Source: Thermoplasmata archaeon
GTDB taxonomy: Archaea; Thermoplasmatota; Thermoplasmata; Lutacidiplasmatales; UBA184
Direction of reading: 5' to 3'
DNA length: 64,000 bases
Assembly (NCBI GenBank): GCA_027314165.1
Contig: DAHVCH010000005.1
Coordinates: 62,001-126,000 of the forward strand
In this document: piece after piece, positions 1 to 64,000 of the stretch
How the letters are laid out: every line of letters begins with the position of its first letter
Numbering within the stretch: position 1 is the stretch's first letter
Notes under the pieces: generated by a model
Told to the model about the DNA's origin: nothing
The model's input: the letters and a program-made list of their open reading frames with translations, nothing else
The model's database searches: none
Made by a program: the position numbers and the translations under genes

Positions 1-110
1 TCGCCGCAACGCCAGCTCCTTCCGCGTTAGCACCCGCACCCTCGCTCCCAGCGCCTCTCCCACCCCCGGCCCCGTCCCCCTCCCCGTCCCCGTCCCCACC
101 CCCGTCCTCG

Positions 111-1199
111 GTGGGGCGCGTGCGGGCCTTCCTCCAGAGAAGACCGGTCCTCTGCCTGCTGCTGCTCACGCCCGGGATCGTGGAGTATCTCACGGGGTCG
201 AGCTCGCTCAGCCTCCTCATCCTCCTCCCCCCCGCGTTCTTCGCGTTCCTGGGCTTGAACCTCGCGCTCTACGGTCCCGGGGTCCTCCTCATCCGCGAGG
301 CCATGGTCCGATGGAAGAAGGGCTGGGCCTCCGTGCTGCTGATGGGCGCGGCCTACGCCATCCTCGAGGAGGGGGTCGCGCTGAACACCCTGTTCGACTC
401 GCGTGCCGGCCCCGTCGGGGCCCTGGGCTTCTACGGCCACTGGGCGGGGGTGAACTGGGTCTGGACGGCGGGGTTGCTCATCGTGCATGCGCTCTGGAGC
501 ATCGCCCTCCCGATCCTCCTGCTCGGGCTCGCGCTCCCGGAGACCCGCGGGAAGAGCCTCCTCACTCCGCGGGGGATCCGCGTGGCGCTGGTCGTTCTCG
601 CCGCAGACGTGCTGCTCCTCCTTCTCCTTGTCGGCGAGCTCTACCACTTCTACGCGGGGCCGGTGCTCCTCGCGGGGAGCTTCTTCGCCATTGGGGGTCT
701 CGTTTACGCGGCGTACCGGGCCCCCGCGGACCTCCTCTCCGCCGCGAGCGCCCGTCCTCGAGCCTCTCCGCTGCGCTTTGCCGTCGTCGGGGCCGCGTTC
801 TTCCCGGTCTGGCTCCTCGCCGAGGACCTTCCGATGGCGTTCCACGCCCCACCCTACGCGGCGGTGCTCTCCGTCATCGCCGTGGGGGGCCTCTGGCTCG
901 TGTGGGTCCTGAAGAACATCGGACGTGAGGACCGTGAGCCCCAGCTCGTGGCGCTAGGGGCGGGGCTCGTCGCGCCGTTCCTCCCCTTCGGGATCATCGT
1001 CCAGCTGCACACGGGGATCGGGCTCCTCGCGGTGGTGGCCGGTGACCTCGCCGCGGTGCTGTTCTTCCGTCACCTCTGGCGCAAGTACCGACCCAGGGGG
1101 TTCGCGTCGGGGGCGGGACCGTCTCCCCGCCCGTCGCCCTCGACCGGGCCTACCGGGATGCTGGGGGTCCAGAGCCCGGGGACACGTCCCGGCGGATGA
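111..1199 (+). CDS. Multi-pass membrane protein, unknown function
   Basis: I do not recognise a family. The 362-residue reading has about eight hydrophobic segments, so it is an integral membrane protein. An acidic stretch (AILEEGV, about residues 83-89) sits near a membrane segment and loosely recalls the Glu-Glu motif of CPBP-type intramembrane proteases, but the rest of that signature is not visible. The given start is GTG; the frame is open back to base 3 with a Pro/Ser-rich stretch, so the true start may be outside the window. The C-terminal tail is Pro/Gly-rich and probably disordered. Confidence 0.6.
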   Translation: MGRVRAFLQRRPVLCLLLLTPGIVEYLTGSSSLSLLILLPPAFFAFLGLNLALYGPGVLLIREAMVRWKKGWASVLLMGAAYAILEEGVALNTLFDSRAGPVGALGFYGHWAGVNWVWTAGLLIVHALWSIALPILLLGLALPETRGKSLLTPRGIRVALVVLAADVLLLLLLVGELYHFYAGPVLLAGSFFAIGGLVYAAYRAPADLLSAASARPRASPLRFAVVGAAFFPVWLLAEDLPMAFHAPPYAAVLSVIAVGGLWLVWVLKNIGREDREPQLVALGAGLVAPFLPFGIIVQLHTGIGLLAVVAGDLAAVLFFRHLWRKYRPRGFASGAGPSPRPSPSTGPTGMLGVQSPGTRPGG

Positions 1200-1422
1200 G
1201 GAAGGTCGCCGTCTCGGTCTCGGGGTCCTCTTTCATCGAAACGAGGGTCGCACCGGCCTTGTGGACCACGGCGGGGATGTCCACCGTGGCCATCGGGTCC
1301 TTCGTCATCACTTCCAGCGTCCGGCCGGGCGGGAGCTTCTGCAGCGCCTCCTTGGTGCGGAGGACCGGGATCGGGCAGGCATCCTCTCGGCAGTCCAGGA
1401 CCACCTCGGGCGCATGCGTCAC
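1150..1422 (-). CDS. TusA/SirA-like sulfur-carrier protein
   Basis: Small (90 aa) TusA-fold protein. Family members relay persulfide sulfur through a Cys in a CPxP motif; here CPIP with Cys16 is present near the first strand and helix. I chose GTG at 1422-1420 because it overlaps the upstream gene's TGA as GTGA and has a purine-rich GAGGTG about 8 nt before it. The pair with the Cys-cluster regulator suggests a redox- or sulfur-responsive operon; the sulfur acceptor cannot be read from the sequence. Its 3' end runs about 50 bp into the end of the convergent membrane protein gene. Confidence 0.85.
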   Translation of the reverse strand: MTHAPEVVLDCREDACPIPVLRTKEALQKLPPGRTLEVMTKDPMATVDIPAVVHKAGATLVSMKEDPETETATFLIRRDVSPGSGPPASR

Positions 1423-1859
1423 CGGGCCACCTCGTGCGGGTCGCTCCTCCACGGATGGAAGTAGTTGCAGGGAAGCGTCGCGGTCATGCAGAGGTCGCAG
1501 CCGGATCCTCGAAGGTCCGGGTCGATCTGCCCATGAAGCTCGCAGGCGTAACCCTTCCGGAGGACGTAGGTGGCCGCGGCGTCCAGCTTCCCCATGAGCC
1601 CTCGGGCGTCAAGGTCTCCCCGGGCGAGCCCGCCGGCCATGTCCTGGACCATCATCAGCACGTCCGCCCTTCGTCGGAGCTCGATCGCCCGCCCGCGTTG
1701 TCCCCGAGCGTAGAGGGTGACCGCCGGCCGGCTGAGCCCGAGGAGGTCCGCGACCTTCTGGTGGGTGAACTTGTGATCGCGGACGAGCTCTCTCGCCACC
1801 AGCCCGCGCAACGCCGGAAGTATGGCGCGGGCCGCGAGCTCCTGGGGCGTCTCCTGCAT
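1419..1859 (-). CDS. HTH transcriptional regulator with C-terminal Cys/His cluster
   Basis: 146 aa. The N-terminal half contains a helix-turn-helix (about residues 30-53; HQKVADLLGLSRPAVTLYA) like the archaeal predicted regulators of the COG2522 type. The C-terminal third holds several Cys and His residues (ACELH, CDLC, PCNYFH), which could bind a metal or an Fe-S cluster. It is the first gene of a pair with the TusA-like gene (GTGA overlap). I infer that it senses redox, sulfur or metal state and may autoregulate this pair. A TATA-like TTTTATCC lies about 30 nt upstream of the start. Confidence 0.75.
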   Translation of the reverse strand: MQETPQELAARAILPALRGLVARELVRDHKFTHQKVADLLGLSRPAVTLYARGQRGRAIELRRRADVLMMVQDMAGGLARGDLDARGLMGKLDAAATYVLRKGYACELHGQIDPDLRGSGCDLCMTATLPCNYFHPWRSDPHEVAR

Positions 1860-1890
1860 GCCCGGTAACCTACGTACCCATCGGCTCGGC

Positions 1891-1900
1891 GGATAAAAGG
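1891..1900 (-). promoter_or_regulatory. TATA-like box for the regulator/TusA pair
   Basis: Read on the minus strand the bases give CCTTTTATCC, about 32-41 nt upstream of the ATG at 1859. That spacing fits an archaeal promoter with a very short leader. Confidence 0.45.
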
Positions 1901-1999
1901 GGGGCCCGGCCCGCCTCGGCCACCCGGCCCGCGGTTCGACGGGCCTCTCAAATACTGCACTTGGGTCCGTCCGCCGAAGGGCTCACGGAGGGGTAATCG

Positions 2000-2335
2000 A
2001 TGACCGAGACCGAGATCGTGCGCCTGACCGACCAGCAGTTCGAAGGCTCGCGTCTCGCGCTCAAGGGGCGGTGGGTCGTGCTGTTCCAGGGGCCCTGGTG
2101 CCCCTTCTGCCAGAGGTTCCGGGGGCTCTTCGGCCAGGCCCACCTGCCGGAGGGCGTGCGGCTGGCCGAGTACGTGATGGACGACTTCTACGAGCCGGTC
2201 CCTCTCGCCTTCGACATCGAGGTCATCCCCACGGTCATCGCCTTCGAGGACGGGGTCATCTCCTGGCGGCACAGCGGGATACCGAACCGTGGCCTCGGCG
2301 AGGCGACGATGCACAAGATCGAGAAGTGGAGCTGA
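2000..2335 (+). CDS. Thioredoxin-like protein with CPFC active site
   Basis: 111 aa, thioredoxin fold: strand VVLFQG, redox motif WCPFC (Cys34, Cys37), and the cis-proline region VIPTV near residue 78. The CPFC dipeptide differs from the CGPC of the second thioredoxin at 36722-37039, so the redox potential or partner is probably different. A clear Shine-Dalgarno GGAGGGG lies 6 nt before the ATG. It is monocistronic, diverges from the sulfur-related pair and faces the lipid-alcohol operon. The substrate is unknown. Confidence 0.85.
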   Translation: MTETEIVRLTDQQFEGSRLALKGRWVVLFQGPWCPFCQRFRGLFGQAHLPEGVRLAEYVMDDFYEPVPLAFDIEVIPTVIAFEDGVISWRHSGIPNRGLGEATMHKIEKWS

Positions 2336-2414
2336 GCCGCCCGCCCGGACCGGCGGCCTAGAGCCCCGCCCAGGTCCCTCGGGGGACCTTCCAGAACGCG
2401 CTGCCCCAGCCCCG

Positions 2415-2981
2415 CTACGACGCGGCCCCGTGGGAGGCCAGAAGGTGGCGGCGGAGAAGGAGGACCCCCAGGAAGATGAGCCCGTCCGTGAGGAACGTGG
2501 CCAGGTAGAACGGGTAGGCCGCCTGCGCGAGGAAGAGACCGATCCCCGTCAGGCTGGAGGTCCCCTTGAGCAGGAGGAGGACATTGAGGTAGGCCGTCCT
2601 CGCCGGAGCCGTGGTCCGAGCGGCCATGAAGCAGCAGAGCGTCGCGCCCATCATGTACGCGAAAGTGAACCCCACCCATCCCCGGAACGCGGGGACCTCC
2701 GAGGGGGTCGGGGTGAGGTGCAGTCCGAGGGTCGTGGCGATCCCGTTGATCGACCCCACCGACGGTCCGGGGGCCAGGAGATAGAAGAGACCGAAGAGGA
2801 GGAGGACCAGACCCAGGACAACGAGGACCCCGGTCGCCCACGGGCAGCTGGGGCCGCAGGGGGGCTTCCCCGCCCGGTCCTCCTTGCCCTCGACCTTCGC
2901 CGCGCTCCCCTCGGAGCCCGAATGCGGCGATGGGCCCGCGCCCTCCCCGTGTCCTTCCCCCATCTCTTCCACCAGCGTCAC
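2415..2981 (-). CDS. Small membrane protein at the end of the alcohol-oxidation operon
   Basis: 188 aa. A charged N-terminus with a Cys pair (PPCGPSC, about residues 40-46) is followed by four predicted membrane segments (VLVVLGLVLLLFGLFYLL; then about 95-115, 120-140 and 150-175). The start is GTG at 2981-2979, overlapping the GMC gene's stop as GTGA and directly preceded by GGAAGGAGG, so translation is very probably coupled. I do not recognise the family. The position suggests a membrane partner for the oxidase, perhaps in electron transfer or substrate entry; this is inference. Confidence 0.65.
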   Translation of the reverse strand: MTLVEEMGEGHGEGAGPSPHSGSEGSAAKVEGKEDRAGKPPCGPSCPWATGVLVVLGLVLLLFGLFYLLAPGPSVGSINGIATTLGLHLTPTPSEVPAFRGWVGFTFAYMMGATLCCFMAARTTAPARTAYLNVLLLLKGTSSLTGIGLFLAQAAYPFYLATFLTDGLIFLGVLLLRRHLLASHGAAS

Positions 2982-5056
2982 GCCTCCTTCCCCTGCTTGA
3001 TCCACGCTTCCGCGTTCCGCTCGGCGATGGCCATGATCGCGATCTGCGGGTTGACGCTGGGGGACCCTGGCAGCATGCTCGCATCCGAGACATGCAATCC
3101 GGGGGCGCCCCAGATGGTCCCGGTCCCGTCGACGGCCCCCAGTTCGGGTTCTCCCGCCATGCGGGCCGTTCCCAGGGGATGGAACGCCAGCATGTGGAGC
3201 GCGTCCGGTGGGGGAGGGGACTCCTCGAAGCGGTCCAGGTCCTCGACGCGCCGGACCTCCAGTCCGCCGTGGATCGGGACGAAGACCCGCTCGGCCCCGC
3301 CGGCGAAGAGCAGCCGACCTGAGAGCGCGATCGCCCGTCCGACCTTCTTGAGGTCCTCCGGGCCCATGTTGTAGAACACCCAGGGGCGGCCCGCGAGGAA
3401 AGGCCCGAGCCGCCCCTCCGACTCGTCCATGATGAGCGCCCCGATTAGCGCGAGGTGCGGCAGCCGCTCGAGGAACTCCTTGTACCGGCTCCCGGTGAAC
3501 GGGGTCAACCCCGAGGTGGAGAGCAGTCCCCGGGGGTGGAACGTCGCCTCGAGCAGGACCCCGTGGTCGTGGTCGTCCACGTAGTAGGACTGGAGGACGC
3601 CCCGCCATCCGCGGACCTCGGAAGGGAAGTCCCCTCCCACATCGAGGGACGGATGGACCCGCAGGTGCCGTCCGCGGTGAACGCGCGAAGCACGGGCTCC
3701 CGCCGCCGGGAGCAGGTAGGGGGTCGCCAGCGCCCCGCCCGCGAGGACCACGTGACGAGCGTGGACCTTCACGCGGCCCGCCGGCCTCCCGGTCGCGGGG
3801 TCCAGGAGCTGGCCGTGGACCGTCCATCGGCGGTCGCCCCCCGGTCCGGGCCGCACGCCCTCCACGCGGACCCGCGCGTAGATCGTGGCCCCCGCGGCCA
3901 CCGCTCTCGGCAGGTAGGAGAGGTTCATCGAACGCTTCGCGTCGGTCGGGCAGCCGATGACGCACTCGTCGCTCCCCCGGCATCCCGGCGCGGGGCGCGG
4001 GATGACGCCGTGATGGGGGACTCCCAGGGCCTCCGCCCCCTTGCGAAGGGCCTCCCCGTTGCCGCCGAGGATGTCGGCGCGGGACGGCCCGACCTGAAGG
4101 AAGCGCTTCACCCGGGCGAAGTAGGGCTCCATCGGTCCTGGGGCGAGCCCGGGGACCTTCGACTCCCTGGCCCATCGCTCGAGGGTCGACTCCGGAGGCT
4201 GGAAGCAGGTCCCGGAGTTGAAGACGGTCGTGCCGCCGACGGAGCTCGCGTAGGAGATCTGGACGAGCGGCTTGCCCAGCGTGAAGAAGATCCCGTTGCC
4301 CCGGTAGTACCGCCCGATCCTCCCGATGGCCGACCCCCGGAAGTCTGCGCGCGAGACCGGGGGACCCTCCTCCAGCACCAACACCTTCCAGCCCGCCTCC
4401 GCGAGCAGGGCGGCGGCCGGAGCTCCTCCCGCCCCGCTCCCGACGACGCAGGCGTCGAACTGGACCTCCGTCCCCGCCGCGACCGAGGGATAGCCCTGGG
4501 TCGGGACCGGCGGTCTTGGCGGCGGCACCGGAGGGATGGTGTACATCGGGCCATCGCCGATGCCCAGGTGCTCGCGGACCTCCGGCGTGGAGACGTAGTT
4601 CGCCTCGACCAGCAGGCGGAGCAGCCAGGTGGCCATCGGGCGCATCGTCCCCTGGTCGATGGCGCGGGAGAGGAACTGCTCGGCCTCGTCCGCGCGGAGG
4701 GCGGACAGGCGACGTCCCGGCCCACGGAAGATCGGGGCGACCTCGAGAAGGTGGAGGAGGGAGTCCACGACGAGGCGGCTCACCGGGTCCATCTCGGCAC
4801 CCATGGCCAGGATGAGGTCCGGCACTCCGAGGTCGACCGCGCCGGGGCGGAAGGGCCCCCCGCTCGGCACGAGACCGCGGCTGACGGCCTCCAGGATCGT
4901 CCGCTCGCGGGCCCTCCGCGAAGAAGCCGATGGGGCGGTGGTCGGGGCCGTTCCCGGAACCCGCGGGGCCGCCGAGATCGAGACGGCGGGAGAGGAAGCG
5001 GGGCTGGGGACGGCGGTGGGGGCGGTCGGCCTCGAGCTCGCGCCCGGCTCGGCCAT
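2978..5056 (-). CDS. GMC-family oxidoreductase (long-chain alcohol oxidase type)
   Basis: 692 aa FAD enzyme. After an Ala/Pro/Ser-rich lead (1-45) and a helical N-terminal domain, the FAD-binding motif GSGAGG is at 207-212 with the acidic strand end VLVLEEG. A Cys-containing segment (DECVIGCPTDAKRS) and the C-terminal HPLGTARM, then NPQIAIMAIAERNAEA, are typical of GMC and fatty-alcohol oxidases. The family oxidises primary or long-chain alcohols to aldehydes. The ATG overlaps the SRPBCC stop (TGATG), and its own stop overlaps the next GTG. The longer open frame upstream is out of register with other operon genes and is not coding. Confidence 0.88.
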   Translation of the reverse strand: MAEPGASSRPTAPTAVPSPASSPAVSISAAPRVPGTAPTTAPSASSRRARERTILEAVSRGLVPSGGPFRPGAVDLGVPDLILAMGAEMDPVSRLVVDSLLHLLEVAPIFRGPGRRLSALRADEAEQFLSRAIDQGTMRPMATWLLRLLVEANYVSTPEVREHLGIGDGPMYTIPPVPPPRPPVPTQGYPSVAAGTEVQFDACVVGSGAGGAPAAALLAEAGWKVLVLEEGPPVSRADFRGSAIGRIGRYYRGNGIFFTLGKPLVQISYASSVGGTTVFNSGTCFQPPESTLERWARESKVPGLAPGPMEPYFARVKRFLQVGPSRADILGGNGEALRKGAEALGVPHHGVIPRPAPGCRGSDECVIGCPTDAKRSMNLSYLPRAVAAGATIYARVRVEGVRPGPGGDRRWTVHGQLLDPATGRPAGRVKVHARHVVLAGGALATPYLLPAAGARASRVHRGRHLRVHPSLDVGGDFPSEVRGWRGVLQSYYVDDHDHGVLLEATFHPRGLLSTSGLTPFTGSRYKEFLERLPHLALIGALIMDESEGRLGPFLAGRPWVFYNMGPEDLKKVGRAIALSGRLLFAGGAERVFVPIHGGLEVRRVEDLDRFEESPPPPDALHMLAFHPLGTARMAGEPELGAVDGTGTIWGAPGLHVSDASMLPGSPSVNPQIAIMAIAERNAEAWIKQGKEA

Positions 5057-5565
5057 CACGAGCTCACCGCCTGCGCGGGCGAGGAGAGGTCCACGGCCGG
5101 AGCTGCGGCGCCTCCCACCTGCTCCAAGAGCAGACGCGCCTTCTCGAGCGACCTCCGTTGGTCCGCCCGTACCCTCGGAGCGATGACGAGCCGGTCGACG
5201 AGCCAGCCGAGCGGTCCGCCGGGAAGCGTGTACTCCAGACCGAAGGTGAAGCGCACGCCCTCCGGCGTGGGCTCGAACCGGCCCCAGTCCTGGAAGGTCC
5301 GGAACGGGCCCTGACCCGGGAGCATCCGGTCCGCGAAGGAGTGGGGCGGCTCCCAGCCGGTCACCTCCTGGGTCCAGACGTACTCCCGGCGTCCGGCGCG
5401 GGCCCGGACCACCAGACGGCTCCCCACCCGGATGGGGGAGGACGTCTCGTGGTGGGCCTCCCGCACGGAGGCGGACCACTCGGCGGCGTGGTCGCCGTTC
5501 GCCAGGAACCAGAAGACCCGGTCGAGCGGCGCTCGGATGACCACCTGGCACTCGATCCGCGCCAT
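5056..5565 (-). CDS. SRPBCC (START/Bet v1-like) ligand-binding protein
   Basis: 169 aa. The opening CQVVIRAPLDRVFWFLAN and later PGQGPFRTFQDWGRFEP are typical of the SRPBCC superfamily (polyketide cyclase/dehydrase branch), a helix-grip fold with a large hydrophobic pocket. Placed between aldehyde dehydrogenase and alcohol oxidase genes, it is a good candidate for holding a lipid or isoprenoid substrate. It starts 6 nt after the ALDH stop and its TGA overlaps the GMC ATG, so it belongs to the operon. No catalytic residues can be assigned. Confidence 0.8.
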   Translation of the reverse strand: MARIECQVVIRAPLDRVFWFLANGDHAAEWSASVREAHHETSSPIRVGSRLVVRARAGRREYVWTQEVTGWEPPHSFADRMLPGQGPFRTFQDWGRFEPTPEGVRFTFGLEYTLPGGPLGWLVDRLVIAPRVRADQRRSLEKARLLLEQVGGAAAPAVDLSSPAQAVSS

Positions 5566-5571
5566 CGCGCT

Positions 5572-7182
5572 CTACGGCGAGGGCGGGTTCGGGCCCGTAG
5601 CCGAGGCGCCGCCGGAGGGTGCGGCGGGCTCCGGGTCGGGAGGGATCACGAGCCCGCGCGCGATCGGGATGAGCGGCGACCCCTTCCCGAAGAACAGGTG
5701 CTTGGTCTCGAGGTACTCGTCGAGCGCATGCTCCCCGAGCTCCCGACCGATGCCCGACTGCTTGTACCCGCCCCGTGGGGCGTGGCAGGTGAGCATGTGG
5801 TAATCGTTGATCCAGACGGTCCCCGTGCGCAGGCGTTCCGCGACGCGCTCGGCCTTCCTCTCGTTCTGGCTCCAGACCGCCCCGGCGAGGCCGAAGATCG
5901 TGGAGTTCGCGATCTCCACCGCCTGGTCCACGTTCTGGTAGGGGATGACCGCGAGCACCGGTCCGAAGATCTCCTCCTGGGAGATCCTCATGTCCGGCGC
6001 CACGTCGGAGAAGATCGTCGGTCGCAGGTAGTGGCCCTTCCGCAGGTCCGGGCGGTCCGGACGGTTCCCGCCGAAGGAGAGCTTCGCGCCCTGGTCGATC
6101 CCCCACTGGATGTACCCCTCGACCCGGGTGCGTTGCCCTTCGCTCACGAGGGGCCCCATGTCGGTCTCGAAGTCCTGGGTGAGCCCGATCCGGATGCGCC
6201 GGGCCCTTTCGACCAGGCGCTGCACGATGCGCGACTGGTCCTTCACCGGGACGAGCAGCCGGCTGCCGGACTCGCAGAGCTGGCCGGCGTGCAGGAAGAT
6301 CCCGAAGAGGGCGCCGTCCACCGCCTGGTCCAGGTCCGCGTCGGGAAGGATGATGTTGGCGCTCTTGCCCCCAAGCTCCATCGTGGTCCGCTTCACCGTC
6401 GAAGCGCTCTTCGCCAGGACGGTGCGGCCGACCTCGGTCGAGCCGGTGAAGCTCACCTTGTCCACCCCGGGATGGGTGAGCAGGACTTCTCCCACCTCCT
6501 CCCCGGCTCCCGTGACCACCGAGAGGGCCCCCTTCGGAAGTCCCGCCTCTTCGAAGAGGCGGGCGAGCTCGAGCGTCGTGAGAGGGGTGAGCGAGGCGGG
6601 CTTGAGGACGCAGGTGTTGCCGGCGGCGAGGGCCGGGCCGGCCTTCCACACCGCCATCAGCAGCGGGAGGTTCCAGGGGGTGATGCCCGCGCAGACCCCC
6701 AGGGGTTCCCGGCGGACGATCCCGAAGGTACCCTCGTAGTCCGGCTGGGAGACCTTCTGGCGCCATCGGATCGACGTCGCCAGCTCGGCGAAGTAGTGCA
6801 TGTGCTCCGCCGCGAGCCCGAGGTCGAAGAGGGTGCTCTGCCGGATCGGCTTGCCGGCGTTGCGGGTCTCCAGGAGCGCCAGCGACTCGCTGTTCGCGGT
6901 GATGAGGTCCGAGACCTTCTGGAGGACCTGGGCACGTTCCTTGGGCTTGAGCGTCGGCCAGGGGCCCTTGTCGAACGCCTCCCGCGCGGCGTCGACGGCC
7001 GCCTTCGCGTCATGCTTCGTGCACTTGGGCACGGTCCCGAGCGACTCGCCGGTCGACGGGTCGACGAGGACGGACGTCGCGCCGCTGGAGGAGGCCCTCC
7101 ACTCTCCTGCGATGAAGGCCTTCCAGACCTTCGGGGTGCTCGTCCCGCTCGACGCCGGCGCTTGGATATCGGATGCGGCCAT
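5572..7182 (-). CDS. NAD(P)-dependent aldehyde dehydrogenase
   Basis: 536 aa, full-length ALDH superfamily: TPWNLPLLMA (168-177), the nucleotide-binding FTGSTEVG (245-252), general base Glu269 in TMELGGK, and catalytic Cys303 in GQLCESGS. It oxidises aldehydes to carboxylates. The ATG at 7182 has a good Shine-Dalgarno (GAAAGGAGCGAGGAG); the open frame continues upstream to 7428 but that part overlaps the Fe-ADH gene and is not coding. In the operon it would take aldehyde from either alcohol-oxidising enzyme. A C-terminal extension of about 30 residues is Pro/Gly-rich. Confidence 0.93.
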   Translation of the reverse strand: MAASDIQAPASSGTSTPKVWKAFIAGEWRASSSGATSVLVDPSTGESLGTVPKCTKHDAKAAVDAAREAFDKGPWPTLKPKERAQVLQKVSDLITANSESLALLETRNAGKPIRQSTLFDLGLAAEHMHYFAELATSIRWRQKVSQPDYEGTFGIVRREPLGVCAGITPWNLPLLMAVWKAGPALAAGNTCVLKPASLTPLTTLELARLFEEAGLPKGALSVVTGAGEEVGEVLLTHPGVDKVSFTGSTEVGRTVLAKSASTVKRTTMELGGKSANIILPDADLDQAVDGALFGIFLHAGQLCESGSRLLVPVKDQSRIVQRLVERARRIRIGLTQDFETDMGPLVSEGQRTRVEGYIQWGIDQGAKLSFGGNRPDRPDLRKGHYLRPTIFSDVAPDMRISQEEIFGPVLAVIPYQNVDQAVEIANSTIFGLAGAVWSQNERKAERVAERLRTGTVWINDYHMLTCHAPRGGYKQSGIGRELGEHALDEYLETKHLFFGKGSPLIPIARGLVIPPDPEPAAPSGGASATGPNPPSP

Positions 7183-7222
7183 GTTCTCCTCGCTCCTTTC
7201 CCCCGTGGACCGTCCCTTCGGA

Positions 7223-8383
7223 TCAGAAGTCGATCGGGGCCCCCGACCAGGCCGCGCGGAAGATGCGCTCGAGCTCCTGGGAGGAGGGGATCCGGGGGTT
7301 GGAAACGACACACGTGGAGGAGTCCGCGCGCTCGACGAGCAGGGGGAGCTTCTCCTCGAACTCCTTCTCCGTGATCTTGGCGCACTCGGGGATGGTCTTG
7401 GCCATCCCGATCTGGTCCCAGAGCGCACGGACCTTGCCGGCGAGGTCGCGGCCGTTCCTCACCGTCGAATCCCCGAGCACGGGAGCCAGGCGGCCGAGCT
7501 TCTCACGCGCGGCCGAGAAGTTGTACTCGATGTGGTACGGAAGGAAGAGCCCGACGGTCCGTCCGTGCGGGACCTTGAAGACGGACCCGAGCGCGTGGCC
7601 CAGCGCGTGCCCCACGCCGACCTGGGCGTTGCCGAAGGAGAGCCCGGCCATGGCGGCCGCCAGGTGCAGTTCCTCGCGGACCTCTGGAGGGACGTGGTCG
7701 CCCTTCACGGCCTTGGGAAGGTAGCGGAAGATGGTGTCGACCGCCTTCACGCCCATGGCGTCCGAGAACGGGTTCGCCCACTCGGAGGAGATCGACTCGA
7801 TCGAGTGCGCGAGGGCGTCCGCGCCCGTGTCGGCCGTGAGCTTCGGCGGCATCGAGGAGGGGAACATCGGGTCGAGCACTGCCCAGTCCGCGACCAGGTC
7901 GCGGTGCGCGAGCTCGAGCTTGCGGCCCCCTTCCCCCTCGGTGATGATGGTGGCCCAGGTGGTCTCGCTGCCGGTCCCGCTGGTCGTCGGGACCTGGATG
8001 AGCCGGGCCTTCTGGTGGAGGTTGAGCTCGACGATGGGCGTGATGTCGTAGATCGTGAGGTCGGGTCGCTCGTACAACGCGTAGACGGCCTTCGCCATGT
8101 CCATGGCGCTGCCTCCTCCGAGCCCGACGATCATGTCGGGTTCGAACGCGCGGGCGAGCTTCACCCCCGCCTCCACGGTCGCGATGTGGGGCTCCGGCTC
8201 GACCTCGCCGAAGACCTCCACCTTGGCGCCGGCCTTGGTGAGCTGCTCCACGACCACCTGGTGCGTGCCGCGCTCCGCCAGGAAGCGGTCGCAGACGATC
8301 ATCGCCTTCTTCGTCGGGAGCGAGGCCAGGAACTCGACCGCGCCGGACCCGAAGACGATCTTGGGGGAGGTGAAGAACCACAT
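7223..8383 (-). CDS. Iron-containing alcohol dehydrogenase
   Basis: 386 aa group III ADH. The dinucleotide motif GGGSAMD is at 89-95. The four metal ligands expected from the family are present: Asp189, His193, His259 and His273, with the same 14-residue spacing between the last two as in well-studied members. These enzymes interconvert primary alcohols and aldehydes with NAD(P). It lies between the SCP2 and ALDH genes. Having both an NAD-linked and an FAD-linked alcohol-oxidising enzyme in one operon is noteworthy. Confidence 0.92.
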   Translation of the reverse strand: MWFFTSPKIVFGSGAVEFLASLPTKKAMIVCDRFLAERGTHQVVVEQLTKAGAKVEVFGEVEPEPHIATVEAGVKLARAFEPDMIVGLGGGSAMDMAKAVYALYERPDLTIYDITPIVELNLHQKARLIQVPTTSGTGSETTWATIITEGEGGRKLELAHRDLVADWAVLDPMFPSSMPPKLTADTGADALAHSIESISSEWANPFSDAMGVKAVDTIFRYLPKAVKGDHVPPEVREELHLAAAMAGLSFGNAQVGVGHALGHALGSVFKVPHGRTVGLFLPYHIEYNFSAAREKLGRLAPVLGDSTVRNGRDLAGKVRALWDQIGMAKTIPECAKITEKEFEEKLPLLVERADSSTCVVSNPRIPSSQELERIFRAAWSGAPIDF

Positions 8384-8456
8384 GGACGCGTCGGGACCCC
8401 CCTAGGCTGGACCTGACGTACCGTGGTTCACGAGGGCGCTGGGGGAGGAGCGCAGC

Positions 8457-8861
8457 CTACGGGAACTCCGTGGGGATCGTCGATGCGGTGTTGATGAGCT
8501 CCTTCGCGGCCCGCGTGTAGCGCATGATCTTCATCATGTTCCCCTTGAGCTTGAACTTCCCGGTCATCATCCCCTGGATCGGGTCGATCTCCTTGTTGAT
8601 GAGCTTCTTCCAGTTGGAGTAGGGACCCTGGTAGGTGTAGGCCGCCGACTTCTCGTCGGGGGTCGCGAGCATCTTCGCGTCGCGGCACTTGCCGTGGAAC
8701 AGGTCCATGTAGAGCGCGACCGGTGCGGTGAGCGCGCCGTCGGGCTCGACCAGGAAGATGAAGTCTCCCTCCCAGGACTTCGCCGCGTCCTCGTAGGCGG
8801 CGTTCTGGTTGACCTTGTCCTTGAACTGCTCGATCCACTCCTGGCTTGGGAACTTCACCAT
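8457..8861 (-). CDS. SCP-2 sterol-transfer-domain lipid carrier
   Basis: 134 aa, one SCP2-like domain: FPSQEWIEQFKDKVNQNAAY at the start, KSWEGDFIFLVE in the middle and the closing MMTGKFKLKGNMMKIMRY, all typical of the family. It binds hydrophobic ligands such as acyl chains or isoprenoids. I chose the ATG at 8861, preceded by a GAGAGGA ribosome site; a longer frame to 9020 would run through the promoter dyad. It is the first gene of the operon, 73 nt before the Fe-ADH gene. Confidence 0.85.
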   Translation of the reverse strand: MVKFPSQEWIEQFKDKVNQNAAYEDAAKSWEGDFIFLVEPDGALTAPVALYMDLFHGKCRDAKMLATPDEKSAAYTYQGPYSNWKKLINKEIDPIQGMMTGKFKLKGNMMKIMRYTRAAKELINTASTIPTEFP

Positions 8862-8881
8862 GGCGGGTCCTCTCGGTCGTT

Positions 8882-8919
8882 CCTCAGGGGGCCTACCGTT
8901 TATACGTTGCCCCCTGAGG
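8882..8919 (-). promoter_or_regulatory. Promoter framed by a perfect 11-bp inverted repeat
   Basis: Arms CCTCAGGGGGC (8882-8892) and GCCCCCTGAGG (8909-8919) are exact reverse complements, separated by 16 nt. The spacer carries the only AT-rich core, read on the minus strand as CGTATAAACGG. The TATA lies about 40 nt upstream of the SCP2 ATG. A protein bound to the dyad would cover the TATA box, so a repressor site for the lipid-alcohol operon is the simplest reading. Confidence 0.6.
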
Positions 8920-9052
8920 TAAGACGGGGCGGCGAGCGGGGCTATCGCGGACGGCGCGTCCTCCCCGTGGAGGGTCGCCCCGGGCATCCTCCGTCGGGGC
9001 GCCCCCTCTGGAACGTTCATACGTCCGGAACGGCATCGTGCAGCGACCCCCC

Positions 9053-10474
9053 ATGTCGGAAGCTCCTGGCGACCCGGTCCGGTGCCCGGTGTGCTTCGTG
9101 GTGCTGAAGCCGGAGGAGCTCCATGCCCTTCACCAGGGCAGCGCGGAGGCGCTGGAGCGGCTCCGGCTCCAGCACGAGCGGGAGCTCGAGACCCGCAGCC
9201 GTGAGGCCGAGGCCCGGCTCCAGGAGGCCGAGGGCCGCCGCAAGAAGGAGATGGAGCGCCTGGAGCGCGAACAGAAGGAGGCGCTGGAGCGGCTCCGCCA
9301 GCAGGGGGAGCAGGGGCTCGCCCACCTCAAGGCCCAGATGGCCGAAATCCAGAAGACGCAGTTCGTCGCGCTCGAGGAGTCCCATCGAAGGAACCTCGAG
9401 CAGCTCCAGAAGGAGGTCGCCGAAGCCCAGGTGCGCCAGAAAGGCTGGGCGGAGGAGCGGCAGCGGCTCCAGCAGGAGTTCTCCCAGAGGGAGAAGGACG
9501 TGCTGGAGCGCGCGAAGATCGATGCGGGCCAGGAGCTCTCGAAGAAGGAGCAGCAGATCCAGCAGCTCATGCTCAACGAGAACCGGCTTCGCGAACAGGT
9601 CGATCAGCTGAGGGAGTCGGTGCTCCGCAGCCCGTCCGACGTCGTCGGCGAGGCGGGGGAGTTCCTGCTTCGCGAAACGCTGCGGACCGCCTTCCCGGAC
9701 GACGACGTCCAGAAGATCTCCCGCCCGGGACAGCGTTCGGCGGACGTGGTCCACCGCATCTCGCGCGCCCCGGGGCTCTACACCCCCACCGTGATCGTCT
9801 ACGACAACAAGGTCGGGAAGAAGGTCACCTCGAAGGACCTCTCGAGCGCGCGAACCTACCGCGAGGTCCACGGGACCGACTACGTGCTCGTGGTGACCGA
9901 CGAGATGCCCTCGGGTTCCTCGGAGAGGCTGGTGGTCGAGGAGGACGGGATCCTCATCGTCAAGCGCAACGCGCTCGTCGCCCTCGTCGAGGTCCTACGA
10001 CGGCAGATCGTCAAGCTGGACCTCGCCCGGGCGAGCGGGGCCCACCGCGACCGCAAGGAGTCGCAGCTCTTCGATTACATTCGCGGCGACGAGTTCGACC
10101 GGAACCTGAAGCGGCTGCTCCAGCTCGACCTGAAGGAGCACGACCTGCTCGAGACGGAGAAGAGGAGCCACCTCAAGATGTGGAAGCAGCGGGAGGACAT
10201 CCACCGCGAACGGGAGGAGGCGGTGAGCCAGGTCGAGTCCTCCACAAGCGCCATCCTGGAAAGGGACAGCCTGACCTCGAACCCCGAGCTGGACCCTCCC
10301 CAGCAGGTCGAGATCCGGGCGGAGGTCGACCCTTCCCCCGATAGCGAGGAAGCGGATCCGGACCCGTCGGAGAACGGGGAAGAGCGGGAGCCTTCCCCGA
10401 TGGTGGGGGACGAGGACGGACCGCTCCGGCGCCGTCGCAAGGTCCAGGTGACCCTGGACGGACAGGGCAACTGA
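9053..10474 (+). CDS. Coiled-coil protein with DUF2130-like (PD-(D/E)XK-fold) domain
   Basis: 473 aa. Order of parts: a CPVC plus paired His (LHALH) mini zinc-finger at 11-27, a long charged coiled coil (about 30-195), then a domain matching DUF2130/COG4487 (VVGEAGEFLLRETL ... QRSADVVHRI ... VIVYDNKVGKK ... YVLVVTDEM), which other analyses group with restriction-endonuclease folds; the SADVV Asp and YDNK are candidate catalytic positions. The tail is acidic and disordered. ATG at 9053 is chosen over GTG at 9038. The biochemical role of the family is not established; DNA processing is a guess. Confidence 0.75.
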   Translation: MSEAPGDPVRCPVCFVVLKPEELHALHQGSAEALERLRLQHERELETRSREAEARLQEAEGRRKKEMERLEREQKEALERLRQQGEQGLAHLKAQMAEIQKTQFVALEESHRRNLEQLQKEVAEAQVRQKGWAEERQRLQQEFSQREKDVLERAKIDAGQELSKKEQQIQQLMLNENRLREQVDQLRESVLRSPSDVVGEAGEFLLRETLRTAFPDDDVQKISRPGQRSADVVHRISRAPGLYTPTVIVYDNKVGKKVTSKDLSSARTYREVHGTDYVLVVTDEMPSGSSERLVVEEDGILIVKRNALVALVEVLRRQIVKLDLARASGAHRDRKESQLFDYIRGDEFDRNLKRLLQLDLKEHDLLETEKRSHLKMWKQREDIHREREEAVSQVESSTSAILERDSLTSNPELDPPQQVEIRAEVDPSPDSEEADPDPSENGEEREPSPMVGDEDGPLRRRRKVQVTLDGQGN

Positions 10475-10504
10475 GGCCCCCGGCCCCTCGCGGCGCGACC
10501 GGGC

Positions 10505-10936
10505 TCAGACCGCTGTCGCGCCTCCGCACACCATGCAGACGAGGTGGCCTTTCCCGCTGCACCGATAGCAGTCCGAAGAGGTGCCGTGGCAGCTCGGGCA
10601 GGCGACCTGCCCCTTCGAGCACCACCGGCACCTTCGACCGGCGGCGTCCCGCTCGACGGGCGGAAGGAGCCAGAGCGTCGCCCACCAGGGTGCCGGGAAC
10701 GTGCTCATCGGCGGCAATGGCAGCTCCTCAACAGCGGCGCCCTCCCCTGCGGGCTCGACCGCCACCTTCGAACACGGCAGCGCAGCCGGACCGTCAGGTC
10801 CGGCGCGGCGTCCGCCCGCTGCGAGCATCGGAACCGTGGCTCCCCGGGCCCCGGGTTCTCGATGGACCGGCAGCGGAGGGGTCCGAGGTGGACCCCGCGA
10901 AGGGGGCGGGAGCGTGCGGGGGAAGGCACCGCTCAC
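10505..10936 (-). CDS. Small protein with DnaJ-type Cys-rich zinc finger
   Basis: The last 40 residues contain repeated CxxC pairs with Gly spacing (CRWC, CPSC, CYRC, CMVC), like the central zinc domain of DnaJ but without a J domain. Two starts are possible: GTG at 10936, which overlaps the preceding small ORF's stop as GTGA, or ATG at 10708, giving only 67 aa (MSTFPAPWW). The first 70 residues of the long form have non-coding-like composition, so the short form may be the real protein. A protein-binding or metal-binding role is plausible. Confidence 0.55.
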   Translation of the reverse strand: MSGAFPRTLPPPSRGPPRTPPLPVHREPGARGATVPMLAAGGRRAGPDGPAALPCSKVAVEPAGEGAAVEELPLPPMSTFPAPWWATLWLLPPVERDAAGRRCRWCSKGQVACPSCHGTSSDCYRCSGKGHLVCMVCGGATAV

Positions 10937-11094
10937 TCCTCGGCCTGGACGGATGGGAAGATGACGACGGAGACCCCCGCGAGGCCGAAGAGGGTCCGCC
11001 CCGCCTCAGCGAACGCGCGGTCCACCGGGCGGAAGTACCGCCGGAGGTTCGGCTCTTGGGACAACGGCGCCAACTCGATCTTTACAGGCGTCAT
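10933..11094 (-). CDS. Putative 53-residue protein
   Basis: Short frame beginning MTPVKIELAPLSQEPNL and ending GVSVVIFPSVQAEE. No family is recognised. Support: the ATG at 11094 lies about 32 nt downstream of the centre of the strongest TATA box nearby, as for a near-leaderless transcript, and the TGA overlaps the GTG of the next frame (GTGA), as for other coupled genes here. The C-terminal third is mildly hydrophobic. It may be a small regulator or only a leader for the zinc protein. Confidence 0.4.
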   Translation of the reverse strand: MTPVKIELAPLSQEPNLRRYFRPVDRAFAEAGRTLFGLAGVSVVIFPSVQAEE

Positions 11095-11099
11095 CCGTG

Positions 11100-11142
11100 C
11101 TGACACTTGTCAGACAAACAGTATATATTTGTCGGTCGACCG
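11100..11142. promoter_or_regulatory. TATA box surrounded by three palindromes
   Basis: CTGACA and TGTCAG (11100-11113, 2-nt gap), GACAAA and TTTGTC (11113-11118 and 11128-11133, 9-nt gap), and the perfect CGGTCGACCG (11133-11142). The middle one encloses the AT-rich GTATATATTT (11121-11130). On the minus strand this TATA is well placed for the ATG at 11094; on the plus strand it would give a leader of about 120 nt for the surface protein. The repeated TGTC/GACA half-sites suggest a dimeric repressor. Confidence 0.6.
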
Positions 11143-11273
11143 GAACCAGTTTGCGGATTTCGTCACCCCGTCCTCTGCCTTTGAGGAGGATCCCGCCCTC
11201 CCCGATCCGTCCGAGCCAACCGTCTTAACGAACGCGATGTCCAGACGGTCTGGCCTCACCCCGGCCCCGAAAC

Positions 11274-14200
11274 TTGGTCGAGTACGGAAAGCTCCTCGCC
11301 CTCGTCCTCCCCGCCCTCATGGTCCTCTCAGGAGCGGCGCTCGCCGCGGTCCAACCCGCCGTCCCTACCCTTCCCCAGAGCGAGCGTTCGTCCGGACCCT
11401 GGAGCTCCGAGCACGGCCTCTCCGCGCCCTCGACCACGCCCTCGTTGGGACCGACCCCCTCCCCGCCGTCTCCCGCCGGACCGGGGAACCCGTCACCCTC
11501 AGCCTTTCCCCCTCGCTCCGCGACGGGAGCCCCCTCCACCGAGATCAACGGCAGCGTCCACGTCAACGGGAGCTTCACCGCCTCCTCGACCTACCTTGAC
11601 GGCACCGTCCACATCGTGGGGTCGACCCTCACCTCGAACCTGACGCAAACGGTCGGATGGGCGGAGTACGGGGCCACCCTGGTGACCGGCTCGATGCGCG
11701 TCGTGAGCCTCCCGGGGGACAGCGCCCCGATCTTCGCCTCCCGCGGAGGAGGCAGCCTCTGGGTCCAGCCTTCGCCGCTCAACGCCACCGCCTTCAACAT
11801 CCTGGAGGGGGACATCAGCCTCGGGGACCCCTCGACCGGGGACACCTTCCTGATGTCCACGAACGGCGTGAACATCACGATCGACGCGGGACAGGCGGGA
11901 GGGTTCTACAGCTACGGGGGCGGGACGAACATCAACGTGGGCAACGCCTCCCAGGTGCTGAACTACGCGAACAGCTCCGGCGCCCTCGTCATCCACTGCT
12001 CGGTCCCCCTCTTCTGCCCCACGACGGGCATCCAGATCGCCCCGGGAACCCTCTACGTCTCCGCCTACTGCGTCGTCCTCCTGGGCTGCCTCTCGGTCCC
12101 GGTCTCCTCCATCACCTGGCCCGCCGGCTCGCACTTCACGATCCTCGGGTCGACGACCACGAGCGGCTCGGGCATGACCGCCGCGTTGCCGGATTCCCGG
12201 ATGGACATCGAGGTGCCCGAGGGTTCCGGGGTGAACATCTCGATGACCCCGGACCTTGGAGCGCCGCAGCTCACGGTCTCGCCCGGGGTGACCTACCCCG
12301 CTCTGGTCTCCACGCTCGGTCGAGTCGCGGTCTCCCACGGAGAAGCGCTCAACGCGTCGGTGACGGTCCACGGGACGTTCTCGGCCTCGGGGATCGTGGA
12401 GAACGGCGGCACATTCTACAACGACGGAGGGCTCACGATCCAAGGCGAGCTCGACAGCCAGGGCGAGCAGCTGTTCAAGCACAAGCTGCAGCTCGGACCC
12501 GAGATCTCCATCCGGACCTTCCCGGGCGCGGGCGTCCTGACGAGCGGGCTCACCACCATCGATTCGGACGTCACCATCCAGGGTACCACGAACGCCTCAG
12601 GCAACCTCACGATCACCGGGACCATGACCCAGAACGCGACGCTGATCCACATCCAAGGGAACCTCTCCCTGAACGGCACCATGACCGCGTCGGGCTCGGT
12701 CGGGACCGACGGCACGACAGCCTTCTCGGGGAACGTCTCCAGTTCGGGTCTCATCTCGCTCCCGCACGCGTTCATGGACGGGACCTTCTCGATGACGGGA
12801 GGCTCGTTCGTGGGCGTCGGCAGCACCCTTCTCTCGGGGAGCAGCGTCGGGGTCGGATGGACGTGGGTCAACGGCACGACCTACTCCGTCTCGGGTTCCG
12901 CCTGGCTGAACGGCACCGTGGAGGTCAACCGCTCGATCACGGTCACGGGCTCCGCCGAGCTTCTGACCGCCCCCGGGGGGGCCCTTCGCCTGACCGCGAC
13001 CGTCCTGATGGGCGGGGGGGCCGGCTACTCTCCCTGGACCTCCAAGGTCGAAGGCAGCGTGCTGGTCCGGGGCGCGTCCTTCTCGAACGGCACCTCGACG
13101 TTCAACGGGACCACGGTCTCCTTCCCGTCGGGACTGAAGGTCGTGGGAGCGGTCCAGGCCCAAGGGAACGTGACGGTGCTCGGGACCACATCCTTCACGG
13201 GCGCGGTCACCTCCTCCGGGATCGCGTCGTTCCCCGGCATGTCGCTCACGGGAACCTTCGGGCTCTCCTCGGTCGGGGGCTCGGTCAACGGGACCGGCAC
13301 GAGCGACGTGGCGGGGAACGTCACGCTGGACGGGACGTTGACGGTGGCCCACGGAGTGTTCGCGGAGAACGGGAGCTCCGTCATCACGGGGAACCTCCGG
13401 ATGACCGGGTCGGTCCTGGTGACCGGCCGCTCGACGCTGGCCACCGCCGGAGGCACGACGCTCTCGCTCTTCGGCGACATCGACCTGGCGAACGCGGCCC
13501 AGGTCCTCGGGAACGTGAACACCACGGGCAACGTCACGATCTCGGGATCGGCCTACCTCTCGAGCGCGAAGGTGACCATCTCCGGTTCCCTCCAGGCGGA
13601 CGGGTGGGTCTACTCGCGCGGGGTCGTCGACCTGTCGGGCACGGCGGACTTCCAGGGCCAGGTCTTCACGCTGGGGCACACGCAGCTCCCGGGGCTCGAC
13701 GTCGCGGGGAACTACACGCTGAGCTCCGGCGAGTTCGACCTCAAGGGGCAGATCGCCCTCACGGGCTACACGAAGTCCTCCGGCATGATCGTCGCCAACG
13801 CCTCGGGCTACTTCGTGGATGGCCCGAGCTACATCGTCGGTCACACGGTCGCGACGGGCAGCGCGACCGTCTGGGGGACCAGCCTCACCGTGGGATACGT
13901 GACCCTCGGCCCCGGGGCGAAGCTCGGGGGATACACGGTGGTCCATGGCGGCATGTCGGCCGGCGGCCTCCCTCTCAGCGGCACGGTCATCCTCCCGAAC
14001 GACACGGTCGTCTTCCCGCAGGGGGCGAACATCACGGGCTCGATACGCCAGTTCGGGCTTCTGACGAGCCAGGGCGGGGTGATGTCGTTCTACGGCCAGA
14101 GCATCGTGAACGGGACCGTCGTCAGCCAAGCCGCGCCGTCCCTCCAGGGACCCCTCTTGACCACCCTGCTAGGCAGCCCCTTCGCCTTCACGCTCGGCGC

Positions 14201-14651
14201 GGAGTTCTTCGCATTCTTCGCCGCGCTCCTGGTCACGGTCGTGATCACGGGCCTCGAGCTGTTCCGGGTCGGCTGGAAGCACCGAGTAGCGTTCACAGAG
14301 AGGGAGCGACGCGCCGTCGCCAGGCTCTGGCCGGGAGCCGTCCTGTCCGCCATCCTGCTGCTCGCCGGGCTCTTCACCGGCTCCATCGGTGGCCTTGCCG
14401 TGGGGCAAGGCATCGCAAGCGGGGCGCTCGCGCCCCGGACCGATTCGGTCGCGGCGGTCTTCGTCGCCGGGAGCGCGCTGATGTTCCTGGGCGCGCTGGT
14501 CTGGGTCCTGCACCGAGCGCACTATGCGAGGGTCCGTCGGAGAGAGCAGCTCCCGCCACCGCCCGCGATGGGGACGTGGTCAGCGCCAAGCTCGCCCGCC
14601 GCCACCGGGCCTGTTCCCCCCGCCCCTCCCCCAGGGCAGGCGCCCCGGTAG
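11274..14651 (+). CDS. Giant repetitive cell-surface protein with three C-terminal membrane segments
   Basis: 1125 aa. N-terminal signal peptide (LLALVLPALMVLSGAALA), a Pro/Ser-rich stretch, then about 850 residues of short Gly/Thr/Val/Ser repeats with recurring GT-V-GN-T-SG patterns, as expected for a stacked beta-solenoid (bactofilin-like or adhesin-like). It is packed with N-x-S/T sequons. Three hydrophobic helices follow (about 960-985, 1008-1035 and 1048-1070), then a Pro-rich cytoplasmic tail. The only in-frame start after the stop at 11226 is TTG at 11274. Likely an S-layer-associated or adhesive surface protein; no exact family is recognised. Confidence 0.7.
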   Translation: MVEYGKLLALVLPALMVLSGAALAAVQPAVPTLPQSERSSGPWSSEHGLSAPSTTPSLGPTPSPPSPAGPGNPSPSAFPPRSATGAPSTEINGSVHVNGSFTASSTYLDGTVHIVGSTLTSNLTQTVGWAEYGATLVTGSMRVVSLPGDSAPIFASRGGGSLWVQPSPLNATAFNILEGDISLGDPSTGDTFLMSTNGVNITIDAGQAGGFYSYGGGTNINVGNASQVLNYANSSGALVIHCSVPLFCPTTGIQIAPGTLYVSAYCVVLLGCLSVPVSSITWPAGSHFTILGSTTTSGSGMTAALPDSRMDIEVPEGSGVNISMTPDLGAPQLTVSPGVTYPALVSTLGRVAVSHGEALNASVTVHGTFSASGIVENGGTFYNDGGLTIQGELDSQGEQLFKHKLQLGPEISIRTFPGAGVLTSGLTTIDSDVTIQGTTNASGNLTITGTMTQNATLIHIQGNLSLNGTMTASGSVGTDGTTAFSGNVSSSGLISLPHAFMDGTFSMTGGSFVGVGSTLLSGSSVGVGWTWVNGTTYSVSGSAWLNGTVEVNRSITVTGSAELLTAPGGALRLTATVLMGGGAGYSPWTSKVEGSVLVRGASFSNGTSTFNGTTVSFPSGLKVVGAVQAQGNVTVLGTTSFTGAVTSSGIASFPGMSLTGTFGLSSVGGSVNGTGTSDVAGNVTLDGTLTVAHGVFAENGSSVITGNLRMTGSVLVTGRSTLATAGGTTLSLFGDIDLANAAQVLGNVNTTGNVTISGSAYLSSAKVTISGSLQADGWVYSRGVVDLSGTADFQGQVFTLGHTQLPGLDVAGNYTLSSGEFDLKGQIALTGYTKSSGMIVANASGYFVDGPSYIVGHTVATGSATVWGTSLTVGYVTLGPGAKLGGYTVVHGGMSAGGLPLSGTVILPNDTVVFPQGANITGSIRQFGLLTSQGGVMSFYGQSIVNGTVVSQAAPSLQGPLLTTLLGSPFAFTLGAEFFAFFAALLVTVVITGLELFRVGWKHRVAFTERERRAVARLWPGAVLSAILLLAGLFTGSIGGLAVGQGIASGALAPRTDSVAAVFVAGSALMFLGALVWVLHRAHYARVRRREQLPPPPAMGTWSAPSSPAATGPVPPAPPPGQAPR

Positions 14652-14724
14652 AGAGCTCCCCGGGCGCGCAGGCCCCCCGCGTCGCGGTCGATCGATGGCC
14701 GCGCCGTGCGGCGGCCGGGCCGGT

Positions 14725-15690
14725 TCAGCTGTACTCGTAGAAGCCGCGACCGGTCTTCCGCCCAAGGTGGCCGGCGGCCACCATGCGCTTGAGCGCGATC
14801 GCGGGCCGGTACTTGGGGTCCCCGTACTCGCGGTGGAGGATCTCCGCCACGTCGAGGCACACATCGAGCCCGATCATGTCCGCGAGCTCGAGAGGGCCCA
14901 TGGGATTGCCGGCCCCCGCCTTGAGCGCCAGGTCCATGTCGCGGGCGCTCGCGACGCCTTCCTCGAGGGCGAAGCAGGCCTCGTTCAGCATCGGGATGAG
15001 CAGGCGGTTCACGAGGAACCCCGGGACCTCCTTGACGCGGATCGGGACCATCGGGAACCGGTGGTTCCGGAGCCCCTGGAAGAAGTCCATGACGTCGGAG
15101 ACGACGTCGTCCCGGGTGTCCACCCCGGCCACGATCTCCACGAGAGGGAGCGTGTAGGGCGGGTTGAAGAAGTGCGCGATCAGCGTGCTGCCGCAGTGCT
15201 TGAGCCCCCGCGCCAGCTGGGTGATCGACAGGGACGAGGTGTTGCTCGCGATGATCGCGTGGTCCGGCAGGACCCGGTCCAGGTTCGCGAAGACCTCCTT
15301 CTTGACCGACTCCTTCTCGAAGGCCGCCTCGATCACGAGGTCGACGTCCTTGAAGTCGTCCCAGTTGGTCGTGCCCTTCACGCGGGCGATGATCTCGTCA
15401 CCGCGCTTCCGGTCGACCTTCGGCTTGAGCTTCTGCCGGATGGCGGACTTCTGCTCCTCCGTGAGCTTCAGCCCCATCTCCTCGATGCGGGAGATCTCCT
15501 TGTCCGCGCGTCCCTGGTGGAAGTCGACCAGCTCGTCGACGATCCCCTTGACCCGGGCGAGACCCTTCGCGAGGAGCTCCTCGTTGACCTCCTTCAGCAG
15601 GACGTTCACTTCGTTGAAGGCCAGGACCTCGGCGATGGCCGCCCCCATCGTTCCCGCCCCGACCACACCTGCCTTTCTGACGTAGAGCAT
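14725..15690 (-). CDS. 3-hydroxyacyl-CoA dehydrogenase
   Basis: 321 aa. NAD-binding GAGTMG at 11-16; SNTSSL around 149-154; catalytic His173 in IAHFFNPP with the following Glu in LPLVEIV; C-terminal domain with VPGFLVNRLL and GPLELADMIGLDV. It oxidises 3-hydroxyacyl-CoA to 3-ketoacyl-CoA (beta-oxidation; the crotonate direction is also possible). Start ATG at 15690 has GAGGAG 6 nt upstream; the in-frame ATG at 15714 lies too close to the TATA box at 15723-15733. Monocistronic, but functionally linked to the thiolase and glyoxylate genes in this window. Confidence 0.92.
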   Translation of the reverse strand: MLYVRKAGVVGAGTMGAAIAEVLAFNEVNVLLKEVNEELLAKGLARVKGIVDELVDFHQGRADKEISRIEEMGLKLTEEQKSAIRQKLKPKVDRKRGDEIIARVKGTTNWDDFKDVDLVIEAAFEKESVKKEVFANLDRVLPDHAIIASNTSSLSITQLARGLKHCGSTLIAHFFNPPYTLPLVEIVAGVDTRDDVVSDVMDFFQGLRNHRFPMVPIRVKEVPGFLVNRLLIPMLNEACFALEEGVASARDMDLALKAGAGNPMGPLELADMIGLDVCLDVAEILHREYGDPKYRPAIALKRMVAAGHLGRKTGRGFYEYS

Positions 15691-15754
15691 GAGATTCTCC
15701 TCGCGTCTTGCCATGAAGAGAGGTAGATAAACGCTGGGCGCGCTCCGGGGGAGC

Positions 15755-16324
15755 ATGGGAGAGGTCCCCGTGGTCCGGACCGTCTGCCGATTCCGCCCCG
15801 GGGCCGCGCCGGACGACGCGATCTACCACAGCGTCCCGGACGACGGGCTCTGCCTGAACGTCTTCCCGCTCCTGACCGAGCCCCGCCGACCGGACCGCGT
15901 GCTCATGGGGAGGATCGACCCCTCCTTCGACTGGGCGGACCTCGGTGGGATGCACCGCGAACGGATCGTCCAGACCGCCGACCGGTGGGTGCTGCCGGGG
16001 CGGCAGCTCTTCCTCTTCGAAGCGCCCGGCGATGCCGCACGGGCGATCCTGCGCGAACAGCTGGGGCTGGAGACGCTCGCGCTCCGGGGCCCGGAGGTCC
16101 TGTCCGAGGCCTGGCAGCGCCCCTCCCCCGTGGGCCAGGGGCCGCACTGGGACCTCTCCTTCGTGTACCGGGGAGAGTGGCCGGTCGGACGGCAGCTTCA
16201 CGCCGCTCCGTGGCGGGAGCTCTCGTTCAAGAACCCCATCCTGCTCGACCCCCAAGAGGTGGGCAGGAACCATCTCGATGTCCTGGCGCTCGCGGGATTC
16301 TCGGTCGTGCGGTCCTCCTCGTAG
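15755..16324 (+). CDS. Nudix-fold-like protein with degenerate Nudix box
   Basis: 189 aa. The stretch GDAARAILREQLGL resembles the helix of a Nudix box but REQLGL replaces REETGL, so a metal-binding Glu is missing. The segment WDLSFVYRGEW looks like the following Nudix strand. Hydrolase activity is therefore doubtful; a binding or regulatory role is possible. It diverges from the hydroxyacyl-CoA dehydrogenase gene with only 64 nt between starts. Family assignment is from fold-like pattern only. Confidence 0.55.
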   Translation: MGEVPVVRTVCRFRPGAAPDDAIYHSVPDDGLCLNVFPLLTEPRRPDRVLMGRIDPSFDWADLGGMHRERIVQTADRWVLPGRQLFLFEAPGDAARAILREQLGLETLALRGPEVLSEAWQRPSPVGQGPHWDLSFVYRGEWPVGRQLHAAPWRELSFKNPILLDPQEVGRNHLDVLALAGFSVVRSSS

Positions 16325-16331
16325 GCGCACG

Positions 16332-16339
16332 CTTAAATG
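16332..16339 (+). promoter_or_regulatory. TATA box of the tRNA-Ser gene
   Basis: CTTAAATG centred about 28 nt before the first tRNA base, the normal archaeal spacing for a tRNA promoter. Confidence 0.6.
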
Positions 16340-16363
16340 GTGGGCAAAGGTCGGCGGACCCGC

Positions 16364-16479
16364 GCGGGGATGGCCCAGCCCGGTACGGCGCAGGATTGCT
16401 AATCCTGTGGTGCTTGCACCTCGGGGGTTCAAAGGCGCCGCGGAACCGCTCCGCGGGGCGGGATTTCCCCCTCCCCGCG
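16364..16479 (+). tRNA. tRNA-Ser (GCU), interrupted in the T-loop
   Basis: Acceptor GCGGGGA (16364-16370) pairs with TCCCCGC (16472-16478), discriminator G at 16479. Anticodon stem CAGGA/TCCTG encloses TTGCTAA with anticodon GCT (16398-16400). A long variable arm (GTGC TT GCAC) marks a class II Ser tRNA. The T-arm 5' half GGGGG TTCAAA ends at 16433, and the matching CCCCC is at 16467-16471, so about 30-34 nt interrupt the T-loop. The insert folds into its own hairpin (CCGCGGA/TCCGCGG). A spliced intron is most likely; no canonical bulge-helix-bulge is clear. CCA is not encoded. Confidence 0.8.
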
Positions 16480-16513
16480 TTCCCGTTCCACCCCGAGGTG
16501 GGTGTTTCTCGCC

Positions 16514-16966
16514 CTAGCTCGCTCTTGGTCCGCTCCTGAGCAGAAGAGGCGGCGGCCCGCCTTCGAACGAGGCCCCGAGCGTGGGACCAAGGTCCCCACA
16601 CCGCACGGTGGCCGCCCCGTTCCTACGGGGGCACCGCGAGGCTCGAGCCCCGCGGGTCGGGGCTCCCGCGCCCGCCGTCCACGTGAGCCGTTCCTGGGGA
16701 CCTCGCTCGACAGCCCCCTTCTCGCCGGGCCCCGGGAGCGGCCCGCTCGGGACCGCGAGGACGCGGCCTCCTCCCTCGAGCTCCACAACCACCAGCCGGT
16801 GCGGGGCGGTCCACGGTGCGGGGGGGACGGAGATCTCCGTCGCGGCGATGACCTGTCCCCGCCCGGTCCGCTCCTCGCGGGTCAACGCCCCCCCGCACTC
16901 CGGGCAGACCGCGGCCGCTTCGACGAACCGGAGGTCGCACTTGAGGCAGGACCCAAGGACGATCAC
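16514..16966 (-). CDS. DUF35 zinc-ribbon/OB-fold partner of the thiolase
   Basis: 150 aa. The zinc ribbon CLKC ... CPEC (residues 5-27) is followed by strands typical of the DUF35 OB fold (GRGQVIAATEIS, APHRLVVVELEGG). In archaea such proteins bridge acetoacetyl-CoA thiolase and HMG-CoA synthase; no HMG-CoA synthase is in this window. GTG at 16966-16964 overlaps the thiolase's distal stop as GTGA and has GGGAGGGG just before it. The last 40 residues are Gly/Arg-rich and atypical, so the true C-terminus could be altered. Confidence 0.75.
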   Translation of the reverse strand: MIVLGSCLKCDLRFVEAAAVCPECGGALTREERTGRGQVIAATEISVPPAPWTAPHRLVVVELEGGGRVLAVPSGPLPGPGEKGAVERGPQERLTWTAGAGAPTRGARASRCPRRNGAATVRCGDLGPTLGASFEGGPPPLLLRSGPRAS

Positions 16967-18105
16967 GCGCCCCTCCCAAGGATGGTCACGAAATTGTGGG
17001 AACCCAGTCCTCCGACGGATTGGGCGAGCCCAACTTACGGCCGTCCCGCCTGCATCGCTCCCGCTTCTCCGAGCAGCTGCCGGTGGACCTCGATGATCTG
17101 GGCGAGGCCGGAGACCCCGACCGGGTGGCCCCGACCGAGCAGCCCTCCGGAAGGGTTCACGGGGAGGACCCCGTTGGGGTCGCCGCGTCCCTCCAGGGTC
17201 CATCGGAGCGCCTCACCCGGCCCGCAGAACCCGAGGTCCTCGAGGTCGATGAGCTGGAACGGGGCGAACGCGTCGTGGACCTCCGCCACCTGGACCTCCT
17301 TCCGCCCGATGGCCGCCTGGTCGTAGGCGAGCCGGGCCGCTCTTCGGGTGGCTCGGAACCCCACCGGCTCGAGGGGCCGGGCGACCACTTCGAGCACCTC
17401 CGTCGACTGCCCGAGCCCCCGCACGGTCACCTCGGCCGGGTCGTGGGAACGGGAGAGCATCACCGCTCCCGCACCGTCGCTGATCGCGCTCACGTGGAGG
17501 AGGCGCAGCGGGCTCGCGACCATCCGGCTCCGGTTCACTTCCTCCTTCGTCACCAGGGACGTCAGCTGGGCGCGGGGGTTGTGGGCGGAGCACGCCCGGT
17601 TGCGGACGGTCACTTCCGCGACCTCCTCGATGGGCAGGCCGTACCTGGACAAGTAGAGCTGGGAGACCAGGGCCGCCATCGCGGGCATCGTCGCCCCGTG
17701 AAGGACCTCTTGCGGGGACAGGGACCGGGAGAGCACCGTGGTGGTCTCCACCGTGGAGGTGGCGGTCATCTTCTCTCCGGCCACGACCAGGACCCGCTCG
17801 AAGGCCTGCGAGGCGACGAGGTGGGCCCCGAGCTGGAAGGCCCCCGCTCCCGTGGCGGAGGCGGTCTCCGCCCGCCACGCTGGGACCCTAGAGAGCCCGA
17901 GGCGGTCGGCGACGCGCGGGGCGAGGCTCTCGACCCCGGCGAGCGAGCCTGCGGACATCGACCCGACCACGAGCGCATCGGGGGCCGAGGACGAGGAGGG
18001 GCCGGACTCGATCGCCTGCCGCCCGGCCTCGGCCAATAGGTCCTCCAGGCGCTCCGGGCGCTTGCCGAATGGCGTGAGCCCGGTCGACAGGATCGCGACG
18101 GTCAT
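16963..18105 (-). pseudogene. Thiolase (acetyl-CoA acetyltransferase type) with in-frame stop and Ser for catalytic Cys
   Basis: The frame gives 356 aa and meets TAA at 17037-17035. It continues in the same frame for 23 codons encoding the normal thiolase C-terminus (VGLAQSVGGLGSHNFVTILG) and ends at a TGA that overlaps the DUF35 start. The nucleophile position reads ETASATGAGA, so Ser84 stands where thiolases have Cys. The GHPVGVSG catalytic-His motif is intact. The ATG overlaps the nuclease stop (TGATG). It could be a decaying gene, a sequencing error, a read-through case, or a non-condensing thiolase-fold protein. The in-frame truncated product alone would be 17035-18105. Confidence 0.7.
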
Positions 18106-18650
18106 CAGGTCCCCAGGAGGACCGAGTGCACCCAGTTCAAGAACTCGAGCAGGGGCTTGCCCTCCTCCCATCGGAGGACCTGGTTCCCCTGGTTCGTCGC
18201 GCCCACAGGGGGAAGCTGCGCGGCGATCATCCGGGAGTAGGGGTTGTGGTCCTCGATCGGGGTCTCCACCCGGAAGAACCTCCAGGGGTCGCGCTCGCCC
18301 CCGGCGATGAGGCGGTAACCGTAGAGCAGGAGGAGGCCGGACCTCCTCGTCTGTGCCCTGAGCGACACGTACTGCTCCTGGCTGCGGCCGCTCGAGGATG
18401 CGAAGGGGATCCTCGGCTGGCCGGACGACTTGACCTCGATGGGAAGGATCACTCGATCGCGTAGGGCGACCAGGTCGAACCCCTGGGAACCCGCGGCGCG
18501 GACGACGAGGAACGGGCGCTCCTCGATCGACCGGAGGAGCGAGAGCTCCTCCGGGGTCTTCGCGTACTTGCGGTAGCGGCGCAGGGAATCGGGCTCCCCC
18601 TGGAGGACGCCCTTGAGCTCCCTCTCGTACCCGGAGAACGACCCCGCCAC
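18105..18650 (-). CDS. Hjc-like PD-(D/E)XK endonuclease
   Basis: 181 aa from GTG at 18650. The order GYERELKGVL, VVRAAGSQGFDLVAL, ILPIEVKSS and GRSQEQY matches archaeal Holliday-junction resolvase-type nucleases, with Asp in FDLVA and Glu-x-Lys in IEVK as the metal-binding core. I chose this GTG because the only TATA-like core lies 21-30 nt upstream and a longer start (ATG at 18719) would overlap the divergent gene. Its stop overlaps the thiolase ATG. It is probably a structure-specific DNA nuclease, perhaps acting with the divergent AAA+ ATPase. Confidence 0.75.
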   Translation of the reverse strand: MAGSFSGYERELKGVLQGEPDSLRRYRKYAKTPEELSLLRSIEERPFLVVRAAGSQGFDLVALRDRVILPIEVKSSGQPRIPFASSSGRSQEQYVSLRAQTRRSGLLLLYGYRLIAGGERDPWRFFRVETPIEDHNPYSRMIAAQLPPVGATNQGNQVLRWEEGKPLLEFLNWVHSVLLGT

Positions 18651-18671
18651 GGGTCTGCGAGTGTACTCGGG

Positions 18672-18681
18672 ATAGATATAC
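18672..18681. promoter_or_regulatory. Shared AT-rich core of a divergent promoter
   Basis: ATAGATATAC is the only AT-rich stretch between the nuclease GTG (27 nt away on the minus strand) and the ATPase ATG (41 nt away on the plus strand). Both directions give short leaders. Confidence 0.5.
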
Positions 18682-18717
18682 GATGCTCTGCACTTGACCT
18701 CCTCCACGGTGCTCCGC

Positions 18718-20172
18718 ATGGCCACCCCCTCCGGGTCGTTGGAACTCGAGACGGAGGACCTGCCCGTGGCGCGAGCCTCCCTCGTGGTCTTGGAGGAGGC
18801 TCGAAAGAGGCTCGAGGCCCGGCACCTGCCGGGGGTCCCTGCGAGCTTCCGCCTCTCCGAGCTTCGCGCGGAGCTGCTGAAGGCGCGGGTCTTCCAGGAC
18901 CCCACACGGCTGCTCGTGCGTCTCAAGCGTCGCGGGCTGCTCGACGAGAGCTTCGCGCCGCGGGGCGACAAGGTCTTCGTCGCGACCCACCTTCCCGACC
19001 TTCTCGCGCTGCTCCGGGAGGGGGTCGAGCGTCTTTCCGCCCCCCCTCCGGTGGCGCTGCAGCCGCCCCCGGACGAGTCGCTCGAGATCCGCGAGATGGA
19101 CTCGGTCTTCTTCCGTCACCTGAGGGACGTGCTCCAGGACCGGCTCGAGGAGACGCTGGAGTTCGCGAGGGGCTTCGACCTCGCCGCCCTCCTCGCCTAC
19201 ACCCGGCAGCTCTTCGGGGAGGAGCTCGGGCTCGACCCGGCCCTCGCGCTCCTCCAGCAGTACGCCCTCGCGGACGTGCCGCTCATCGCCCCGAGCGGAC
19301 GGGCGACGGGGACGACGGGTTTCCACCTGGCCCTCTTCGGACCGCCGGGGACCGGCAAGACCTTCGCGATCGACGACCTGGTCCGGGGGAACTCGCGGAG
19401 CGGGGTCCCTCCCCACGGCCTTCCCGGACGGAACCGCTACTGCGGAGGGATCACCCCGGCCCAGTTCCTCCGCGTCGGTTCGTTCTACCGGGGGAGGACG
19501 TTCAATTTCATCGTCCCGGAGTTCAACGACTGGTTCAAGTACAAAGGGATGGTCGAGCCGCTAAAGCTCGTCATGGAGCAGCGGGAGGTCAAGTGGGAGA
19601 CGACGTACGGGACCGTCGGACCCTACGTGTTCCGCTCGTACTTCACGGTCAATTACAACGTCCGGGTGTTGGGGAACGCGTGGGAGTCTACCATCGGCGA
19701 CCCGAACTTTGCGGCGCTCGAGGACCGCATGCTGCTCCGGTTCCACCTCATGACCCGCGAACGGTTCCGGGCCGTGGAGCAGAGCGCCGAGCGGCTGGAG
19801 CTGGGGGAGATCGACTTCCACCTGGCCCGCCAGGTGCAGGACCATCTGTCGCTCGTCTACGCGATCCAGACCCAGCATCCCCTCGTCCGCCGGTGGCGGG
19901 CGAAGGGCGTGGCGCTGCAGCCCGGCCTCTACCGGACGCTGAGGGAGGTCTCGGAGAAGGCGCTCGCCCGGACCGCGAGCCCCAAGTTCTCCCCCCGGCT
20001 GAAGAGCCGGGCGGTGAAGCTCGCCGCGGCCGGCGCGCTGGTGGGGTACTTCAAGCATGAGCAGAAGGCGTCGGCGACCCTTCCGGTCGGGAAGGACGAG
20101 GAGGCCCTCGCTCGACTCTTTTACCAGCAGGAGATCTCCGCCCGAGAAGGGCGGAGCTTCGCGGCGTGGTAA
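18718..20172 (+). CDS. AAA+ ATPase with N-terminal winged-helix-like domain
   Basis: 484 aa. A winged-helix-like N-terminus (FRLSELRAELLKARV ... LVRLKRRGLL) is followed by a helical region and an AAA+ core with Walker A GPPGTGKT (208-215). The strand where Walker B should be reads FNFIVPEFNDW, lacking the usual Asp-Glu pair. A sensor-1-like YFTVNYN follows. The C-terminus is helical. No named family is recognised; MCM/McrB-type DNA-remodelling ATPases are the nearest idea. ATG at 18718 fits the shared promoter. It is divergent from the Hjc-like nuclease, which suggests a DNA-processing pair. Confidence 0.7.
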   Translation: MATPSGSLELETEDLPVARASLVVLEEARKRLEARHLPGVPASFRLSELRAELLKARVFQDPTRLLVRLKRRGLLDESFAPRGDKVFVATHLPDLLALLREGVERLSAPPPVALQPPPDESLEIREMDSVFFRHLRDVLQDRLEETLEFARGFDLAALLAYTRQLFGEELGLDPALALLQQYALADVPLIAPSGRATGTTGFHLALFGPPGTGKTFAIDDLVRGNSRSGVPPHGLPGRNRYCGGITPAQFLRVGSFYRGRTFNFIVPEFNDWFKYKGMVEPLKLVMEQREVKWETTYGTVGPYVFRSYFTVNYNVRVLGNAWESTIGDPNFAALEDRMLLRFHLMTRERFRAVEQSAERLELGEIDFHLARQVQDHLSLVYAIQTQHPLVRRWRAKGVALQPGLYRTLREVSEKALARTASPKFSPRLKSRAVKLAAAGALVGYFKHEQKASATLPVGKDEEALARLFYQQEISAREGRSFAAW

Positions 20173-20689
20173 GGGGCCGGGCCACGGCCCCAGGTTCGTT
20201 CCCACGGCCCCCGCGGCCGGCTACAAGCTCGCGGACCGGGTCGCGATCGAGTCCGCGACGCTCCAGGTGCTCCGTCGGCACCGCGGCCTCGTCCCGACCC
20301 AGGACGCCCTCTGGCGCCAGGTGGCCTCCAAACTGCGCCGGCAGGACCCCCCGCTCCGCACGGGCCGAAAGAGGATGCGGGCGCTGCTCGCGACCTCCAG
20401 CCTGGTCCACCTCGACGTCCGGTACTCCCGTCGGCCCACCCGGGGGGCGCTCGTCGCCTGCCCCGTCTGCTTCGCGCCTCTGAAGCCGCGGCAGAACTCG
20501 ACCCTGTGGGGGGACTCCGTCATCGTGGGGTACCGATGCACGGTCTGCCCCTTCTGGACCCCGATCCAGCGGCGGGTCCCGGCCCAGTACACCTTCCGCG
20601 CGACCTTCCACCCGGGGACGCTCGACCAGCCCTCCAAGGACGAGGGAGGCCTCGAGCGGAACGGTCGCGAGGCGGACGACGAGGACTGA
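20057..20689 (+). CDS. Winged-helix-like protein with zinc ribbon; start unclear
   Basis: Convincing coding sequence begins about 20222 (YKLADRVAIESATLQVLRRH) and includes a helix-rich DNA-binding-like part, then a zinc ribbon with CPVC and CTVC. The only in-frame ATG (20057) lies 116 nt inside the ATPase gene and its extra residues look like a shadow (MSRRRRRPFRSG). No ATG, GTG or TTG occurs between the ATPase stop and the conserved part, so either an unusual start or a local indel is likely. It is probably co-transcribed with the ATPase. Confidence 0.6.
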   Translation: MSRRRRRPFRSGRTRRPSLDSFTSRRSPPEKGGASRRGKGPGHGPRFVPTAPAAGYKLADRVAIESATLQVLRRHRGLVPTQDALWRQVASKLRRQDPPLRTGRKRMRALLATSSLVHLDVRYSRRPTRGALVACPVCFAPLKPRQNSTLWGDSVIVGYRCTVCPFWTPIQRRVPAQYTFRATFHPGTLDQPSKDEGGLERNGREADDED

Positions 20690-20709
20690 CCCGCGAGCCG
20701 GGTCGGGCC

Positions 20710-21729
20710 CTACCCCTGCTTCTGCGCGTTCATCACGGCGTTCCGCGCCGCGTCGACCACCAGCATCTCCTGCGTTCCGTTCTTCTTCTGGTAGTTCAGG
20801 TACCACACCGGGGCGTGCAGGAGCTCGCCATCGGCGACGTTCACGTCGGTGTTCAGCTTCTGGATCATCCGGTGCTGGTGCCGGGCCTTGACGGCCTGGA
20901 GCTCGACGACCATGTTCTTGGCCTGGAATTTGGCGTCATCCTCGCTCACGTCCCCGTTCAGCACGGGGATCCCGTTCGGGGCGCGGCGCTTGTCGAAGGG
21001 GATGCGCGAGGTCAGGTCGAACTGGTACTCCTTGGGCTGGTAGGCCCCGAGCCCCTTCACGGCGATGATCGGGAACTGGTACTCTCCGGAGAGCTCCCCG
21101 GCCCGCAGGGCCATGTTCGCGCCTCCGCCTCCCATCGCCTCGCCCAGCATCATGCCGCCGAAGAGCGCCCCGGAGTTCCCTCCTCCCCGGCCGCCGCCGC
21201 CCATGAGAGCGGCCGCGGCGAGCCCGCCTCCGATCTCGGCCGCCTCGACCCCGGCGTCCTCGTAGGTGTAGTGGGTGACCGCGCTCGAGGGGATGATCCA
21301 GAAGGGCACCATGTGGACCTTCGCCTCGAGCAGCTTCGAGGTCTCGAAGTCGTGCCGGTGGAAGAGGCCCTGGCTGTTCATCCACTTGTGGACGGCCTCC
21401 ATCGCCTGCTGCTGGTCCAGCACCTGCGGGACGAGCATCGAGTGGCTCTGGATCGCCTTGAGGCCGGCGCCGGAGATGGTGACGCTGGTGCCGCAGTACT
21501 CGCAGGTGATGACCGCGTCGTTCCCGGAGGGATTGAGCGGCGCCCCGCACTGCTTGCACTTGAGGCTCTTCAGGTCGATCGTGGGAGCCGCCGCGGGCGG
21601 CGGGGGCGGGGGGACCATGCCGCCACCGGGGGCCCCACCCGGGCCACCGGCCGCGGAAAGCGGACGCCCGCACCGCGCGCAGAAGGCGGCCCCGTCGGGG
21701 TTGGGCGACCCGCAGGAGTTGCAGAACAT
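20710..21729 (-). CDS. Double zinc-ribbon protein of the SPFH cassette
   Basis: 339 aa. An N-terminal zinc ribbon (CNSCG ... CARCG), Pro/Gly linker, second ribbon (CKQCG ... CEYCG, about 58-80), then a mixed alpha/beta domain with WIIPSSAVTHYTYEDAG, a glycine-rich insertion (about 175-205) and QFDLTSRIPFDKR. Function unknown. It is the last gene of a four-gene minus-strand set. The ribbon pattern is like that of its neighbours, which suggests the proteins share a scaffold or metal-dependent assembly rather than a catalytic role. Confidence 0.75.
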   Translation of the reverse strand: MFCNSCGSPNPDGAAFCARCGRPLSAAGGPGGAPGGGMVPPPPPPAAAPTIDLKSLKCKQCGAPLNPSGNDAVITCEYCGTSVTISGAGLKAIQSHSMLVPQVLDQQQAMEAVHKWMNSQGLFHRHDFETSKLLEAKVHMVPFWIIPSSAVTHYTYEDAGVEAAEIGGGLAAAALMGGGGRGGGNSGALFGGMMLGEAMGGGGANMALRAGELSGEYQFPIIAVKGLGAYQPKEYQFDLTSRIPFDKRRAPNGIPVLNGDVSEDDAKFQAKNMVVELQAVKARHQHRMIQKLNTDVNVADGELLHAPVWYLNYQKKNGTQEMLVVDAARNAVMNAQKQG

Positions 21730-21756
21730 GGCCGGTCCCCCTCCGAACCCTGTTCT

Positions 21757-22941
21757 CTAACTGCGGGGGGCCCCGCAGCTCTGGCAGAACTTGCCGGTCC
21801 CCGCCGGCTGTCCGCATTTCGGGCAGACCGCTGGGGTGGCGGGGGCGGGAGGAGCGTTCGGCGCGCCGCAGTTCATGCAGAACTTTCCCGTGCCCGCCGG
21901 CTGCCCGCACTTCGGACACGTGGGGCCCGCGGCGGCGGGTGGCGGGGCGGTCAGGCTGTAGCCGCACGAGGGGCAGAACTTCGTCCCGCCGGGGATCAGC
22001 TGGCCGCACTTCGGACAGGGGGACGACGGCCCGCCCATGCCTCCGCCCGGAGCCATGCCCTGGTAGGCGGGGCCCATGGCGCCCGCCATCCCGTACCCCA
22101 TGCCCATGCCGGCCCCCATGCCGACGCCGGCGCCCATCAGGGTGCCGGCGCCGCCCGGGTTCGCGGCGGCGGTGGTCATGGCCTGCCCGGCCTGGTACTG
22201 CATGTAGTTCACGCCCAGCACGCCCATCGTGCTCCGCGTGTCGATGGCCTTCTGGACCTCGTCGGGCACGCTGATCGAGAGCCCCTGGAGGCGGTTGACC
22301 TCGATCCCGTAGGCGTCGAAGTAGTCCGGGGCCTTGCCCAGGACCAGCTGCTCGATGGTCTGCAGGTTCGCGGCCAGGTCGGCGACCCCGATGCCCTGCT
22401 CCTTCGCCTGCCCGAGGGCGGCGTACACGAGAAGGACCATCTGGTCGCGGGTCCGGTCGTCGATGTCGGCCGAGGACTCGCTCCCGAACGTCCCGACGAA
22501 CTGGGTGATGAAGTTGTCCGGATGGGAGACGCGCCAGCGGTAGTCGCCGAAGACCCGCAGGTTCACCAGGCCGAAGTCCTTGTCGCGGAAGACGTAGGGC
22601 TCCTTCGAGCCGAACTTCGCGTCGAAGAAGCGGCGCTGGAGGTAGTAGACCTCGGCCTGCTGCTGGACGCCCGACAGCTTCTGGACGAGCGTCCCGACGA
22701 CCGGGGCGTTGATCGAGGTGAGCGCGTACCGGTCGGGGCGGTCGATGTAGGCCAGGACCTTCCCGTCGCGGAAGAACACCGCGTACTCGTCCTCGCGGAC
22801 GACGACGTTGTCGTTGAGCCGGATGTTGCGGGGGACCCGCCACATCACGTTGGGGCCCTTGAACGTGTCCTCCCAGATGATCGTGGTCGACCCAAAGAGG
22901 CTCCCTCCCGTGGCGGGGGGCGGTGCGCTGCGGTTGAACAT
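21757..22941 (-). CDS. SPFH-domain (virion-core-like) protein with three C-terminal zinc ribbons
   Basis: 394 aa. Residues 20-250 match the SPFH/YdjI-like family (IIWEDTFKGPNVMWRVPRN, NVVVREDEYAVFFRDGKVL, YGIEVNRLQGLSISVPDEVQ). A Met/Gly-rich linker follows (about 275-310) and three nearly identical zinc ribbons (CPKCGQ-GTKFC and two CPKCGQPAGTGKFC repeats). SPFH proteins form membrane-associated oligomeric rings. The neighbours, one a four-helix membrane protein, support a membrane microdomain or protein quality-control role; this is inference. Confidence 0.85.
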   Translation of the reverse strand: MFNRSAPPPATGGSLFGSTTIIWEDTFKGPNVMWRVPRNIRLNDNVVVREDEYAVFFRDGKVLAYIDRPDRYALTSINAPVVGTLVQKLSGVQQQAEVYYLQRRFFDAKFGSKEPYVFRDKDFGLVNLRVFGDYRWRVSHPDNFITQFVGTFGSESSADIDDRTRDQMVLLVYAALGQAKEQGIGVADLAANLQTIEQLVLGKAPDYFDAYGIEVNRLQGLSISVPDEVQKAIDTRSTMGVLGVNYMQYQAGQAMTTAAANPGGAGTLMGAGVGMGAGMGMGYGMAGAMGPAYQGMAPGGGMGGPSSPCPKCGQLIPGGTKFCPSCGYSLTAPPPAAAGPTCPKCGQPAGTGKFCMNCGAPNAPPAPATPAVCPKCGQPAGTGKFCQSCGAPRS

Positions 22942-23024
22942 GGGTGCTCTTCTTCCTCCTCGAACTGGTGATCTTCCTTTCCTGTCGTGTCCTGATCGGT
23001 CCTAGCGGGGGCCGGTCCATCCTC

Positions 23025-23885
23025 CTACTGGAGGATCCCCTCCACAGCTTCCATCCGCTCGCTGAAGGAGACCTCGAGGGCCTTCAGGTTGGCCCGGAGG
23101 GTGTCGCACGTGCTGTTGATCTGACCGGAGTCCTTGGTCGAGACGGCCTGCTGGAGCGAGGCCAGGGTCTGCAGGACCTGGTCGCCCGAGGCGACGAACG
23201 TCCAGTCGCGCTGGTAGAGGTTGTCCAGCGTCTGCGGGGTGACCTTGATCGTCGAGGAGATGCCGCTGTAGCCCCCCTCCGCGTGGCGGATCTGGCCCTC
23301 CAGTCGCTGGAACTCGCTGCGGAGCCCTCCCAGAGCGACCAGTCCGGCCATGACCCCGTCCCGGGCCATCCCGGAGCGGAGGCTGTCGATCTGGGTCATC
23401 GCGGTCACCAGCCGGTCGGCCACCTGGATCCGCAGGAGCGAATCGGCCGCCCGGATGTCCTCGCCCTGACGGTACCCGCGGAAGCCGGGAATGAGCAGCT
23501 GGAGCTTCTTCAGGATCCCGCGGTCCTGGTCCACCCGGCCGCGGATGTCGTTGCCCGCGGGGGAGGAGGGCGCGACGGGCGGAGCGCCGTAGGGGTTGGG
23601 GCCCGAGGGGCCGACCGCGGCGGGCGGCGGCGGGGGAGGGGGAGGCGGAGAGGAGCCGTAGCCCGGGTCCTGCGGGGCCGACACCGCCGGAGGGGGGGCT
23701 GGGGCGGAGGAGGCCGGGGGGGTCCCCGCGGCCGCGGAAGGGGCCGCAGGCGCGGGCGCCGCGGCGCTCCCGACGGCGCTCCCGCATCCGGGGCAGAACT
23801 TGGCGCCCGCACCGAGGGGGCCGCCACACTGGGAGCAGAACTTCGGTCCGGTCGTCGCTGACAGTTCGGGTTTGCTCATGGCCAT
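23025..23885 (-). CDS. Zinc-ribbon protein with Pro-rich linker and helical domain
   Basis: 286 aa. One N-terminal zinc ribbon (CSQCGGPLG ... CPGCGS), an Ala/Pro-rich linker of about 80 residues including a run of nine Pro, then about 170 residues of helices (RVDQDRGILKKLQLLIPGF ... RLEGQIRHAEGGY) typical of an oligomerising helical protein. No family name is recognised. It is 84 nt upstream of the SPFH gene and 11 nt downstream of the membrane protein gene in one transcription unit. Confidence 0.7.
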   Translation of the reverse strand: MAMSKPELSATTGPKFCSQCGGPLGAGAKFCPGCGSAVGSAAAPAPAAPSAAAGTPPASSAPAPPPAVSAPQDPGYGSSPPPPPPPPPAAVGPSGPNPYGAPPVAPSSPAGNDIRGRVDQDRGILKKLQLLIPGFRGYRQGEDIRAADSLLRIQVADRLVTAMTQIDSLRSGMARDGVMAGLVALGGLRSEFQRLEGQIRHAEGGYSGISSTIKVTPQTLDNLYQRDWTFVASGDQVLQTLASLQQAVSTKDSGQINSTCDTLRANLKALEVSFSERMEAVEGILQ

Positions 23886-23895
23886 GAGAGATCTC

Positions 23896-24474
23896 CTACC
23901 TCGCGGGGGGATTGGAACGGGGGTCGTTCGCCGAAGGGGCGCCCGTGGCCCCGGTCGTGACGCCGGTCTTCGCGCGCCACGCGGCGCGGTTGGACTCCCG
24001 GGTGAGGTCGCTCGCCCGCCCCTGGAGCTGCCAGCGCATGTAGAGAAGCCCGGCCACGGCGATGAAGAGGATGATGATGATGTAGACCAGCCGGATCGAG
24101 TCGAAGGTCACCTGGCAGGCCGCCCCGCCCGTGCCGTTCGCCGGGCAGCTCCCGCCGTGGAAGGCCCCGTCGGGCGAGACCAGGCCCGCGCCCAGGAGGA
24201 CCGCGACCCCGAACCAGAAGGAGCCGGCCGACGCCGCGCGCGAGATGGCGGGATCCCGGCTCATGGACTGGACCAACACCGCGAGGACCGAGACGATGAG
24301 CCCCAGGAACCCGATCGCGACCAGCCCGAGGAAGTGGTTGTTGACCCCGGGGAAGGAGATGTAGATGGCGATGCCCACCAGGACGAGGATCGCGACCAGG
24401 ACCCCGGCGATGGCGAAGCCACTGATGGTGGCCCCGGTCTTGGCGACCTCGGCCTCGGCCTTGAGATTGCTCAT
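23896..24474 (-). CDS. Four-helix membrane protein of the SPFH cassette
   Basis: 192 aa with four hydrophobic segments (about 15-40, 48-68, 85-100 and 128-148), a Cys pair in the large loop (SCPANGTGGAAC) that could form an external disulfide, and a basic C-terminal tail. The family is not recognised. As the first gene of the cassette it is the natural membrane anchor for the soluble zinc-ribbon proteins that follow. Confidence 0.7.
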   Translation of the reverse strand: MSNLKAEAEVAKTGATISGFAIAGVLVAILVLVGIAIYISFPGVNNHFLGLVAIGFLGLIVSVLAVLVQSMSRDPAISRAASAGSFWFGVAVLLGAGLVSPDGAFHGGSCPANGTGGAACQVTFDSIRLVYIIIILFIAVAGLLYMRWQLQGRASDLTRESNRAAWRAKTGVTTGATGAPSANDPRSNPPAR

Positions 24475-24498
24475 CGAAACCCGCCTTGACCCGATTGT

Positions 24499-24514
24499 AA
24501 GGGGCTCACCCCTT
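24499..24514. terminator. Short hairpin between the TPR gene and the SPFH cassette
   Basis: AAGGGG CTCA CCCCTT, 6-bp perfect arms with a 4-nt loop, lies 60 nt after the TPR gene stop and 25 nt before the membrane gene ATG. It can be a terminator for the first or an operator/leader hairpin for the second. Confidence 0.35.
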
Positions 24515-24574
24515 CATAATGGTACTCGGGTCGAGCGTGTCGCGAGGGAAGGGGGCCGGGCCGAGCGTCCACCC

Positions 24575-27500
24575 CTATAACCTCGCGTCCTCGTCACGGG
24601 ACTCGCGTCGGGAGTCCCGGCCGCCGCTGCGGCCTCCCCCGTGCTTCCCGCGGGTCGAGACGGTCCCGGAGTCGTCGTCCCGGGAGGATACGGCGAGCAG
24701 CGCGAGGGGCATCTCGATCCGGTCCTGACCGCCCGGGATGCTGGCCTCCTGCACCGTGGGGGCGGAAGGCAGGGTGAGCGTCAGGGAGCAGCGCGGGCAG
24801 CTGCCGAACTGCACCACGCAGTGCTGACAGACCGTGGCGCCGCAGGTGTGGCGGTACTGCGCGAGCCCTCCGCAGCCGGAACACCGGGCTCCCTGGGACG
24901 CGGAACTGAGGTCGGAGACCGGGCCCGACGGCCGGCCGGACGGCGGGGACGGGGGGGGTCCTCCGACGGACGAGGCGACGGGGGCGGCGGTGTTCGGGAG
25001 CGCGGGCCCCCCGGACGGCGGCATGGACTGGGAGGAGGCCTGCTGCGACGAGTAGGGGGCGGGGGGCGAGCCGTAGCCTCCCTGGGAGGGCGTCGTGCCG
25101 TAGGAGGAGGAGTACGAGGAGGAGGAGTACGAGGAGGAGCTCCCCGGGGGGTTCCCCTGGGAGGGAGGGGAGGAGGGCGAGCTCTGCTGCTGCGGGAGGG
25201 GGGTCGAGGGCGGAGGGGGGGCGGGGCGCGCCCCGTACTCGGTGATCCGCAGGGAGGGGAGCGGAGCGTGGACGGCCGAGCCGACGCTCTCCACGGCCTT
25301 GATGAGACGCGCCTTGTAGAGCCCGACGCGGAGGTTCCGGACGAGCCGGAACGGGGTCCGCTCCTCCGGGGGAAGTCCAAGGGCCCGGCGGGCGAGCTCC
25401 TCGACATCGGGGGTGAGCGAGAGGTTCTCGGGCCGGATGTCCATCTCCAGGACCGCCCGCATGTAGCCGAAGAGCCGCTGGAGCTGGGCGAGCGTGTAGT
25501 TGGGCGGGGAGAGGATGGCCACGTCGGCGAGCGTGAGCCCGCGCTTCTCCACGATCTCCGCGCGCTGCTCGAGCGCGGCGTTGATCAGGTGGTAGCTCGC
25601 GCTCTCCAGGTCCTTCAGCTCCTGCTCGGGCAGGTCCCGGACCTCGACGTCGACGTTGCGGGAGATGGCGCGGGTGACCGGGTCGAGCAGGTCGAAGGGG
25701 ATGTGCAGGGTGAGGAACAGGTCGTTCTTGGTGATCGGACGGTTGAGCTTCGCCTCCAGGAGGAGCGCCTCGCGCCCGAACCCCTCGATCTGGCGGTCCC
25801 GGATCTTCTGCTGGGCGAGCTTGCGGCCCTCCTTCGCCGCCTCGAAACCGTCGTCGACCTTGAGCGCGGCCTCGAAGCTCTGCAGCCCCTCCTCCGGACG
25901 TCCCAGCTCGAGCAGCACGCGACCCCGGCTCGCGAGGGCGTACTTGTTCTCCGGGGCGATCCGCAAGGCCTGCTCGTAGGCCGTGAGCGCCTCGTGGGAG
26001 TGCTGGAGCTTCTCGTGGACGCTCCCGGCCTTCATGAACAGGTCGGCGTTCTGGCTGTCGACGGAGAGCGCCCGGCCGTAGGCGTCCGCCGCCTCGCTCC
26101 ACTTCTCCTGCTTGCTCTGCAGCTCTCCCAGGCGCACCAGGAGCAGGACGTTCGCGGGGTGCTTCTCCAGCCCCTTCATGCAGGCGTCGACGGCGCGGGG
26201 TAGCGACCCCAGGCCCGCCTGCCTCGGCGAGGTGGAGGTAGGTCTCCGGTTGGGCGGAGAGGGCGGTCAGGTTCTGCTCGAGGAAGTCGCGCGCCTTCGC
26301 GTGCTCCCCCATCTCCAGCAGGGCCCGGACGAACCAGAGGGCGATCTCGGTGTCCCCGCTCTTCCTCTGCGAGAGGTCCTGGAAGATGTCGAGCGCCTCC
26401 TGGAACCGCTCCAGGCGGAAGGCGATCCGGCCCCGCATGAGGAGGACCCGGTTCCCGAGCTCCTGGCCGACCTCGGCCGGGAAGGGGGGGCTCCCGAAGA
26501 CCTCGAGGGTCCCGACCGCGTCCGCGAAGCGGCTCTCCTTCTCCTCGACGCCCGCCTTCCGGTAGGCGACCTCCAGCTTCACCTCGGGAGAGGCCGCGAC
26601 GGCCTTCTCGTAGCTCTGCAGGGCGTCGTCGGTCTTGCCCAGCTCGAGGGCCAGGTCCCCGTGGCTCAGCCAGAGCTGCGCCAAGCTCCCCTTCTCGGGC
26701 GGGTGGGAGAGGAGGTTGGTCAGGCACTCGTAGGCGTCGATCTTCTCCCCGCGCGCCAGGTGGACGCGGTACTTCTCCTCCCAGACCGTGTTGTTGTCCG
26801 GTTCGAGCAGCAGGATGGCCTTGAGGGAGTAGATCACTTCCGTGTCGCGCTGGAGCGACCGGTAGATGTCGGCCCTCAGCTTCCAGGGCCGGAGGTCGTA
26901 GGCGTCCGTCCGTAGCAGGGTGTCGACCGCGGTCGCAGCCTCGGTGAAGCGTCCCGCGAGCATCAGCGTCTCGGCGAGCGAGAGCGTCCCGAGCTTGTTC
27001 TGCGGGTCCAGCTGGATGCCCTTCTGGTAGTACGGGAGCGCGTCGGCGTAGGCCCCCTGCTCCTTCAGCGCGTCCGCCACCTCGAAGTAGGCGACGGGGT
27101 CGCGCTCCTGCGGGGAGAGCGCGTTCTTCAGGACCTGGACACCCTCGGCCTTCCGTCCGAGCCGGAGCAGGAGCCGTCCCCGGCGCCGGAGGAAGAGCGG
27201 GTTCTGCGGCTCGCGCTGCAGCAGGATCTCGACGTAGTGCAGGGCCTTGGCGTCCTGATTGAGGGCCGCGAGGACCTCCTCCATCCCCCAGATGAGGTCC
27301 GTGTCCTCCCGACCGAGCTCGATGGACTTCGCGTAGGCCTGCTCCGCCTCGGCGTTCCGGGAGATCTCGCGGAGGGTGTGGCCGAGCTCCTTGAAGATGT
27401 CCCCGCGCGTCGCGTTCGCGGGGTCGGCCAGGAACTCCTTGTACCCGTCCACGGCCCGGTCCACGTTCGAGAGCAGCTTCGCCGCTCGCGCCGCCCCGAG

Positions 27501-29105
27501 CAGGCTCACGTTGCGGAACTCGGTGGAGAGGCTCGAGCGCTCGTAGCTCCGGAGAGCCTCGGTGGCGAGGCCCTTCCTCTCCGGCGCCTTCTCGGCCGTG
27601 CGGTACGCCCGCGAGAGGTAGAGGTTCCCGCGCTCCAGCGCGACGTCGTAGCGCGAGGGGTCCTTCTCGAAGATCCGGTCCAGGAGGGCGGGGATCTCGT
27701 CGGTCCGCCCCATCGTCTGGAGGAGGGCCTTCTTCTGGAGCAGGATGGCGATGTTGTCCGGAGTGATCCGGAGGATGTGGTCGTAGACCTGGAGCGACTC
27801 GTCCCTTTGCCCCAGGGAGGTGAGCGCCTGGGCCAGCTCCTCGGCGGCCGAGGTGTCGGAAGCGTTCTGCGCGAGGATGGCCCTGGAGAAGAACACGACG
27901 TAGGGGGCCTTGCGGTTCTGCTTGGCGAGGCGCAGCCCCTTGCGGAACTCCTCCACCTCGGTGGGGTGGGCCTGGACGATCTCCTGGTAGACGCGTAGGG
28001 CCCCCTCGAGCTGGCCGGTCGCCGAGAGCAGCTCGCCCAGGGTCCGCTCGGCCTCCAGGTTGTGAGGGGAGAGGACGAGGAGCGCCTCGCAGGCCTCCAT
28101 CGCGACGTCCTTGCGGTCCTGCTTGAGCGCGAGCGTCCTCAACGCCTGCAGGTTCGCGAGGTTCCGGGGGTCGAGCTCCTTGATCCTCCGCCGGACGTCG
28201 ACCAGGAGGTCCGTCTGGAGGTTCATCGTCTCCAGTGTCGAGGCGAGCTCGAGCAGGAGCGCGGGGTCGACCTCCGCCCGCTTCTCCAGGAGGGAGCGGT
28301 AGAGCGCGAACGCCTCGTCGTTCTTCTGGAGCGCGAGGAGGACCCGGGCCTTCAGGAAGAGGTAGCGGGGGTCGTCCGGCTTGAGCTGGATGGCCTTCTC
28401 GAGCGAGTCGAGGGCCGGGGCGAGGTCGCCGGAGGAGGCGAGGAGGTTGGCCTTCGTGAAGTGGAGCTCGGGGTCGGAGGGGTTGGACTGCAGGAGCTGG
28501 TCGCACGTCTCGGTGGCCTGCTTGACCCCGCCCAACGTCATGGCGAGGGCGAGCTTCACGCGGAGCGCCTTCGGGTGTCCCGGGATGAGCTTCAGCGCCC
28601 GGTCCACGTACTGGGTGCTCGTCGCGTCCAGCTGCTGGGCCTGGAGGTAGCACTCGACGGCGTCCTGGGGCCGGCCCAGGATCTTCAGCGCGTCGCCCTT
28701 GCTCGCCCAGATCGCCTTGTCATGCGGGTTGACCGACAAGGCCCGGTCCAGGAGGTTCAGCACCTGGTCCAGGTTCTGGTTCATCGAGAGGAGGATCATC
28801 GCCTTGTGCTGGAGCGCCGAGGAGGAGTTCGGGGAGAACGACAGCGCGAACTCCACGGCCTGGAGCGCCTGGTCGCCGATCGACAGGCGGTAGAACCCGA
28901 GCGCGGTCCGGTCGAGGAGGTCCCCCGCCTCCTGGCGCTGGTAGGAGAGCTCGTTGAACCGGTCGCGCGCGAGGTTCAGGACCTCCTTGAGCGCGTCCAC
29001 TTGGCGGTTGAAGTCCCGCACCTGCTGGGCGGCTTCGGCCGACTCGAACCACTGCCGCGCCTTGGCCAGGGCAGGCGTGGCTGGCGTGCCCGCGGGCTGA
29101 ACCAT
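24575..29105 (-). CDS. Giant TPR protein with zinc-finger tail; apparent +1 frameshift
   Basis: About 1510 aa when joined. From the ATG at 29105 roughly 960 residues of tandem TPR repeats run in one frame to about 26222 (PETYLHLAEAG), then continue in another frame as LPRAVDACMKGLEKHP with no lost TPR spacing. One extra G in a GGCGGG tract near 26214-26223 explains the shift. After the TPRs come a helical domain, a Ser/Gly/Pro-rich linker and a zinc finger (CSGCGG ... CQHC ... CPRC). The TATA (CCTTAATCTC) is 31 nt upstream. Likely a large assembly scaffold; its zinc tail and position link it to the SPFH cassette. Confidence 0.75.
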
Positions 29106-29130
29106 CTCGTCTCCAGCAGTTCAGTGATAC

Positions 29131-29140
29131 GAGATTAAGG
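29131..29140 (-). promoter_or_regulatory. TATA box of the TPR gene
   Basis: CCTTAATCTC on the minus strand, centred 31 nt before the ATG at 29105, so the transcript would be nearly leaderless. The rest of 29141-29328 shows no clear feature. Confidence 0.5.
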
Positions 29141-29342
29141 CTTCGACCACCGCCGATAGACCCTACGCCCGCGGAGGAGGCTCGGGACCCCCCCCGTTCA
29201 GGGGGCCGGGGGAGCGGCACGTGGCCCCGGCCGGTGCGGTCGCCCGGACCACGCGACCGGGCCCCACCCCGCGCTTCCCGAGGAGGCAGATAGGTTGATG
29301 TCGCACGTCCGGGTCCCACGACGCGAGCAGGGGTGACCGGAT

Positions 29343-30641
29343 CTGCCCAAACGCGCCGCGGGGCATCGAAAGTACATCTACGACCCGGTCCACGGCTCCG
29401 TCCCGCTGACGGGGCCCACCCTCGAGCTGCTCTCCCATCCTCTCGTCCAGCGCCTCTGGGGCATCCGCCAGACGGGGCTGGCCAACCTGGTCTTCCCCGG
29501 GGCCAATCACACCCGGCTCGAGCACTCCCTCGGGGTCCTCTGGGTGACGCGGGCGATGGCGACCGGGCTCGGTCTCTCCTCCGAGGAGGCGCTCCCCCTG
29601 GAGATCGCGGGGTTGCTCCACGACCTCGGCCACACCCCGTTCTCCCACACCCTCGAAGGGGTGCTCCAGGAGGTGGGCGGCACCTCGCACGAGGAGGTCA
29701 CGGCGCATCTCGTCCGCGGCGACGTACCGGAGCCGTACGAGGTCCCGCAGCAAGGCGTCGACGGATTCCACCCCCGTACGATCCCTGAGGTCCTGGAGCG
29801 GCACGGGCTCTCCTCCCGGGAGGTCGTCGAGCTGCTCCGCGCCCCTCGTCCGCGGGCGCGTCCCTTCCGCAGCGAGATGCTCCACGGGTCCATCGACGCC
29901 GACCGTCTGGACTACCTGCAGCGGGACGCCCACTACACGGGAGTGGCCCACGGGTTCATCGACGCGAACCGGCTGCTCGAGACGGTCCGTCAGGAGCGCG
30001 GGCACCTGGTCTTCGCGGAGAAGGGTCGCCCCGCGGTCGAGGGCTTCCTCTTCGCCCGATCGCTGATGTACTCGTCGGTCTACTACAACAAAACGGTCCG
30101 CATCGCCGAGATCATGTTGCAGTCCGCGCTGGAGCGGCTGCCCTCCTTCCCGGACATCGCGCCGCTCCTCACCCTGACCGATGCCGCCCTGCTCGCCTTC
30201 CTCGAGCGCGAAGGGGGGCGGGCGGGGGAGTTCGCCCGGCGGTTCGAGGTCCGCCAGCTCTACAAGCGGGCGTTCACGCACCCCTGGGGGGCGGAAGGTC
30301 CCGCGGATCCCCGCTTCCTGCGCTTGGCGAAGGTGCCTTCCGAGCGGCGGCGCATCGAGGACGAGATGGCTCGCCGCCTGGGGGCGCGTCCCGGGGAGGT
30401 CCTGCTCGACCTCGCCTCGACCCACCGGGGAGCTCCGCACGCCGGAGCCCCGACCACCGGGGGAGATCCCCTCTGGATCTGGGAGGCGGGGAAGGTGGTC
30501 GACCTCTTCCGGACCGATGGGGCATGGTCCACCCTCCTCTCACGACCGATCACCCCCTGGGCCGTCGCGGCCTACGTCCCCGCGCGGCTGGCGGAGGCGG
30601 CGCGCCGACGCCGCTCCCGGCTCCTTGACGTGCTCGGCTGA
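29343..30641 (+). CDS. HD-domain phosphohydrolase, probable CTG start
   Basis: 432 aa of the COG1078-type HD family: IYDPVHGS near the N-terminus, FPGANHTRLEHSLGV, then the HD metal motif LLHDLGHTPFSH and later DADRLDYLQRDA. Family members hydrolyse phosphates, often dNTPs, but the substrate is not readable here. After an in-frame TGA at 29334 there is no ATG, GTG or TTG before the conserved HtR motif. CTG at 29343 has a strong Shine-Dalgarno (AGGGGTGA) 6 nt before it and gives the expected N-terminus LPKRAAGHRKYIYDP. Confidence 0.85.
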   Translation: MPKRAAGHRKYIYDPVHGSVPLTGPTLELLSHPLVQRLWGIRQTGLANLVFPGANHTRLEHSLGVLWVTRAMATGLGLSSEEALPLEIAGLLHDLGHTPFSHTLEGVLQEVGGTSHEEVTAHLVRGDVPEPYEVPQQGVDGFHPRTIPEVLERHGLSSREVVELLRAPRPRARPFRSEMLHGSIDADRLDYLQRDAHYTGVAHGFIDANRLLETVRQERGHLVFAEKGRPAVEGFLFARSLMYSSVYYNKTVRIAEIMLQSALERLPSFPDIAPLLTLTDAALLAFLEREGGRAGEFARRFEVRQLYKRAFTHPWGAEGPADPRFLRLAKVPSERRRIEDEMARRLGARPGEVLLDLASTHRGAPHAGAPTTGGDPLWIWEAGKVVDLFRTDGAWSTLLSRPITPWAVAAYVPARLAEAARRRRSRLLDVLG

Positions 30642-30788
30642 GCGGGGGCCGCCCCCGACGTGGGGGTCGCTCCGAGCGGCGGCGACCTCGAAGACCCTTC
30701 GCGCGGGGCGGGGGGCGGGGTTGGGCCGTCGGGCCGTTAGGCCGCTCCGAACGCCCCGACCCTGACCTCGCCCGCGACCCCGACCGGC

Positions 30789-32129
30789 TCAGCGCGCGGT
30801 CGCCGGGAGCGTCGGCTTCCCGGCTCCCGCGGGCCTTGAGTGCGGGGCGTCGAACTGCTCGCGCTCCGTCGAGCCCTCCATCGCGAGGGTCGAGGCCTCT
30901 CCGCCCGAGATGACCTGGGCGATCTCGTCGAAGTAGTCCGTTCCGACGAACGCCTGGTGGGCGACGGCCTTGTAGCCGTGCGGGACCGCCGCGAACTCGT
31001 GCTCCTGGAACTTGGCGTAGGCGGTCATCCCCTGGGAGCGGTAGGCGCGGGCGATCTCGAAGATGTGGTAGTTGAGCGAGTGGAAGCCGGCGAGCGTGAT
31101 GAACTGGAACTTGTAGCCCAGCTCCCCCAGGTCGCTCTGGAACCGCGCGATCTGCTCGTCGCTCAGCTTCTTCTTCCAGTGGAACGACGGCGAACAGTTG
31201 TAGGCGAGCGGCTTCGCCGGGTACTTGGCGTGGACCGCCTGCGCGAAGGCCCGCGCCTCGTCCGGGTCGGGCGAGGAGGTCTCGAACCAGACCATGTCGG
31301 AGTAGGGGGCGTAGGCGATGCCGCGCGCGATGGCGCACTCGATCCCGCCCTTGTACTCGTAGTAGCCCTCGTACGTCCGCTTCCCGTTGAGGAAGGGCTG
31401 GTCGACGGGGTCGACGTCGTTGGTGACGATGCGCGCGTTCAGGGCGTCCGTGCGCGCGATCAGGAGCGTGGGGACGTCCATGACGTCCGCCGCGAGGCGG
31501 GCCGCGGTGAGCTTCCAGAGGAACTCCCGCGCCGGGACCAGGACCTTCCCGCCCAGATGGCCGCACTTCTTCGCGTTCGAGAGCTGGTCCTCCAGGTGGA
31601 CCCCGGCGGCGCCCGCCTCGATCATGTCCTTCATCACCTCGAAGGCGTTGAGCGGGCCCCCGAAGCCGGCCTCGGCGTCGGCGACGATCGGCGCGAACCA
31701 GTCGATGGGCTCGCCGCTCAGCGCGTGCTTGCGCTCGTCCTGGCGCTTGAACGCGTTGTTGATCCGCCGGACCAGGTGCGGGACGCTGTCGGAGGGGTAG
31801 AGGCTCTGGTCAGGGTAGGTCTCGTCGGCCTCGTTGTTGTCCGCCGCGACCTGCCAGCCGCTGACGTAGATGGCGGGCAGCCCGGCCTGGACCATCTGGA
31901 CCGCCTGGTTCCCCGTCTGGGCGCCGAGGGCCGGAACGAAGGGCTGGGTGGCGATCTGGTGCCAGAGCTTCTCCGCCCCGAGCTCCGCGAGCGTGTACCG
32001 GATCGGGAGGGTGCCGCGCAGCCGGACGACGTCGTCCGCCTTGTAGGGTCGGACGATCCCCCGCCACTTCTCCTCCTTCCGCCAGCTCGCCGCCAGTTGG
32101 TTCGAGTCCTTCATCGCTTCGCGCATCAT
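30789..32129 (-). CDS. aceA: Isocitrate lyase
   Basis: 446 aa. The catalytic KKCGH (187-191) and surrounding [10 protein letters not shown], plus [11 protein letters not shown] and [11 protein letters not shown], identify isocitrate lyase, which splits isocitrate into glyoxylate and succinate. The start ATG at 32129 overlaps the malate synthase stop (ATGA); ATGs at 32126 and 32114 are alternatives. With malate synthase it forms a complete glyoxylate bypass, needed to grow on acetyl-CoA-yielding substrates. The C-terminal 25 residues are poorly conserved. Confidence 0.95.
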
Positions 32130-33802
32130 GTTCCGTGTCCGAGCCCCAGGGGGGATCCGTCCAGCCAGGGTCCAGCGCGGAGGGTCAAGAACTCTTCGAG
32201 CTCCGCGCCGTCGACCATCTCTTCGAGCAGCTTCCTCGCGCCACCGTACTCCCCACGGGCCCAGCGCTCCTCCCCCACCTCTCGGCGGATCGCCCCCATC
32301 TCCTCCTCCACCACCCGGTGGAAGAGCCCGGGCGTCGCCGCGGTCCCTCCTTCGAGGGGGACCTCGAGGTGGACCCACTGCCAGAGCTGCGCGCGGCAGA
32401 TCTCCGCGGTCGCCGTGTCCTCCATCCGGTAGCGGATCGCGGCCGCGCCGACCGCGCGCAGCCAGGACTCCAGGTACTGGACCGCCGCGTTGACGTCCGC
32501 GCGCATGCCCGCCACGGTGGGCCGACCGGGAGGGACCTGGAGGAAGGCCCGGGGGTCCGGGTCCGGGCCGGGCTCGGAGGGGACCGGGGCCGGTCGGGGG
32601 GCTTCGAACACCCGGCGCACGACCGGGACGAGCCCCGGGTGGGCGATCCAGGTGCCGTCGTAGCCGTGGGAGAGCTCGCGCTCCTTGTCGTGGACCACGC
32701 GCGCGATCGCCTCCCCGTTGAGCTCCACGTCATCGCGGACCGGGATGTCGGCCGCCATGCCCCCGACCGCCTGGGCCCCCCGCTCGTGGCAGGTGCGCAC
32801 GAGGTAGCGCGAGGCCTCGAGCATGAACGGGGTGTCCATGGTCAGGACCGAGCGGTCCGGCAGCACCCGGTCGCGGTGGGCGCGCAGCGTCTTGATGAAA
32901 CTGAACAAGAGGTCCCATCGGCCGAGGTTGAGCCCCAGGACCCTCTCGCGGAGCACGTAGAGGATCTCGTGCATCTGGTAGAGCGCCGGCAGGGTCTCGA
33001 TGAGCACGGTGCAGCGGACGCTCCCGGAGGGGAGCCCCAGCGTCTCCTCCGCGAACCCGAGCACGTCGTTCCAGAGCGCCGCCTCCGCCCCGCTCTGCAG
33101 CTTGGGCAAGTAGAGGTAGACCCCGGAGCCGGCCGCCTTCAGGGCCTGGGCGCTCGCGAAGAAGTAGAGACCGAAATCGAAGAGGCTCGCCGGGACCGCC
33201 TCGCCGCCGAAGGTGAGCCCCTCCTCGTCCAGGTGCCAGCCCCGGGGGCGGACCATGAGGACGGCGTGGGGGGAGCGGAGGGCGTAGGACCTTCCCTCCG
33301 GGCTCCGGAACTCGAGGGAGCCTCGGACGGCATCGTACAGGTTCCGCTGCCCCTCCAGGGTCAGCTTCCACGCGGGGGCGTGGGCGTCCTCGAAGTCGGC
33401 CATGTAGACCTGCGCCCCGGAATTGAGGGCGTTGATCATCATCTTGCGGTCGGTCGGCCCGGTGATCTCGATCCGCCGGTCGAGGAGCTCCTTCGGAGGG
33501 GGCGCCACGCGCCAGGAGGAGCTTCGGACCGACCTCGTGGAGGGGTCGAAGGAGGGCAGCGCCCCGCCGTCCATCGAGACCTGGTACTCTTCCCGCGCCT
33601 CCAGGAGGGCGTTCCGGCGCGACTCGAAGCGCTCTGTGAGCGCGGCCACGAACCGGAGGGAGGCCTCGTTGACGACAGGGCCCAGGGAGGCGGGGACCGA
33701 CCCGTGGAGCTCGAGGGTCTCCGCGCGAAGCGCGGGGTTCAGTGCCTCGCGGAGGTCCGGGCGGCCGTGCGGGGCTCGGAGCTCGGCAGCGGGGCTCGGC
33801 AT
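32126..33802 (-). CDS. aceB: Malate synthase (A type)
   Basis: 558 aa. [39 protein letters not shown] and [19 protein letters not shown] are signature stretches of malate synthase A; the enzyme joins glyoxylate and acetyl-CoA to malate. It sits upstream of isocitrate lyase with an ATGA overlap, so both are co-translated. GAGGAG lies 9 nt upstream of the ATG. A TATA-like TCTATTATG (minus strand, about 33956-33964) could drive the pair with a long leader. Confidence 0.95.
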
Positions 33803-33808
33803 GGGTCC

Positions 33809-34006
33809 CTACTCCTCGACGGACGCCTCGGGACCGTCCTGACCGCACCGGCCACAGGGCACGAAGGCGTGCGATCGGGGCCGCGTCCCGAGCAGGCGTG
33901 CCCACGGAGAAAGAGCTCTCCTGGCGCCGCTCACGGCGGCCTCATCCAGACCCGCATAATAGACCTTCTCGGAACTCGTCGTGACGAAGCGACCCACGAC
34001 GAGCAA
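33809..34006 (-). CDS. Possible 65-residue protein with CGRCG motif
   Basis: Frame from TTG at 34006 ends 6 nt before the malate synthase ATG. Composition is plausibly coding and the C-terminus has a CGRCG knuckle. Against it: weak start, no family, and the only TATA-like element upstream of malate synthase lies inside it. Could equally be leader sequence of the glyoxylate operon. Confidence 0.3.
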   Translation of the reverse strand: MLVVGRFVTTSSEKVYYAGLDEAAVSGARRALSPWARLLGTRPRSHAFVPCGRCGQDGPEASVEE

Positions 34007-34085
34007 AATGGGCGGCCCGGGGCCCCCAGACCGGAGGGGAGCCGAGCGGTCCGAGGACCCTAAATCGGCCCCTCCAGGGCCAGGC

Positions 34086-35108
34086 TCAGTCGCGCACGGC
34101 GCAGGTCAGAAGATGGCCGCCCGCCTCGAGGAACTCCCTCTCCCTTCCCACCGTCTCCTCCCACCGGAGCAACGCACGGAGGCCGGGCCCGCCCGAGCGT
34201 AGGAGCGTCTCCAGGAGCTCGGGCCTCCCGCCCACGAGCGGAGCGGCCACGAGCTCGTCAACGACGTTCAGGCCCTCCCGTGAGAGAAGATGAGAGACCT
34301 CGCTCCGGGCCATGAATCGGAACGTGGGACCGGGTCCCCCGAAGCCCCCGAAGCCCCCGATGCCGCCGATGCCCCTGCCGCCCCCGGACCCCTCCCTGCC
34401 CGCCGGCTTTGACGGTGGGACGGGTCTCCAGCCCTCCCGTAGCAGCCGCGGGAGCTCGTGCCGGGGGTCGGCGACGAAGGTGCGGCGGAGCTCGAGCGGC
34501 CCGGCCTCATCGAGGAAGCGAGGCACGGACGTCAGGACCGCCTGCGTCTCGAGGACCAGCGCTCCCCCCGGCGCCACCGCGCGGGCAAGGCCCTCGAGGA
34601 CCGAGCGGGCCCTCGCTCCGGCGAACCCCACCAGGTTCCCGAGGGCCACGACGCGGTCCAGCGACCTCTCCTTCAGCGGCGAGCGGGAGGCGTCCGCCTG
34701 GACGAGGTCCGCTCCCCCCTCGGAGGACGGCCTCGACCCGGCCTCCGCACGCTCCGCGGCCGCCCGGAGCATTGGAGTGGAGAGGTCGACCAGCAGCAGT
34801 CGCTCGGCCCCCCGTCCCACCAGGGGCGTGAACCTTCCCGGCCCCGGGCCCACCTCGGCGGCCCAGCGGACCTCCTCCGAGGCCGTCCTCAGGGCCCGCT
34901 CCAGGAAGCGCTCCCGAACCCCACGAAGGAGCTCCCGCTGGGGGGTCCCTTCGTAGCGGCGCCACTCCCGCTCGACCTCGTAGGCCCCCGCGTGCCGGAA
35001 CCGCGCCGGGCCCCGGTAGGAGGCCCGAGAGGAGGCCGCGCCCTGGGGGCGCGACGCGCCTGGGCCGGGGGATCGCGCCCTCTCTCGCCGGTCCCGACCC
35101 TGCGCCAA
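34086..35108 (-). CDS. Class I SAM-dependent methyltransferase
   Basis: About 340 aa. SAM-binding motif I AAEVGPGPGRFT, acidic end of the next strand LLLVDLSTPML, then LVQADASRSPL and DRVVALGNLVGFA fit the class I Rossmann methyltransferase fold. A Gly/Phe repeat (GGIGGFGGFGG, about residues 248-258) interrupts the domain and comes from a simple GC repeat in the DNA. The start is uncertain (TTG at 35108; the first 40 residues are basic and disordered). Substrate unknown; it is not obviously linked to its neighbours. Confidence 0.75.
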   Translation of the reverse strand: MAQGRDRRERARSPGPGASRPQGAASSRASYRGPARFRHAGAYEVEREWRRYEGTPQRELLRGVRERFLERALRTASEEVRWAAEVGPGPGRFTPLVGRGAERLLLVDLSTPMLRAAAERAEAGSRPSSEGGADLVQADASRSPLKERSLDRVVALGNLVGFAGARARSVLEGLARAVAPGGALVLETQAVLTSVPRFLDEAGPLELRRTFVADPRHELPRLLREGWRPVPPSKPAGREGSGGGRGIGGIGGFGGFGGPGPTFRFMARSEVSHLLSREGLNVVDELVAAPLVGGRPELLETLLRSGGPGLRALLRWEETVGREREFLEAGGHLLTCAVRD

Positions 35109-35151
35109 CTCTCCTCCTTCGCGCGATGCCCGGCACCGCCCGGGGGGATGA

Positions 35152-35226
35152 CGCGCCGGGTGGGATTCGGACCCACGACGTTTCGGTTAGGAACCGAACG
35201 CTCTATCCAGGCTGAGCCACCGGCGC
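35152..35226 (-). tRNA. tRNA-Arg (CCU)
   Basis: Cloverleaf: acceptor GCGCCGG/CCGGCGC, D-stem GCTC/GAGC, anticodon stem TTCGG/CCGAA around TTCCTAA (anticodon CCT, plus-strand 35189-35191), T-stem GTGGG/CCCAC. Discriminator G; CCA not encoded. The T-loop reads TCCGAAT, with C where T55 is nearly universal. Confidence 0.9.
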
Positions 35227-35305
35227 ACGCGCGTCCCCGGACGGACAGGGGCGCTACGTCACCCAGGATAAGAGGCTAGGTCGCGCCGCCCCGCGGGCCT
35301 GCCCC

Positions 35306-36601
35306 TCAGGCCCGGGCCGGGGGAGCGGGGGAGGGCAGCCCGTAGCGCAGGATCGCGGCCACCCCTCCGAACGCCTTGAGGAGCATCGACCCCTCGTCGC
35401 TCTCCGTCGAGATCATCCGGACCGTCGCGCCGGAGCCCTCGGCCTCCCGGAAGAGCTCCCCCACGTGGTCCTCTGACCCCTCGCTCTCCAGGGAGTTCGT
35501 GCCGCCGCACTTCGGGCAGGAGGCGTGGACGGCGGCGTCCACCTGGGCGTCGTCCAGGACCCGGACGAAGGCGTGGTTGCACTTCGAGCACTTGAGCGAC
35601 ACGCGCCGGCGGTGCAGCCCCTCGGAGATGAGCAGGATCTCGACGGCGCCGAGCCCGAGCGCGCGCTTGACCTCCCCCTCGCCGTACGCGGCGAGGCTCC
35701 CCTCGGTCCGGCGGGCCTCCCGGAGCAACCGCTGCACCACGCGCTTCTCTTCCGTGAGCTCCAGGCCGTGGAGGGTGATCGTGGCCTTCTCGACCAGCTC
35801 CTTCAGCCCGTACTCGTCGGTGTAGCCGACGTCGAAGAGCGGCTCGATCACTTTCTTCTGGAGCTCGTAGTGGAGGTAGTTCTGCTTGACGAAGTACTCC
35901 TTCGTCGCCCCGGGGCCGCCGATGAGGAGCCCCTTCAGCTGGTCCTTCACCGGCAGGTAGAGCTCGGTCGCCATCTCCCCGCACCGGACGAAGAAGTCGT
36001 GGGCCGCGTGCTCGATGAGCCGCTCGAAACGGTGCTGGGACTGCCCGCCGCGCCCGTGCTTCGAGGGCACGAGCGACTGCTTGTTGCGGACCGCCTCCAC
36101 CCGCTTGCCCTTCAGCCAGCCGAGCGTGACCTCGGCCCGGTCCATGACGATGAGCCCCCAGAGCTCGGGCTCATGGACCATCTCCTTGAGCGGCTCGAGT
36201 ACGAACTCGGAGTCGCAGCGGTACATGTACGTGTTGAGAGGTTCCGGCGGTTCGATCACGTACTGGACCATCTCGTACTTGTCCGCCCCGATCGGCTTCG
36301 CTCCGACGAAGAAGGCGAGCCCGTGCTCCGGGGGGACCCGGTACTGCTTCAGCCGGTTCAGGATCGTCTCGAGCGCAGAGAGCACGTTCTTCCGGGTCGT
36401 GCGGCTCTTGATGTTCCCGGCCTGGGCGTACTCGTTCCGCAGGTAGTTGGACACGTCCGCGATGGCGCGGGCGGGAGGGACGTAGAGCGTGACCAGCTCG
36501 GTCGCGCGTCCGCGGATCGCACCGAGCTCCTCCAGCATCCGTCGGAACTCGTAGCGGACGAGCTGCGGGTCCTTCGTTTCGGGGTTCTTCTCCGCCGGCA
36601 T
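35306..36601 (-). CDS. prf1: Peptide chain release factor aRF1
   Basis: 431 aa, usual aRF1/eRF1 length. NIKS (63-66) for stop-codon reading, GGQ (185-187) in GRGGQSQHRF for peptide release, and the C-terminal domain with an intact zinc ribbon (CSKC ... CPKC). It reads all three stop codons and releases nascent protein with aIF/aRF GTPase and ABCE1 partners. CTTTATCC (minus strand, 36637-36644) is a plausible TATA box. Codon use and neighbours look native. Confidence 0.97.
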   Translation of the reverse strand: MPAEKNPETKDPQLVRYEFRRMLEELGAIRGRATELVTLYVPPARAIADVSNYLRNEYAQAGNIKSRTTRKNVLSALETILNRLKQYRVPPEHGLAFFVGAKPIGADKYEMVQYVIEPPEPLNTYMYRCDSEFVLEPLKEMVHEPELWGLIVMDRAEVTLGWLKGKRVEAVRNKQSLVPSKHGRGGQSQHRFERLIEHAAHDFFVRCGEMATELYLPVKDQLKGLLIGGPGATKEYFVKQNYLHYELQKKVIEPLFDVGYTDEYGLKELVEKATITLHGLELTEEKRVVQRLLREARRTEGSLAAYGEGEVKRALGLGAVEILLISEGLHRRRVSLKCSKCNHAFVRVLDDAQVDAAVHASCPKCGGTNSLESEGSEDHVGELFREAEGSGATVRMISTESDEGSMLLKAFGGVAAILRYGLPSPAPPARA

Positions 36602-36721
36602 GGGTCACGCGAGGCGCGCCGCTCCCGCGCTGGGAAGGATAAAGCTCGCGCCCGACAACTCCGCCGTCCGGCCGTCCTGCGTCCGGCGTCCCCCGTCCCC
36701 GGGGGGGCCCGCAGGGGGGAG

Positions 36722-37039
36722 TCAGAGGAGCTTCTTCAGATGCTCCTCGATCACGTCCTCGGGGTAGGCCCCGACGATGCGGTCGACGAGCTTGCCGCTC
36801 TTGTAGAACAGGAGCGTGGGGATGCTCATCACGCCCAGCTTCTGGGCGGTCTCGGAGTTGTCGTCCGAGTTGAGCTTGCCGAAGCCGACCTTGCCGTCGT
36901 ACTTCTTCGCGAGCCTCTCGACGATGGGAGAGACCATGCGGCACGGACCGCACCACGGCGCCCAGACGTCGACCAGCGCCACCGTGTTCTCCTGCGGGAA
37001 GCTTTCGAAGCTCTGCATGTCGAGATCTTTGACACCCAT
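36722..37039 (-). CDS. Thioredoxin
   Basis: 105 aa classical thioredoxin: VDVWAPWCGPCRM with Cys30 and Cys33, cis-proline MSIPTLL, and the GAYPE turn near the end. General protein disulfide reductant in the cytoplasm. ATG at 37039 chosen; an in-frame ATG at 37063 would add MRSPGREG. A TATA-like GTTTATCTCC (37071-37080, minus strand) is about 38 nt upstream. Confidence 0.92.
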   Translation of the reverse strand: MGVKDLDMQSFESFPQENTVALVDVWAPWCGPCRMVSPIVERLAKKYDGKVGFGKLNSDDNSETAQKLGVMSIPTLLFYKSGKLVDRIVGAYPEDVIEEHLKKLL

Positions 37040-37138
37040 GCCTTCACGCCCAGGACTCCGCACGCCGTTCGGAGATAAACCCCTTTTGCGGCCACCGCGG
37101 TCGTTGCTCCTCCGGTCAGGAGCGAGCGAGGGGACCCC

Positions 37139-37783
37139 TCAGCGAGCGAGTTCCTCGACGAGGTGCTCGGCGGCCGGCAGGACGAGACGGCTCAGCGCCA
37201 GGCGGCAGGCGCGCTCCGAGCCGGGGACCGCGAAGACGGGGCGGTTCTGGATCGCGAAGAGCGAGGCACGGGAGAGGACCGCGAGCGGGCCCACCTCCTG
37301 GAAGCTCAGCATCCGGTAGAGGTCACCGAAACCTTCCAGCGCCTTCCCCCCCATCCCGGCCAGCGCTTCGATGGTCACGTCCCGGGAGCTCACGCCGGTC
37401 CCTCCGATGGTGATGATGGCCTCGAGCCGTCGGTCGGACAGCCACGTGTCCACCGTCTCGCGGATGTCCGCGACGGAGTTCGCGACGAGCGCGTAGTGCG
37501 GGACCAGGTGGCCGGCCTCGCCGAGCAGCTGCTTCACCAGCTTGCCGGAATCGTCGTCGTCCTCGGTGTGGGTGTCCGACGTGGTGAGGACCCCGAAGAC
37601 GAGCGGTCGGGTGGCCCCGAGGTGATGGCGCTGCGCGGACCCTGCCCCCGCGCCCGGACCAGCGCCTTGGGCGCCGGAGGGGCTCGAGGAGGAAGAGGAT
37701 GAGGATGAGGAAGAGGAAGAGGATGATCCTGAGACGGCCGCGACGTGGGAAGTGGCGGCGGAGTTCACACTAGGGGAGGGCAT
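37139..37783 (-). CDS. moaB: MoaB-type molybdopterin adenylyltransferase with poly-Ser lead
   Basis: 214 aa. The MoaB/MogA core starts about residue 60: FGVLTTSDTH, IITIGGTGVSSRDVTIEAL and FAVPGS, the molybdopterin-binding signature. It adenylylates molybdopterin before metal insertion. The first 55 residues contain an uninterrupted run of about 14 Ser, encoded by near-repeat GAG/GAT/GAA triplets on the plus strand; this is a low-complexity extension absent from typical MoaB. It follows moaC by 8 nt with a GAGGT ribosome site. Confidence 0.9.
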   Translation of the reverse strand: MPSPSVNSAATSHVAAVSGSSSSSSSSSSSSSSSPSGAQGAGPGAGAGSAQRHHLGATRPLVFGVLTTSDTHTEDDDDSGKLVKQLLGEAGHLVPHYALVANSVADIRETVDTWLSDRRLEAIITIGGTGVSSRDVTIEALAGMGGKALEGFGDLYRMLSFQEVGPLAVLSRASLFAIQNRPVFAVPGSERACRLALSRLVLPAAEHLVEELAR

Positions 37784-37791
37784 GTTGGACC

Positions 37792-38301
37792 TCAGGGATG
37801 CGACGGTGACTTGATCTTGCGGACGACCCGGACGGGGCCGAGGGCCGTGCCCGGGTACTGGCCGCGTTCATCCTTCTCCAGGTATTTCACCATGTCCCAA
37901 ACGGTGAGCAGCGCCACCGTCGCTCCCACCAGGGCCTCCATCTCCACGCCGGTCGACCACCGCGCTTCGGCCACGGCGCGGACCCGTACGCCCTTGGGGG
38001 TGAGCTCCAGGTCCACGCGGCTCGAGGTCAGAGGAACGATGTGGCAGTGCGGGATGAGCTCCGCGGTCCGCTTCATGGCGGACATGCCTGCGAGCCCCCC
38101 GGCCACGCGAGGGTCCCCCTTCTCCACCCGCCCTTCGGCGATGGCGCGCCGGGAGCGTGGGGAGAGGCGGAGCTCCCCCTCGACCTCCGCGCGTCGGTAC
38201 GAGACCGGCTTCTGGAGGATGTCGCGCTGGGCCGTGGAACGGGAAGCGCCCGCGCGAGGGGAGGCGGGGCGACCCCGGGCGACCGAGCGTCGGGGCGTCA
38301 T
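37792..38301 (-). CDS. moaC: MoaC, cyclic pyranopterin monophosphate synthase
   Basis: 169 aa, normal length. KGDPRVAGGLAGMSAMKRTAELIPHCH and the later VEMEALVGATVALLTVWDM are the MoaC signature; the enzyme acts in the first committed stage of molybdenum cofactor synthesis with MoaA, which is not in the window. ATG at 38301 overlaps the RFC gene stop (ATGA). With moaB it indicates the cell makes molybdo- or tungstopterin enzymes. Confidence 0.93.
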   Translation of the reverse strand: MTPRRSVARGRPASPRAGASRSTAQRDILQKPVSYRRAEVEGELRLSPRSRRAIAEGRVEKGDPRVAGGLAGMSAMKRTAELIPHCHIVPLTSSRVDLELTPKGVRVRAVAEARWSTGVEMEALVGATVALLTVWDMVKYLEKDERGQYPGTALGPVRVVRKIKSPSHP

Positions 38302-39311
38302 CGCGACGAGGGAGAGGCGGCCGACGAGGGAGCCGAGCTCCCCAGGGAGCTTCGCAGGAGGCACAGGCGCGTCAGGAAGGCTTCGAGCTGGATCCTTTCG
38401 GAGGCCCCTTCGACGATGCGGTACTCGATCTCGGCGAGCGCGTCGACCATCCGGACGCGCTCAAGGTCGGGGATCGCGAGGGTCGCGAGGTACCCGTGGA
38501 TCGCCTTCACGACGTCCTCGCCGCTCGCCCCGCGTTCGGTGAAGAGCGAGAAGAGGCGGTCGCGGGCCCCCAAGAAATCCCCGGAGATCGCCGCGTTGAC
38601 CATCGCCTCGACCTCCCGGGGGAGCGGGGTGGCCGCGCTCTCGTAGACCGTGTCCGGCTCGACCTTGTCGGAGAAGGTCGAGGCGAGCTGCAGGATGTTG
38701 GTGGCCCGCCGCATGTCCCCCTCGGAGAGCCGGAGGATCGCCTCGTACGCCTCGGGGAGGACCGTCTTCTTCTCGGCCTTCGCGATCCGCTCCAGATAGG
38801 TCCGGATCTCCTCCGGCTGGAGGATCTTGAAGCGGAAGACCCCGCACCGCGACTGGATGGGTTCGATGATCCGGGAGGAGTAGTTGCAGGAGAGGATGAA
38901 CCGGCAGATCGAGGAGTACCGCTCCATGGTCCGGCGCAGCGAGGCCTGGGCCTCCGCGGTCAGGTTGTCGCTCTCGTCCAGGAACAGGATCTTGAACGGG
39001 ATGTCGCCGAGCGGAGCGCTGCGCGCGTAGTTCTTGATCGTGCCCCGGACCGTGTCGATGCCCCGCTCGTCCGACGCATTGAGCTCCAGGAAGGAGCTCC
39101 TCCAGTCCTCGCCGTACAGGTCGCGGGCGAGACAGAGCGCGGCGGTGGTCTTCCCGGTCCCCGGGGGCCCGGCGAAGAGCAGGTGCGGGAGCGACCGTTT
39201 CTTGACGTAGGCCTGCAGCAAGGGGACGATCTTGGTCTGTCCCACCATGTCCCCGAGGTGGCGGGGCCGGTACTTCTCGATCCAGATCTCGCCTTGCTTC
39301 GGTTCGGTCAA
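38298..39311 (-). CDS. rfcS: Replication factor C small subunit
   Basis: 337 aa from TTG at 39311. IWIEKYRPRHLGDMVGQ, Walker A GPPGTGKT (48-55), Walker B LFLDESD, sensor/SRC motif IQSRCGVF are diagnostic of the archaeal clamp-loader small subunit, which loads PCNA on primed DNA. The start choice is based on the GEIW N-terminus and on the TATA GGCATATACG (39351-39360, minus strand), about 44 nt upstream; the longer GTG start would precede the expected transcription start. It leads the rfcS-moaC-moaB run through ATGA overlaps. Confidence 0.95.
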   Translation of the reverse strand: MTEPKQGEIWIEKYRPRHLGDMVGQTKIVPLLQAYVKKRSLPHLLFAGPPGTGKTTAALCLARDLYGEDWRSSFLELNASDERGIDTVRGTIKNYARSAPLGDIPFKILFLDESDNLTAEAQASLRRTMERYSSICRFILSCNYSSRIIEPIQSRCGVFRFKILQPEEIRTYLERIAKAEKKTVLPEAYEAILRLSEGDMRRATNILQLASTFSDKVEPDTVYESAATPLPREVEAMVNAAISGDFLGARDRLFSLFTERGASGEDVVKAIHGYLATLAIPDLERVRMVDALAEIEYRIVEGASERIQLEAFLTRLCLLRSSLGSSAPSSAASPSSR

Positions 39312-39516
39312 AGGTGGAGGGCCTCGCTCCCTGACCCCGGGGGACACCGGCGTATATGCCTATTCATAGAGTCGGAGGGACGCGAAGCGGGAGCCCCGGC
39401 CCGACGCGCGTGCCCCGCCCCGGCCTCTCCCCCCCGTCCCGCGGGCGTCCCCGGCCCTCCGGGGTCAATCCGGCTTCACCTCCGCTCTAACTACCCCAAC
39501 CCCACCGGGTGCCGCC

Positions 39517-40200
39517 ATGTCTCGCAGCCTCCGCAGCTCCACGTCCCGACCAGTTTCGCGCTCCAAGCCCCGGATGAGCGCCCGTGGTTGGAACCACCTG
39601 TTCGCCGACGTCTTCGTGGTCGCCCTCGCGATCGCGATCTCCTACGTGGTGTGGGGTCTCGCCCCGCACGCCGCGGCGGCCCCGGCCCCCGCTCCGACGA
39701 CGACGGCGCCCGCCCCGCCCGCGCCCCCCGACTACATCTATCTCGCGATCAAGGGAGGATGCGCCTGGTGCGCCGCCCCGTTCAACGGGAGCGACCAGTA
39801 CACTCCGGCCAATTTCACCGTGCCTTCGCATACGCTGCTGATCTTCACGATCACGAACTTCGACAACGGGCAGAACCCGGTCCCCTCCGCGGTGGCCCAG
39901 GTGTTCGGCGTGCTGGGAGGGATCGCCTACCAGAACGCCGCCCCCCCCGCTTCCTGGGGGACCCCCGCGACCTCGATCCCGGTCGCGAACGTCTCGCACA
40001 CGTTCAGCGCGCTCCCGCAGAAGACCACGGCCGGCTGGAACGTCCCGATCCACGAGTCGGACGGGCCCCAGGGGTACTCCGTGACCTTCGAGATGTACCT
40101 CAACACCACCGGCACGGTCTCCTGGCAGTGCGATGCGCCGTGCGACGGCTGGTCGATGGGTGAGCCGGGCTTCATGTCCGGAACGATCACCGTGACCTGA
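39517..40200 (+). CDS. Membrane-anchored cupredoxin-like protein with CuA-like CxxxC
   Basis: 227 aa. One N-terminal membrane segment (about 28-48), a Pro/Ala linker, then a cupredoxin-like beta domain. The C-terminal loop reads SWQCDAPCDGWSMGEPGFMSG: Cys-x3-Cys as in the CuA centre of cytochrome oxidase subunit II, but the following His position is Ser. An upstream His occurs in NVSHTF. It may be an electron carrier or a divergent oxidase subunit; the missing His makes copper binding uncertain. No oxidase subunit I is nearby. A hairpin follows its stop by 14 nt. Confidence 0.65.
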   Translation: MSRSLRSSTSRPVSRSKPRMSARGWNHLFADVFVVALAIAISYVVWGLAPHAAAAPAPAPTTTAPAPPAPPDYIYLAIKGGCAWCAAPFNGSDQYTPANFTVPSHTLLIFTITNFDNGQNPVPSAVAQVFGVLGGIAYQNAAPPASWGTPATSIPVANVSHTFSALPQKTTAGWNVPIHESDGPQGYSVTFEMYLNTTGTVSWQCDAPCDGWSMGEPGFMSGTITVT

Positions 40201-40214
40201 ACGGGTCGCCTTCC

Positions 40215-40241
40215 ACGAGGTGGGGAGCTCCCCCACCTCGT
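40215..40241. terminator. 11-bp hairpin after the cupredoxin gene, abutting the next TATA box
   Basis: ACGAGGTGGGG (40215-40225) and CCCCACCTCGT (40231-40241) are perfect complements with loop AGCTC. It may terminate the upstream transcript or act as an operator, because the TATA box of the next gene overlaps its last base. Confidence 0.5.
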
Positions 40242-40251
40242 CAATATATAC
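40242..40251 (+). promoter_or_regulatory. TATA box of the S49 peptidase gene
   Basis: CAATATATAC centred 27 nt before the ATG at 40274, consistent with a leaderless mRNA, directly after the 11-bp hairpin. Confidence 0.65.
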
Positions 40252-40273
40252 GACCCGCTGGCGTGGAAGCTCG

Positions 40274-41074
40274 ATGGTGCGTCCGGTCCTGGCCAGGGTC
40301 AAGTTCCGCGGCACCATTCGCGAGCGCTCGGTCGAACCGTACCTGCGGATCCTTCGGTACGTCCGCGACAAGTCGAAGTTCCGGGGGCTGCTGCTCGACA
40401 TCAGCAGCGGAGGCGGCGAGGACATCGCCTCGACCGACCTCTACCTCGCGGTCAAGCGCGTGGCCAAGGTCAAGCCCGTGGTCGCGGCGGTGGGGTCCAT
40501 GGCCGCCTCCGGCGCGTACATGGCCGCGCTCGGGGCCCACCGGATCTACGCCTACGAGGAGTCCGCGGTCGGCTCCATCGGCGTCATCATGCCCCACGTC
40601 GCGGTCCAGGCCCTGCTCCAGAAGATCGGCATCGAGGTCGAGCTTCTCCACCAGGGGCGGCACAAGGACGCCTACCAGGGGCTCCGGTCGCTCACGCCCG
40701 AAGAGCGGGAGAAGCTCCTGAAGGTGGGAGAAGTGAGCTACAACTCCTTCGTGGACGTGGTGGCCCGGGAGCGCCGCCGTCCCCGCGAGCAGATCCTGGC
40801 GCTCGCGACGGGGGAGTTCTGGAGCGGCAAGCAGGCGCTCGCCCTCGGTCTCATCGACGCGCTCGGGGACCGGGAAGCCGCGCTCGAGGACCTCTCGCAC
40901 GCCGCGGGGGTCCCCTCCCGGCGCACCGTTGAGCTCTCCCCTCCGAGGCCGTTCTTCGAGCGGCTGGCGGGCGGCCCGGTCGCGTCGCTCGGGTCCGGGC
41001 TCGCGCAGGGGTTCCAGTCCTCCGTCCAGGACGCGCTCGAGGACCTCCTCCTCTACGGGCGGAGCTCCCGCTAG
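40274..41074 (+). CDS. S49-family (SppA-like) serine peptidase without membrane anchor
   Basis: 266 aa. Clp/crotonase-like fold: LLLDISSGGGE, then VGSMAASGAYMAAL with nucleophile Ser79, and GRHKDAYQG with the catalytic Lys131, as in SppA. Unlike typical SppA it has no signal or membrane segment in this reading, so it would act in the cytoplasm or at the inner face of the membrane. ATG at 40274 is set by the TATA box; the longer frame from 40220 would include the hairpin and promoter. Likely role: clearing of signal peptides or membrane protein fragments. Confidence 0.85.
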   Translation: MVRPVLARVKFRGTIRERSVEPYLRILRYVRDKSKFRGLLLDISSGGGEDIASTDLYLAVKRVAKVKPVVAAVGSMAASGAYMAALGAHRIYAYEESAVGSIGVIMPHVAVQALLQKIGIEVELLHQGRHKDAYQGLRSLTPEEREKLLKVGEVSYNSFVDVVARERRRPREQILALATGEFWSGKQALALGLIDALGDREAALEDLSHAAGVPSRRTVELSPPRPFFERLAGGPVASLGSGLAQGFQSSVQDALEDLLLYGRSSR

Positions 41075-41156
41075 CCCCGAGGGCTCCGGGCCCGCTTGAG
41101 CCTGGCCTGAGCCGAGCGGCACCTTCAAGGGGGGAAGCCGTTCCTCCCGCGTCGTC

Positions 41157-41885
41157 ATGCCCCGGATCCCGCCCAAGCCCGAAGGACCGACGGCGGCCGA
41201 CATCACTCGCCGCTACATCGACGAGCACCCGTCGATCCGCGACTGCCTCGCGTGGGACGTCGTGAACTTCACGGCGCTCGCACGGAAGATCCTCGAGGAG
41301 AAGGGGCTCAAGAACGAGGAGGCCGTCACCGTCGCCTGCCGCCGCTACCAGCGGCAGATGCAGCAGGAGGTCGCCCAGGACGAGAGGATCCTCCAGGTCA
41401 TCCGCGGCAGCCGGATCGAGGTGCGGACCCGGGTGGCGATCATCGCCGCGCGGAACGACTGGGAGGCGCTCCTCCGGGTCGACGAGGCGGCCGGAGAGCT
41501 CCTGAAGGACCGGCGGCACCTCCTCCAGCTCCTCCAGGGCCCGGGGGCCCTCACCATCCTCTTGGAGGACGACCTTCTCAACAGCGTCGTCCCGTCGCTC
41601 GGCAAGGGGTACGTCATCGACATCTACCGGGGCCTGGCCGCGCTCACCGTCCGCTCTCCCTCCACGATCGTCCGAACGCCCGGGGTCCTCGCGTTCCTCG
41701 CGAACGCCCTCGCGCGGAGGGGGATCAACTGCCTGGAGATCGTGAGCTCCCACACCGACAGCACGTTCGTCCTCGATGAGAAGGACCTGCTCGGCGCCTT
41801 CCAGGTGCTGGGAGACCTCGTCCACCCGCATCCGCAGCCGGCCGACGAGCGAGTGCGGCGCGAGTCGCCCGTGGGACATCCGTAG
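41157..41885 (+). CDS. ACT-domain regulatory protein upstream of arginine genes
   Basis: 242 aa. The N-terminal half is helical with a possible HTH (DCLAWDVVNFTALARKILEEK); the C-terminal half resembles an ACT domain (LAALTVRSPSTIVRTPGVLA ... GINCLEIVSSHTDSTFVL), which in many proteins binds amino acids. It lacks a catalytic domain. Position directly before argC, with a structured leader between them, suggests arginine- or amino-acid-responsive control of the operon. Ligand and DNA binding are inferred, not shown. Confidence 0.7.
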   Translation: MPRIPPKPEGPTAADITRRYIDEHPSIRDCLAWDVVNFTALARKILEEKGLKNEEAVTVACRRYQRQMQQEVAQDERILQVIRGSRIEVRTRVAIIAARNDWEALLRVDEAAGELLKDRRHLLQLLQGPGALTILLEDDLLNSVVPSLGKGYVIDIYRGLAALTVRSPSTIVRTPGVLAFLANALARRGINCLEIVSSHTDSTFVLDEKDLLGAFQVLGDLVHPHPQPADERVRRESPVGHP

Positions 41886-41994
41886 TCCCCACGGAACAGC
41901 CGGGACGTTCGACGTCCCTCGCGCGACCTCCTTCGTCCCCACGGAGCGTCGGCCCTTCCCGACGTTCCTCACGCGACGCGAAGGGGATGTCCCA
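41872..41994 (+). ncRNA. Candidate structured leader RNA of the argC operon
   Basis: A perfect 10-bp closing pair, TGGGACATCC (41872-41881) with GGATGTCCCA (41985-41994), encloses two 50-nt tandem copies (41885-41934 and 41935-41984). Each begins GTCCCCACGGA, contains a 6-bp hairpin (GGGACG/CGTCCC at 41902-41918; CGTCGG/CCGACG at 41947-41964), and ends in a conserved GACGT(C/T)CCTC(G/A)CGCGAC. The left arm overlaps the end of the ACT gene. Strand is taken from argC. It could be a riboswitch, an attenuator or a tandem protein-binding site. Confidence 0.5.
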
Positions 41995-42051
41995 TGGCGG
42001 CTCTGCTCTCTTCCAAGGGCCCCGAAGGGTGCGCCCCCGAACGATCCCGAG

Positions 42052-43086
42052 ATGACGGAACACACGGTCGGGGTTGTGGGGGCGAGCGGCTACCTCGGGG
42101 GCGAACTGCTCCGCCTTCTCCTGACCCATCCTTCTCTGAAGCTCAAGCAGGCGATCTCCCAGGGTCACGCCGGGGAGAACCTCGACCAGGTGTGTCCCTG
42201 GCTGTCCGACGGCCAGGCGATCGTGCTGGAGAAGGACCCCTCCTCCCTGGACGTCGACCTGGCCTTCCTCGCCCTCCCTCAAGGAGAGGCGCTGCGGTGG
42301 ACGCCTGAGCTCCTGGCCCGCGGCACCCGCGTCGTCGACCTGGGTCCGGACTACCGTCTCAAGGATGCCGAGGTCTACGCCCGGACCTACGGCCGCGAGC
42401 ACTCCGACCCGGACGGCCTGGCGCACGCGGTCTACGGGCTGACCGAAGCGAACCGCGAGGCGATCGCCTCTGCGAAGCTCGTGGCGAACCCCGGGTGCTA
42501 CCCCACGGCGACCCTGCTCGCCCTGCTCCCCCTCGCGCGCGCCGGGCTCCTCCCGCCCCACGTCGTGGTGGACGCGAAGAGCGGGACCTCCGGGGCGGGC
42601 TCCTCGCCCACCCCCGCGACGCACCACCCCCAGGCCGGAGCCTCGGTGAACCCCTACGGCGGGGGCCAGCACCGCCACGGGCCGGAGATCCGCCAGGCCC
42701 TCTCGGAGCTCTCGGGGAGCGGCCCCACCGAGCCCGTGACGCAGGTCACCTTCGTTCCGCACCTCGTGCCCGTGGTCCGCGGGCTGCTCTGCACGATCTA
42801 CGCGCCGGGGGTCGACGAGGCGGGGTTCGGGGCCTGGAGCTCGACGCTTCAGGGATCCTACGCCTCCTCCCCGTTCGTCCGCTTCGGCGCGGTCCCCCGG
42901 CTCCCGTGGGCCGTCGGCTCGAACCGCTGCTACCTCGCCACCGAGCTCGCCCCTCCGTCGGGCGTCGTGTACAGCGCCATCGACAACCTCGTCAAGGGGG
43001 GCGCCGGCCAGGCCATCCAGAACGCGAACCTCATGCTCGGGCTGCCCGAGACCACGGGGCTCCCGCTGGGAGGGCTCGGCCCATGA
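42052..43086 (+). CDS. argC: N-acetyl-gamma-glutamyl-phosphate reductase
   Basis: 344 aa. GVVGASGYLGGELLRLLL for NADP binding, the catalytic Cys in VANPGCYPTA, and KSGTSGAGSSP are ArgC signatures. It reduces acetylglutamyl phosphate to the semialdehyde. The lysine-type LysY of archaea is a close relative, but the following argJ, argG and argH support arginine. ATG at 42052 has no Shine-Dalgarno; the frame is open upstream through the structured leader but that part is not protein-like. It overlaps argJ (ATGA). Confidence 0.93.
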   Translation: MTEHTVGVVGASGYLGGELLRLLLTHPSLKLKQAISQGHAGENLDQVCPWLSDGQAIVLEKDPSSLDVDLAFLALPQGEALRWTPELLARGTRVVDLGPDYRLKDAEVYARTYGREHSDPDGLAHAVYGLTEANREAIASAKLVANPGCYPTATLLALLPLARAGLLPPHVVVDAKSGTSGAGSSPTPATHHPQAGASVNPYGGGQHRHGPEIRQALSELSGSGPTEPVTQVTFVPHLVPVVRGLLCTIYAPGVDEAGFGAWSSTLQGSYASSPFVRFGAVPRLPWAVGSNRCYLATELAPPSGVVYSAIDNLVKGGAGQAIQNANLMLGLPETTGLPLGGLGP

Positions 43087-44342
43087 GCCTCGGGGAGTTC
43101 TCGGTCTCCGACCACGGCATCACCTTCGCCAAGGGCTACCGGGCCTCCGGCACCGCCGCCGGGATCAAGCGGTCCCTCCGCCCCGACCTCGCGGTCGTGA
43201 CCTCCCAGCTCCCGGCCTCCGTCGCCGGGCTCTTCACGACCAACCGGGTCCGGGCGGCCCCGGTGGAGATCTGCGAGGAGCTCCTGCGCTCCCGCCCCAC
43301 CGAGGCCCGCGGGCTCGTCGTGGTGAGCGGCGTCGCGAACGCGCTCACCGGCCCCGCCGGGCTCGAGGACTCCCGCCGGGTCATCGAGCTCTCCGAGCAG
43401 GGGCTTGGGGTGCCCAAGGGCAGCGTCTACCACGCCGCGACGGGCGTCATCGGGCCGCGCATCCCGGTGGAGAAGGTCGCTTCCCACCTGCCGAGCGCGA
43501 TCGAGGCTCTGAGCTTCGACCGGGAGGCCGCGACCAAGGCCGCGACGGCGATCCTCACCACCGACACCCGCACGAAGGAGGCCGCGGTCTCCGTCCGGCT
43601 GGCGGACGGCACGCGCGCCCGGATCGGGGGGATGGCCAAGGGGAGCGGCATGATCGCGCCCTCGGTGGGTCCTCCCCACGCCACCACGCTCGCCTTCCTC
43701 ACGACCGACGCCCGCGTGAGCCCCACCGGGCTCCAGGGCCTGCTCAACCGCGAGGCCGACCGCACGTTCAACATGATCAGCGTGGACGGGGACACCTCCA
43801 CGAACGACACCGTGCTCGCCTTCGCGAACGGAGCCGCCGGAGGCGCGCTCTCCGACGACGACCCCGCCCTCGCGCGGGGGATCGGGTTCGTGCTGGAGAA
43901 GCTCGCCCGGGCCGTCGCGCGCGACGGCGAGGGGGCGACCAAGCTCCTCACGGTCCACGTCGAGGGGGCGGCGGACGTCCACGAGGCCCGGGAGGCCGCG
44001 AGGGCCGTCGCGAGCTCGCTGCTCGTCAAGACCGCGCTCTTCGGCGCGGACCCGAACGTCGGCCGGATCGCCTGCGCGCTCGGCTACTCGGGCGCGACCT
44101 TCGACACCGGGGACCTGGACGTCCGCCTGGTCGACGGGCAGAAGCAGTGGCCGCTCATCCTCCGTGGGACCCCGGCCCCCGGGCTCGACAACGGGCAGGG
44201 GCACCGCCTGCACGCCATCCTCCAACGGATGGAGGAGGTCGTCCTGGACGTCCAGCTCCGCCACGGCCCGGCGCAGGCGACGGCGTGGGGATGCGACCTG
44301 TCCTACGGCTACGTCCAGATCAACGCCCAGTACAGGACATGA
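43083..44342 (+). CDS. argJ: Ornithine acetyltransferase ArgJ with insertion at the cleavage site
   Basis: 419 aa. ArgJ transfers the acetyl group between acetylornithine and glutamate, sparing ArgA and ArgE. ATGVIG (119-124, oxyanion hole) and ALFGADPNVGRI are standard. The self-cleavage region reads KGSGMIAPSVGPPHATTLAF: four extra residues separate MIAP from the Ala-Thr cleavage pair (Thr201 is the predicted nucleophile), where most ArgJ have MI-P-N-M-A-T. The VVSGVANALTG segment also lacks a usual Asn. Probably active, but cleavage should be tested. Confidence 0.9.
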   Translation: MSLGEFSVSDHGITFAKGYRASGTAAGIKRSLRPDLAVVTSQLPASVAGLFTTNRVRAAPVEICEELLRSRPTEARGLVVVSGVANALTGPAGLEDSRRVIELSEQGLGVPKGSVYHAATGVIGPRIPVEKVASHLPSAIEALSFDREAATKAATAILTTDTRTKEAAVSVRLADGTRARIGGMAKGSGMIAPSVGPPHATTLAFLTTDARVSPTGLQGLLNREADRTFNMISVDGDTSTNDTVLAFANGAAGGALSDDDPALARGIGFVLEKLARAVARDGEGATKLLTVHVEGAADVHEAREAARAVASSLLVKTALFGADPNVGRIACALGYSGATFDTGDLDVRLVDGQKQWPLILRGTPAPGLDNGQGHRLHAILQRMEEVVLDVQLRHGPAQATAWGCDLSYGYVQINAQYRT

Positions 44343-44359
44343 GGAGGGAGAGGAGCGAC

Positions 44360-45265
44360 ATGACGGGCCGCACCCGGACCGGCCGCCCTCCCCGCGTGGT
44401 CAAGGTGGGCGGCCGGGAGATCCGTCCCGGGCCGGAGCTCGAGGCGTTCGCCTCCTGGGCGAGCGAGCTGCACCGCACTTCCGGGCCCCTGGTCATCGTC
44501 CACGGCGGGGGCGACGAGGTCTCGGCGCTCTCCGAGCGCCTGGGCCTTCCGGCCCTCAAGGTCGCCGGCCAGCGCGTCACCACCCCCGAGGTCCTGCCGC
44601 TCGTCGAGGGCGTCCTCGCGGGCCCCGTGAACCTTCGCCTGGTCTCCGCGCTCAACCGCGCGGGCCTGAGGGCGCTGGGGCTCTCGGGGGTCTCGGGCGA
44701 GATGGTCCAGGCCCGGGACGCGCAGGCCGGTCTGCTCGGCCGCGTCGGAGAACCGACCCGGGTCGACGCCGCGTTCCTGCAGCAGCTGCTCCTCCAGGGG
44801 ATCGTCCCCGTCTTCGCCCCCCTCGCCTCTGACGGCGAGGGAGGGGTGCTGAACGTCAACGCGGACCTCTTCGCGGCGGGGATCGCCCAGGCGCTCGGCG
44901 GGGAGCTCGTCCTGCTCACGGACGTCCCCGGGGTCCTGGACGGCGAGGGCCGCCTCCTGGGCCGCCTCACGCCTTCCGGCGTCCGGGCCCTCGTCGCGGA
45001 CGGCACCGTCCACGGCGGGATGGTTCCGAAGGTCGAGGCCGCCCTCCGGGTCCTCTCGAACGGGGCGAAGCGTGTCTGGATCGGGCCGTTCCGGCCCACC
45101 GCGCTCCACGGCGGGCTCCGCGGCGGGACGTGGTTCGTCCCCGAGGGGATTCCCCTCGACGGACCGTCTCCCCGCGCGCGCCCGACCTCCCCCCGGGGCC
45201 GGCCCCTGGCCGCCGCCTCCACCTACCCTCTCCTCCCGCTCCGTCTGGGGGCGGGGGCAGGATAG
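44360..45265 (+). CDS. argB: Acetylglutamate kinase
   Basis: 301 aa. VVKVGGREI, the glycine-rich LVIVHGGGDEVS, LNVNADLFAAGIA and LLTDVPGVL match the amino-acid kinase fold of ArgB (also LysZ). It phosphorylates N-acetylglutamate. I chose ATG at 44360, which follows GGAGGGAGAGGAG; the in-frame ATG at 44339 overlaps the argJ stop and would add seven residues. The last 45 residues are Pro/Arg-rich and unlike the family. Confidence 0.9.
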   Translation: MTGRTRTGRPPRVVKVGGREIRPGPELEAFASWASELHRTSGPLVIVHGGGDEVSALSERLGLPALKVAGQRVTTPEVLPLVEGVLAGPVNLRLVSALNRAGLRALGLSGVSGEMVQARDAQAGLLGRVGEPTRVDAAFLQQLLLQGIVPVFAPLASDGEGGVLNVNADLFAAGIAQALGGELVLLTDVPGVLDGEGRLLGRLTPSGVRALVADGTVHGGMVPKVEAALRVLSNGAKRVWIGPFRPTALHGGLRGGTWFVPEGIPLDGPSPRARPTSPRGRPLAAASTYPLLPLRLGAGAG

Positions 45266-45284
45266 CAACGAGGTACGAACGAAG

Positions 45285-46556
45285 ATGGCCGGGAAGCTCA
45301 AACACGTGGTGCTCGCCTACTCGGGGGGACTCGACACGTCCGTCGCCATCCCCTGGATCAAGGAACACTACGGCGCAGAAGTGACGACGCTCACGATCGA
45401 CGTGGGGCAGGAGGGAGAACTCTCCGACGCGGTCGAGCGCGCTCCGCTCAACGGGGCCCGCGAGGCGCTGCTGGTCGACGCGAAGGAGGCCTTCGCCGAG
45501 GAGTTCCTCTTCCCGGCGCTCGCCGCCAACTGTCTCTACCAGGGCATCTACCCGCTGTCGACCTCCCTCGCGCGCCCGCTGATCGTCCGCCACCTGGTCT
45601 CCGCCGCCTTACGGCTGGGGGCGGACGCCGTGGCGCACGGGTGCACGGGGAAGGGGAACGACCAGGTCCGCTTCGATGTGGGCGTCCAGACGCTCGCCCC
45701 CCACCTGGCGATCATCGCCCCGGTCCGGGAGTGGAACATGAACCGGACGGACGAGATCGAGTATGCCCGGGCCCACGGGCTCAAGATCCACGTGAAGCCC
45801 GAGTCCCCCTACTCGGTCGACGAGAACCTCTGGGGCCGGTCGATCGAAGGGGGCCGCCTGGAGGACCCCGCCGCCGCCCCGCCGGAAGAGGTCTTCCAGT
45901 GGACCGGCCACCCCTCGGACTGGCCGAAGGCCCCCGAGGAAGTGCGTGTCGGGTTCTCCCGGGGCCTCCCCGTGAGCCTGGACGGAGCGGCGATGGACCC
46001 CGTCCCGCTGATCCGTGCCCTCAACGAGAAGGTCGGCGCGCACGGCGTCGGCCGGATCGACCACGTGGAGGACCGGGTGGTGGGGATCAAGTCGCGCGAG
46101 ACCTACGAGTGTCCCGCCGCGGTCGCCCTGGTCCAGGCCCACCAGGCGCTGGAGGCGCTCGTGCTGCCGCGCGACCTCCTCTCCTTCAAGGCCAGCGTGG
46201 ACCGCCGGTTCGCCGACACGGTCTACGAGGGTCTCTGGTACAGCCCGCTCCGGGAGGCCCTCTCGGCCTTCTCCCTGAGCACCCAGGAGACCGTGACCGG
46301 CGAGGTCACGCTGCGGCTCTTCCAGGGGTCGGCCCGGGTCGTCTCCCGGCGCTCGCCCTTCTCCCTGCTGAGCCGGGAGCTCGCGACGTACGACCGGGGG
46401 TCCACCTTCCGGCAGGATGCGGCCGAGGGCTTCATCCACCTCTTCGGTCTGTCCAACCGGTTGGCCTATGCCCGCAGGAGAGAAGCGCTCACCGAAACGG
46501 AGGACGGGGGGAACCTCCCTGCTTCGGGAAAGGTTTCGCCGCCCACCCCACCCTGA
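45285..46556 (+). CDS. argG: Argininosuccinate synthase
   Basis: 423 aa. P-loop-like AYSGGLDTS (10-18), GCTGKGNDQVRF and EWNMNRTDEIEYA identify ArgG, which joins citrulline and aspartate with ATP. It starts 19 nt after argB. The 3' end overlaps the argH frame by 89 nt if argH uses its ATG. No ornithine carbamoyltransferase or acetylornithine aminotransferase is in the window, so the pathway is completed elsewhere. Confidence 0.95.
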   Translation: MAGKLKHVVLAYSGGLDTSVAIPWIKEHYGAEVTTLTIDVGQEGELSDAVERAPLNGAREALLVDAKEAFAEEFLFPALAANCLYQGIYPLSTSLARPLIVRHLVSAALRLGADAVAHGCTGKGNDQVRFDVGVQTLAPHLAIIAPVREWNMNRTDEIEYARAHGLKIHVKPESPYSVDENLWGRSIEGGRLEDPAAAPPEEVFQWTGHPSDWPKAPEEVRVGFSRGLPVSLDGAAMDPVPLIRALNEKVGAHGVGRIDHVEDRVVGIKSRETYECPAAVALVQAHQALEALVLPRDLLSFKASVDRRFADTVYEGLWYSPLREALSAFSLSTQETVTGEVTLRLFQGSARVVSRRSPFSLLSRELATYDRGSTFRQDAAEGFIHLFGLSNRLAYARRREALTETEDGGNLPASGKVSPPTPP

Positions 46557-47985
46557 GGCGGCGGAGTTCGGCTCCTCCGTCGAGGAGGACCGGGTCCTCC
46601 TGCCGTACGATCTGCTGGGAAGCCTCGCCCACGCCCGCATGCTGACCCGGCAGGGGTTGCTTCCGCTCCAGCAGGGTCGGACGCTGGTCCGCGAGCTCGT
46701 ACGCCTTCGCCGAGAGGCCGCGGCCGACCGCTTCCCGCTCGACCCGTCCCTCGAGGACGTCCACATGAACGTGGAGGCGACGCTCACCTCCCGGCTGGGG
46801 GACGTGGGCGCGCGCCTCCCGACGGGGCGGAGCCGGAACGACCAGGTGGCCACCGACCTCGCGCTCTACCTGCGCCACTCGCTCCTGCGTCTGGAGCAGC
46901 TCGTCGTGGCCTCCTCGGGGGCGCTGCTCGCCCAGGCGGCGGGGCCCCAGGGAAGGTACGTCGTCCCTGCGATGACCCACCTGCAGGACGCCCAGCGCGT
47001 CTACCTCGCGCAGGTCCTCCAGGTGCACGCCCGACGGCTCGTCCGCGACGCCAGCCGCCTGCGTCGGGTCCGGGAGTCGATGATCTACTGCCCGCTGGGG
47101 GCGGGGGCGATCGCCGGGAGCTCCCTCCCCCTGGACCGGAACCTCACCGCCCGCCTCCTGGGCTTCCGCGAGCCCCACCCGAACTCGATGGACGCGGTCT
47201 CCGACCGCGACTCGGCGTCGGAGACGCTGGGCGCCCTCGCCCTGCTCGGGGTCCACATCTCCTCCCTGGCGGAGGAGTGGGTCCTCTGGTCCACGCCGCA
47301 GTTCGGCCGGCTCCGGCTCGATGACGCGTTCGTCACGACCTCGAGCCTGATGCCCCACAAGCGGAACCCGGACATGGCGGAGCTTCTCCGGGGAGAGTCG
47401 GGGCCGCTCATCGGCCTGGCCACGGGTCACCTGGTCACCCTGAAGGGGCTCCCCCTCGCCTACAACCGGGACCTCCAGACGCTGAAGCCCCTCCTGTTCG
47501 AGGGGGTCCGGCGCGCCGAGCGGGCGCTCCGGGTCCTCGCGCCGATGATCCGGACCGCGCGCTTCCACACCTCGCCCGCCACCCACGGAGGAGGAGCGTC
47601 GCCCACGGCGAGCGTCGAGCTTGCGGACGAGCTTGTCCGGTGCGGGGTGCCGTTCCGGGAGGCCCACCGCCGGGTGGCGAAGTTCCTGGTCGAGCTCGAG
47701 CGCGCTCACCGGTCGTGGGGGGACCTCACGGAAGACGCGTGGGGCCAGGCGTTCCCCGAGCTCCTACGCCGGGGATGGTCCCCGCCCGCCCCGCATCAGG
47801 AGCCCGAACGCCGGACGACCTCGGGGGGAAGCGCGTGGGTGGAGGTCTCCAGGGACCGCATGCTTCTCGAGCGGGCGCTCCAGCGCCACCTCTCGGTCCT
47901 GGCGGCCGAGTCCGCCCGCCTCACCGAGCTCGAGCGCAGGCTCGAGACCTCTCCCGTTCAGGGACGGGTCTCGGCCCGGAAGTAG
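46468..47985 (+). CDS. argH: Argininosuccinate lyase
   Basis: About 505 aa. GARLPTGRSRNDQVATDLAL, THLQDAQRV and the fumarase-superfamily signature TSSLMPHKRNPDMAE identify ArgH, which releases arginine and fumarate. The family usually starts near the residues LLRERF of this reading. The only ATG in frame (46468) lies within argG, with no ribosome site; a non-ATG start near 46520, behind GGAGGACGGGGGGA, is also possible. The start is therefore uncertain. Confidence 0.92.
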   Translation: MPAGEKRSPKRRTGGTSLLRERFRRPPHPEAAEFGSSVEEDRVLLPYDLLGSLAHARMLTRQGLLPLQQGRTLVRELVRLRREAAADRFPLDPSLEDVHMNVEATLTSRLGDVGARLPTGRSRNDQVATDLALYLRHSLLRLEQLVVASSGALLAQAAGPQGRYVVPAMTHLQDAQRVYLAQVLQVHARRLVRDASRLRRVRESMIYCPLGAGAIAGSSLPLDRNLTARLLGFREPHPNSMDAVSDRDSASETLGALALLGVHISSLAEEWVLWSTPQFGRLRLDDAFVTTSSLMPHKRNPDMAELLRGESGPLIGLATGHLVTLKGLPLAYNRDLQTLKPLLFEGVRRAERALRVLAPMIRTARFHTSPATHGGGASPTASVELADELVRCGVPFREAHRRVAKFLVELERAHRSWGDLTEDAWGQAFPELLRRGWSPPAPHQEPERRTTSGGSAWVEVSRDRMLLERALQRHLSVLAAESARLTELERRLETSPVQGRVSARK

Positions 47986-48036
47986 CGCCGGGACCCCGAC
48001 GGGAGGAGGTTCCCGGGGGACCCCCCGGTCCGTCAG

Positions 48037-48046
48037 CCTTTTTTAC
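48037..48046 (+). promoter_or_regulatory. TATA-like box of the Sec61-beta gene
   Basis: CCTTTTTTAC centred 28 nt before the ATG at 48070, giving a leaderless mRNA. The T-run may also serve as terminator of argH. Confidence 0.5.
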
Positions 48047-48069
48047 CTTCCTCGCGCCTGTCCCGGGCG

Positions 48070-48231
48070 ATGGCCGAGCAGAAGAACCGCGGTTTTCAGT
48101 CCGCGGCGGGTCTCATCCAGTACTACGACATGGAGGAGACCAAGTCGATCAAGATCCCCCCCGAGGTCGTGGTGGCGATGGGGCTCATCGCGGCCTTCGT
48201 GGTCGAGATCCTCCGCTGGAAGTACTCGTAG
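48070..48231 (+). CDS. sec61b: Preprotein translocase Sec61-beta subunit
   Basis: 53 aa, typical archaeal length. A short polar N-terminus (AEQKNRGFQSAAGLIQYYD), the conserved SIKIPPEVV, then a single membrane segment (VVVAMGLIAAFVVEIL) and a basic end. Small accessory subunit of the SecYE-beta channel. It is too short for most gene finders and has its own TATA box. Confidence 0.9.
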   Translation: MAEQKNRGFQSAAGLIQYYDMEETKSIKIPPEVVVAMGLIAAFVVEILRWKYS

Positions 48232-48345
48232 GCGCCCGATCGCGCCCCCCCAGCCCCTTGACCCATCTCCAGCGCGCGTCCTACCCGGAACGTGGCCCGG
48301 GCCCCGCGCTCGGGGGCCTCGGACCCCGTCGACCTCTGCGGGAGG

Positions 48346-48930
48346 TCAGCTGGCCAGGAAGCCCTTCGACCTCAGGTGGCCGAGGATCGTGTCGGTGCAG
48401 GTGGTGACGGGGGCGGTGCCGGTGTCGACCACCAGGTCGGCGCTCTTCGGCTCCTCGAACGGGTCGTCCACGCCGGTCATCTGCTTGACCTGTCCCGCGC
48501 GGTTGGCCTTGTAGAGCCCCTTCACGTCGCGCGCCTCGCAGACCTCGAGCGGAGCGCGCAGGTACACCTCGGTGTACCGCTCCCCGATCGACGCCCTCGC
48601 CGCCTGGCGGGAGGTCTCGTACGGCGTGATGAGCGCGACGATGACCGCGACCCCGTTCCGGGAGAGGACCCTGGCCACGTAGCTCACCCGGTGGGCGTGG
48701 GTCTCCCGGTCCTTCCGGCTGAACCCGAGGTCGGGGGAGAGCCCCTTGCGGACCTCGTCGCCATCCAGGATCTCGACCTTCCAGCCCTTCCCTCGCAGGT
48801 GCTCGGAGAGGTGCTTCGAGAGCGTGGACTTTCCGGAGCCGGAGAGCCCTTCCATCCACAGGACGAAGCCCGGGTGGCCGTTCGGTGCGGCGGAGTGCGA
48901 GGGGGCGTGCGGTTGCGTGTCCGAGGTCAT
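48346..48930 (-). CDS. cysC: Adenylylsulfate (APS) kinase
   Basis: 194 aa. P-loop GLSGSGKST (28-36), DGDEVRKGLSPDLGFSRKDR and FVRAPLEVCEARDVKGLY-like stretch (here YLRAPLEVCEARD) are CysC signatures. It makes PAPS from APS. No sulfate adenylyltransferase or PAPS reductase is adjacent; its ATG overlaps the stop of a phosphatase/sulfatase-fold gene (ATGA) at the edge of a glycan region, so PAPS may be used as sulfate donor for glycans. Confidence 0.93.
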   Translation of the reverse strand: MTSDTQPHAPSHSAAPNGHPGFVLWMEGLSGSGKSTLSKHLSEHLRGKGWKVEILDGDEVRKGLSPDLGFSRKDRETHAHRVSYVARVLSRNGVAVIVALITPYETSRQAARASIGERYTEVYLRAPLEVCEARDVKGLYKANRAGQVKQMTGVDDPFEEPKSADLVVDTGTAPVTTCTDTILGHLRSKGFLAS

Positions 48931-50330
48931 TTAGGGACCCAAGCATCGATGGGCTTCCCTTGCATAAAGCTCGGGGGGGTCTCCCCCAGGAGCCGCAGGA
49001 GCGTCGGGGCGACGTTGAGGATATCCTCCCGTTCCCCGTGCCGTCCTCCCGGAGGGAAGGTCCGCCGGGGGTCCGCGAGAGCGTAGACGCCGTCCCAGCC
49101 GTGCACGGCGTCGTCCGGCCCGGTGTCGTTCTCGCTGAGGAAGAGCTTCCCGTGCCCCACGGTCCCCGCCGAGCGCCAGGCCAGCTCCCCGAAGTACGCC
49201 ATCAGGTCCGGAGCGTCCCCCCGGACGCTGCGGTAAGCGTCCTTCGGACGGGTCACCCGCACTCCCAGGGGGCTTCCGTCCGGCCGCCTCACCTGGGAGA
49301 GCTCCGCGCGCAGACGCGCCTCGAGCTCGGGGACGTCGGAGGCCTTGACGCGCCCCTGCGGTTCGCGACCCTTGACGTTGAAGAAGAGCCGGGCGTAGTA
49401 GCCACCTGCGCCCCAGACCGAGGTCCGCTTCCAGTCCACGGCGCAAGCTTCCAGGGGCGTGCCGGGGGCCGGAGGCTTCCCCTTCAGGCCGAGCAGGCCC
49501 CGCTCGATGAGCCACTCGTTGATGCAGAAGCACCCTTCCATCGCCTTCGAGCCGTGGTCGCTGGCCACGAGCACGAGGCTCTCCGGAGGCACGAGCTCGA
49601 GGAAGGCGCCGATCTCCTGGTCGAGCTGAGCGTAGTACCGCTCCCCGATGCCCTGGAAGGGGCCCTTGGGGTCGTAGGAGGGATGGGTCGGGTCGAAGTA
49701 CTTCCAGAAGGCGTGGTGGAACCGGTCCGGACCGATATCGTGGAGGGCGAAGAGGTCCCACGGTCCCCGCCGGTAGACGTCCCGGGCGATCGCCCAGCGC
49801 TGACGCGTCATGGCCAGGAGCTCCTCGAAGAGCTTCTCGCGCGCGTCGTGGCGGAACTCCACGTCGAAGACGAAGGGGGCGCCGGCCACCCGCTCGAGCT
49901 CGGCGCGCAGCGAGGCCGGGTACACCGGGTCGGGAGCGTTGTCGGGGGTCAGGAAGTCCGAGACGTAGACCCCGTTCACGGGCGGGGGAGGGTACCCCGG
50001 GGGCACGCCCAGGATGGCGACCCTCCGCCCGCGGCGCGACAGGAGGTCCCAGATCGGGGCCGTCTGGAGCGTCGAGGGGGTCGGGGTGTACTGGTCGAAG
50101 TAGGTGCCCGGCCGGCGGTGCCGGAAGCCGTAGACGCCCAGCGTCCCCGGGTCCACGCCGCTGAAGAAGACCGCCCAGGCCGGCACGGTGATGGGCGGTT
50201 CGCAGGTGCGCAGGGGCCCCCACGTGGCGTGCCCGAGGAGCTTCCTCAAGTTGGGCATGTGCGGCAGGAACCGGTCGAACAGGAGCTCCGGCGGTACCGA
50301 ATCGAGCCCCAGGACGACGACCGAAGGCAT
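48927..50330 (-). CDS. Alkaline-phosphatase-superfamily phosphodiesterase/sulfatase-fold enzyme
   Basis: 467 aa. Metal-binding start VVVLGLDSVPPEL, nucleophile region CEPPITVPAWAVFFSG (Thr), and later DIGPDRFHHAFWKY and VASDHGSKAMEG place it in the type I phosphodiesterase/nucleotide pyrophosphatase group of the AlkP superfamily. No signal peptide, so it is cytoplasmic. Translational coupling to cysC suggests it acts on PAP/PAPS-like or sulfated compounds, or on nucleotide sugars; this is inference. Confidence 0.85.
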   Translation of the reverse strand: MPSVVVLGLDSVPPELLFDRFLPHMPNLRKLLGHATWGPLRTCEPPITVPAWAVFFSGVDPGTLGVYGFRHRRPGTYFDQYTPTPSTLQTAPIWDLLSRRGRRVAILGVPPGYPPPPVNGVYVSDFLTPDNAPDPVYPASLRAELERVAGAPFVFDVEFRHDAREKLFEELLAMTRQRWAIARDVYRRGPWDLFALHDIGPDRFHHAFWKYFDPTHPSYDPKGPFQGIGERYYAQLDQEIGAFLELVPPESLVLVASDHGSKAMEGCFCINEWLIERGLLGLKGKPPAPGTPLEACAVDWKRTSVWGAGGYYARLFFNVKGREPQGRVKASDVPELEARLRAELSQVRRPDGSPLGVRVTRPKDAYRSVRGDAPDLMAYFGELAWRSAGTVGHGKLFLSENDTGPDDAVHGWDGVYALADPRRTFPPGGRHGEREDILNVAPTLLRLLGETPPSFMQGKPIDAWVPK

Positions 50331-50369
50331 CTCGACCCGAGCTCCCTCGCTCTCCGTTCGAGCCCGCGG

Positions 50370-50378
50370 TACATATAG
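50370..50378. promoter_or_regulatory. Shared TATA core of a divergent promoter
   Basis: TACATATAG lies between the AlkP-fold gene start (50330, minus) and the glycosyltransferase start (50420, plus), 40-50 nt from each, and is the only AT-rich core in the gap. Confidence 0.5.
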
Positions 50379-50419
50379 CGCGTGCGGCCATCCTCGGGAA
50401 CGCCGACGGACGAAGGAAG

Positions 50420-51679
50420 ATGCGCATCCTCCGGCTCAACGATTGGACGGGACCTCCCGGGGGGGCCGAGTCGTACGTGACGGCCGTGGCCCGGTCGCTC
50501 GAGGAGGCGGGCCATCCCCAGCGCACGATCAGCCTGACCGATGCGCCCTCCGTCTCCGAATACCGGGCCGAGCCGTGGGAACGGATCGTCCCGCTCCGAC
50601 CGATGGGACCCCGCCGGCTCGCGGAGGACCTTGGCGCCGAGCCCCGGGAGTTCGGGCGCGTGGTCGAGGCGATCGACGAGTTCCGACCGGAGATCGTGCA
50701 CCTCCACCACTACGACAGCTGGTTCGTTCCCTTCGCACGGCTCCTCCGCGCCTCCAAGGTCCCCCTCGTGATGACCGCCCACGACGCGAAGCTGGTCTGC
50801 CCCATCGGGACCCTGGTGCTCCCCGACGGGGGCCTCTGCACGGGTCGGATCCTTCCCCGGTGCCAGTTCACCGGATGCGCGGTGGGCCTTGGCTTGGGGT
50901 ACAAGCTCACGCAGGACCGGGTCTTCCGCACCTACGTCGCGCCCCGCGTGCGGCTCTACCTCGCCCCCAGCCGGGCCGCGGGCGAGTTCCTGGAACGCCA
51001 CGGTCTGTCCCCCGTCCAGGTGCTTCCCCCGTTCATCGAGGTCCCTTCGGTCGTGGAGAGCTCCCCGCCGCCTCTTCCTGAGGGGCCGCCGACGCTGGGA
51101 TTCCTCGGACGCCTCGAGACGTACAAGGGGCCGTTCACCCTCCTCGAGGCCTTCCAGCGGGCGCGAGATCGCGTGCCGGGGCTCCGGCTGATCCTCGCGG
51201 GCCGGGGGCCCGCGGAGGCCCGGCTCCGAGAGGAGGTCCGTCGCCATGGGCGCGAGGTCGAAGCGGCGGTCGAGCTCCCCGGATGGGTGAGCGGCGCGGC
51301 CAAGGAGGCGTTCTTCTCTCGGATCCACGTTCTGGCCGTGCCGTCCGAGGGGTACGAGAACTTCGGGCTCATCGGACTGGAGGCCTTCGTCCGGGGCCGC
51401 CCGGCGCTCGGGAGCCGCCTCGGAGGCATCCCCGACTGGCTCGAGCACGAAGGGCAGGGGCTGCTCCTGCCTCCGGGGGACGTCCGCGCGTGGACCGAAG
51501 GTATCGTGGCGGCCTTCCGCGACCGGGCAAGGCTTGCCAGGTGGGGAGAGGCGGCCCGGCGTCGCTACCACGAGCGCTTCCGGCCCGAGGTCCATCTGCG
51601 GGGACTGCTCGCGGCGTACGCGCGGACGCTGAGGGGCCAGGTCCCGCTCCAGGGTCCGGCGCCCGTGGGACCCGCGTAG
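50420..51679 (+). CDS. Glycosyltransferase (GT4, GT-B fold)
   Basis: 419 aa. N-terminal ND-TGPPGGAESYV with the typical glycine loop, middle IVHLHHYDSWF, and C-terminal LGFLGRLETYKGPFTLLEAF plus VPSEGYENFGLIGLEAF, the EX7E donor-binding region of GT4 retaining transferases. A Cys-rich loop (about 130-160; VCPIGT, LCTG, RCQFTGC) may bind metal. It is the only glycosyltransferase of the region on the plus strand. Sugar and acceptor are unknown. Confidence 0.88.
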   Translation: MRILRLNDWTGPPGGAESYVTAVARSLEEAGHPQRTISLTDAPSVSEYRAEPWERIVPLRPMGPRRLAEDLGAEPREFGRVVEAIDEFRPEIVHLHHYDSWFVPFARLLRASKVPLVMTAHDAKLVCPIGTLVLPDGGLCTGRILPRCQFTGCAVGLGLGYKLTQDRVFRTYVAPRVRLYLAPSRAAGEFLERHGLSPVQVLPPFIEVPSVVESSPPPLPEGPPTLGFLGRLETYKGPFTLLEAFQRARDRVPGLRLILAGRGPAEARLREEVRRHGREVEAAVELPGWVSGAAKEAFFSRIHVLAVPSEGYENFGLIGLEAFVRGRPALGSRLGGIPDWLEHEGQGLLLPPGDVRAWTEGIVAAFRDRARLARWGEAARRRYHERFRPEVHLRGLLAAYARTLRGQVPLQGPAPVGPA

Positions 51680-51684
51680 CGGGG

Positions 51685-52128
51685 CTACGAGGCGGTCCGG
51701 GAGCCGCCCCGTGAAGTCGGGGTGGCGGTCGTGGCGGCCGCAGGTGTGGGGGCCGGTGCGGGAAGGGCGGCGGGGGTCTGGGCGACGGTGCGCCCATCGA
51801 GGGGTTTCGACTGGGAGAGCAGCGTCGCCAGGTAGGCAGAGAAGAGGGAGGTCGCCCCTCCGTCCGATCCTCCACCGGTGACCAGGATCTCCGGGGTGAT
51901 CTTCACGTTGTCCTGGCCGATGCGGTCGATCACCTGGATGAGGGCGACCTTGTCCGGGCCGAGCACGATGGTCTGCGCCTGGTACGCGCGCGCCTTGGCC
52001 TCACCTACGGCGACGGTGGCCTGCGCCTCCCCCTGCGCCTTGTTGACCGTGGAGTCGCGTATCCCCTCCGACTGCGCCACGAGCGCGACAACGAGGATGA
52101 TCACCCAATAGACGACGGCCAGCCCCAA
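51685..52128 (-). CDS. Truncated SPFH-like membrane protein
   Basis: 147 aa from TTG at 52128. One N-terminal membrane helix (VVYWVIILVVALV), then a segment like the C-terminal part of SPFH proteins (AQGEAQATVAVGEAKARAYQAQ, then PDKVALIQVIDRIGQDNVKITPEILVTGG) and a Pro/Ala/Thr tail. The SPFH core itself is missing. It could be a specialised short form or the remnant of a longer gene. No ATG or GTG in frame is available after the upstream stop. Confidence 0.6.
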   Translation of the reverse strand: MGLAVVYWVIILVVALVAQSEGIRDSTVNKAQGEAQATVAVGEAKARAYQAQTIVLGPDKVALIQVIDRIGQDNVKITPEILVTGGGSDGGATSLFSAYLATLLSQSKPLDGRTVAQTPAALPAPAPTPAAATTATPTSRGGSRTAS

Positions 52129-52339
52129 GAGGTCGGTAATGTTTGCCTCACGAAGACCCGCCCGCGCGGGTCGCGCGCGGGCTCACGAGGGGAAGTCCCT
52201 CGGATCCCGCTCGGTTCTCGATCGGACCGAGCGATCGGATACCCAATGCGATGCACGGGAGATACGGGTTCTTCGATCGTTCGAAGCGAACCATGGGGCT
52301 TGGACCGGCCCCGGAGGCCCTGCGGGCCCGTCCGCGCGC
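52129..52339. other. Gap with four perfect stem-loops
   Basis: Hairpins: GACCCGC/GCGGGTC (52155-52172), CGAGGG/CCCTCG (52186-52202), GCTCGGT/ACCGAGC (52209-52232), CTTCGA/TCGAAG (52271-52286), the last extended by GGTT and AACC. No open frame looks coding. High GC makes hairpins easy by chance, but four with exact arms in 130 nt suggest a structured RNA or complex leader. Confidence 0.35.
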
Positions 52340-53494
52340 TCAGCCCGCGCGGGTCCGTCGGCGGTCGAGCTCGGTGGAGAGGATCCGCCGAAGCTCGTTG
52401 GCCTGGTCCTCCCAGGTCCACTTGAAGAAGGTCGACCTCGCCCGCTCCCCCATGGCCCTCGCTTCCTGGGGATGGTCCGCGACCCACTCGAGCGCGTGGA
52501 CGAGGGCCCTGGCGTCCCCCGCGGGGACCTCGACGTAATCGGTCCCGGGGGCCCCGCGGTCCACGGACGATTCCGCGGTGGTGATGATCGGGAGGCCGAG
52601 CCCCGCCGCCTCGGGGAGGGGCAGGGGCGACCCCTCGTACCTCGTCGGGAACGCGAAGACGTCGGAGGCGGCCATCATCTGGCGCTTCGTCGGCCCGTCG
52701 ATGAACCCGTAGCCGATCTCGAGAGGGCTCTGGGACTTCGAGTTCCCCGCGTTGAGGATGGTCCACGGCTTTCCGCTCGCCTGGAGCATCTCCACGCTCT
52801 TGCGAAGCACGTCGAGGCCCTTCCGGTACCAGTCCACGCCCACGAAGGAGGCGTAGTGCCGCCCCTCCTCCAACCCGAGGGCCTTCCTTGCCGCGGTCCG
52901 CTCCTCTGGGGTGACCGGGGGCACCGGCGTGGCGCCGTTCGGCAGTACGTAGATCGCCTCGAGAGGGAGCCCGTACAGCTCGTGGATGTCGTCCTTGTTC
53001 CGCTTCGAGGCGGCGATGACCACGTCCGCCCGCCTCAGGTGCGACCTTTCGAACGGCGGGATCAGCATCCGCTCCAACGACAACCCGAGCCGTCCTCGGA
53101 GCCCTTCTCGGTTCGCGTAGTCGAAGTACCGGGGGGCGACGCCCTGGACCCAGTCGACGCCGAGGACCCCCTTCCGGCGCCCGCGCTCGAACATCCCCCC
53201 GCCTCCCAGGTCGCCGCTCGAGATCATCGCGTCGAAGGAGCTGTCGAGCGCGTTGCCGACCTTCCGCGGGAACTCCCAGCTTCCGAGCCGCGAGTTGCGG
53301 GCCTCCAGGGGGGAACGTACTGCCCGGACCTCGATCCCCTCCCAGGGGTCCCGAAGCGCCACGGTGGCCTCCGGCACGAAGGCCACCACCTTGTCCCCCT
53401 TCGCCGCGAGGAAGCGCAGGACCTCCCGAAGGAGGCGCGTGTGGCTCCAGGTGGGGTCGGAGGGATGGGAGTGGAAGAGCGCCCCGATCTTCAT
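52340..53494 (-). CDS. Glycosyltransferase (GT4-like)
   Basis: 384 aa. SHTRLLREVLRFLAAKGDKVV, ADVVIAASKRNKDDIHELY, then FVGVDWYRKGLDVL and ASDVFAFPTRYEGSPLPLPEAAGLGLP, the usual GT-B donor-site pattern with two Glu. Probably adds a sugar to a lipid-linked or polysaccharide chain. It is the first glycosyltransferase downstream of the second one (53595-54848) in the same direction. A TATA-like CGCCTTATCT (53541-53550, minus strand) lies about 50 nt upstream. Confidence 0.87.
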   Translation of the reverse strand: MKIGALFHSHPSDPTWSHTRLLREVLRFLAAKGDKVVAFVPEATVALRDPWEGIEVRAVRSPLEARNSRLGSWEFPRKVGNALDSSFDAMISSGDLGGGGMFERGRRKGVLGVDWVQGVAPRYFDYANREGLRGRLGLSLERMLIPPFERSHLRRADVVIAASKRNKDDIHELYGLPLEAIYVLPNGATPVPPVTPEERTAARKALGLEEGRHYASFVGVDWYRKGLDVLRKSVEMLQASGKPWTILNAGNSKSQSPLEIGYGFIDGPTKRQMMAASDVFAFPTRYEGSPLPLPEAAGLGLPIITTAESSVDRGAPGTDYVEVPAGDARALVHALEWVADHPQEARAMGERARSTFFKWTWEDQANELRRILSTELDRRRTRAG

Positions 53495-53594
53495 GGCTCG
53501 GCCGTCCCCGAGAGCGCCCGTCGCGCAGCCGGCACCCCGTAGATAAGGCGGGCGGGGCCCTCTGAGTGCCCTCGCGAGCCGGACGACCTTCCCC

Positions 53595-54848
53595 TCAAGG
53601 GGAAGCTCCGAGGACCTTCGTCCTCAGCACCTCGGCCAGTGTCGCGGCGTTCCTCCGCGCGTCGAAGAGCTTCACGGCCCGCCGATGGCCCGCCTCGCCC
53701 AACCGGGACCGGAGCGCGGGGGCGGTGGCGAGTCGGTCCACCGCGGCCGCGAGGGCCGTCGGATCGTCCGGAGTGACGAGCAGCCCCGTCGTCCCCTCCT
53801 CGATGACCTCCGGGAGGGCGCCGGTCCGGGACCCGATCGCGGGCAGGCCGCAGGCCATGCTCTCGACGATGAACTGGGAGAACTGCTCCCGCCACTGGTC
53901 CGTGGGGATGGAGGGGGCGACGGCGATGTCGCTCCCCGCGAGCACCTTCGAACGGAGCTCGGCGTGGGGGACCCAACCCCAGAGCTTCACCCGGCGCTCG
54001 ACCCCGAGGTCGCGCGCCCGCCGAGCGACGCGCTTCTCCTCGCCCGTCCCCACGACGTGGAGCTTCACCCGGGCGTCCATCGCCGGGAGAGCTTCGAGCA
54101 GGGTGTAGATTCCCTTGAAGAAACCGAGGCGGCCCACGAAGGTGAGGACGACCTCCTCCGCTCCGGCCCCGAGCGCCTTGCGGGAGGCCTCCCGCTCGGG
54201 GGGGCTGGGCGGGCGGAACTCCGACACGTCGATCCCGCAGTAGACGAGCGTCCTCCTCTCGCGGGAGACCCCCATCCGGTCGAGCGCGGCCTCCGCGCTC
54301 GCGGTGAAGGGCACGAAGTGGTCCGCCCCGTCGAGGACCGCCCGGTAGTGCTGCGCGAGCGGCCGGTCCTCCGGCCAGTTGAACGGGATGTTCTCCCAGA
54401 CCTGGACGACCACCTTGGCCCGGGGCTTGTGCTTCAGGCACTGGTAGCTCGTCGGATGCCCGAAGTCGACCGGGAAGAGGATGTCCGAGCCCCGGACCGC
54501 CTTGTCGAACCCCACGAGGTACTCGTGGTAGTACCGGTAGGAGGAGACCTGGCCGATCAGGTACCCCCCGGCCATCGTCCGGCTGATCCGGCCGGCGATG
54601 GGGGGCACGGGCAGGCGGCGCACCGGCATCGGCACCTCCCGGTCCGTGTACGACGTTCGTCGCGCCCCGAGAAGCTCGGGGTCGAACCCATGATCCTTCA
54701 GGTGCGCGTAGATCTGCAGCTCGGAGAGGTTCGCGAGCTGGGTCCCGCGTATCACGGTGACCCGCGGGCGTCGCGCGGCCCCTGCCCCGTGATCCTCCAC
54801 GTCCTTCCCTCTCCGTTCCCGAGACCCGATGGACCGTTGTTCGCGCAC
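53595..54848 (-). CDS. Glycosyltransferase (GT4)
   Basis: 417 aa. A basic N-terminal lead of about 27 residues, then VTVIRGTQLANLSELQIYAHL. The donor domain reads LTFVGRLGFFKGIYTLLEAL and SQFIVESMACGLPAIGSRTGALPEVI, a clear GT4 pattern with EX7E. GTG at 54848 is used; GTG at 54800 is a possible shorter start. It begins 10 nt after the epimerase gene stops, so both are in one unit and the sugar may be the epimerase product. Confidence 0.87.
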   Translation of the reverse strand: MREQRSIGSRERRGKDVEDHGAGAARRPRVTVIRGTQLANLSELQIYAHLKDHGFDPELLGARRTSYTDREVPMPVRRLPVPPIAGRISRTMAGGYLIGQVSSYRYYHEYLVGFDKAVRGSDILFPVDFGHPTSYQCLKHKPRAKVVVQVWENIPFNWPEDRPLAQHYRAVLDGADHFVPFTASAEAALDRMGVSRERRTLVYCGIDVSEFRPPSPPEREASRKALGAGAEEVVLTFVGRLGFFKGIYTLLEALPAMDARVKLHVVGTGEEKRVARRARDLGVERRVKLWGWVPHAELRSKVLAGSDIAVAPSIPTDQWREQFSQFIVESMACGLPAIGSRTGALPEVIEEGTTGLLVTPDDPTALAAAVDRLATAPALRSRLGEAGHRRAVKLFDARRNAATLAEVLRTKVLGASP

Positions 54849-54858
54849 CCGGAGGAAC

Positions 54859-55974
54859 CTACCCCTTCAGGATGCCCCGGGCCTCCAGCTCCTGGTGCGC
54901 CGCCTTCACATGGTCCTCGGCGGCGTGCTCGCGGCTCCAGGCGTGGAGCTCTGCGAGCCCGTCCCGCAGGTTCACCTTCGGCTCGTATCCCAAGAGCTGA
55001 CGGGACCGGGTCAGGTCGGCCGTGCAGTGGCGGACGTCCCCCGGGCGGAACTTGTTGGGTTGGTCGAGAGGAAGTTCCCGGCCCTCGAGCTCCATCAGGA
55101 TGCGGGCGACCTCCCGCACGGTGCTCGCCTTTCCCGACGCGAGGTTGAGAGCCTGGCCCGTCGCTTGCGGGCGCTCCATGGCGAGGAGGAGCCCCGCGAC
55201 GATGTCGTGGACGGAGACGAAGTCACGGGTCTGGAGCCCGTCCTCGTAGACGATGGGGGCGTGGCCGTGCCGGATCTGGGCAAGGAAGATCGCCGTGAGC
55301 CCCGTGTACGGATTGCTCAGCCCCTGACGGGGCCCGTAGGTGTTGAAGAATCGGCAGGAAACGCTGGGGATGTCGTAGGCCCGGCCCAGCATGAGGGTGA
55401 GCTGTTCCTGCGAGAGCTTCGTCTGGGCGTACACCGTGCTCGGCTGGATCGCCTTGGTCTCTTCGGTCGGCGCGGGGCGCGCCGTGGCCCCGCAGACCGG
55501 GCAGCGCACCTCCCAGTCGTGCTGGAGGAGCTGGGAGTCCGGTCGGAGGTCCGGAGCGATGGGACCGCACTTCGGACAGACGTAGCGGCCCTCTCCGTAG
55601 ATGGTGTTGGAGGAGGCCACCACGAACCGCCGCAGACGCACCTTCTGGTCGATGATGGACTGAAGGAGGGTGGCGGTGCCCAGGGTGTTCGTCCGCACGA
55701 AGCTGTCCACCTGGTACATGCTCTGGGCGGTCCCGACGGCCGCCGCCAGATGGAAGACCACCTCCGTCCCGGGAAGGACCTTCGCAAGGGTCTCGCGGTC
55801 CGCAATGTCCACGACGTGGTAGGTGGCCTTCGGGTTGAGGTAATCGGGCCGGGTGGGGTGGACCTGCGGCACCAGGGAGTCCACCACGTGGACGCGGTCG
55901 CCTCGGGCGACAAGGGCATCGACGAGGTGTCCCCCGATGAACCCCGCTCCACCCGTGACCAGTACCTGCGCCAC
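54859..55974 (-). CDS. NAD-dependent sugar epimerase/dehydratase with zinc-ribbon insertion
   Basis: 371 aa extended SDR: TGGAGFIGGH (7-16), catalytic SSNTIYGEG region, Tyr182/Lys186 in YAQTK, and RFFNTYGPRQ. Between the Ser strand and the Tyr helix lie CPKC (133-136) and CPVC (158-161), a likely zinc-binding insert absent from most GalE/RmlB-type enzymes. It produces a nucleotide-sugar precursor for the adjacent transferases. GTG start with GGAGGAC just upstream; CATTTAATCC (56034-56043, minus strand) may be the TATA box. Confidence 0.88.
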   Translation of the reverse strand: MAQVLVTGGAGFIGGHLVDALVARGDRVHVVDSLVPQVHPTRPDYLNPKATYHVVDIADRETLAKVLPGTEVVFHLAAAVGTAQSMYQVDSFVRTNTLGTATLLQSIIDQKVRLRRFVVASSNTIYGEGRYVCPKCGPIAPDLRPDSQLLQHDWEVRCPVCGATARPAPTEETKAIQPSTVYAQTKLSQEQLTLMLGRAYDIPSVSCRFFNTYGPRQGLSNPYTGLTAIFLAQIRHGHAPIVYEDGLQTRDFVSVHDIVAGLLLAMERPQATGQALNLASGKASTVREVARILMELEGRELPLDQPNKFRPGDVRHCTADLTRSRQLLGYEPKVNLRDGLAELHAWSREHAAEDHVKAAHQELEARGILKG

Positions 55975-56035
55975 TCGTCCTCCGCGGCCGTCGACCGAAC
56001 GGCGGCCCGGGCCCCCTCCGCATGGCCGGTACGGA

Positions 56036-57211
56036 TTAAATGCGCCCCTTCCCCCGCAGGACGGCCCTTCGGCGCTCCTCTCGGGCCTCTCCCCACCCGG
56101 GAGGAAGCAGCTCCACCGCGGGCTGGCGCTCCGCGAGCATCTTGGGCACCGCGTCCGGGGGAAGGATCGACAGCCAGGTCTGCGAGCCGAGGCCGTTCAC
56201 GCGACGGTACTTCCGGACCCAGTCCTCTCCCACCCTTTCCGAAGGGACGGACCCGACGCGTTCCCACTCTCCATCGCTCGACCGCAGCCAGACCACCCCT
56301 TCGGGGCTTTCGCGCAGGTTGTCGGCCACGTAGGTGTGGGAAGACCTCCCGAGGGTCCTCGGGAAGGCGGCCCCTGCTTCGGCGGGGGACTCGGACCCGG
56401 AAGGAGCCGGGGAGAGTGTGACCTGGGGGGTCTCCCCTGCGGGACCTGTCGCAGGTGGCAGTCCGGTGGCGCGGGACGAGGAGGGTGGAGGGTCGAAAGG
56501 GAGGAAGGCCAGGGGCAGCGGTCTCTCCGGACGTGTCCCTTCCCCGGGCCCCCCGGAGGGTCCGCCGTGATCGTCCCCGTCGCCGGAGGCTCCACCACGT
56601 CGGCGGGACTTCGTGTCCGAGCCCTCGGCGAGCGCTTCCAGGCGGGAGAGTCGGAGCACGGGCCGCACCAGCAGCAGGAGCGCGAGCCCGATCGTGACCA
56701 GGATCACCGTCTCTCCGAAGCTCAGTCCAGGGAACGCCCAGGAGGCCCAGAAGGGCGCGTTGGAGGTCGCAGGATTGACGGAGATGTTCACGTAGCAGGT
56801 CGCGACCGCCCCCAGGGCGTCCTTGGCCCGGAGCTCGACCTCGAAGACCCCGACCGAGGAGAACACGTGCGAGGCGTTGCGGACCTGCGAGGTCGCCCCG
56901 TCCCCGAAGGACCATGAGAAGTTCACCGGGGCCGCCCCCCCGGACTCCGCGGCGTCGAAGCTCACGCTGAGCGGAGAGCTGCCCGAGTTCGGGCTCGCCG
57001 CGATGCGCACGTCGAAGGCGGGGGGGCTCCCCTGGGGCGAGGGGGCATGGGCGCCGACCAGGGGGCAAGCGAGAAGCGTGAGCGCGACAAGAGCAGCCAG
57101 GGCTGCGAGCGCGGAGACCCTTGGGGCCCCCGCCCCCGCCGGGCGGACCGGGAGGGGACGGACCGCCCGCACGGAGGGCCGAGCGCCGGCGCGGTCTCCA
57201 AGCCTCTCCAC
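56036..57211 (-). CDS. Secreted or membrane-anchored PKD-domain protein
   Basis: 391 aa. A signal segment (ALAALAALVALTLLACPLVGA, about residues 35-56), one PKD domain (ASPNSGSSPLSVSFDAAES ... NFSWSFGDGATSQVRNASHVF ... VGVFEVELRAKD), a membrane helix (VILVTIGLALLLLVRPVL), then a long disordered charged tail ending in a conserved-looking WLSILPPDAVP and KMLAERQP. GTG at 57211 has GGGGAG 6 nt upstream. PKD domains mediate extracellular protein or glycan contacts. The cytoplasmic tail is unusual and may bind an internal partner. Confidence 0.75.
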   Translation of the reverse strand: MERLGDRAGARPSVRAVRPLPVRPAGAGAPRVSALAALAALVALTLLACPLVGAHAPSPQGSPPAFDVRIAASPNSGSSPLSVSFDAAESGGAAPVNFSWSFGDGATSQVRNASHVFSSVGVFEVELRAKDALGAVATCYVNISVNPATSNAPFWASWAFPGLSFGETVILVTIGLALLLLVRPVLRLSRLEALAEGSDTKSRRRGGASGDGDDHGGPSGGPGEGTRPERPLPLAFLPFDPPPSSSRATGLPPATGPAGETPQVTLSPAPSGSESPAEAGAAFPRTLGRSSHTYVADNLRESPEGVVWLRSSDGEWERVGSVPSERVGEDWVRKYRRVNGLGSQTWLSILPPDAVPKMLAERQPAVELLPPGWGEAREERRRAVLRGKGRI

Positions 57212-57252
57212 GAAGCTCCCCGACCTGCGACCCGAGAGTTCGGGCCGCGCGA

Positions 57253-57281
57253 CCTTACCACGGAAACGCAGAGGGGTAAGG
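57253..57281. promoter_or_regulatory. 7-bp inverted repeat upstream of the PKD gene
   Basis: CCTTACC (57253-57259) and GGTAAGG (57275-57281) are exact complements separated by 15 nt, 42-70 nt upstream of the GTG. Spacing of about two helical turns between arm centres fits a dimeric regulator. The remaining part of the gap to 57411 is GC-rich without other signals. Confidence 0.4.
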
Positions 57282-57411
57282 TGCGCGTGCAGCCGGATTG
57301 ACCTTCGGGAGCCGACCGCTCCCCCCGGGCCTCCACGCCCGCCCGTCCGGGGCCCCCTCCGGGCCCGGGGGAGGTCCTGTTCGTCCTGACCCCGGCCCCC
57401 TGACCTGACCG

Positions 57412-58335
57412 TTAGATCATGGAGAGCAGCGACCGCGCCCGGGCGTCGTAGGAGTGGAGCTCGAGCGCCCTGGCCTGGACAGAGGGGGGGAGCGGGGTCG
57501 CGGAACGCGCCAGCTCCACGGCGGCCGCGGCCATTTCCTTCGCACCCTCGCGTCCTCGGTCCGGGAAGGTGACCACTTCCTCGGCGATCTCTCCCAGACA
57601 GGCCTTCAGGTCCGTGACGGAGTCGGTCACCAGGCGGCATCCCGCGCACACCGCCTCGAACGGGCGGATCGACACCTCTCCGTTCTCCGAGAGATGGAGC
57701 GTGCTTCGGCTCGTACGCAGATGGCGCGAGTACCCCCAGGGGGGCGCGAAGGACTCCGTCACCTGCAGCGTGGGCATCAGCCTCTGGGCCTCGCGCAGGA
57801 AGGTCGTCCGCTTCCCCGCCTTGACCACCCCGACGAAGGAGGCGTCGACGCTCCGCGTCTCGCCCTGCGGCTGGAAGAGCCTGCGGTCGGCCCCGAACGG
57901 GAAGGTGACGACGCGCGAGGAAGGGAAGTCCTCCTTCAACCAGGCGGACTCCTTCGGCTGGGCGTTGAGGATCAGGTCGTAGCCCCGGTCGAGCGTGCGG
58001 TACCGCCCTTGCTCCCGGCCGAGCGGGGTGTCCCAGGCCCAGTACGCGCTCTTCTTCCCGAGCCCCCGGACCCGGAAGGGCACGTTGAGCCACTCCCCCA
58101 CGAGCACCAGGTCGAACGGGCCGACGCGGTCGTACTGGCGGGCCGCGTGGCGGAAGGTGGGGTTGAACCAGAACCGCGAGATGCTCGGCAGCCGGTAGGG
58201 GATGGTGAAGAGGGCGGAGGACCGGTCCACGTAGACCGGCATCACGTCCACGTCGGGGATGCTCTCCAGCGCCCGCTGCAGGTAGTGGGAAGGGGACCAG
58301 GGCGGGAAGTCCCGGAAGAAGAGGATCCGAACCAT
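57412..58335 (-). CDS. Glycosyltransferase (CgeB/GT1-like)
   Basis: 307 aa. VRILFFRDFPPWSPSHYLQRAL at the start, FDLVLVGEWLNVPF, GYDLILNAQPKE, then VDASFVGVVKAGKRTTFLREA and SENGEVSIRPFEAVCAGCRLVTD, the pattern of the CgeB/DUF3880-type glycosyltransferases. Likely part of the same surface glycan pathway. ATG at 58335 chosen over a longer start; TATA GCTATTATAG (58381-58390, minus strand) lies 46-55 nt upstream. Confidence 0.8.
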   Translation of the reverse strand: MVRILFFRDFPPWSPSHYLQRALESIPDVDVMPVYVDRSSALFTIPYRLPSISRFWFNPTFRHAARQYDRVGPFDLVLVGEWLNVPFRVRGLGKKSAYWAWDTPLGREQGRYRTLDRGYDLILNAQPKESAWLKEDFPSSRVVTFPFGADRRLFQPQGETRSVDASFVGVVKAGKRTTFLREAQRLMPTLQVTESFAPPWGYSRHLRTSRSTLHLSENGEVSIRPFEAVCAGCRLVTDSVTDLKACLGEIAEEVVTFPDRGREGAKEMAAAAVELARSATPLPPSVQARALELHSYDARARSLLSMI

Positions 58336-58639
58336 GCGGGGCCCGCGGACGCTCCTGGGCGGGCGCTGGAGCGGCACCGTCTATAATAGCGCAGGGGAGG
58401 GCGTTGGATGCCCTCCGAGCGAGGTTCGTTCGCTCAGGCGCCTTGGCGACCTCGCGAGCTCCCTGGGCCGAGTGGATGCGCTCGGTCCAGACGCCTCGCT
58501 CCACGTCCGTTCCCGAGCGACACCAGCCCGTGTTCCGAACGGTCCGGGACCTGTGGCCGCCCGTCCATCCCGCCGAGGATAGGGGGGTCGATCCGAGTCC
58601 CGGACCCGGAGGGCGGGACACCCCGCAACCCTGCCGTGA
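58336..58639. other. 304-nt gap with TATA box and three hairpins
   Basis: Holds the TATA GCTATTATAG (58381-58390) for the gene at 58335. Directly behind it are two adjacent hairpins with 7-nt loops, GGAGGGC/GCCCTCC (58396-58416) and GAGCGA/TCGCTC (58417-58435), then GGGCCGAG/CTCGGTCC (58465-58488, one G-U). No convincing reading frame. Confidence 0.4.
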
Positions 58640-59569
58640 TCAGTGCTCAGGCTTCTGGACCGCCCCGATGCGGGTGCTGCACAGCACACGTCCCTCAGGG
58701 TGAGCCCGCAGGAACTCGTCCCACGCGGAGTTCCGGAGCACGTCGTCGGAGACCATCCATCCCCCGGGAACGAGGTGGGACCATCCCCAGTCGAACTCCC
58801 ACTTCATGTTGGGGTAGCCGTGATCGGAGTCGTGGAAGAACAGGTCCACCTTCCCGTCCCCACGGGCGGTCAGGAACGTCCTGGAGTCCCCGACGTGGAG
58901 CGTCCACCGGTCCCTGAGGCGGTCCGGGATCCGCCATCCCGGTGACCTTCCCTTCGGGATGTGGATCGTGTCGACCTTCCCCGAGGAGTCGACGAAGCCC
59001 TTCGGGTCGTAGGTGGGCAGGTCGACGCTCTCGAGGTGACCCTTCCCGTTCGCGGCGAGGGCGCTCAGGATGTAGGAGGAGGAGACGCCGTGGGCCACGC
59101 CGGTCTCCACGAGGCTCTCCGGTCGGTACTTCCGGACGATGGAGTAGAGGAGCATCTCCTTGAACCGGGCATTGCTCTCCGCGTACGCGGTCGGTTCGTA
59201 CAGGTCGACGAGCGTCCTCAGGTCGTCGAGGGAGGGCGCCCCGAGCATGACGCGGAGGCCCCCCGCGGCCTGCAGGAAGAACCGCATCGCGTCGGCGTTC
59301 GCGGCGCGCTTCTCTCCGAGGGGAGGGACGAACCGGAGCGTCCCTGGGCGCGCGCCCCCGATCCCCATCAGCTTCGCGACGGTGCGGACGATCGCTCCGC
59401 GGGGGGACTCCACGGAGCCCAGGAGGAACTCGGGCCACCGCCGGAACATCGTGACGTACGGGTGGGAGAGGGGGTCGATGAGGGTCAGTGGCGCGCGCTC
59501 CGGAAGGTCGCCGCCCCTGCCGTCCGCTTCCCCTCGCACCCCGGACGTCACCGGGGACCGTGAGGCCAT
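58640..59569 (-). CDS. Class I SAM methyltransferase, TylF/cephalosporin-hydroxylase-like
   Basis: 309 aa. LVETGVAHGVSSSYILSAL is motif I; LESVDLPTYDPKG and KVDLFFHDSDHGYPNMKWEFDW with SHLVPGGWMVSDDV are typical of the Methyltransf_24 group found in polysaccharide clusters. It probably methylates sugars or glycolipids. The ATG at 59569 lies 28 nt from the centre of a TATA (CTTAAACC, 59593-59600, minus strand), so the mRNA would be leaderless; the longer frame to 59665 is not needed. Confidence 0.83.
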   Translation of the reverse strand: MASRSPVTSGVRGEADGRGGDLPERAPLTLIDPLSHPYVTMFRRWPEFLLGSVESPRGAIVRTVAKLMGIGGARPGTLRFVPPLGEKRAANADAMRFFLQAAGGLRVMLGAPSLDDLRTLVDLYEPTAYAESNARFKEMLLYSIVRKYRPESLVETGVAHGVSSSYILSALAANGKGHLESVDLPTYDPKGFVDSSGKVDTIHIPKGRSPGWRIPDRLRDRWTLHVGDSRTFLTARGDGKVDLFFHDSDHGYPNMKWEFDWGWSHLVPGGWMVSDDVLRNSAWDEFLRAHPEGRVLCSTRIGAVQKPEH

Positions 59570-59592
59570 CTCCGATGCACTGCCCGACCGGC

Positions 59593-59600
59593 GGTTTAAG
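59593..59600 (-). promoter_or_regulatory. TATA box of the methyltransferase gene
   Basis: CTTAAACC on the minus strand centred 28 nt before the ATG at 59569; leaderless spacing. Confidence 0.55.
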
Positions 59601-59749
59601 GTTTGGGCGCACCTCTCCGAAGAGCCGGACCTCGCGGGCGACGGCCCAGGACTGGGCGGATGCACGCGAGCGCGGGGGTCACCTCTGGTCGCTGCGCCTG
59701 AGACGCCTGAGGCGCCCAGGGACCCGAAGCCGGCCGCTCGTCCCGGCGT

Positions 59750-60799
59750 TCAGTCCAGCTCGCGGTACACCCGGGCGAGCTCGGCCGCCACGTGGGGCTC
59801 GCGGTAGCGGCCGAGGACCTCCTCCTCGGGAGGGACCGGACCGGCCGCGAGGGCGGACTCGATCGCCGAGGCCAGCCGTTCGGGCATCCCGGGGTCTTCC
59901 TTGCCCTCGCGGGTCACGCTCCGGCAATCGTAGTCGTAGTAGAACACCCCTGGGGCCTTCCCGTAGTCCGTCGTGTAGTTCAGTGCGCGAGGCACGACGA
60001 GCCTCGCCCCCCTCGCATAGGCCTCGAAGGCCGCCGCGGGGAACCCTTCGTAGTAGCTGCTGTTGACGTAGACCTGACTTGAACGGTAGAGCCGGTCCAG
60101 CTCCTCGAACGGGACCGGGAACTTGGGCATGGACAAGGTGTGCCGCTCCCGCACTTTGGGAAGGAGCGAGGCGATCTTGGCGTTCTCCTGGACGAACTCG
60201 GGCTGCTGGTGGAGCACCATGGAGACCCGGAGCCTCTGCCGCACGTGGAGCAGGGACTCCAGGAACTGCGCGGGACCCTTTCGGGGGTGGTTCCCCCCGG
60301 TCCAGAGCACGTCCGTGTCGGTCGGCAGCCGTTGGAGCGGAGGGATCTTGAGAGGGAACCGGACGACCCGGGTCTTCTGGAAGGCGCGCTCTCCGAGGAT
60401 CTCGCGCACCTCCTCGGCGATGGCAGGGTTGATCGCGACGATCCGGCGCGCCCGTTCGGCCGCCTTGCGGTAGCGCCAGCAGCCCCATCGGCGGTCCGCC
60501 GGGCTCATCGTCCGGTCGAAGAAGGGGTAGAGGATGTGGTAGGTCACGACCGAGACCCCTCGGAAGGCGACCTCGGGCTCCACCGCGTGGTAGAGGTGCT
60601 TGCCATCGTAGGAGGAGAGCAGGAACTTCATGGCCGGCAGCACTCGACCACCGACCCTCGACCCGTATCGCCCCTTGACCGCGTGGGCTTCCGCCTGCAC
60701 CCCCGCCTGGTTCACCGCTCGGGCGCAGTCCTCCGCCACGCGGCTCATGCTACTGGGGTGGTTCCGTTCCAGGAACGTGTAGCGGACCTGCACGTGCAC
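59750..60799 (-). CDS. Glycosyltransferase (GT4-like)
   Basis: 349 aa from GTG at 60799. RRIVAINPAIAEEVREIL, VLWTGGNHPRKGPAQFLESL and QVYVNSSYYEGFPAAAFEAYARGARLVVP give the GT-B donor domain with its Glu pair. The acceptor domain is short. It is the outermost gene of the glycan region, next to a decayed insertion sequence. Sugar and acceptor are unknown. Confidence 0.83.
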   Translation of the reverse strand: MHVQVRYTFLERNHPSSMSRVAEDCARAVNQAGVQAEAHAVKGRYGSRVGGRVLPAMKFLLSSYDGKHLYHAVEPEVAFRGVSVVTYHILYPFFDRTMSPADRRWGCWRYRKAAERARRIVAINPAIAEEVREILGERAFQKTRVVRFPLKIPPLQRLPTDTDVLWTGGNHPRKGPAQFLESLLHVRQRLRVSMVLHQQPEFVQENAKIASLLPKVRERHTLSMPKFPVPFEELDRLYRSSQVYVNSSYYEGFPAAAFEAYARGARLVVPRALNYTTDYGKAPGVFYYDYDCRSVTREGKEDPGMPERLASAIESALAAGPVPPEEEVLGRYREPHVAAELARVYRELD

Positions 60800-61578
60800 T
60801 CCCGGGCGCCGCTACAACATGAACCCAGCGGTCAAGGGTGACAGGTCACCCGGTTGAAGCCGGCGGTAGTCGGGACTCCTGTCGAGGGCTGTCGCGCCAC
60901 GCGCCCATGGTTGTACATCCGGGAACAGGGAACACCTTGACCCACAGCTCGAGGATGAATTGGACCTCGGGCACCTACCTGCCTGGCCCCTCCCACCGGA
61001 CGCAGGTGAGAAGATCATCCTCTCGAAGAAAGGATTCGAAGAGCTCCTCCGACCGAGGGAGGAGCTGGAGAAGAAGGACCGGGAGTCGGCGAGGAAGGTG
61101 GTGAATCGGGGAACTATCGTGGACGTGGAACAGCTCTGGGAGGCGCTGGAGGGGGGTTGGAGTACCGCACCGGGGCCGGGACGTCGGTGAGGGGTGAGAA
61201 CTTCGCGGACGAGGTCCTGTCGCTGCGGGCTCGGCTGTTCGAGTTCGTGCTGAACCCGACGGTGGATGGGACATGCCCTCGGGCGGAGGGCTCGCTCCGC
61301 CCGATGGTGGTGGCGAGGAAGATCAGTGGGGGTAGCCGGAGCTGGCGGGGAGGGAAAATGTTCGAGGCCCTCGCGAGTGTGGTCCAGACGTTACCGTCGA
61401 GGCGGCAGGACCTGGTGTAGCACGGTCCGGGCCACGTAGGGTTGGTCCCCTTCGGGTCGTCCCGGGGACGAGGGAACTCCCCTCACGACACACGAGTTCG
61501 GACCGCTGACCAGTTGCGTCACGCCAAAGGCTCCAAGAGGTGGACCGGTCCTCCCTTCTTCCGCGGAGCGAGGGCGGC
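60800..61578. other. Spacer with decayed mobile element between glycan region and ATPase
   Basis: Apart from the transposase remnant, I see only short frames of non-coding character (for example 60960-61190). Base composition is less GC-rich than the flanks, as expected for degenerating inserted DNA. No tRNA, promoter or clear repeat was found. Confidence 0.45.
61157..61420 (+). pseudogene. IS66/ISH10-type transposase C-terminal remnant
   Basis: The 87-residue frame contains SLRARLFEFVLNPTVDGT, AEGSLRPMVVARKISGGSR and LASVVQTLPSRR, matching the C-terminal end of IS66-type transposases, where the family has P-N-N-x-A-E-R-x-LRP; here the Asn pair and Arg are lost. The rest of the transposase and terminal repeats are not visible in 60800-61578. 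So it is a decayed fragment, not a working element. Confidence 0.6.
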
Positions 61579-64000
61579 ATGGTTCGTTGGTCCGGGAATC
61601 AGGGCCCGAAGGGCCGGAAGGACCCCTTGGTCGGACCCATCCGGACCGTTGGACGCCATCGAGAATTGGAGACCCTACGAGACCTCCTACGAAGGACCCA
61701 GGCGAGCGAAGGCTCGGTGGTGGTCCTCGTTGGCCCCGCGGGAATCGGCAAGACCCACATCCTTCGGTGGCTGGAAGAGGAGGGAAGACGGCTCGGGTTC
61801 CGCACGCTCAGCGGGAACGCCCTGGAGGGGGTCTCCGCTCCCCTCTTCCTCTGGGAACAGGTGTTCCGCTCCCCCGGAGGAGGCGAGGGACCTACCCCTG
61901 CCCTGCCTGGAGGGACCGACCTCGCTCGTGCCCGCCCGCCACGGTCCCTCCCTCCACCCACCTCTCGCACCCGGGGGACCGACGAGGACCAATCCGAGCG
62001 TGACGGGAGCGAGGCGGGGGAGTCCCCGGAGCTGAGGCTCCTGGGATACCTCTCCAGGCTCGAAAAGCTCTCCGCCCAGACCCCATGCCTTCTCTTGGTC
62101 GACGACCTGCAGTGGGCCGACCCTCTCTCCCTGACCGGTCTTCGCTTCCTTGGACGGAACCTCCGACGCCTACCGGTACTTTTGGCCTGCGCCTGGAGGG
62201 ACGAAGAGGACCGCAGGTCCTCGACCGCGACGGAGGGACGGGCGACCTCTCCCTCGGAGGTCATGGAGGTCATGGACGTCCTGGATCGGGAGGCTTCGCT
62301 CCGGCGTCTCCCTCTGCGGCCGCTCAACCCCCTGGAGGCCCGGCGTCTCCTAGAGGGGAGGCTGGGCGCGACGCTCGCCCACCCCGAGGGGGACCCCCGT
62401 TGGGAAGAGGTCCTTCGCCTGGGGGCCGGCCGCCCCTACTTCCTCCTCGAGGTGACCCGCCATCTCGAGGACCAGGGGCTCGTCCAGCGACGGGGAGGGC
62501 GAGCGAGCGTTCGCCTTCCGCCGGGCGCCGAGGACTCCCGCGTGACCCCCTCGCCCCTGCCCCCCTCCCTCCAGCGCCTCCTGGCCCGTCGGCTCGAGGG
62601 GCTCGACCCGGTGGACCTTCGGGTCCTTCAGGCCGGCAGTGTCGTGGGCATGGAGTTCCCGGTGGCGGCCGCGGCGTCCGCGTCGGAACTGACGCTCGCG
62701 GACAGCGAGCAACGCCTGGACCGGATCGAGCGGAAGGGAGGGATCCTGCAAAGGGTCCCGGGCACGAAGGACAGCTACGCAATCGCCCACGCCCTGATGC
62801 GCGAGGTCGTGCTCGAAGGGATGGACACGGGTCTCTCTCGGCTCATGGCCCTCCATCTCGCGCGCTGGTGGGTGCGGGAGCGTGGCCAGGAGCTGGACAC
62901 CATCGCCTACCTCTACCACCGGAGCGGGCAACGGGGGGAGGCCTGGCCCTGGGTCCACCGCGCGATGTTCCAAGCAGCGGAGAGGAGGGCGGCCTCCCTG
63001 GCGGACCGCTATGCAGGATGGATGAGGGAGTTCGCCGAAGAGGGCGGGGGCGATTCCCTCGTGGAGGCCGAGGAGGAGGTGAAGCTGGCAAGGACGCTCC
63101 TCTACCATGGCGAGACCGACTTGGCCCTCCGTCTCCTCCTCCGGGTCCTCGACCTACCCCTCCCCCAGGAGCAGCGATGGCGGGCGGAGGTCGTCCACGG
63201 CGAGCTCCTCCTGAGCCGCGACGTCCGGCAGGCCCAGAGGATTGCCACCCGTCTGGAACGCGAAACGACCCGGGCTGGTGCCGCCCCCCCCGAGCGACTG
63301 AGGGTCGAGACCGCCTATCTGAACCTGTCGGTCCAGGTCTTTCTCGAGGACTATAGGAAGGGCCTCCAGGTCTTCCGTGAGGCCCGCGCACGGGTCGAGC
63401 GGTCCGGGGACCCCGCCCTTCTCGCACGCTTCCTCGCACGAGGCTCCGAATGTCAATTGCGGACGGGGAACGTGCGGGAGACGGAGAGGGACGGGCGAAG
63501 GGCCCTCGAGGCCGCGAGGAAGAGCGGCGACGACTACGCGCTCATCCTTCCGCTCCTGAACGCTGCAAGATTGGCCTGGATACGCAACGACTTCCCGGCC
63601 TCCCTGCGCTACCACCAGGAGGCGGCGCGGGTCCAGCGACGTATCGGCTCGGTCGGGGGCCTCTGCATGACTCTGGCGACCATCGCCCTCTACCGTCTGA
63701 AGTTGGTTCAGTTGGAGGAGGTCGGTCGGACCCTCGACGAGGCCGATTACATGATCGGCCGGGCGCTCGAGAACCTCCGGGGCGGATTCGCGCCCGGCTT
63801 CCTGTTCGCTCTGCGCGGCGAGTTCCTCCGCGTGGGGGGACGCTGGAGGGACTCGGACCGCCATTTCCAGCGCGCGCAGGAGCTCTTGGAGGAAGCGGGT
63901 TTCCAAGGGACCGTGAACTACCGAGAGATCTTGGTGGCCCGCGCCCTCCTGCGCGGGGAGATGGGTGACCCTGAGGGCGGCCTGAGGGCGATTGACGACC
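61579..64000 (+). CDS. AAA-type predicted ATPase with TPR-like helices, 3' end beyond window
   Basis: Open from ATG at 61579 to the last base without a stop: at least 807 aa. VGRHRELETLRDLL begins an AAA_16-type domain; Walker A GPAGIGKT is 52-59 and Walker B LLLVDD is 171-176 followed by LQWADP. After about residue 400 come helical, TPR-like repeats (for example FRTGNV-type ECQLRTGNVRETERDGRRAL). This is the layout of MalT/guanylate-cyclase-linked signalling ATPases, but no output domain is visible before the window ends. A large disordered Pro/Arg insert lies at about 100-150. Confidence 0.75.
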   Translation, partial: MVRWSGNQGPKGRKDPLVGPIRTVGRHRELETLRDLLRRTQASEGSVVVLVGPAGIGKTHILRWLEEEGRRLGFRTLSGNALEGVSAPLFLWEQVFRSPGGGEGPTPALPGGTDLARARPPRSLPPPTSRTRGTDEDQSERDGSEAGESPELRLLGYLSRLEKLSAQTPCLLLVDDLQWADPLSLTGLRFLGRNLRRLPVLLACAWRDEEDRRSSTATEGRATSPSEVMEVMDVLDREASLRRLPLRPLNPLEARRLLEGRLGATLAHPEGDPRWEEVLRLGAGRPYFLLEVTRHLEDQGLVQRRGGRASVRLPPGAEDSRVTPSPLPPSLQRLLARRLEGLDPVDLRVLQAGSVVGMEFPVAAAASASELTLADSEQRLDRIERKGGILQRVPGTKDSYAIAHALMREVVLEGMDTGLSRLMALHLARWWVRERGQELDTIAYLYHRSGQRGEAWPWVHRAMFQAAERRAASLADRYAGWMREFAEEGGGDSLVEAEEEVKLARTLLYHGETDLALRLLLRVLDLPLPQEQRWRAEVVHGELLLSRDVRQAQRIATRLERETTRAGAAPPERLRVETAYLNLSVQVFLEDYRKGLQVFREARARVERSGDPALLARFLARGSECQLRTGNVRETERDGRRALEAARKSGDDYALILPLLNAARLAWIRNDFPASLRYHQEAARVQRRIGSVGGLCMTLATIALYRLKLVQLEEVGRTLDEADYMIGRALENLRGGFAPGFLFALRGEFLRVGGRWRDSDRHFQRAQELLEEAGFQGTVNYREILVARALLRGEMGDPEGGLRAIDD

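Follow-up and report, generated by a model that had tools for sequence, protein, structure and literature searches.

Organization and conservation of the cassette

The window, which comprises the whole 64,000-nucleotide stretch of DNA that was analysed, carries on its minus strand four genes in an uninterrupted row. We designate these genes, taken from the list of open reading frames (ORFs), MEM, HEL, SPFH, and DZR. The original prediction had read their adjacency and common strand correctly from the sequence. Gaps of 10 nt (MEM/HEL), 83 nt (HEL/SPFH), and 27 nt (SPFH/DZR) separate the genes. The cassette and its upstream neighbor are as follows:

24575..29105, minus strand: TPR-repeat giant with a zinc-ribbon-like tail and, in the present assembly, a frameshift near 26180 (ORF, Pfam search)
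23896..24474, minus strand: MEM, a 192-amino-acid protein with multiple transmembrane (TM) segments (ORF, hydropathy, homologues of the same family at the same place in relatives)
23025..23885, minus strand: HEL, 286 amino acids, with an N-terminal zinc ribbon, a Pro/Ala linker, and a helical core (ORF)
21757..22941, minus strand: SPFH, 394 amino acids, with a Band_7_1 domain, a Gly/Met-rich linker, and three C-terminal zinc ribbons
20710..21729, minus strand: DZR, 339 amino acids, with two zinc ribbons and a YpeB-like domain (YdjG-like)

Gene order is retained in relatives, which argues that the arrangement did not arise by chance. A co-occurrence check placed HEL directly upstream of SPFH in all 49 relatives that encode both proteins and in 78 of 80 HEL loci; the remaining two loci stop at contig edges. 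In 61 of 75 loci the gene ahead of HEL is short (under 200 amino acids) and has at least two TM segments; in 44 of 65 the gene after SPFH encodes a ribbon protein. DZR lies on a separate contig, outside the cassette locus, in genus g3. No earlier description of an archaeal MEM/HEL/SPFH/DZR set was found in the open-licence literature.

The TPR giant had been suggested as a possible further member. The gene is real (relative L063, ~99% identical, encodes it as a single uninterrupted frame of 1506 amino acids) and is linked to the cassette at 22 of 25 loci in the window's own family, but at none of 14 loci outside it, which rules it out as a general core part. The TPR giant is a lineage-specific neighbor.

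Hydropathy analysis of MEM revealed three clear peaks (residues 13–35, 43–60, and 121–145) and a weaker one near residues 80–95, so that the four helices originally assigned to this protein are plausible rather than certain. MEM matched no Pfam family over cut-off. The corresponding membrane partner in relative L080 contains a LiaF-TM domain (PF22570, E 2e-11). A weak NfeD-like match in L174 (E 0.008) falls below cut-off and is given no weight. LiaF-TM proteins are known phage-shock partners. A LiaI/LiaF-TM domain was not found in the window's MEM, and an hhalign comparison of this protein with the small TM proteins found in relatives, among them LiaF-like ones, gave 0.5%; identification of MEM as a LiaF homologue is thus not supported. 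MEM is probably the membrane partner of the cassette.

SPFH and DZR resemble YdjI and YdjG

SPFH matches PF13421 (Band_7_1) in Pfam with an E value of 1e-37 and is the sole Band_7_1 match in its genome. This is the family of Bacillus subtilis YdjI, and among the control genomes PF13421 was matched in B. subtilis. The C-terminal ribbons extend from about residue 306 to 391 (Pfam), and three are present in 64 of 67 full-length relatives. Reading of the sequence confirmed that ribbons 2 and 3 are near-identical, as had been claimed for all three, but ribbon 1 is less alike. On family membership, SPFH is the archaeal counterpart of YdjI.

The description of DZR as a double-ribbon protein is supported by Pfam matches to Zn_Ribbon_1 (E 7e-10) and the DZR domain (E 2e-9). 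Bacterial SPFH-adjacent proteins served as stand-ins for B. subtilis YdjG; their genes adjoin SPFH genes, followed in Enterococcus by a TPM gene. DZR aligned with these proteins at 99.6% (hhalign, E 3.8e-24), and the domain without its ribbons still aligned at 98.5% (E 2.4e-15), compared with less than 2% for controls. The AlphaFold model of DZR (pLDDT 81.8) gave YpeB (5boi) as its top structural match (Z 6.3, rmsd 2.3, 69 residues aligned), tied with copper amine oxidases at a Z of about 6. The window's DZR has no TM helix (maximum 1.15); a C-terminal TM helix occurs in 9 of 37 aligned DZR relatives and is absent from the other 28, the window's protein included. PDB sequence searches returned no credible relative for the DZR domain, the SPFH domain, or HEL. 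By profile comparison, the YdjG-like proteins whose genes adjoin those of Band_7_1 SPFH proteins in bacteria are homologues of DZR.

The initial statement that no described system with such a set was known is not supported, since SPFH and DZR match YdjI and YdjG, which B. subtilis encodes in its pspA-ydjGHI operon (PMC8581546, PMC11237479). Repetition of ribbons across different folds had been read as the sign of a multi-subunit membrane-associated machine. The repetition reflects in part the kinship of SPFH and DZR with YdjI and YdjG, and the HEL ribbon is not conserved (see below); the machine itself gains support from conservation of the set and from its resemblance to a membrane-associated multi-subunit scaffold.

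HEL belongs to a helical family with no detectable sequence homology to PspA

The HEL ribbon, at approximately residues 16–38, has a clear CxxC...CxxC pattern and scores 23.2 bits against a Pfam cut-off of 25. CxxC is missing from 46 of 78 called HEL genes, a count that may be off because the gene caller used for relatives is crude and may misplace starts. The ribbon is thus not a conserved feature of HEL. Its absence from many HEL genes also speaks against a role in zinc sensing or storage, in which the ribbons would be central and SPFH a mere anchor. Although HEL, SPFH, and DZR together hold six ribbons, such ribbons are usually structural or protein-binding, and no metal transporter or regulator recurs among the loci listed; we regard this explanation as highly improbable.

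The HEL core (170 amino acids, or 181 as modeled) was modeled by AlphaFold with a pLDDT of 85.7 and a pTM of 0.80. The 181-residue model contains predicted helices at positions 9–26, 39–70, 77–95, 112–144, and 148–180. Foldseek returned no match at E 0.001, and fold comparison gave helical-bundle matches with Z scores of at most 12; PspA chains were not among the matches listed. The core matches the Leptospira NCBIfam family LIMLP_15305 (E 5e-7 for the window, 1.5e-17 for L076), but no score comes anywhere near the 210 bits that its equivalog cut-off demands. This model matched none of the 14 control genomes. A tblastn search with a HEL core in a bacterial plasmid collection found nothing. A PHROGs search gave weak matches only. 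The most conserved part of HEL is its basic N-terminal segment, KKLQLLIPGFRGYR, which shows only modest amphipathicity. HEL is a new component, a helical family encoded immediately before SPFH.

PspA is the effector in the Bacillus membrane-stress system. The PspA family (PF04012) was matched in none of 61 relatives of the window, compared with 9 of 14 controls. HEL itself showed no PF04012 match in family profile searches (window and L080), and comparison with PspA proteins of HEL-bearing genomes gave an hhalign value of 0.3%, with no homology detected among five PspA rows, four of them real and the fifth (L195) a wrong-strand ORF. HEL as PspA is thus ruled out at the sequence level. HEL is also no simple substitute for PspA, since 3 of 10 other HEL genomes checked encode PspA over cut-off (two Methanoperedens and one ANME-2 archaeon).

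These comparisons also weigh on the idea that the cassette remodels membranes or serves division, with HEL as an ESCRT-III analogue. HEL does consist of helices and carries a conserved basic segment at its N terminus, as this explanation would have it, but it lacks sequence kinship to PspA, and the hairpin helices of PspA are longer than those of HEL. A Snf7 search gave 0 of 61 relatives over cut-off, a result that carries no weight, since only 1 of 14 controls matched, itself below cut-off. ESCRT-SPFH gene links have been described in methanogens (PMC10936438); no Vps4-type ATPase is encoded in the cassette, and we consider such a machine quite improbable.

A proposed membrane scaffold and its relation to known systems

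We infer that the cassette is probably an archaeal membrane scaffold of the bacterial YdjG/YdjI type that lacks PspA, likely acting in envelope stress with HEL as its soluble effector. It resembles that half of the bacterial membrane-stress system which provides the membrane anchor. In B. subtilis, YdjI is predicted to be soluble, and neither it nor PspA localises to the membrane unless YdjG and YdjH are present (PMC8581546). By analogy with this recruitment of YdjI, SPFH, which has no predicted TM helix, would be recruited by MEM and DZR to the inner face of the cytoplasmic membrane. There it may oligomerise, its triple ribbons docking HEL and DZR. HEL would occupy the place that PspA has in the operon and act, as PspA does, as soluble effector, with the basic N-terminal segment of HEL touching lipid or a partner. 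Assembly of the HEL bundle on the SPFH platform could then stabilise the stressed membrane.

The cassette could also be a platform for membrane-protein assembly or quality control, much as the SPFH proteins HflK/C and prohibitins corral FtsH, and the ribbon proteins would then be chaperones. Interaction with the FtsH protease has been reported for some SPFH subfamilies (PMC2636767), and chaperone-like roles have been proposed for the band-7 and TPM partners of PspA (PMC11237479). However, no cassette protein matches a protease or chaperone family over cut-off and no protease recurs beside HEL-SPFH among the loci listed, so we view this role as unlikely.

It is tempting to speculate, though we hold the idea tentatively and would sooner doubt it, that HEL is a new membrane-protective scaffold, unrelated to PspA or ESCRT-III, which euryarchaea deploy on an ancient SPFH/zinc-ribbon platform: a phage-shock-like system from which the universal core effector was displaced or in which it never took part. 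Surveys place PspA (or ESCRT-III) at the centre of membrane-stress systems. Should the cassette serve this purpose too, many archaea that lack a recognisable PspA would have a membrane-stress system after all. HEL would then be a specific, testable, and deeply conserved component, and the SPFH/YdjG platform would appear older and more general than the use that PspA makes of it.

Several known systems share parts of this design. The Meth_adaptin ESCRT loci (PMC10936438) likewise pair an archaeal zinc-ribbon SPFH protein with a membrane-remodelling context, whereas the cassette has other partners and no recognised Vps4 or ESCRT-III. Bacterial SPFH-YdjG pairs in Vibrio, Paracoccus, Tsukamurella, Comamonas, and Enterococcus plasmids, with no PspA annotated beside them, show the same adjacency but, unlike the cassette, no HEL by tblastn in the plasmid collection. 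The Lia system (LiaI/LiaF and LiaH) resembles the cassette in placing a small multi-TM gene directly before a helical soluble protein, and the LiaF-TM domain of L080 extends the likeness; LiaH, however, is a PspA homologue, which HEL is not, and no likeness to LiaF is detectable in the window's MEM. Where the cassette has the HEL family, the B. subtilis pspA-ydjGHI operon has PspA. No match to TPM (YdjH) was found in the cassette or the neighboring genes scanned, DZR of the window's family lacks TM helices, and the SPFH ribbons number three. The cassette and this operon nevertheless share a Band_7_1 SPFH protein with C-terminal zinc ribbon, a YdjG-like protein with two ribbons and a YpeB-like domain, a separate membrane partner, and a soluble helical protein as a further product of the operon.

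Organization of the cassette and its neighbors

The cassette lies in a 2.54-Mb draft genome of 96 contigs with a completeness of 86%. Its open reading frames, all on the minus strand, follow the order MEM, HEL, SPFH, and DZR, with spacings of 10, 83, and 27 nt.

20710-24474 (-): MEM, multi-TM protein; HEL, ribbon and helical protein; SPFH, Band_7_1 protein; DZR, double-ribbon protein
24575-29105 (-): TPR giant, zinc-tailed TPR-repeat gene upstream of MEM
18718-20689 (+): AAA-like ATPase and overlapping downstream Cys-containing protein, facing the cassette
11274-14651 (+): 1125-aa protein, bactofilin-like by eye in its many short GTVxVxGSxxxSG-type repeats, with C-terminal hydrophobic stretches and an apparent signal peptide

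Pfam searches matched Band_7_1 (PF13421, E 1e-37) in SPFH; these searches and the sequence revealed three zinc ribbons in SPFH, two in DZR, and one in HEL. In the window's family, most loci have the ATPase and the Cys-containing protein beside the cassette; neither matched a family over cut-off.

The original prediction suggested that the TPR giant may belong to the cassette. A frameshift near 26180 breaks the gene in the present assembly; in a same-genus relative (G001; L063 2144-6664) it is intact as a single 1506-aa frame. Within the window's family, 22 of 25 loci have the giant or its tail before MEM; outside it, none of 14 do. The giant is a lineage-specific neighbor of the cassette, with which it may be co-transcribed in that family.

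Conservation of the HEL-SPFH pair

Across the window's genome and 60 relatives (61 in all), SPFH is present in 49 and HEL in 50. HEL lies just upstream of SPFH in all 49 SPFH genomes, as judged by eye from the coordinates of both match lists, and 11 genomes have neither gene. In the sole HEL-only genome, G009, a contig end lies no more than 134 bases from HEL. A scan of GTDB genomes, built on nine aligned HEL cores, returned 242 pattern-matching stretches, 185 of which encode a relative. Among the best 80 of these 185, SPFH is directly downstream of HEL in 78, with a median spacing of 17 nt; the two exceptions (L125 and L159) both stop at contig edges. Locus titles from the scan include Thermoplasmata, Methanomassiliicoccales, Methanoperedens, ANME-2, Methanosarcinales, Aciduliprofundum, Methanocorpusculum, and one 'Thaumarchaeota'. 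The predicted four-gene row is real, as the open reading frames in the window indicate, and conserved, as reflected in the HEL-SPFH pairing among relatives.

Six CxxC pairs (three ribbons) occur in 64 of 67 SPFH proteins of at least 330 aa and four pairs in the other 3; 46 of 78 HEL genes lack CxxC. Counts that rest on a home-made gene caller and simple hydropathy place a gene of <200 aa with two or more predicted TM helices before HEL in 61 of the 75 loci with sufficient sequence, and show a ribbon gene as the first or second gene after SPFH in 44 of 65. At one locus (L080), the membrane gene encodes a LiaF-TM protein (E 2e-11), a domain described within phage-shock networks (PMC11237479); small TM proteins of other lineages matched no family over cut-off. 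In three loci (L110, L115, L117) the order is shuffled: HEL-SPFH is preceded by a four-CxxC protein and followed by a small protein with 2-3 TM helices. In a divergent class-level cassette (L085), two additional genes, for CxxC proteins of 516 and 308 aa, lie upstream of the gene for the small TM protein.

AlphaFold models the HEL core confidently (pLDDT 85.7, pTM 0.80), as four longer helices preceded by a short N-terminal one. Foldseek found no match to this model at E 0.001, and the best VIA structural match of HEL, IncA (Z 12.0, rmsd 3.2, 141 aligned), is in the usual range for helical bundles. Pfam searches of HEL yielded no family over cut-off, except for N-terminal ribbon models scoring close to theirs; NCBIfam LIMLP_15305 scores below its cut-off, at E 5e-7 in the window and 1.5e-17 in the relative L076. 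Conservation of the core peaks at residues 21-40 (mean 0.81, KKLQLLIPGFRGYRQGEDIR), a stretch that begins with a net positive charge and moderate amphipathicity.

Relationship of DZR to YdjG and occurrence of PspA

YdjG, YdjH, YdjI, and PspA are products of the B. subtilis pspA-ydjGHI operon, and DZR is a YdjG-like protein. Among 21 bacterial plasmid records with such SPFH genes, several have a double-ribbon protein gene after SPFH. The row in Enterococcus gallinarum (SPFH, double-ribbon protein, and TPM protein, TPM E 8e-20) has YdjI-YdjG-YdjH content. Hhalign comparison of archaeal DZR (37 sequences) with six bacterial SPFH-adjacent double-ribbon proteins gave 99.6% probability (E 3.8e-24, 283 columns), and still 98.5% (E 2.4e-15) with the ribbons removed; four controls (HEL, SPFH, reversed profile) all scored <2%. 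The top structural match of the AlphaFold DZR model (pLDDT 81.8) is the YpeB C-terminal domain (Z 6.3, rmsd 2.3, 69 aligned), a Z that alone is weak and that copper amine oxidase N-domains tie. The match agrees with the published account of YdjG, in which two zinc ribbons are combined with a YpeB-related domain and a TM segment (PMC11237479). The DZR of the window, unlike YdjG, lacks TM helices and shows only a Gly/Ala-rich stretch; C-terminal TM helices occur in 9 of the 37 aligned DZR proteins. DZR is present in 44 of 61 genomes, including 37 of 37 of the window's family; in genus g3, DZR and the cassette are on different contigs.

L183 3929-5017 (Vibrio plasmid) encodes a Band_7_1 SPFH protein with a terminal GYF_2 domain (E 4e-17), not zinc ribbons. 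In L187 (Paracoccus ferrooxidans plasmid), one same-strand row comprises genes for a toxic anion resistance protein, DUF2927, SPFH, and a YdjG-like protein. In L185 (Novosphingobium plasmid), SPFH is followed by DUF4178 genes, DUF350, and polyamine aminopropyltransferase, a row resembling polyamine-PspA operons described in PMC11237479.

A PspA search was positive in none of the 61 genomes and in 9 of 14 controls. Among ten other HEL-bearing genomes, PspA exceeded cut-off in three (two Methanoperedens, one ANME-2) and matched below it in one. The cassette thus mostly occurs without PspA yet is able to coexist with it. At the sequence level, HEL was rejected as a PspA homologue (hhalign 0.3% against PspA proteins of HEL-bearing genomes).

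Comparison with the phage-shock operon

B. subtilis YdjI has no predicted membrane anchor, and membrane localization of PspA and YdjI is lost without YdjG or YdjH (PMC8581546). It is by analogy with B. subtilis that we infer tethering of SPFH, recruitment of HEL, and any stress function of the cassette: MEM and DZR would hold SPFH at the membrane, and membrane-held SPFH would recruit HEL. The closest archaeal precedent is an SPFH protein of Methanobacteriales ESCRT loci that has a coiled coil and a ribbon (PMC10936438). In the cassette, the YdjG/YdjI part of the Bacillus phage-shock operon has an archaeal variant, distinguished by a conserved partner, HEL; what is new is HEL and the PspA-less setting.

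Follow-up and report, generated by a model that had tools for sequence, protein, structure and literature searches.

The window, meaning the whole stretch of 64,000 nucleotides that was analysed, holds a repeat region between a gene for a protein with DUF7523 and ACT_7 domains (41157-41885) and argC. The matches of this upstream gene to PF24367 and then PF13840 are both above the curated Pfam cut-offs, and its stop codon occupies 41883-41885. The argC-J-B-G-H order that follows the repeats is also found in loci L141, L142 and L144-L146. The features are as follows.

41120..41130, forward strand: TATA-like box (CACCTTCAAGG) for the regulator gene; relatives keep it about 34-38 nt ahead of the start codon.
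41157..41885, forward strand: putative regulator gene, 242 aa, with an N-terminal DUF7523 domain (Pfam PF24367, E 7e-9) and a C-terminal ACT_7 domain (PF13840, E 2e-7).
41864..41877, unstranded: candidate operator site A, GTCGCCCGTGGGAC, with perfect half-sites, within the last codons (3' end) of the regulator gene.
41885..41895, unstranded: block A' (GTCCCCACGGA), a possible degenerate site repeated at a 50-bp step; 8 of the 12 columns of 41886-41897 are invariant in the genus.
41914..41927, unstranded: candidate operator site B, GTCCCTCGCGCGAC; 11 of 14 columns are invariant in the genus.
41935..41945, unstranded: block B' (GTCCCCACGGA), a possible degenerate site and the second copy of the block; 8 of 11 columns are invariant.
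41964..41977, unstranded: candidate operator site C, GTTCCTCACGCGAC, 50 bp from B in genomes G000-G003.
41975..41988, unstranded: candidate operator site D, GACGCGAAGGGGAT, overlapping C and lying 11 bp further on; score 6.4, rank 81; 13 of 15 columns are invariant.
42010..42018, forward strand: weak candidate TATA-like box of argC (CTTCCAAGG), resembling the CTCAAGG and CTTCAAGG boxes of relatives and the box of the regulator gene.
42052..43086, forward strand: argC, which opens the presumed target cluster and has semialdehyde dehydrogenase domains (Pfam).
43083..47985, forward strand: argJ, argB, argG and argH, following argC (Pfam ArgJ, argininosuccinate synthase and argininosuccinate lyase).

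The core conserved element is a 14-bp palindrome, GTCSC-N4-GSGAC, which occurs at 41864, 41914 and 41964 in exact 50-bp steps, with a fourth, overlapping copy at 41975. An earlier note on this DNA had described two 50-nt tandem copies. The 50-nt step is real (41864/41914, 41910/41960), but the palindromic block has three in-register copies, and the one that was missed, at 41864-41877, lies inside the ACT gene. The remaining elements of that description are present in the sequence: the conserved block GTCCCCACGGA occurs twice, an exact 10-bp inverted repeat joins 41872-41881 to 41985-41994, and two hairpins have equal stems of 6 bp (41902-41907/41913-41918 and 41947-41952/41959-41964). Neither block A' nor block B' fits the 14-bp site model. 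Site A is retained in every genus that has the ACT-argC gene order, and site D is of the same sequence type as the proximal site of locus L086, GACGCGAAGGGGACA. Elsewhere in the window, at 61445-61469, two overlapping high-scoring sites (GTCCCCTTCGGGTC and GTCGTCCCGGGGAC, at 61445 and 61456) show the 11-bp step of C and D; no clear gene lies directly downstream of this pair.

The hairpins had led the earlier note to propose an arginine-responsive RNA or operator. As an RNA, the element would be a cis-acting structured leader of argC, a riboswitch or attenuator in which two duplicated hairpins and an outer closing stem sense arginine. Its location ahead of argC and its stems of equal length are in keeping with such a leader, and the window strand folds better than 199 of 200 shuffled sequences (z -3.4), although a good fold is expected anyway from palindromic repeats, on any strand. 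The different stem sequences had been taken for covariation. When the named helices are compared across four species of the genus, 82% of cells pair, as against 79.5% in shuffles; only two pairs are changed on both sides (shuffle mean 0.8, a count reached by 82 of 500 shuffles), and the covariation score is 0.121 compared with 0.087 +/- 0.022. In the two more distant species (G002 and G003) 11 of the 24 pair cells of the two hairpins are lost without compensation, and 3 of the 10 pairs of the outer inverted repeat are gone in G003. Pairing is thus unconserved in relatives, even within the genus, which is the outcome that the earlier note itself had named as counting against its proposal. What is conserved is the palindrome: within the genus, 43 of 55 columns in the half-sites are invariant, against 17 of 54 in the rest of the element and only 4 of 17 in the hairpin arms outside the palindromes. 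The comparison (P about 1e-6) is descriptive because the half-site columns were picked with the motif of the other genera known. No Rfam family matches the locus above threshold; the earlier note had not recognised a known riboswitch. The RNA leader was rejected on the covariation test, the alignment fold and the Rfam search, and we regard it as very improbable.

The palindromic sites recur in other genera of the family. An argC of the window type, with 53-100% identity, is present in 33 genomes of the family, all of which also encode a DUF7523-ACT protein. Upstream of argC, 31 non-redundant regions from the family contain 49 sites with a score of 9 or more out of 10, whereas dinucleotide shuffles give 4.7 (maximum 13). 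The spacings between site pairs in these regions pile up at 11, 20, 30-31, 49-51 and 100 bp, with shuffle means of 0.1-0.6 for each of the first four (100 bp was left out of the shuffle computation); since sequences are related within a genus, few independent events stand behind these spacing statistics. The genus of the window (g1) and genera g2, g3 and g7 have two or three sites about 50 bp apart, compared with a pair at 30-31 bp in g4 and g5. The proximal site occupies the same place in g3 and in g4/g5, whereas the position of the distal one differs by about two turns. A spacing that changes by whole helical turns between genera again speaks against an RNA leader.

A site model built from 39 g4/g5 sites only ranks A, C and B 2nd, 7th and 8th among 63,987 window positions, and at the element four sites reach a score of at least 6 where 0.2 are expected. 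The strict double site has a single occurrence in the whole genome, and the reversed control pattern has none. The motif stays ahead of argC where the regulator gene is non-adjacent (L078, L080 and L084) and is therefore no by-product of coding constraint. In the lineage with LysX-type arginine genes, which served as a negative control, argC is preceded by coding sequence without such paired sites. The argF promoters carry a proximal site in four of five g5 genomes, but such sites are absent from the other genera, so argF was rejected as a general target. A regulon drawn from the single-site pattern was rejected as well, since its 85 places in the genome are too common to interpret.

The position of the sites relative to the promoter is best seen outside the genus of the window. 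In 24 of 28 such loci (all those of g4 and g5 and four of g3), a TATA-like box, e.g. CTCAAGG or TTGATAG, lies at a fixed 7 nt after the proximal site. No site in g3, g4 or g5 overlaps the box or the start, and the proximal site ends about 6 nt before the box. As the box is downstream of the element, the element would lie outside the argC transcript in those g3, g4 and g5 loci, a further point against an RNA leader. In the genus of the window the argC box is weak, and its distance from site D is about 21 nt, compared with about 6 nt between proximal site and box in the sister genera. Given the box CTTCCAAGG, transcription of argC would start near 42040, downstream of the element that the earlier note had delimited. 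A start beyond 41994 was the other result it had set against itself, and the likely core promoter of argC, predicted from the sequence at 42010-42018, does lie beyond that point. Of its two proposals, the operator is well supported, but the RNA is opposed by unconserved pairing, the lack of an Rfam match and the upstream position of the element in the sister genera. A G+C-tolerant TATA-like element, CAC-N2-3-YTYAAG, is present at 41120-41130 and at the same place in relatives, and seems to represent the type of core promoter used in the lineage.

The upstream gene belongs to a widespread family. DUF7523 and ACT_7 are both matched in all 29 homologues searched against Pfam. In these 29 proteins no AsnC or Lrp domains (HTH_AsnC, AsnC/RAM) were found, and neither they nor the regulator protein match the DNA-binding or C-terminal domains of ArgR. 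Of 300 genomes sampled across the class Thermoplasmata, 195 contain a member of the DUF7523-ACT family. In 17 further loci (15 from other families of the class and two of the LysX-type lineage of the same family), the regulator gene lies no more than a few kb from argCJB and/or argGH in 15 cases. The class-wide loci provide 14 intergenic regions at arg genes: ten separate argC from argG, and four separate the regulator gene from argG. Nine of them contain GTC-N8-GACA, and none has the motif with a spacer of N6, N7, N9 or N10. On this gene linkage, the GTC-N8-GACA motif of the arg intergenic regions and the argF sites of g5, the strongest candidate for the regulator is the ACT protein and that for its ligand is arginine, the latter as judged from the neighbouring genes only. 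The earlier suggestion of a regulatory element tied to arginine and to an ACT protein agrees with the class-wide linkage.

Several variations on this arrangement were observed. In g4 (L137, L138) the arg cluster lies between two DUF7523-ACT paralogues, the first ahead of argC and the second beyond argH, whereas the two paralogues of g5 (L139) stand in tandem away from argC. Two DUF7523-ACT units adjoin in one open frame of ~480-840 aa in G079:C67, G105:C24, G112:C153 and G016:C68, which suggests fused, covalently dimeric regulators. In the LysX-type arginine lineage (L143, L191, L192) the regulator gene is divergent from argG, and GTCATGTTT(C/G)(A/G)GACA, an A+T-richer form of the palindrome, occurs in two of these three gaps. 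Locus L099 (JAKBKR010000011.1), titled 'bacterium isolate DX1.bin10', carries the archaeal regulator gene, and the bin is probably mislabelled.

The element has the features of a multi-site operator: conserved palindromes, helically phased spacing and a position next to a promoter. We propose, with a probability of about 0.7, that it is a DNA operator array and promoter region of the argCJBGH cluster, putatively bound by the DUF7523-ACT protein encoded upstream. DNA binding by this protein, its ligand and the sign of control are presumed. The same operators could instead serve a different, unlinked transcription factor, with the DUF7523-ACT protein in another role, for example that of allosteric subunit in an arginine enzyme. 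The protein is a putative DNA binder, and its N-terminal domain lacks a fold match: the model of that domain (pLDDT 73) found no PDB match at E <= 0.001, and the full-length model reached a pLDDT of 45.6 (11 sequences). Because these models are too weak to establish a DNA-binding fold, a helix-turn-helix is not claimed. Nevertheless, the N-terminal domain is conserved, helical in the model and additional to the ACT domain. The linkage of the gene to arg clusters across the class, with the same type of motif there, and its presence in every genome with a window-type argC also make an unlinked factor unlikely.

In the proposed operator array, three 14-bp palindromes 50 bp (about five helical turns) apart and the overlapping fourth would present themselves on one face of the helix, most likely to dimers or multimers of the DUF7523-ACT protein. 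The N-terminal domain would read the DNA and the ACT domain would sense an amino acid, most likely arginine. In the sister genera the nearest site would lie beside the position of the BRE, the geometry of the archaeal activators LysM and Ptr2. The arg genes may thus be activated when arginine is scarce, with arginine abolishing activation. Alternatively, the array may be that of a repressor, in which the arginine-bound regulator covers the promoter and blocks TBP/TFB. Arginine genes are most commonly controlled by end-product repression, and in the genus of the window the array reaches close to the promoter; repression is thus a real, if the less probable, possibility. The sites of g3, g4 and g5, however, are clear of the TATA-like box and the start, as are those of archaeal activators (PMC2995911). 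Activation is slightly preferred over simple repression in our analysis, because the proximal site stands just before the TATA-like box as in the LysM and Ptr2 activators.

The proposed operator system can be compared with several known ones. Bacterial ArgR regulates arginine biosynthesis through paired palindromic boxes, and the ARG boxes are A+T-rich 18-bp sites. The putative regulator described here would resemble it in acting on paired palindromes ahead of arginine genes, but it has no ArgR domain and its sites are G+C-rich and 14 bp long. CASTOR1 binds arginine, and the ACT domains of CASTOR1 and aspartokinase belong to the same Pfam family (ACT_7) as the C-terminal domain of the regulator, which has neither a kinase nor the CASTOR architecture and carries DUF7523 at its N-terminus. 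Ptr2 of Methanocaldococcus jannaschii and Ss-LrpB of Sulfolobus likewise use several helically phased dimer sites upstream of a promoter. They are of another protein family, and Lrp operators are spaced by 2-3 turns as opposed to about 5 here (3 in other genera). Another close parallel is LysM of Sulfolobus solfataricus, which gives the lysWXJK cluster the amino-acid-responsive control of a biosynthetic cluster that is proposed here. LysM has a dimer site just upstream of the BRE, and a loss of activation in the presence of its effector has been proposed (PMC2995911). In g3, g4 and g5 the array is laid out in this way. In contrast to the present protein, with DUF7523 and ACT_7 and no Lrp match, LysM is an Lrp protein (HTH and RAM) and controls lysine rather than arginine genes; the sites here are G+C-rich 14-bp palindromes.

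The logic of a multi-site operator for an amino-acid regulator is ordinary. The literature searched yielded no paper on DUF7523, no archaeal arginine regulator of the DUF7523-ACT type and no described regulator of arginine biosynthesis for these archaea. What is new is the parts: the protein family, for which no literature was found there, the exactly defined operator and the association with arginine genes across the class. It appears fairly probable that DUF7523-ACT proteins form an undescribed family of archaeal transcription factors that sense arginine and control its biosynthesis across the class through GTC-N8-GAC palindromes, and that the spacing of the array has changed between three and five turns among genera. 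The analysis names a protein family, defines an exact operator and predicts a target cluster, each of which binding assays can test directly. The three-turn and five-turn spacings provide a natural experiment on the contacts that archaeal regulators make with each other and with TBP/TFB.
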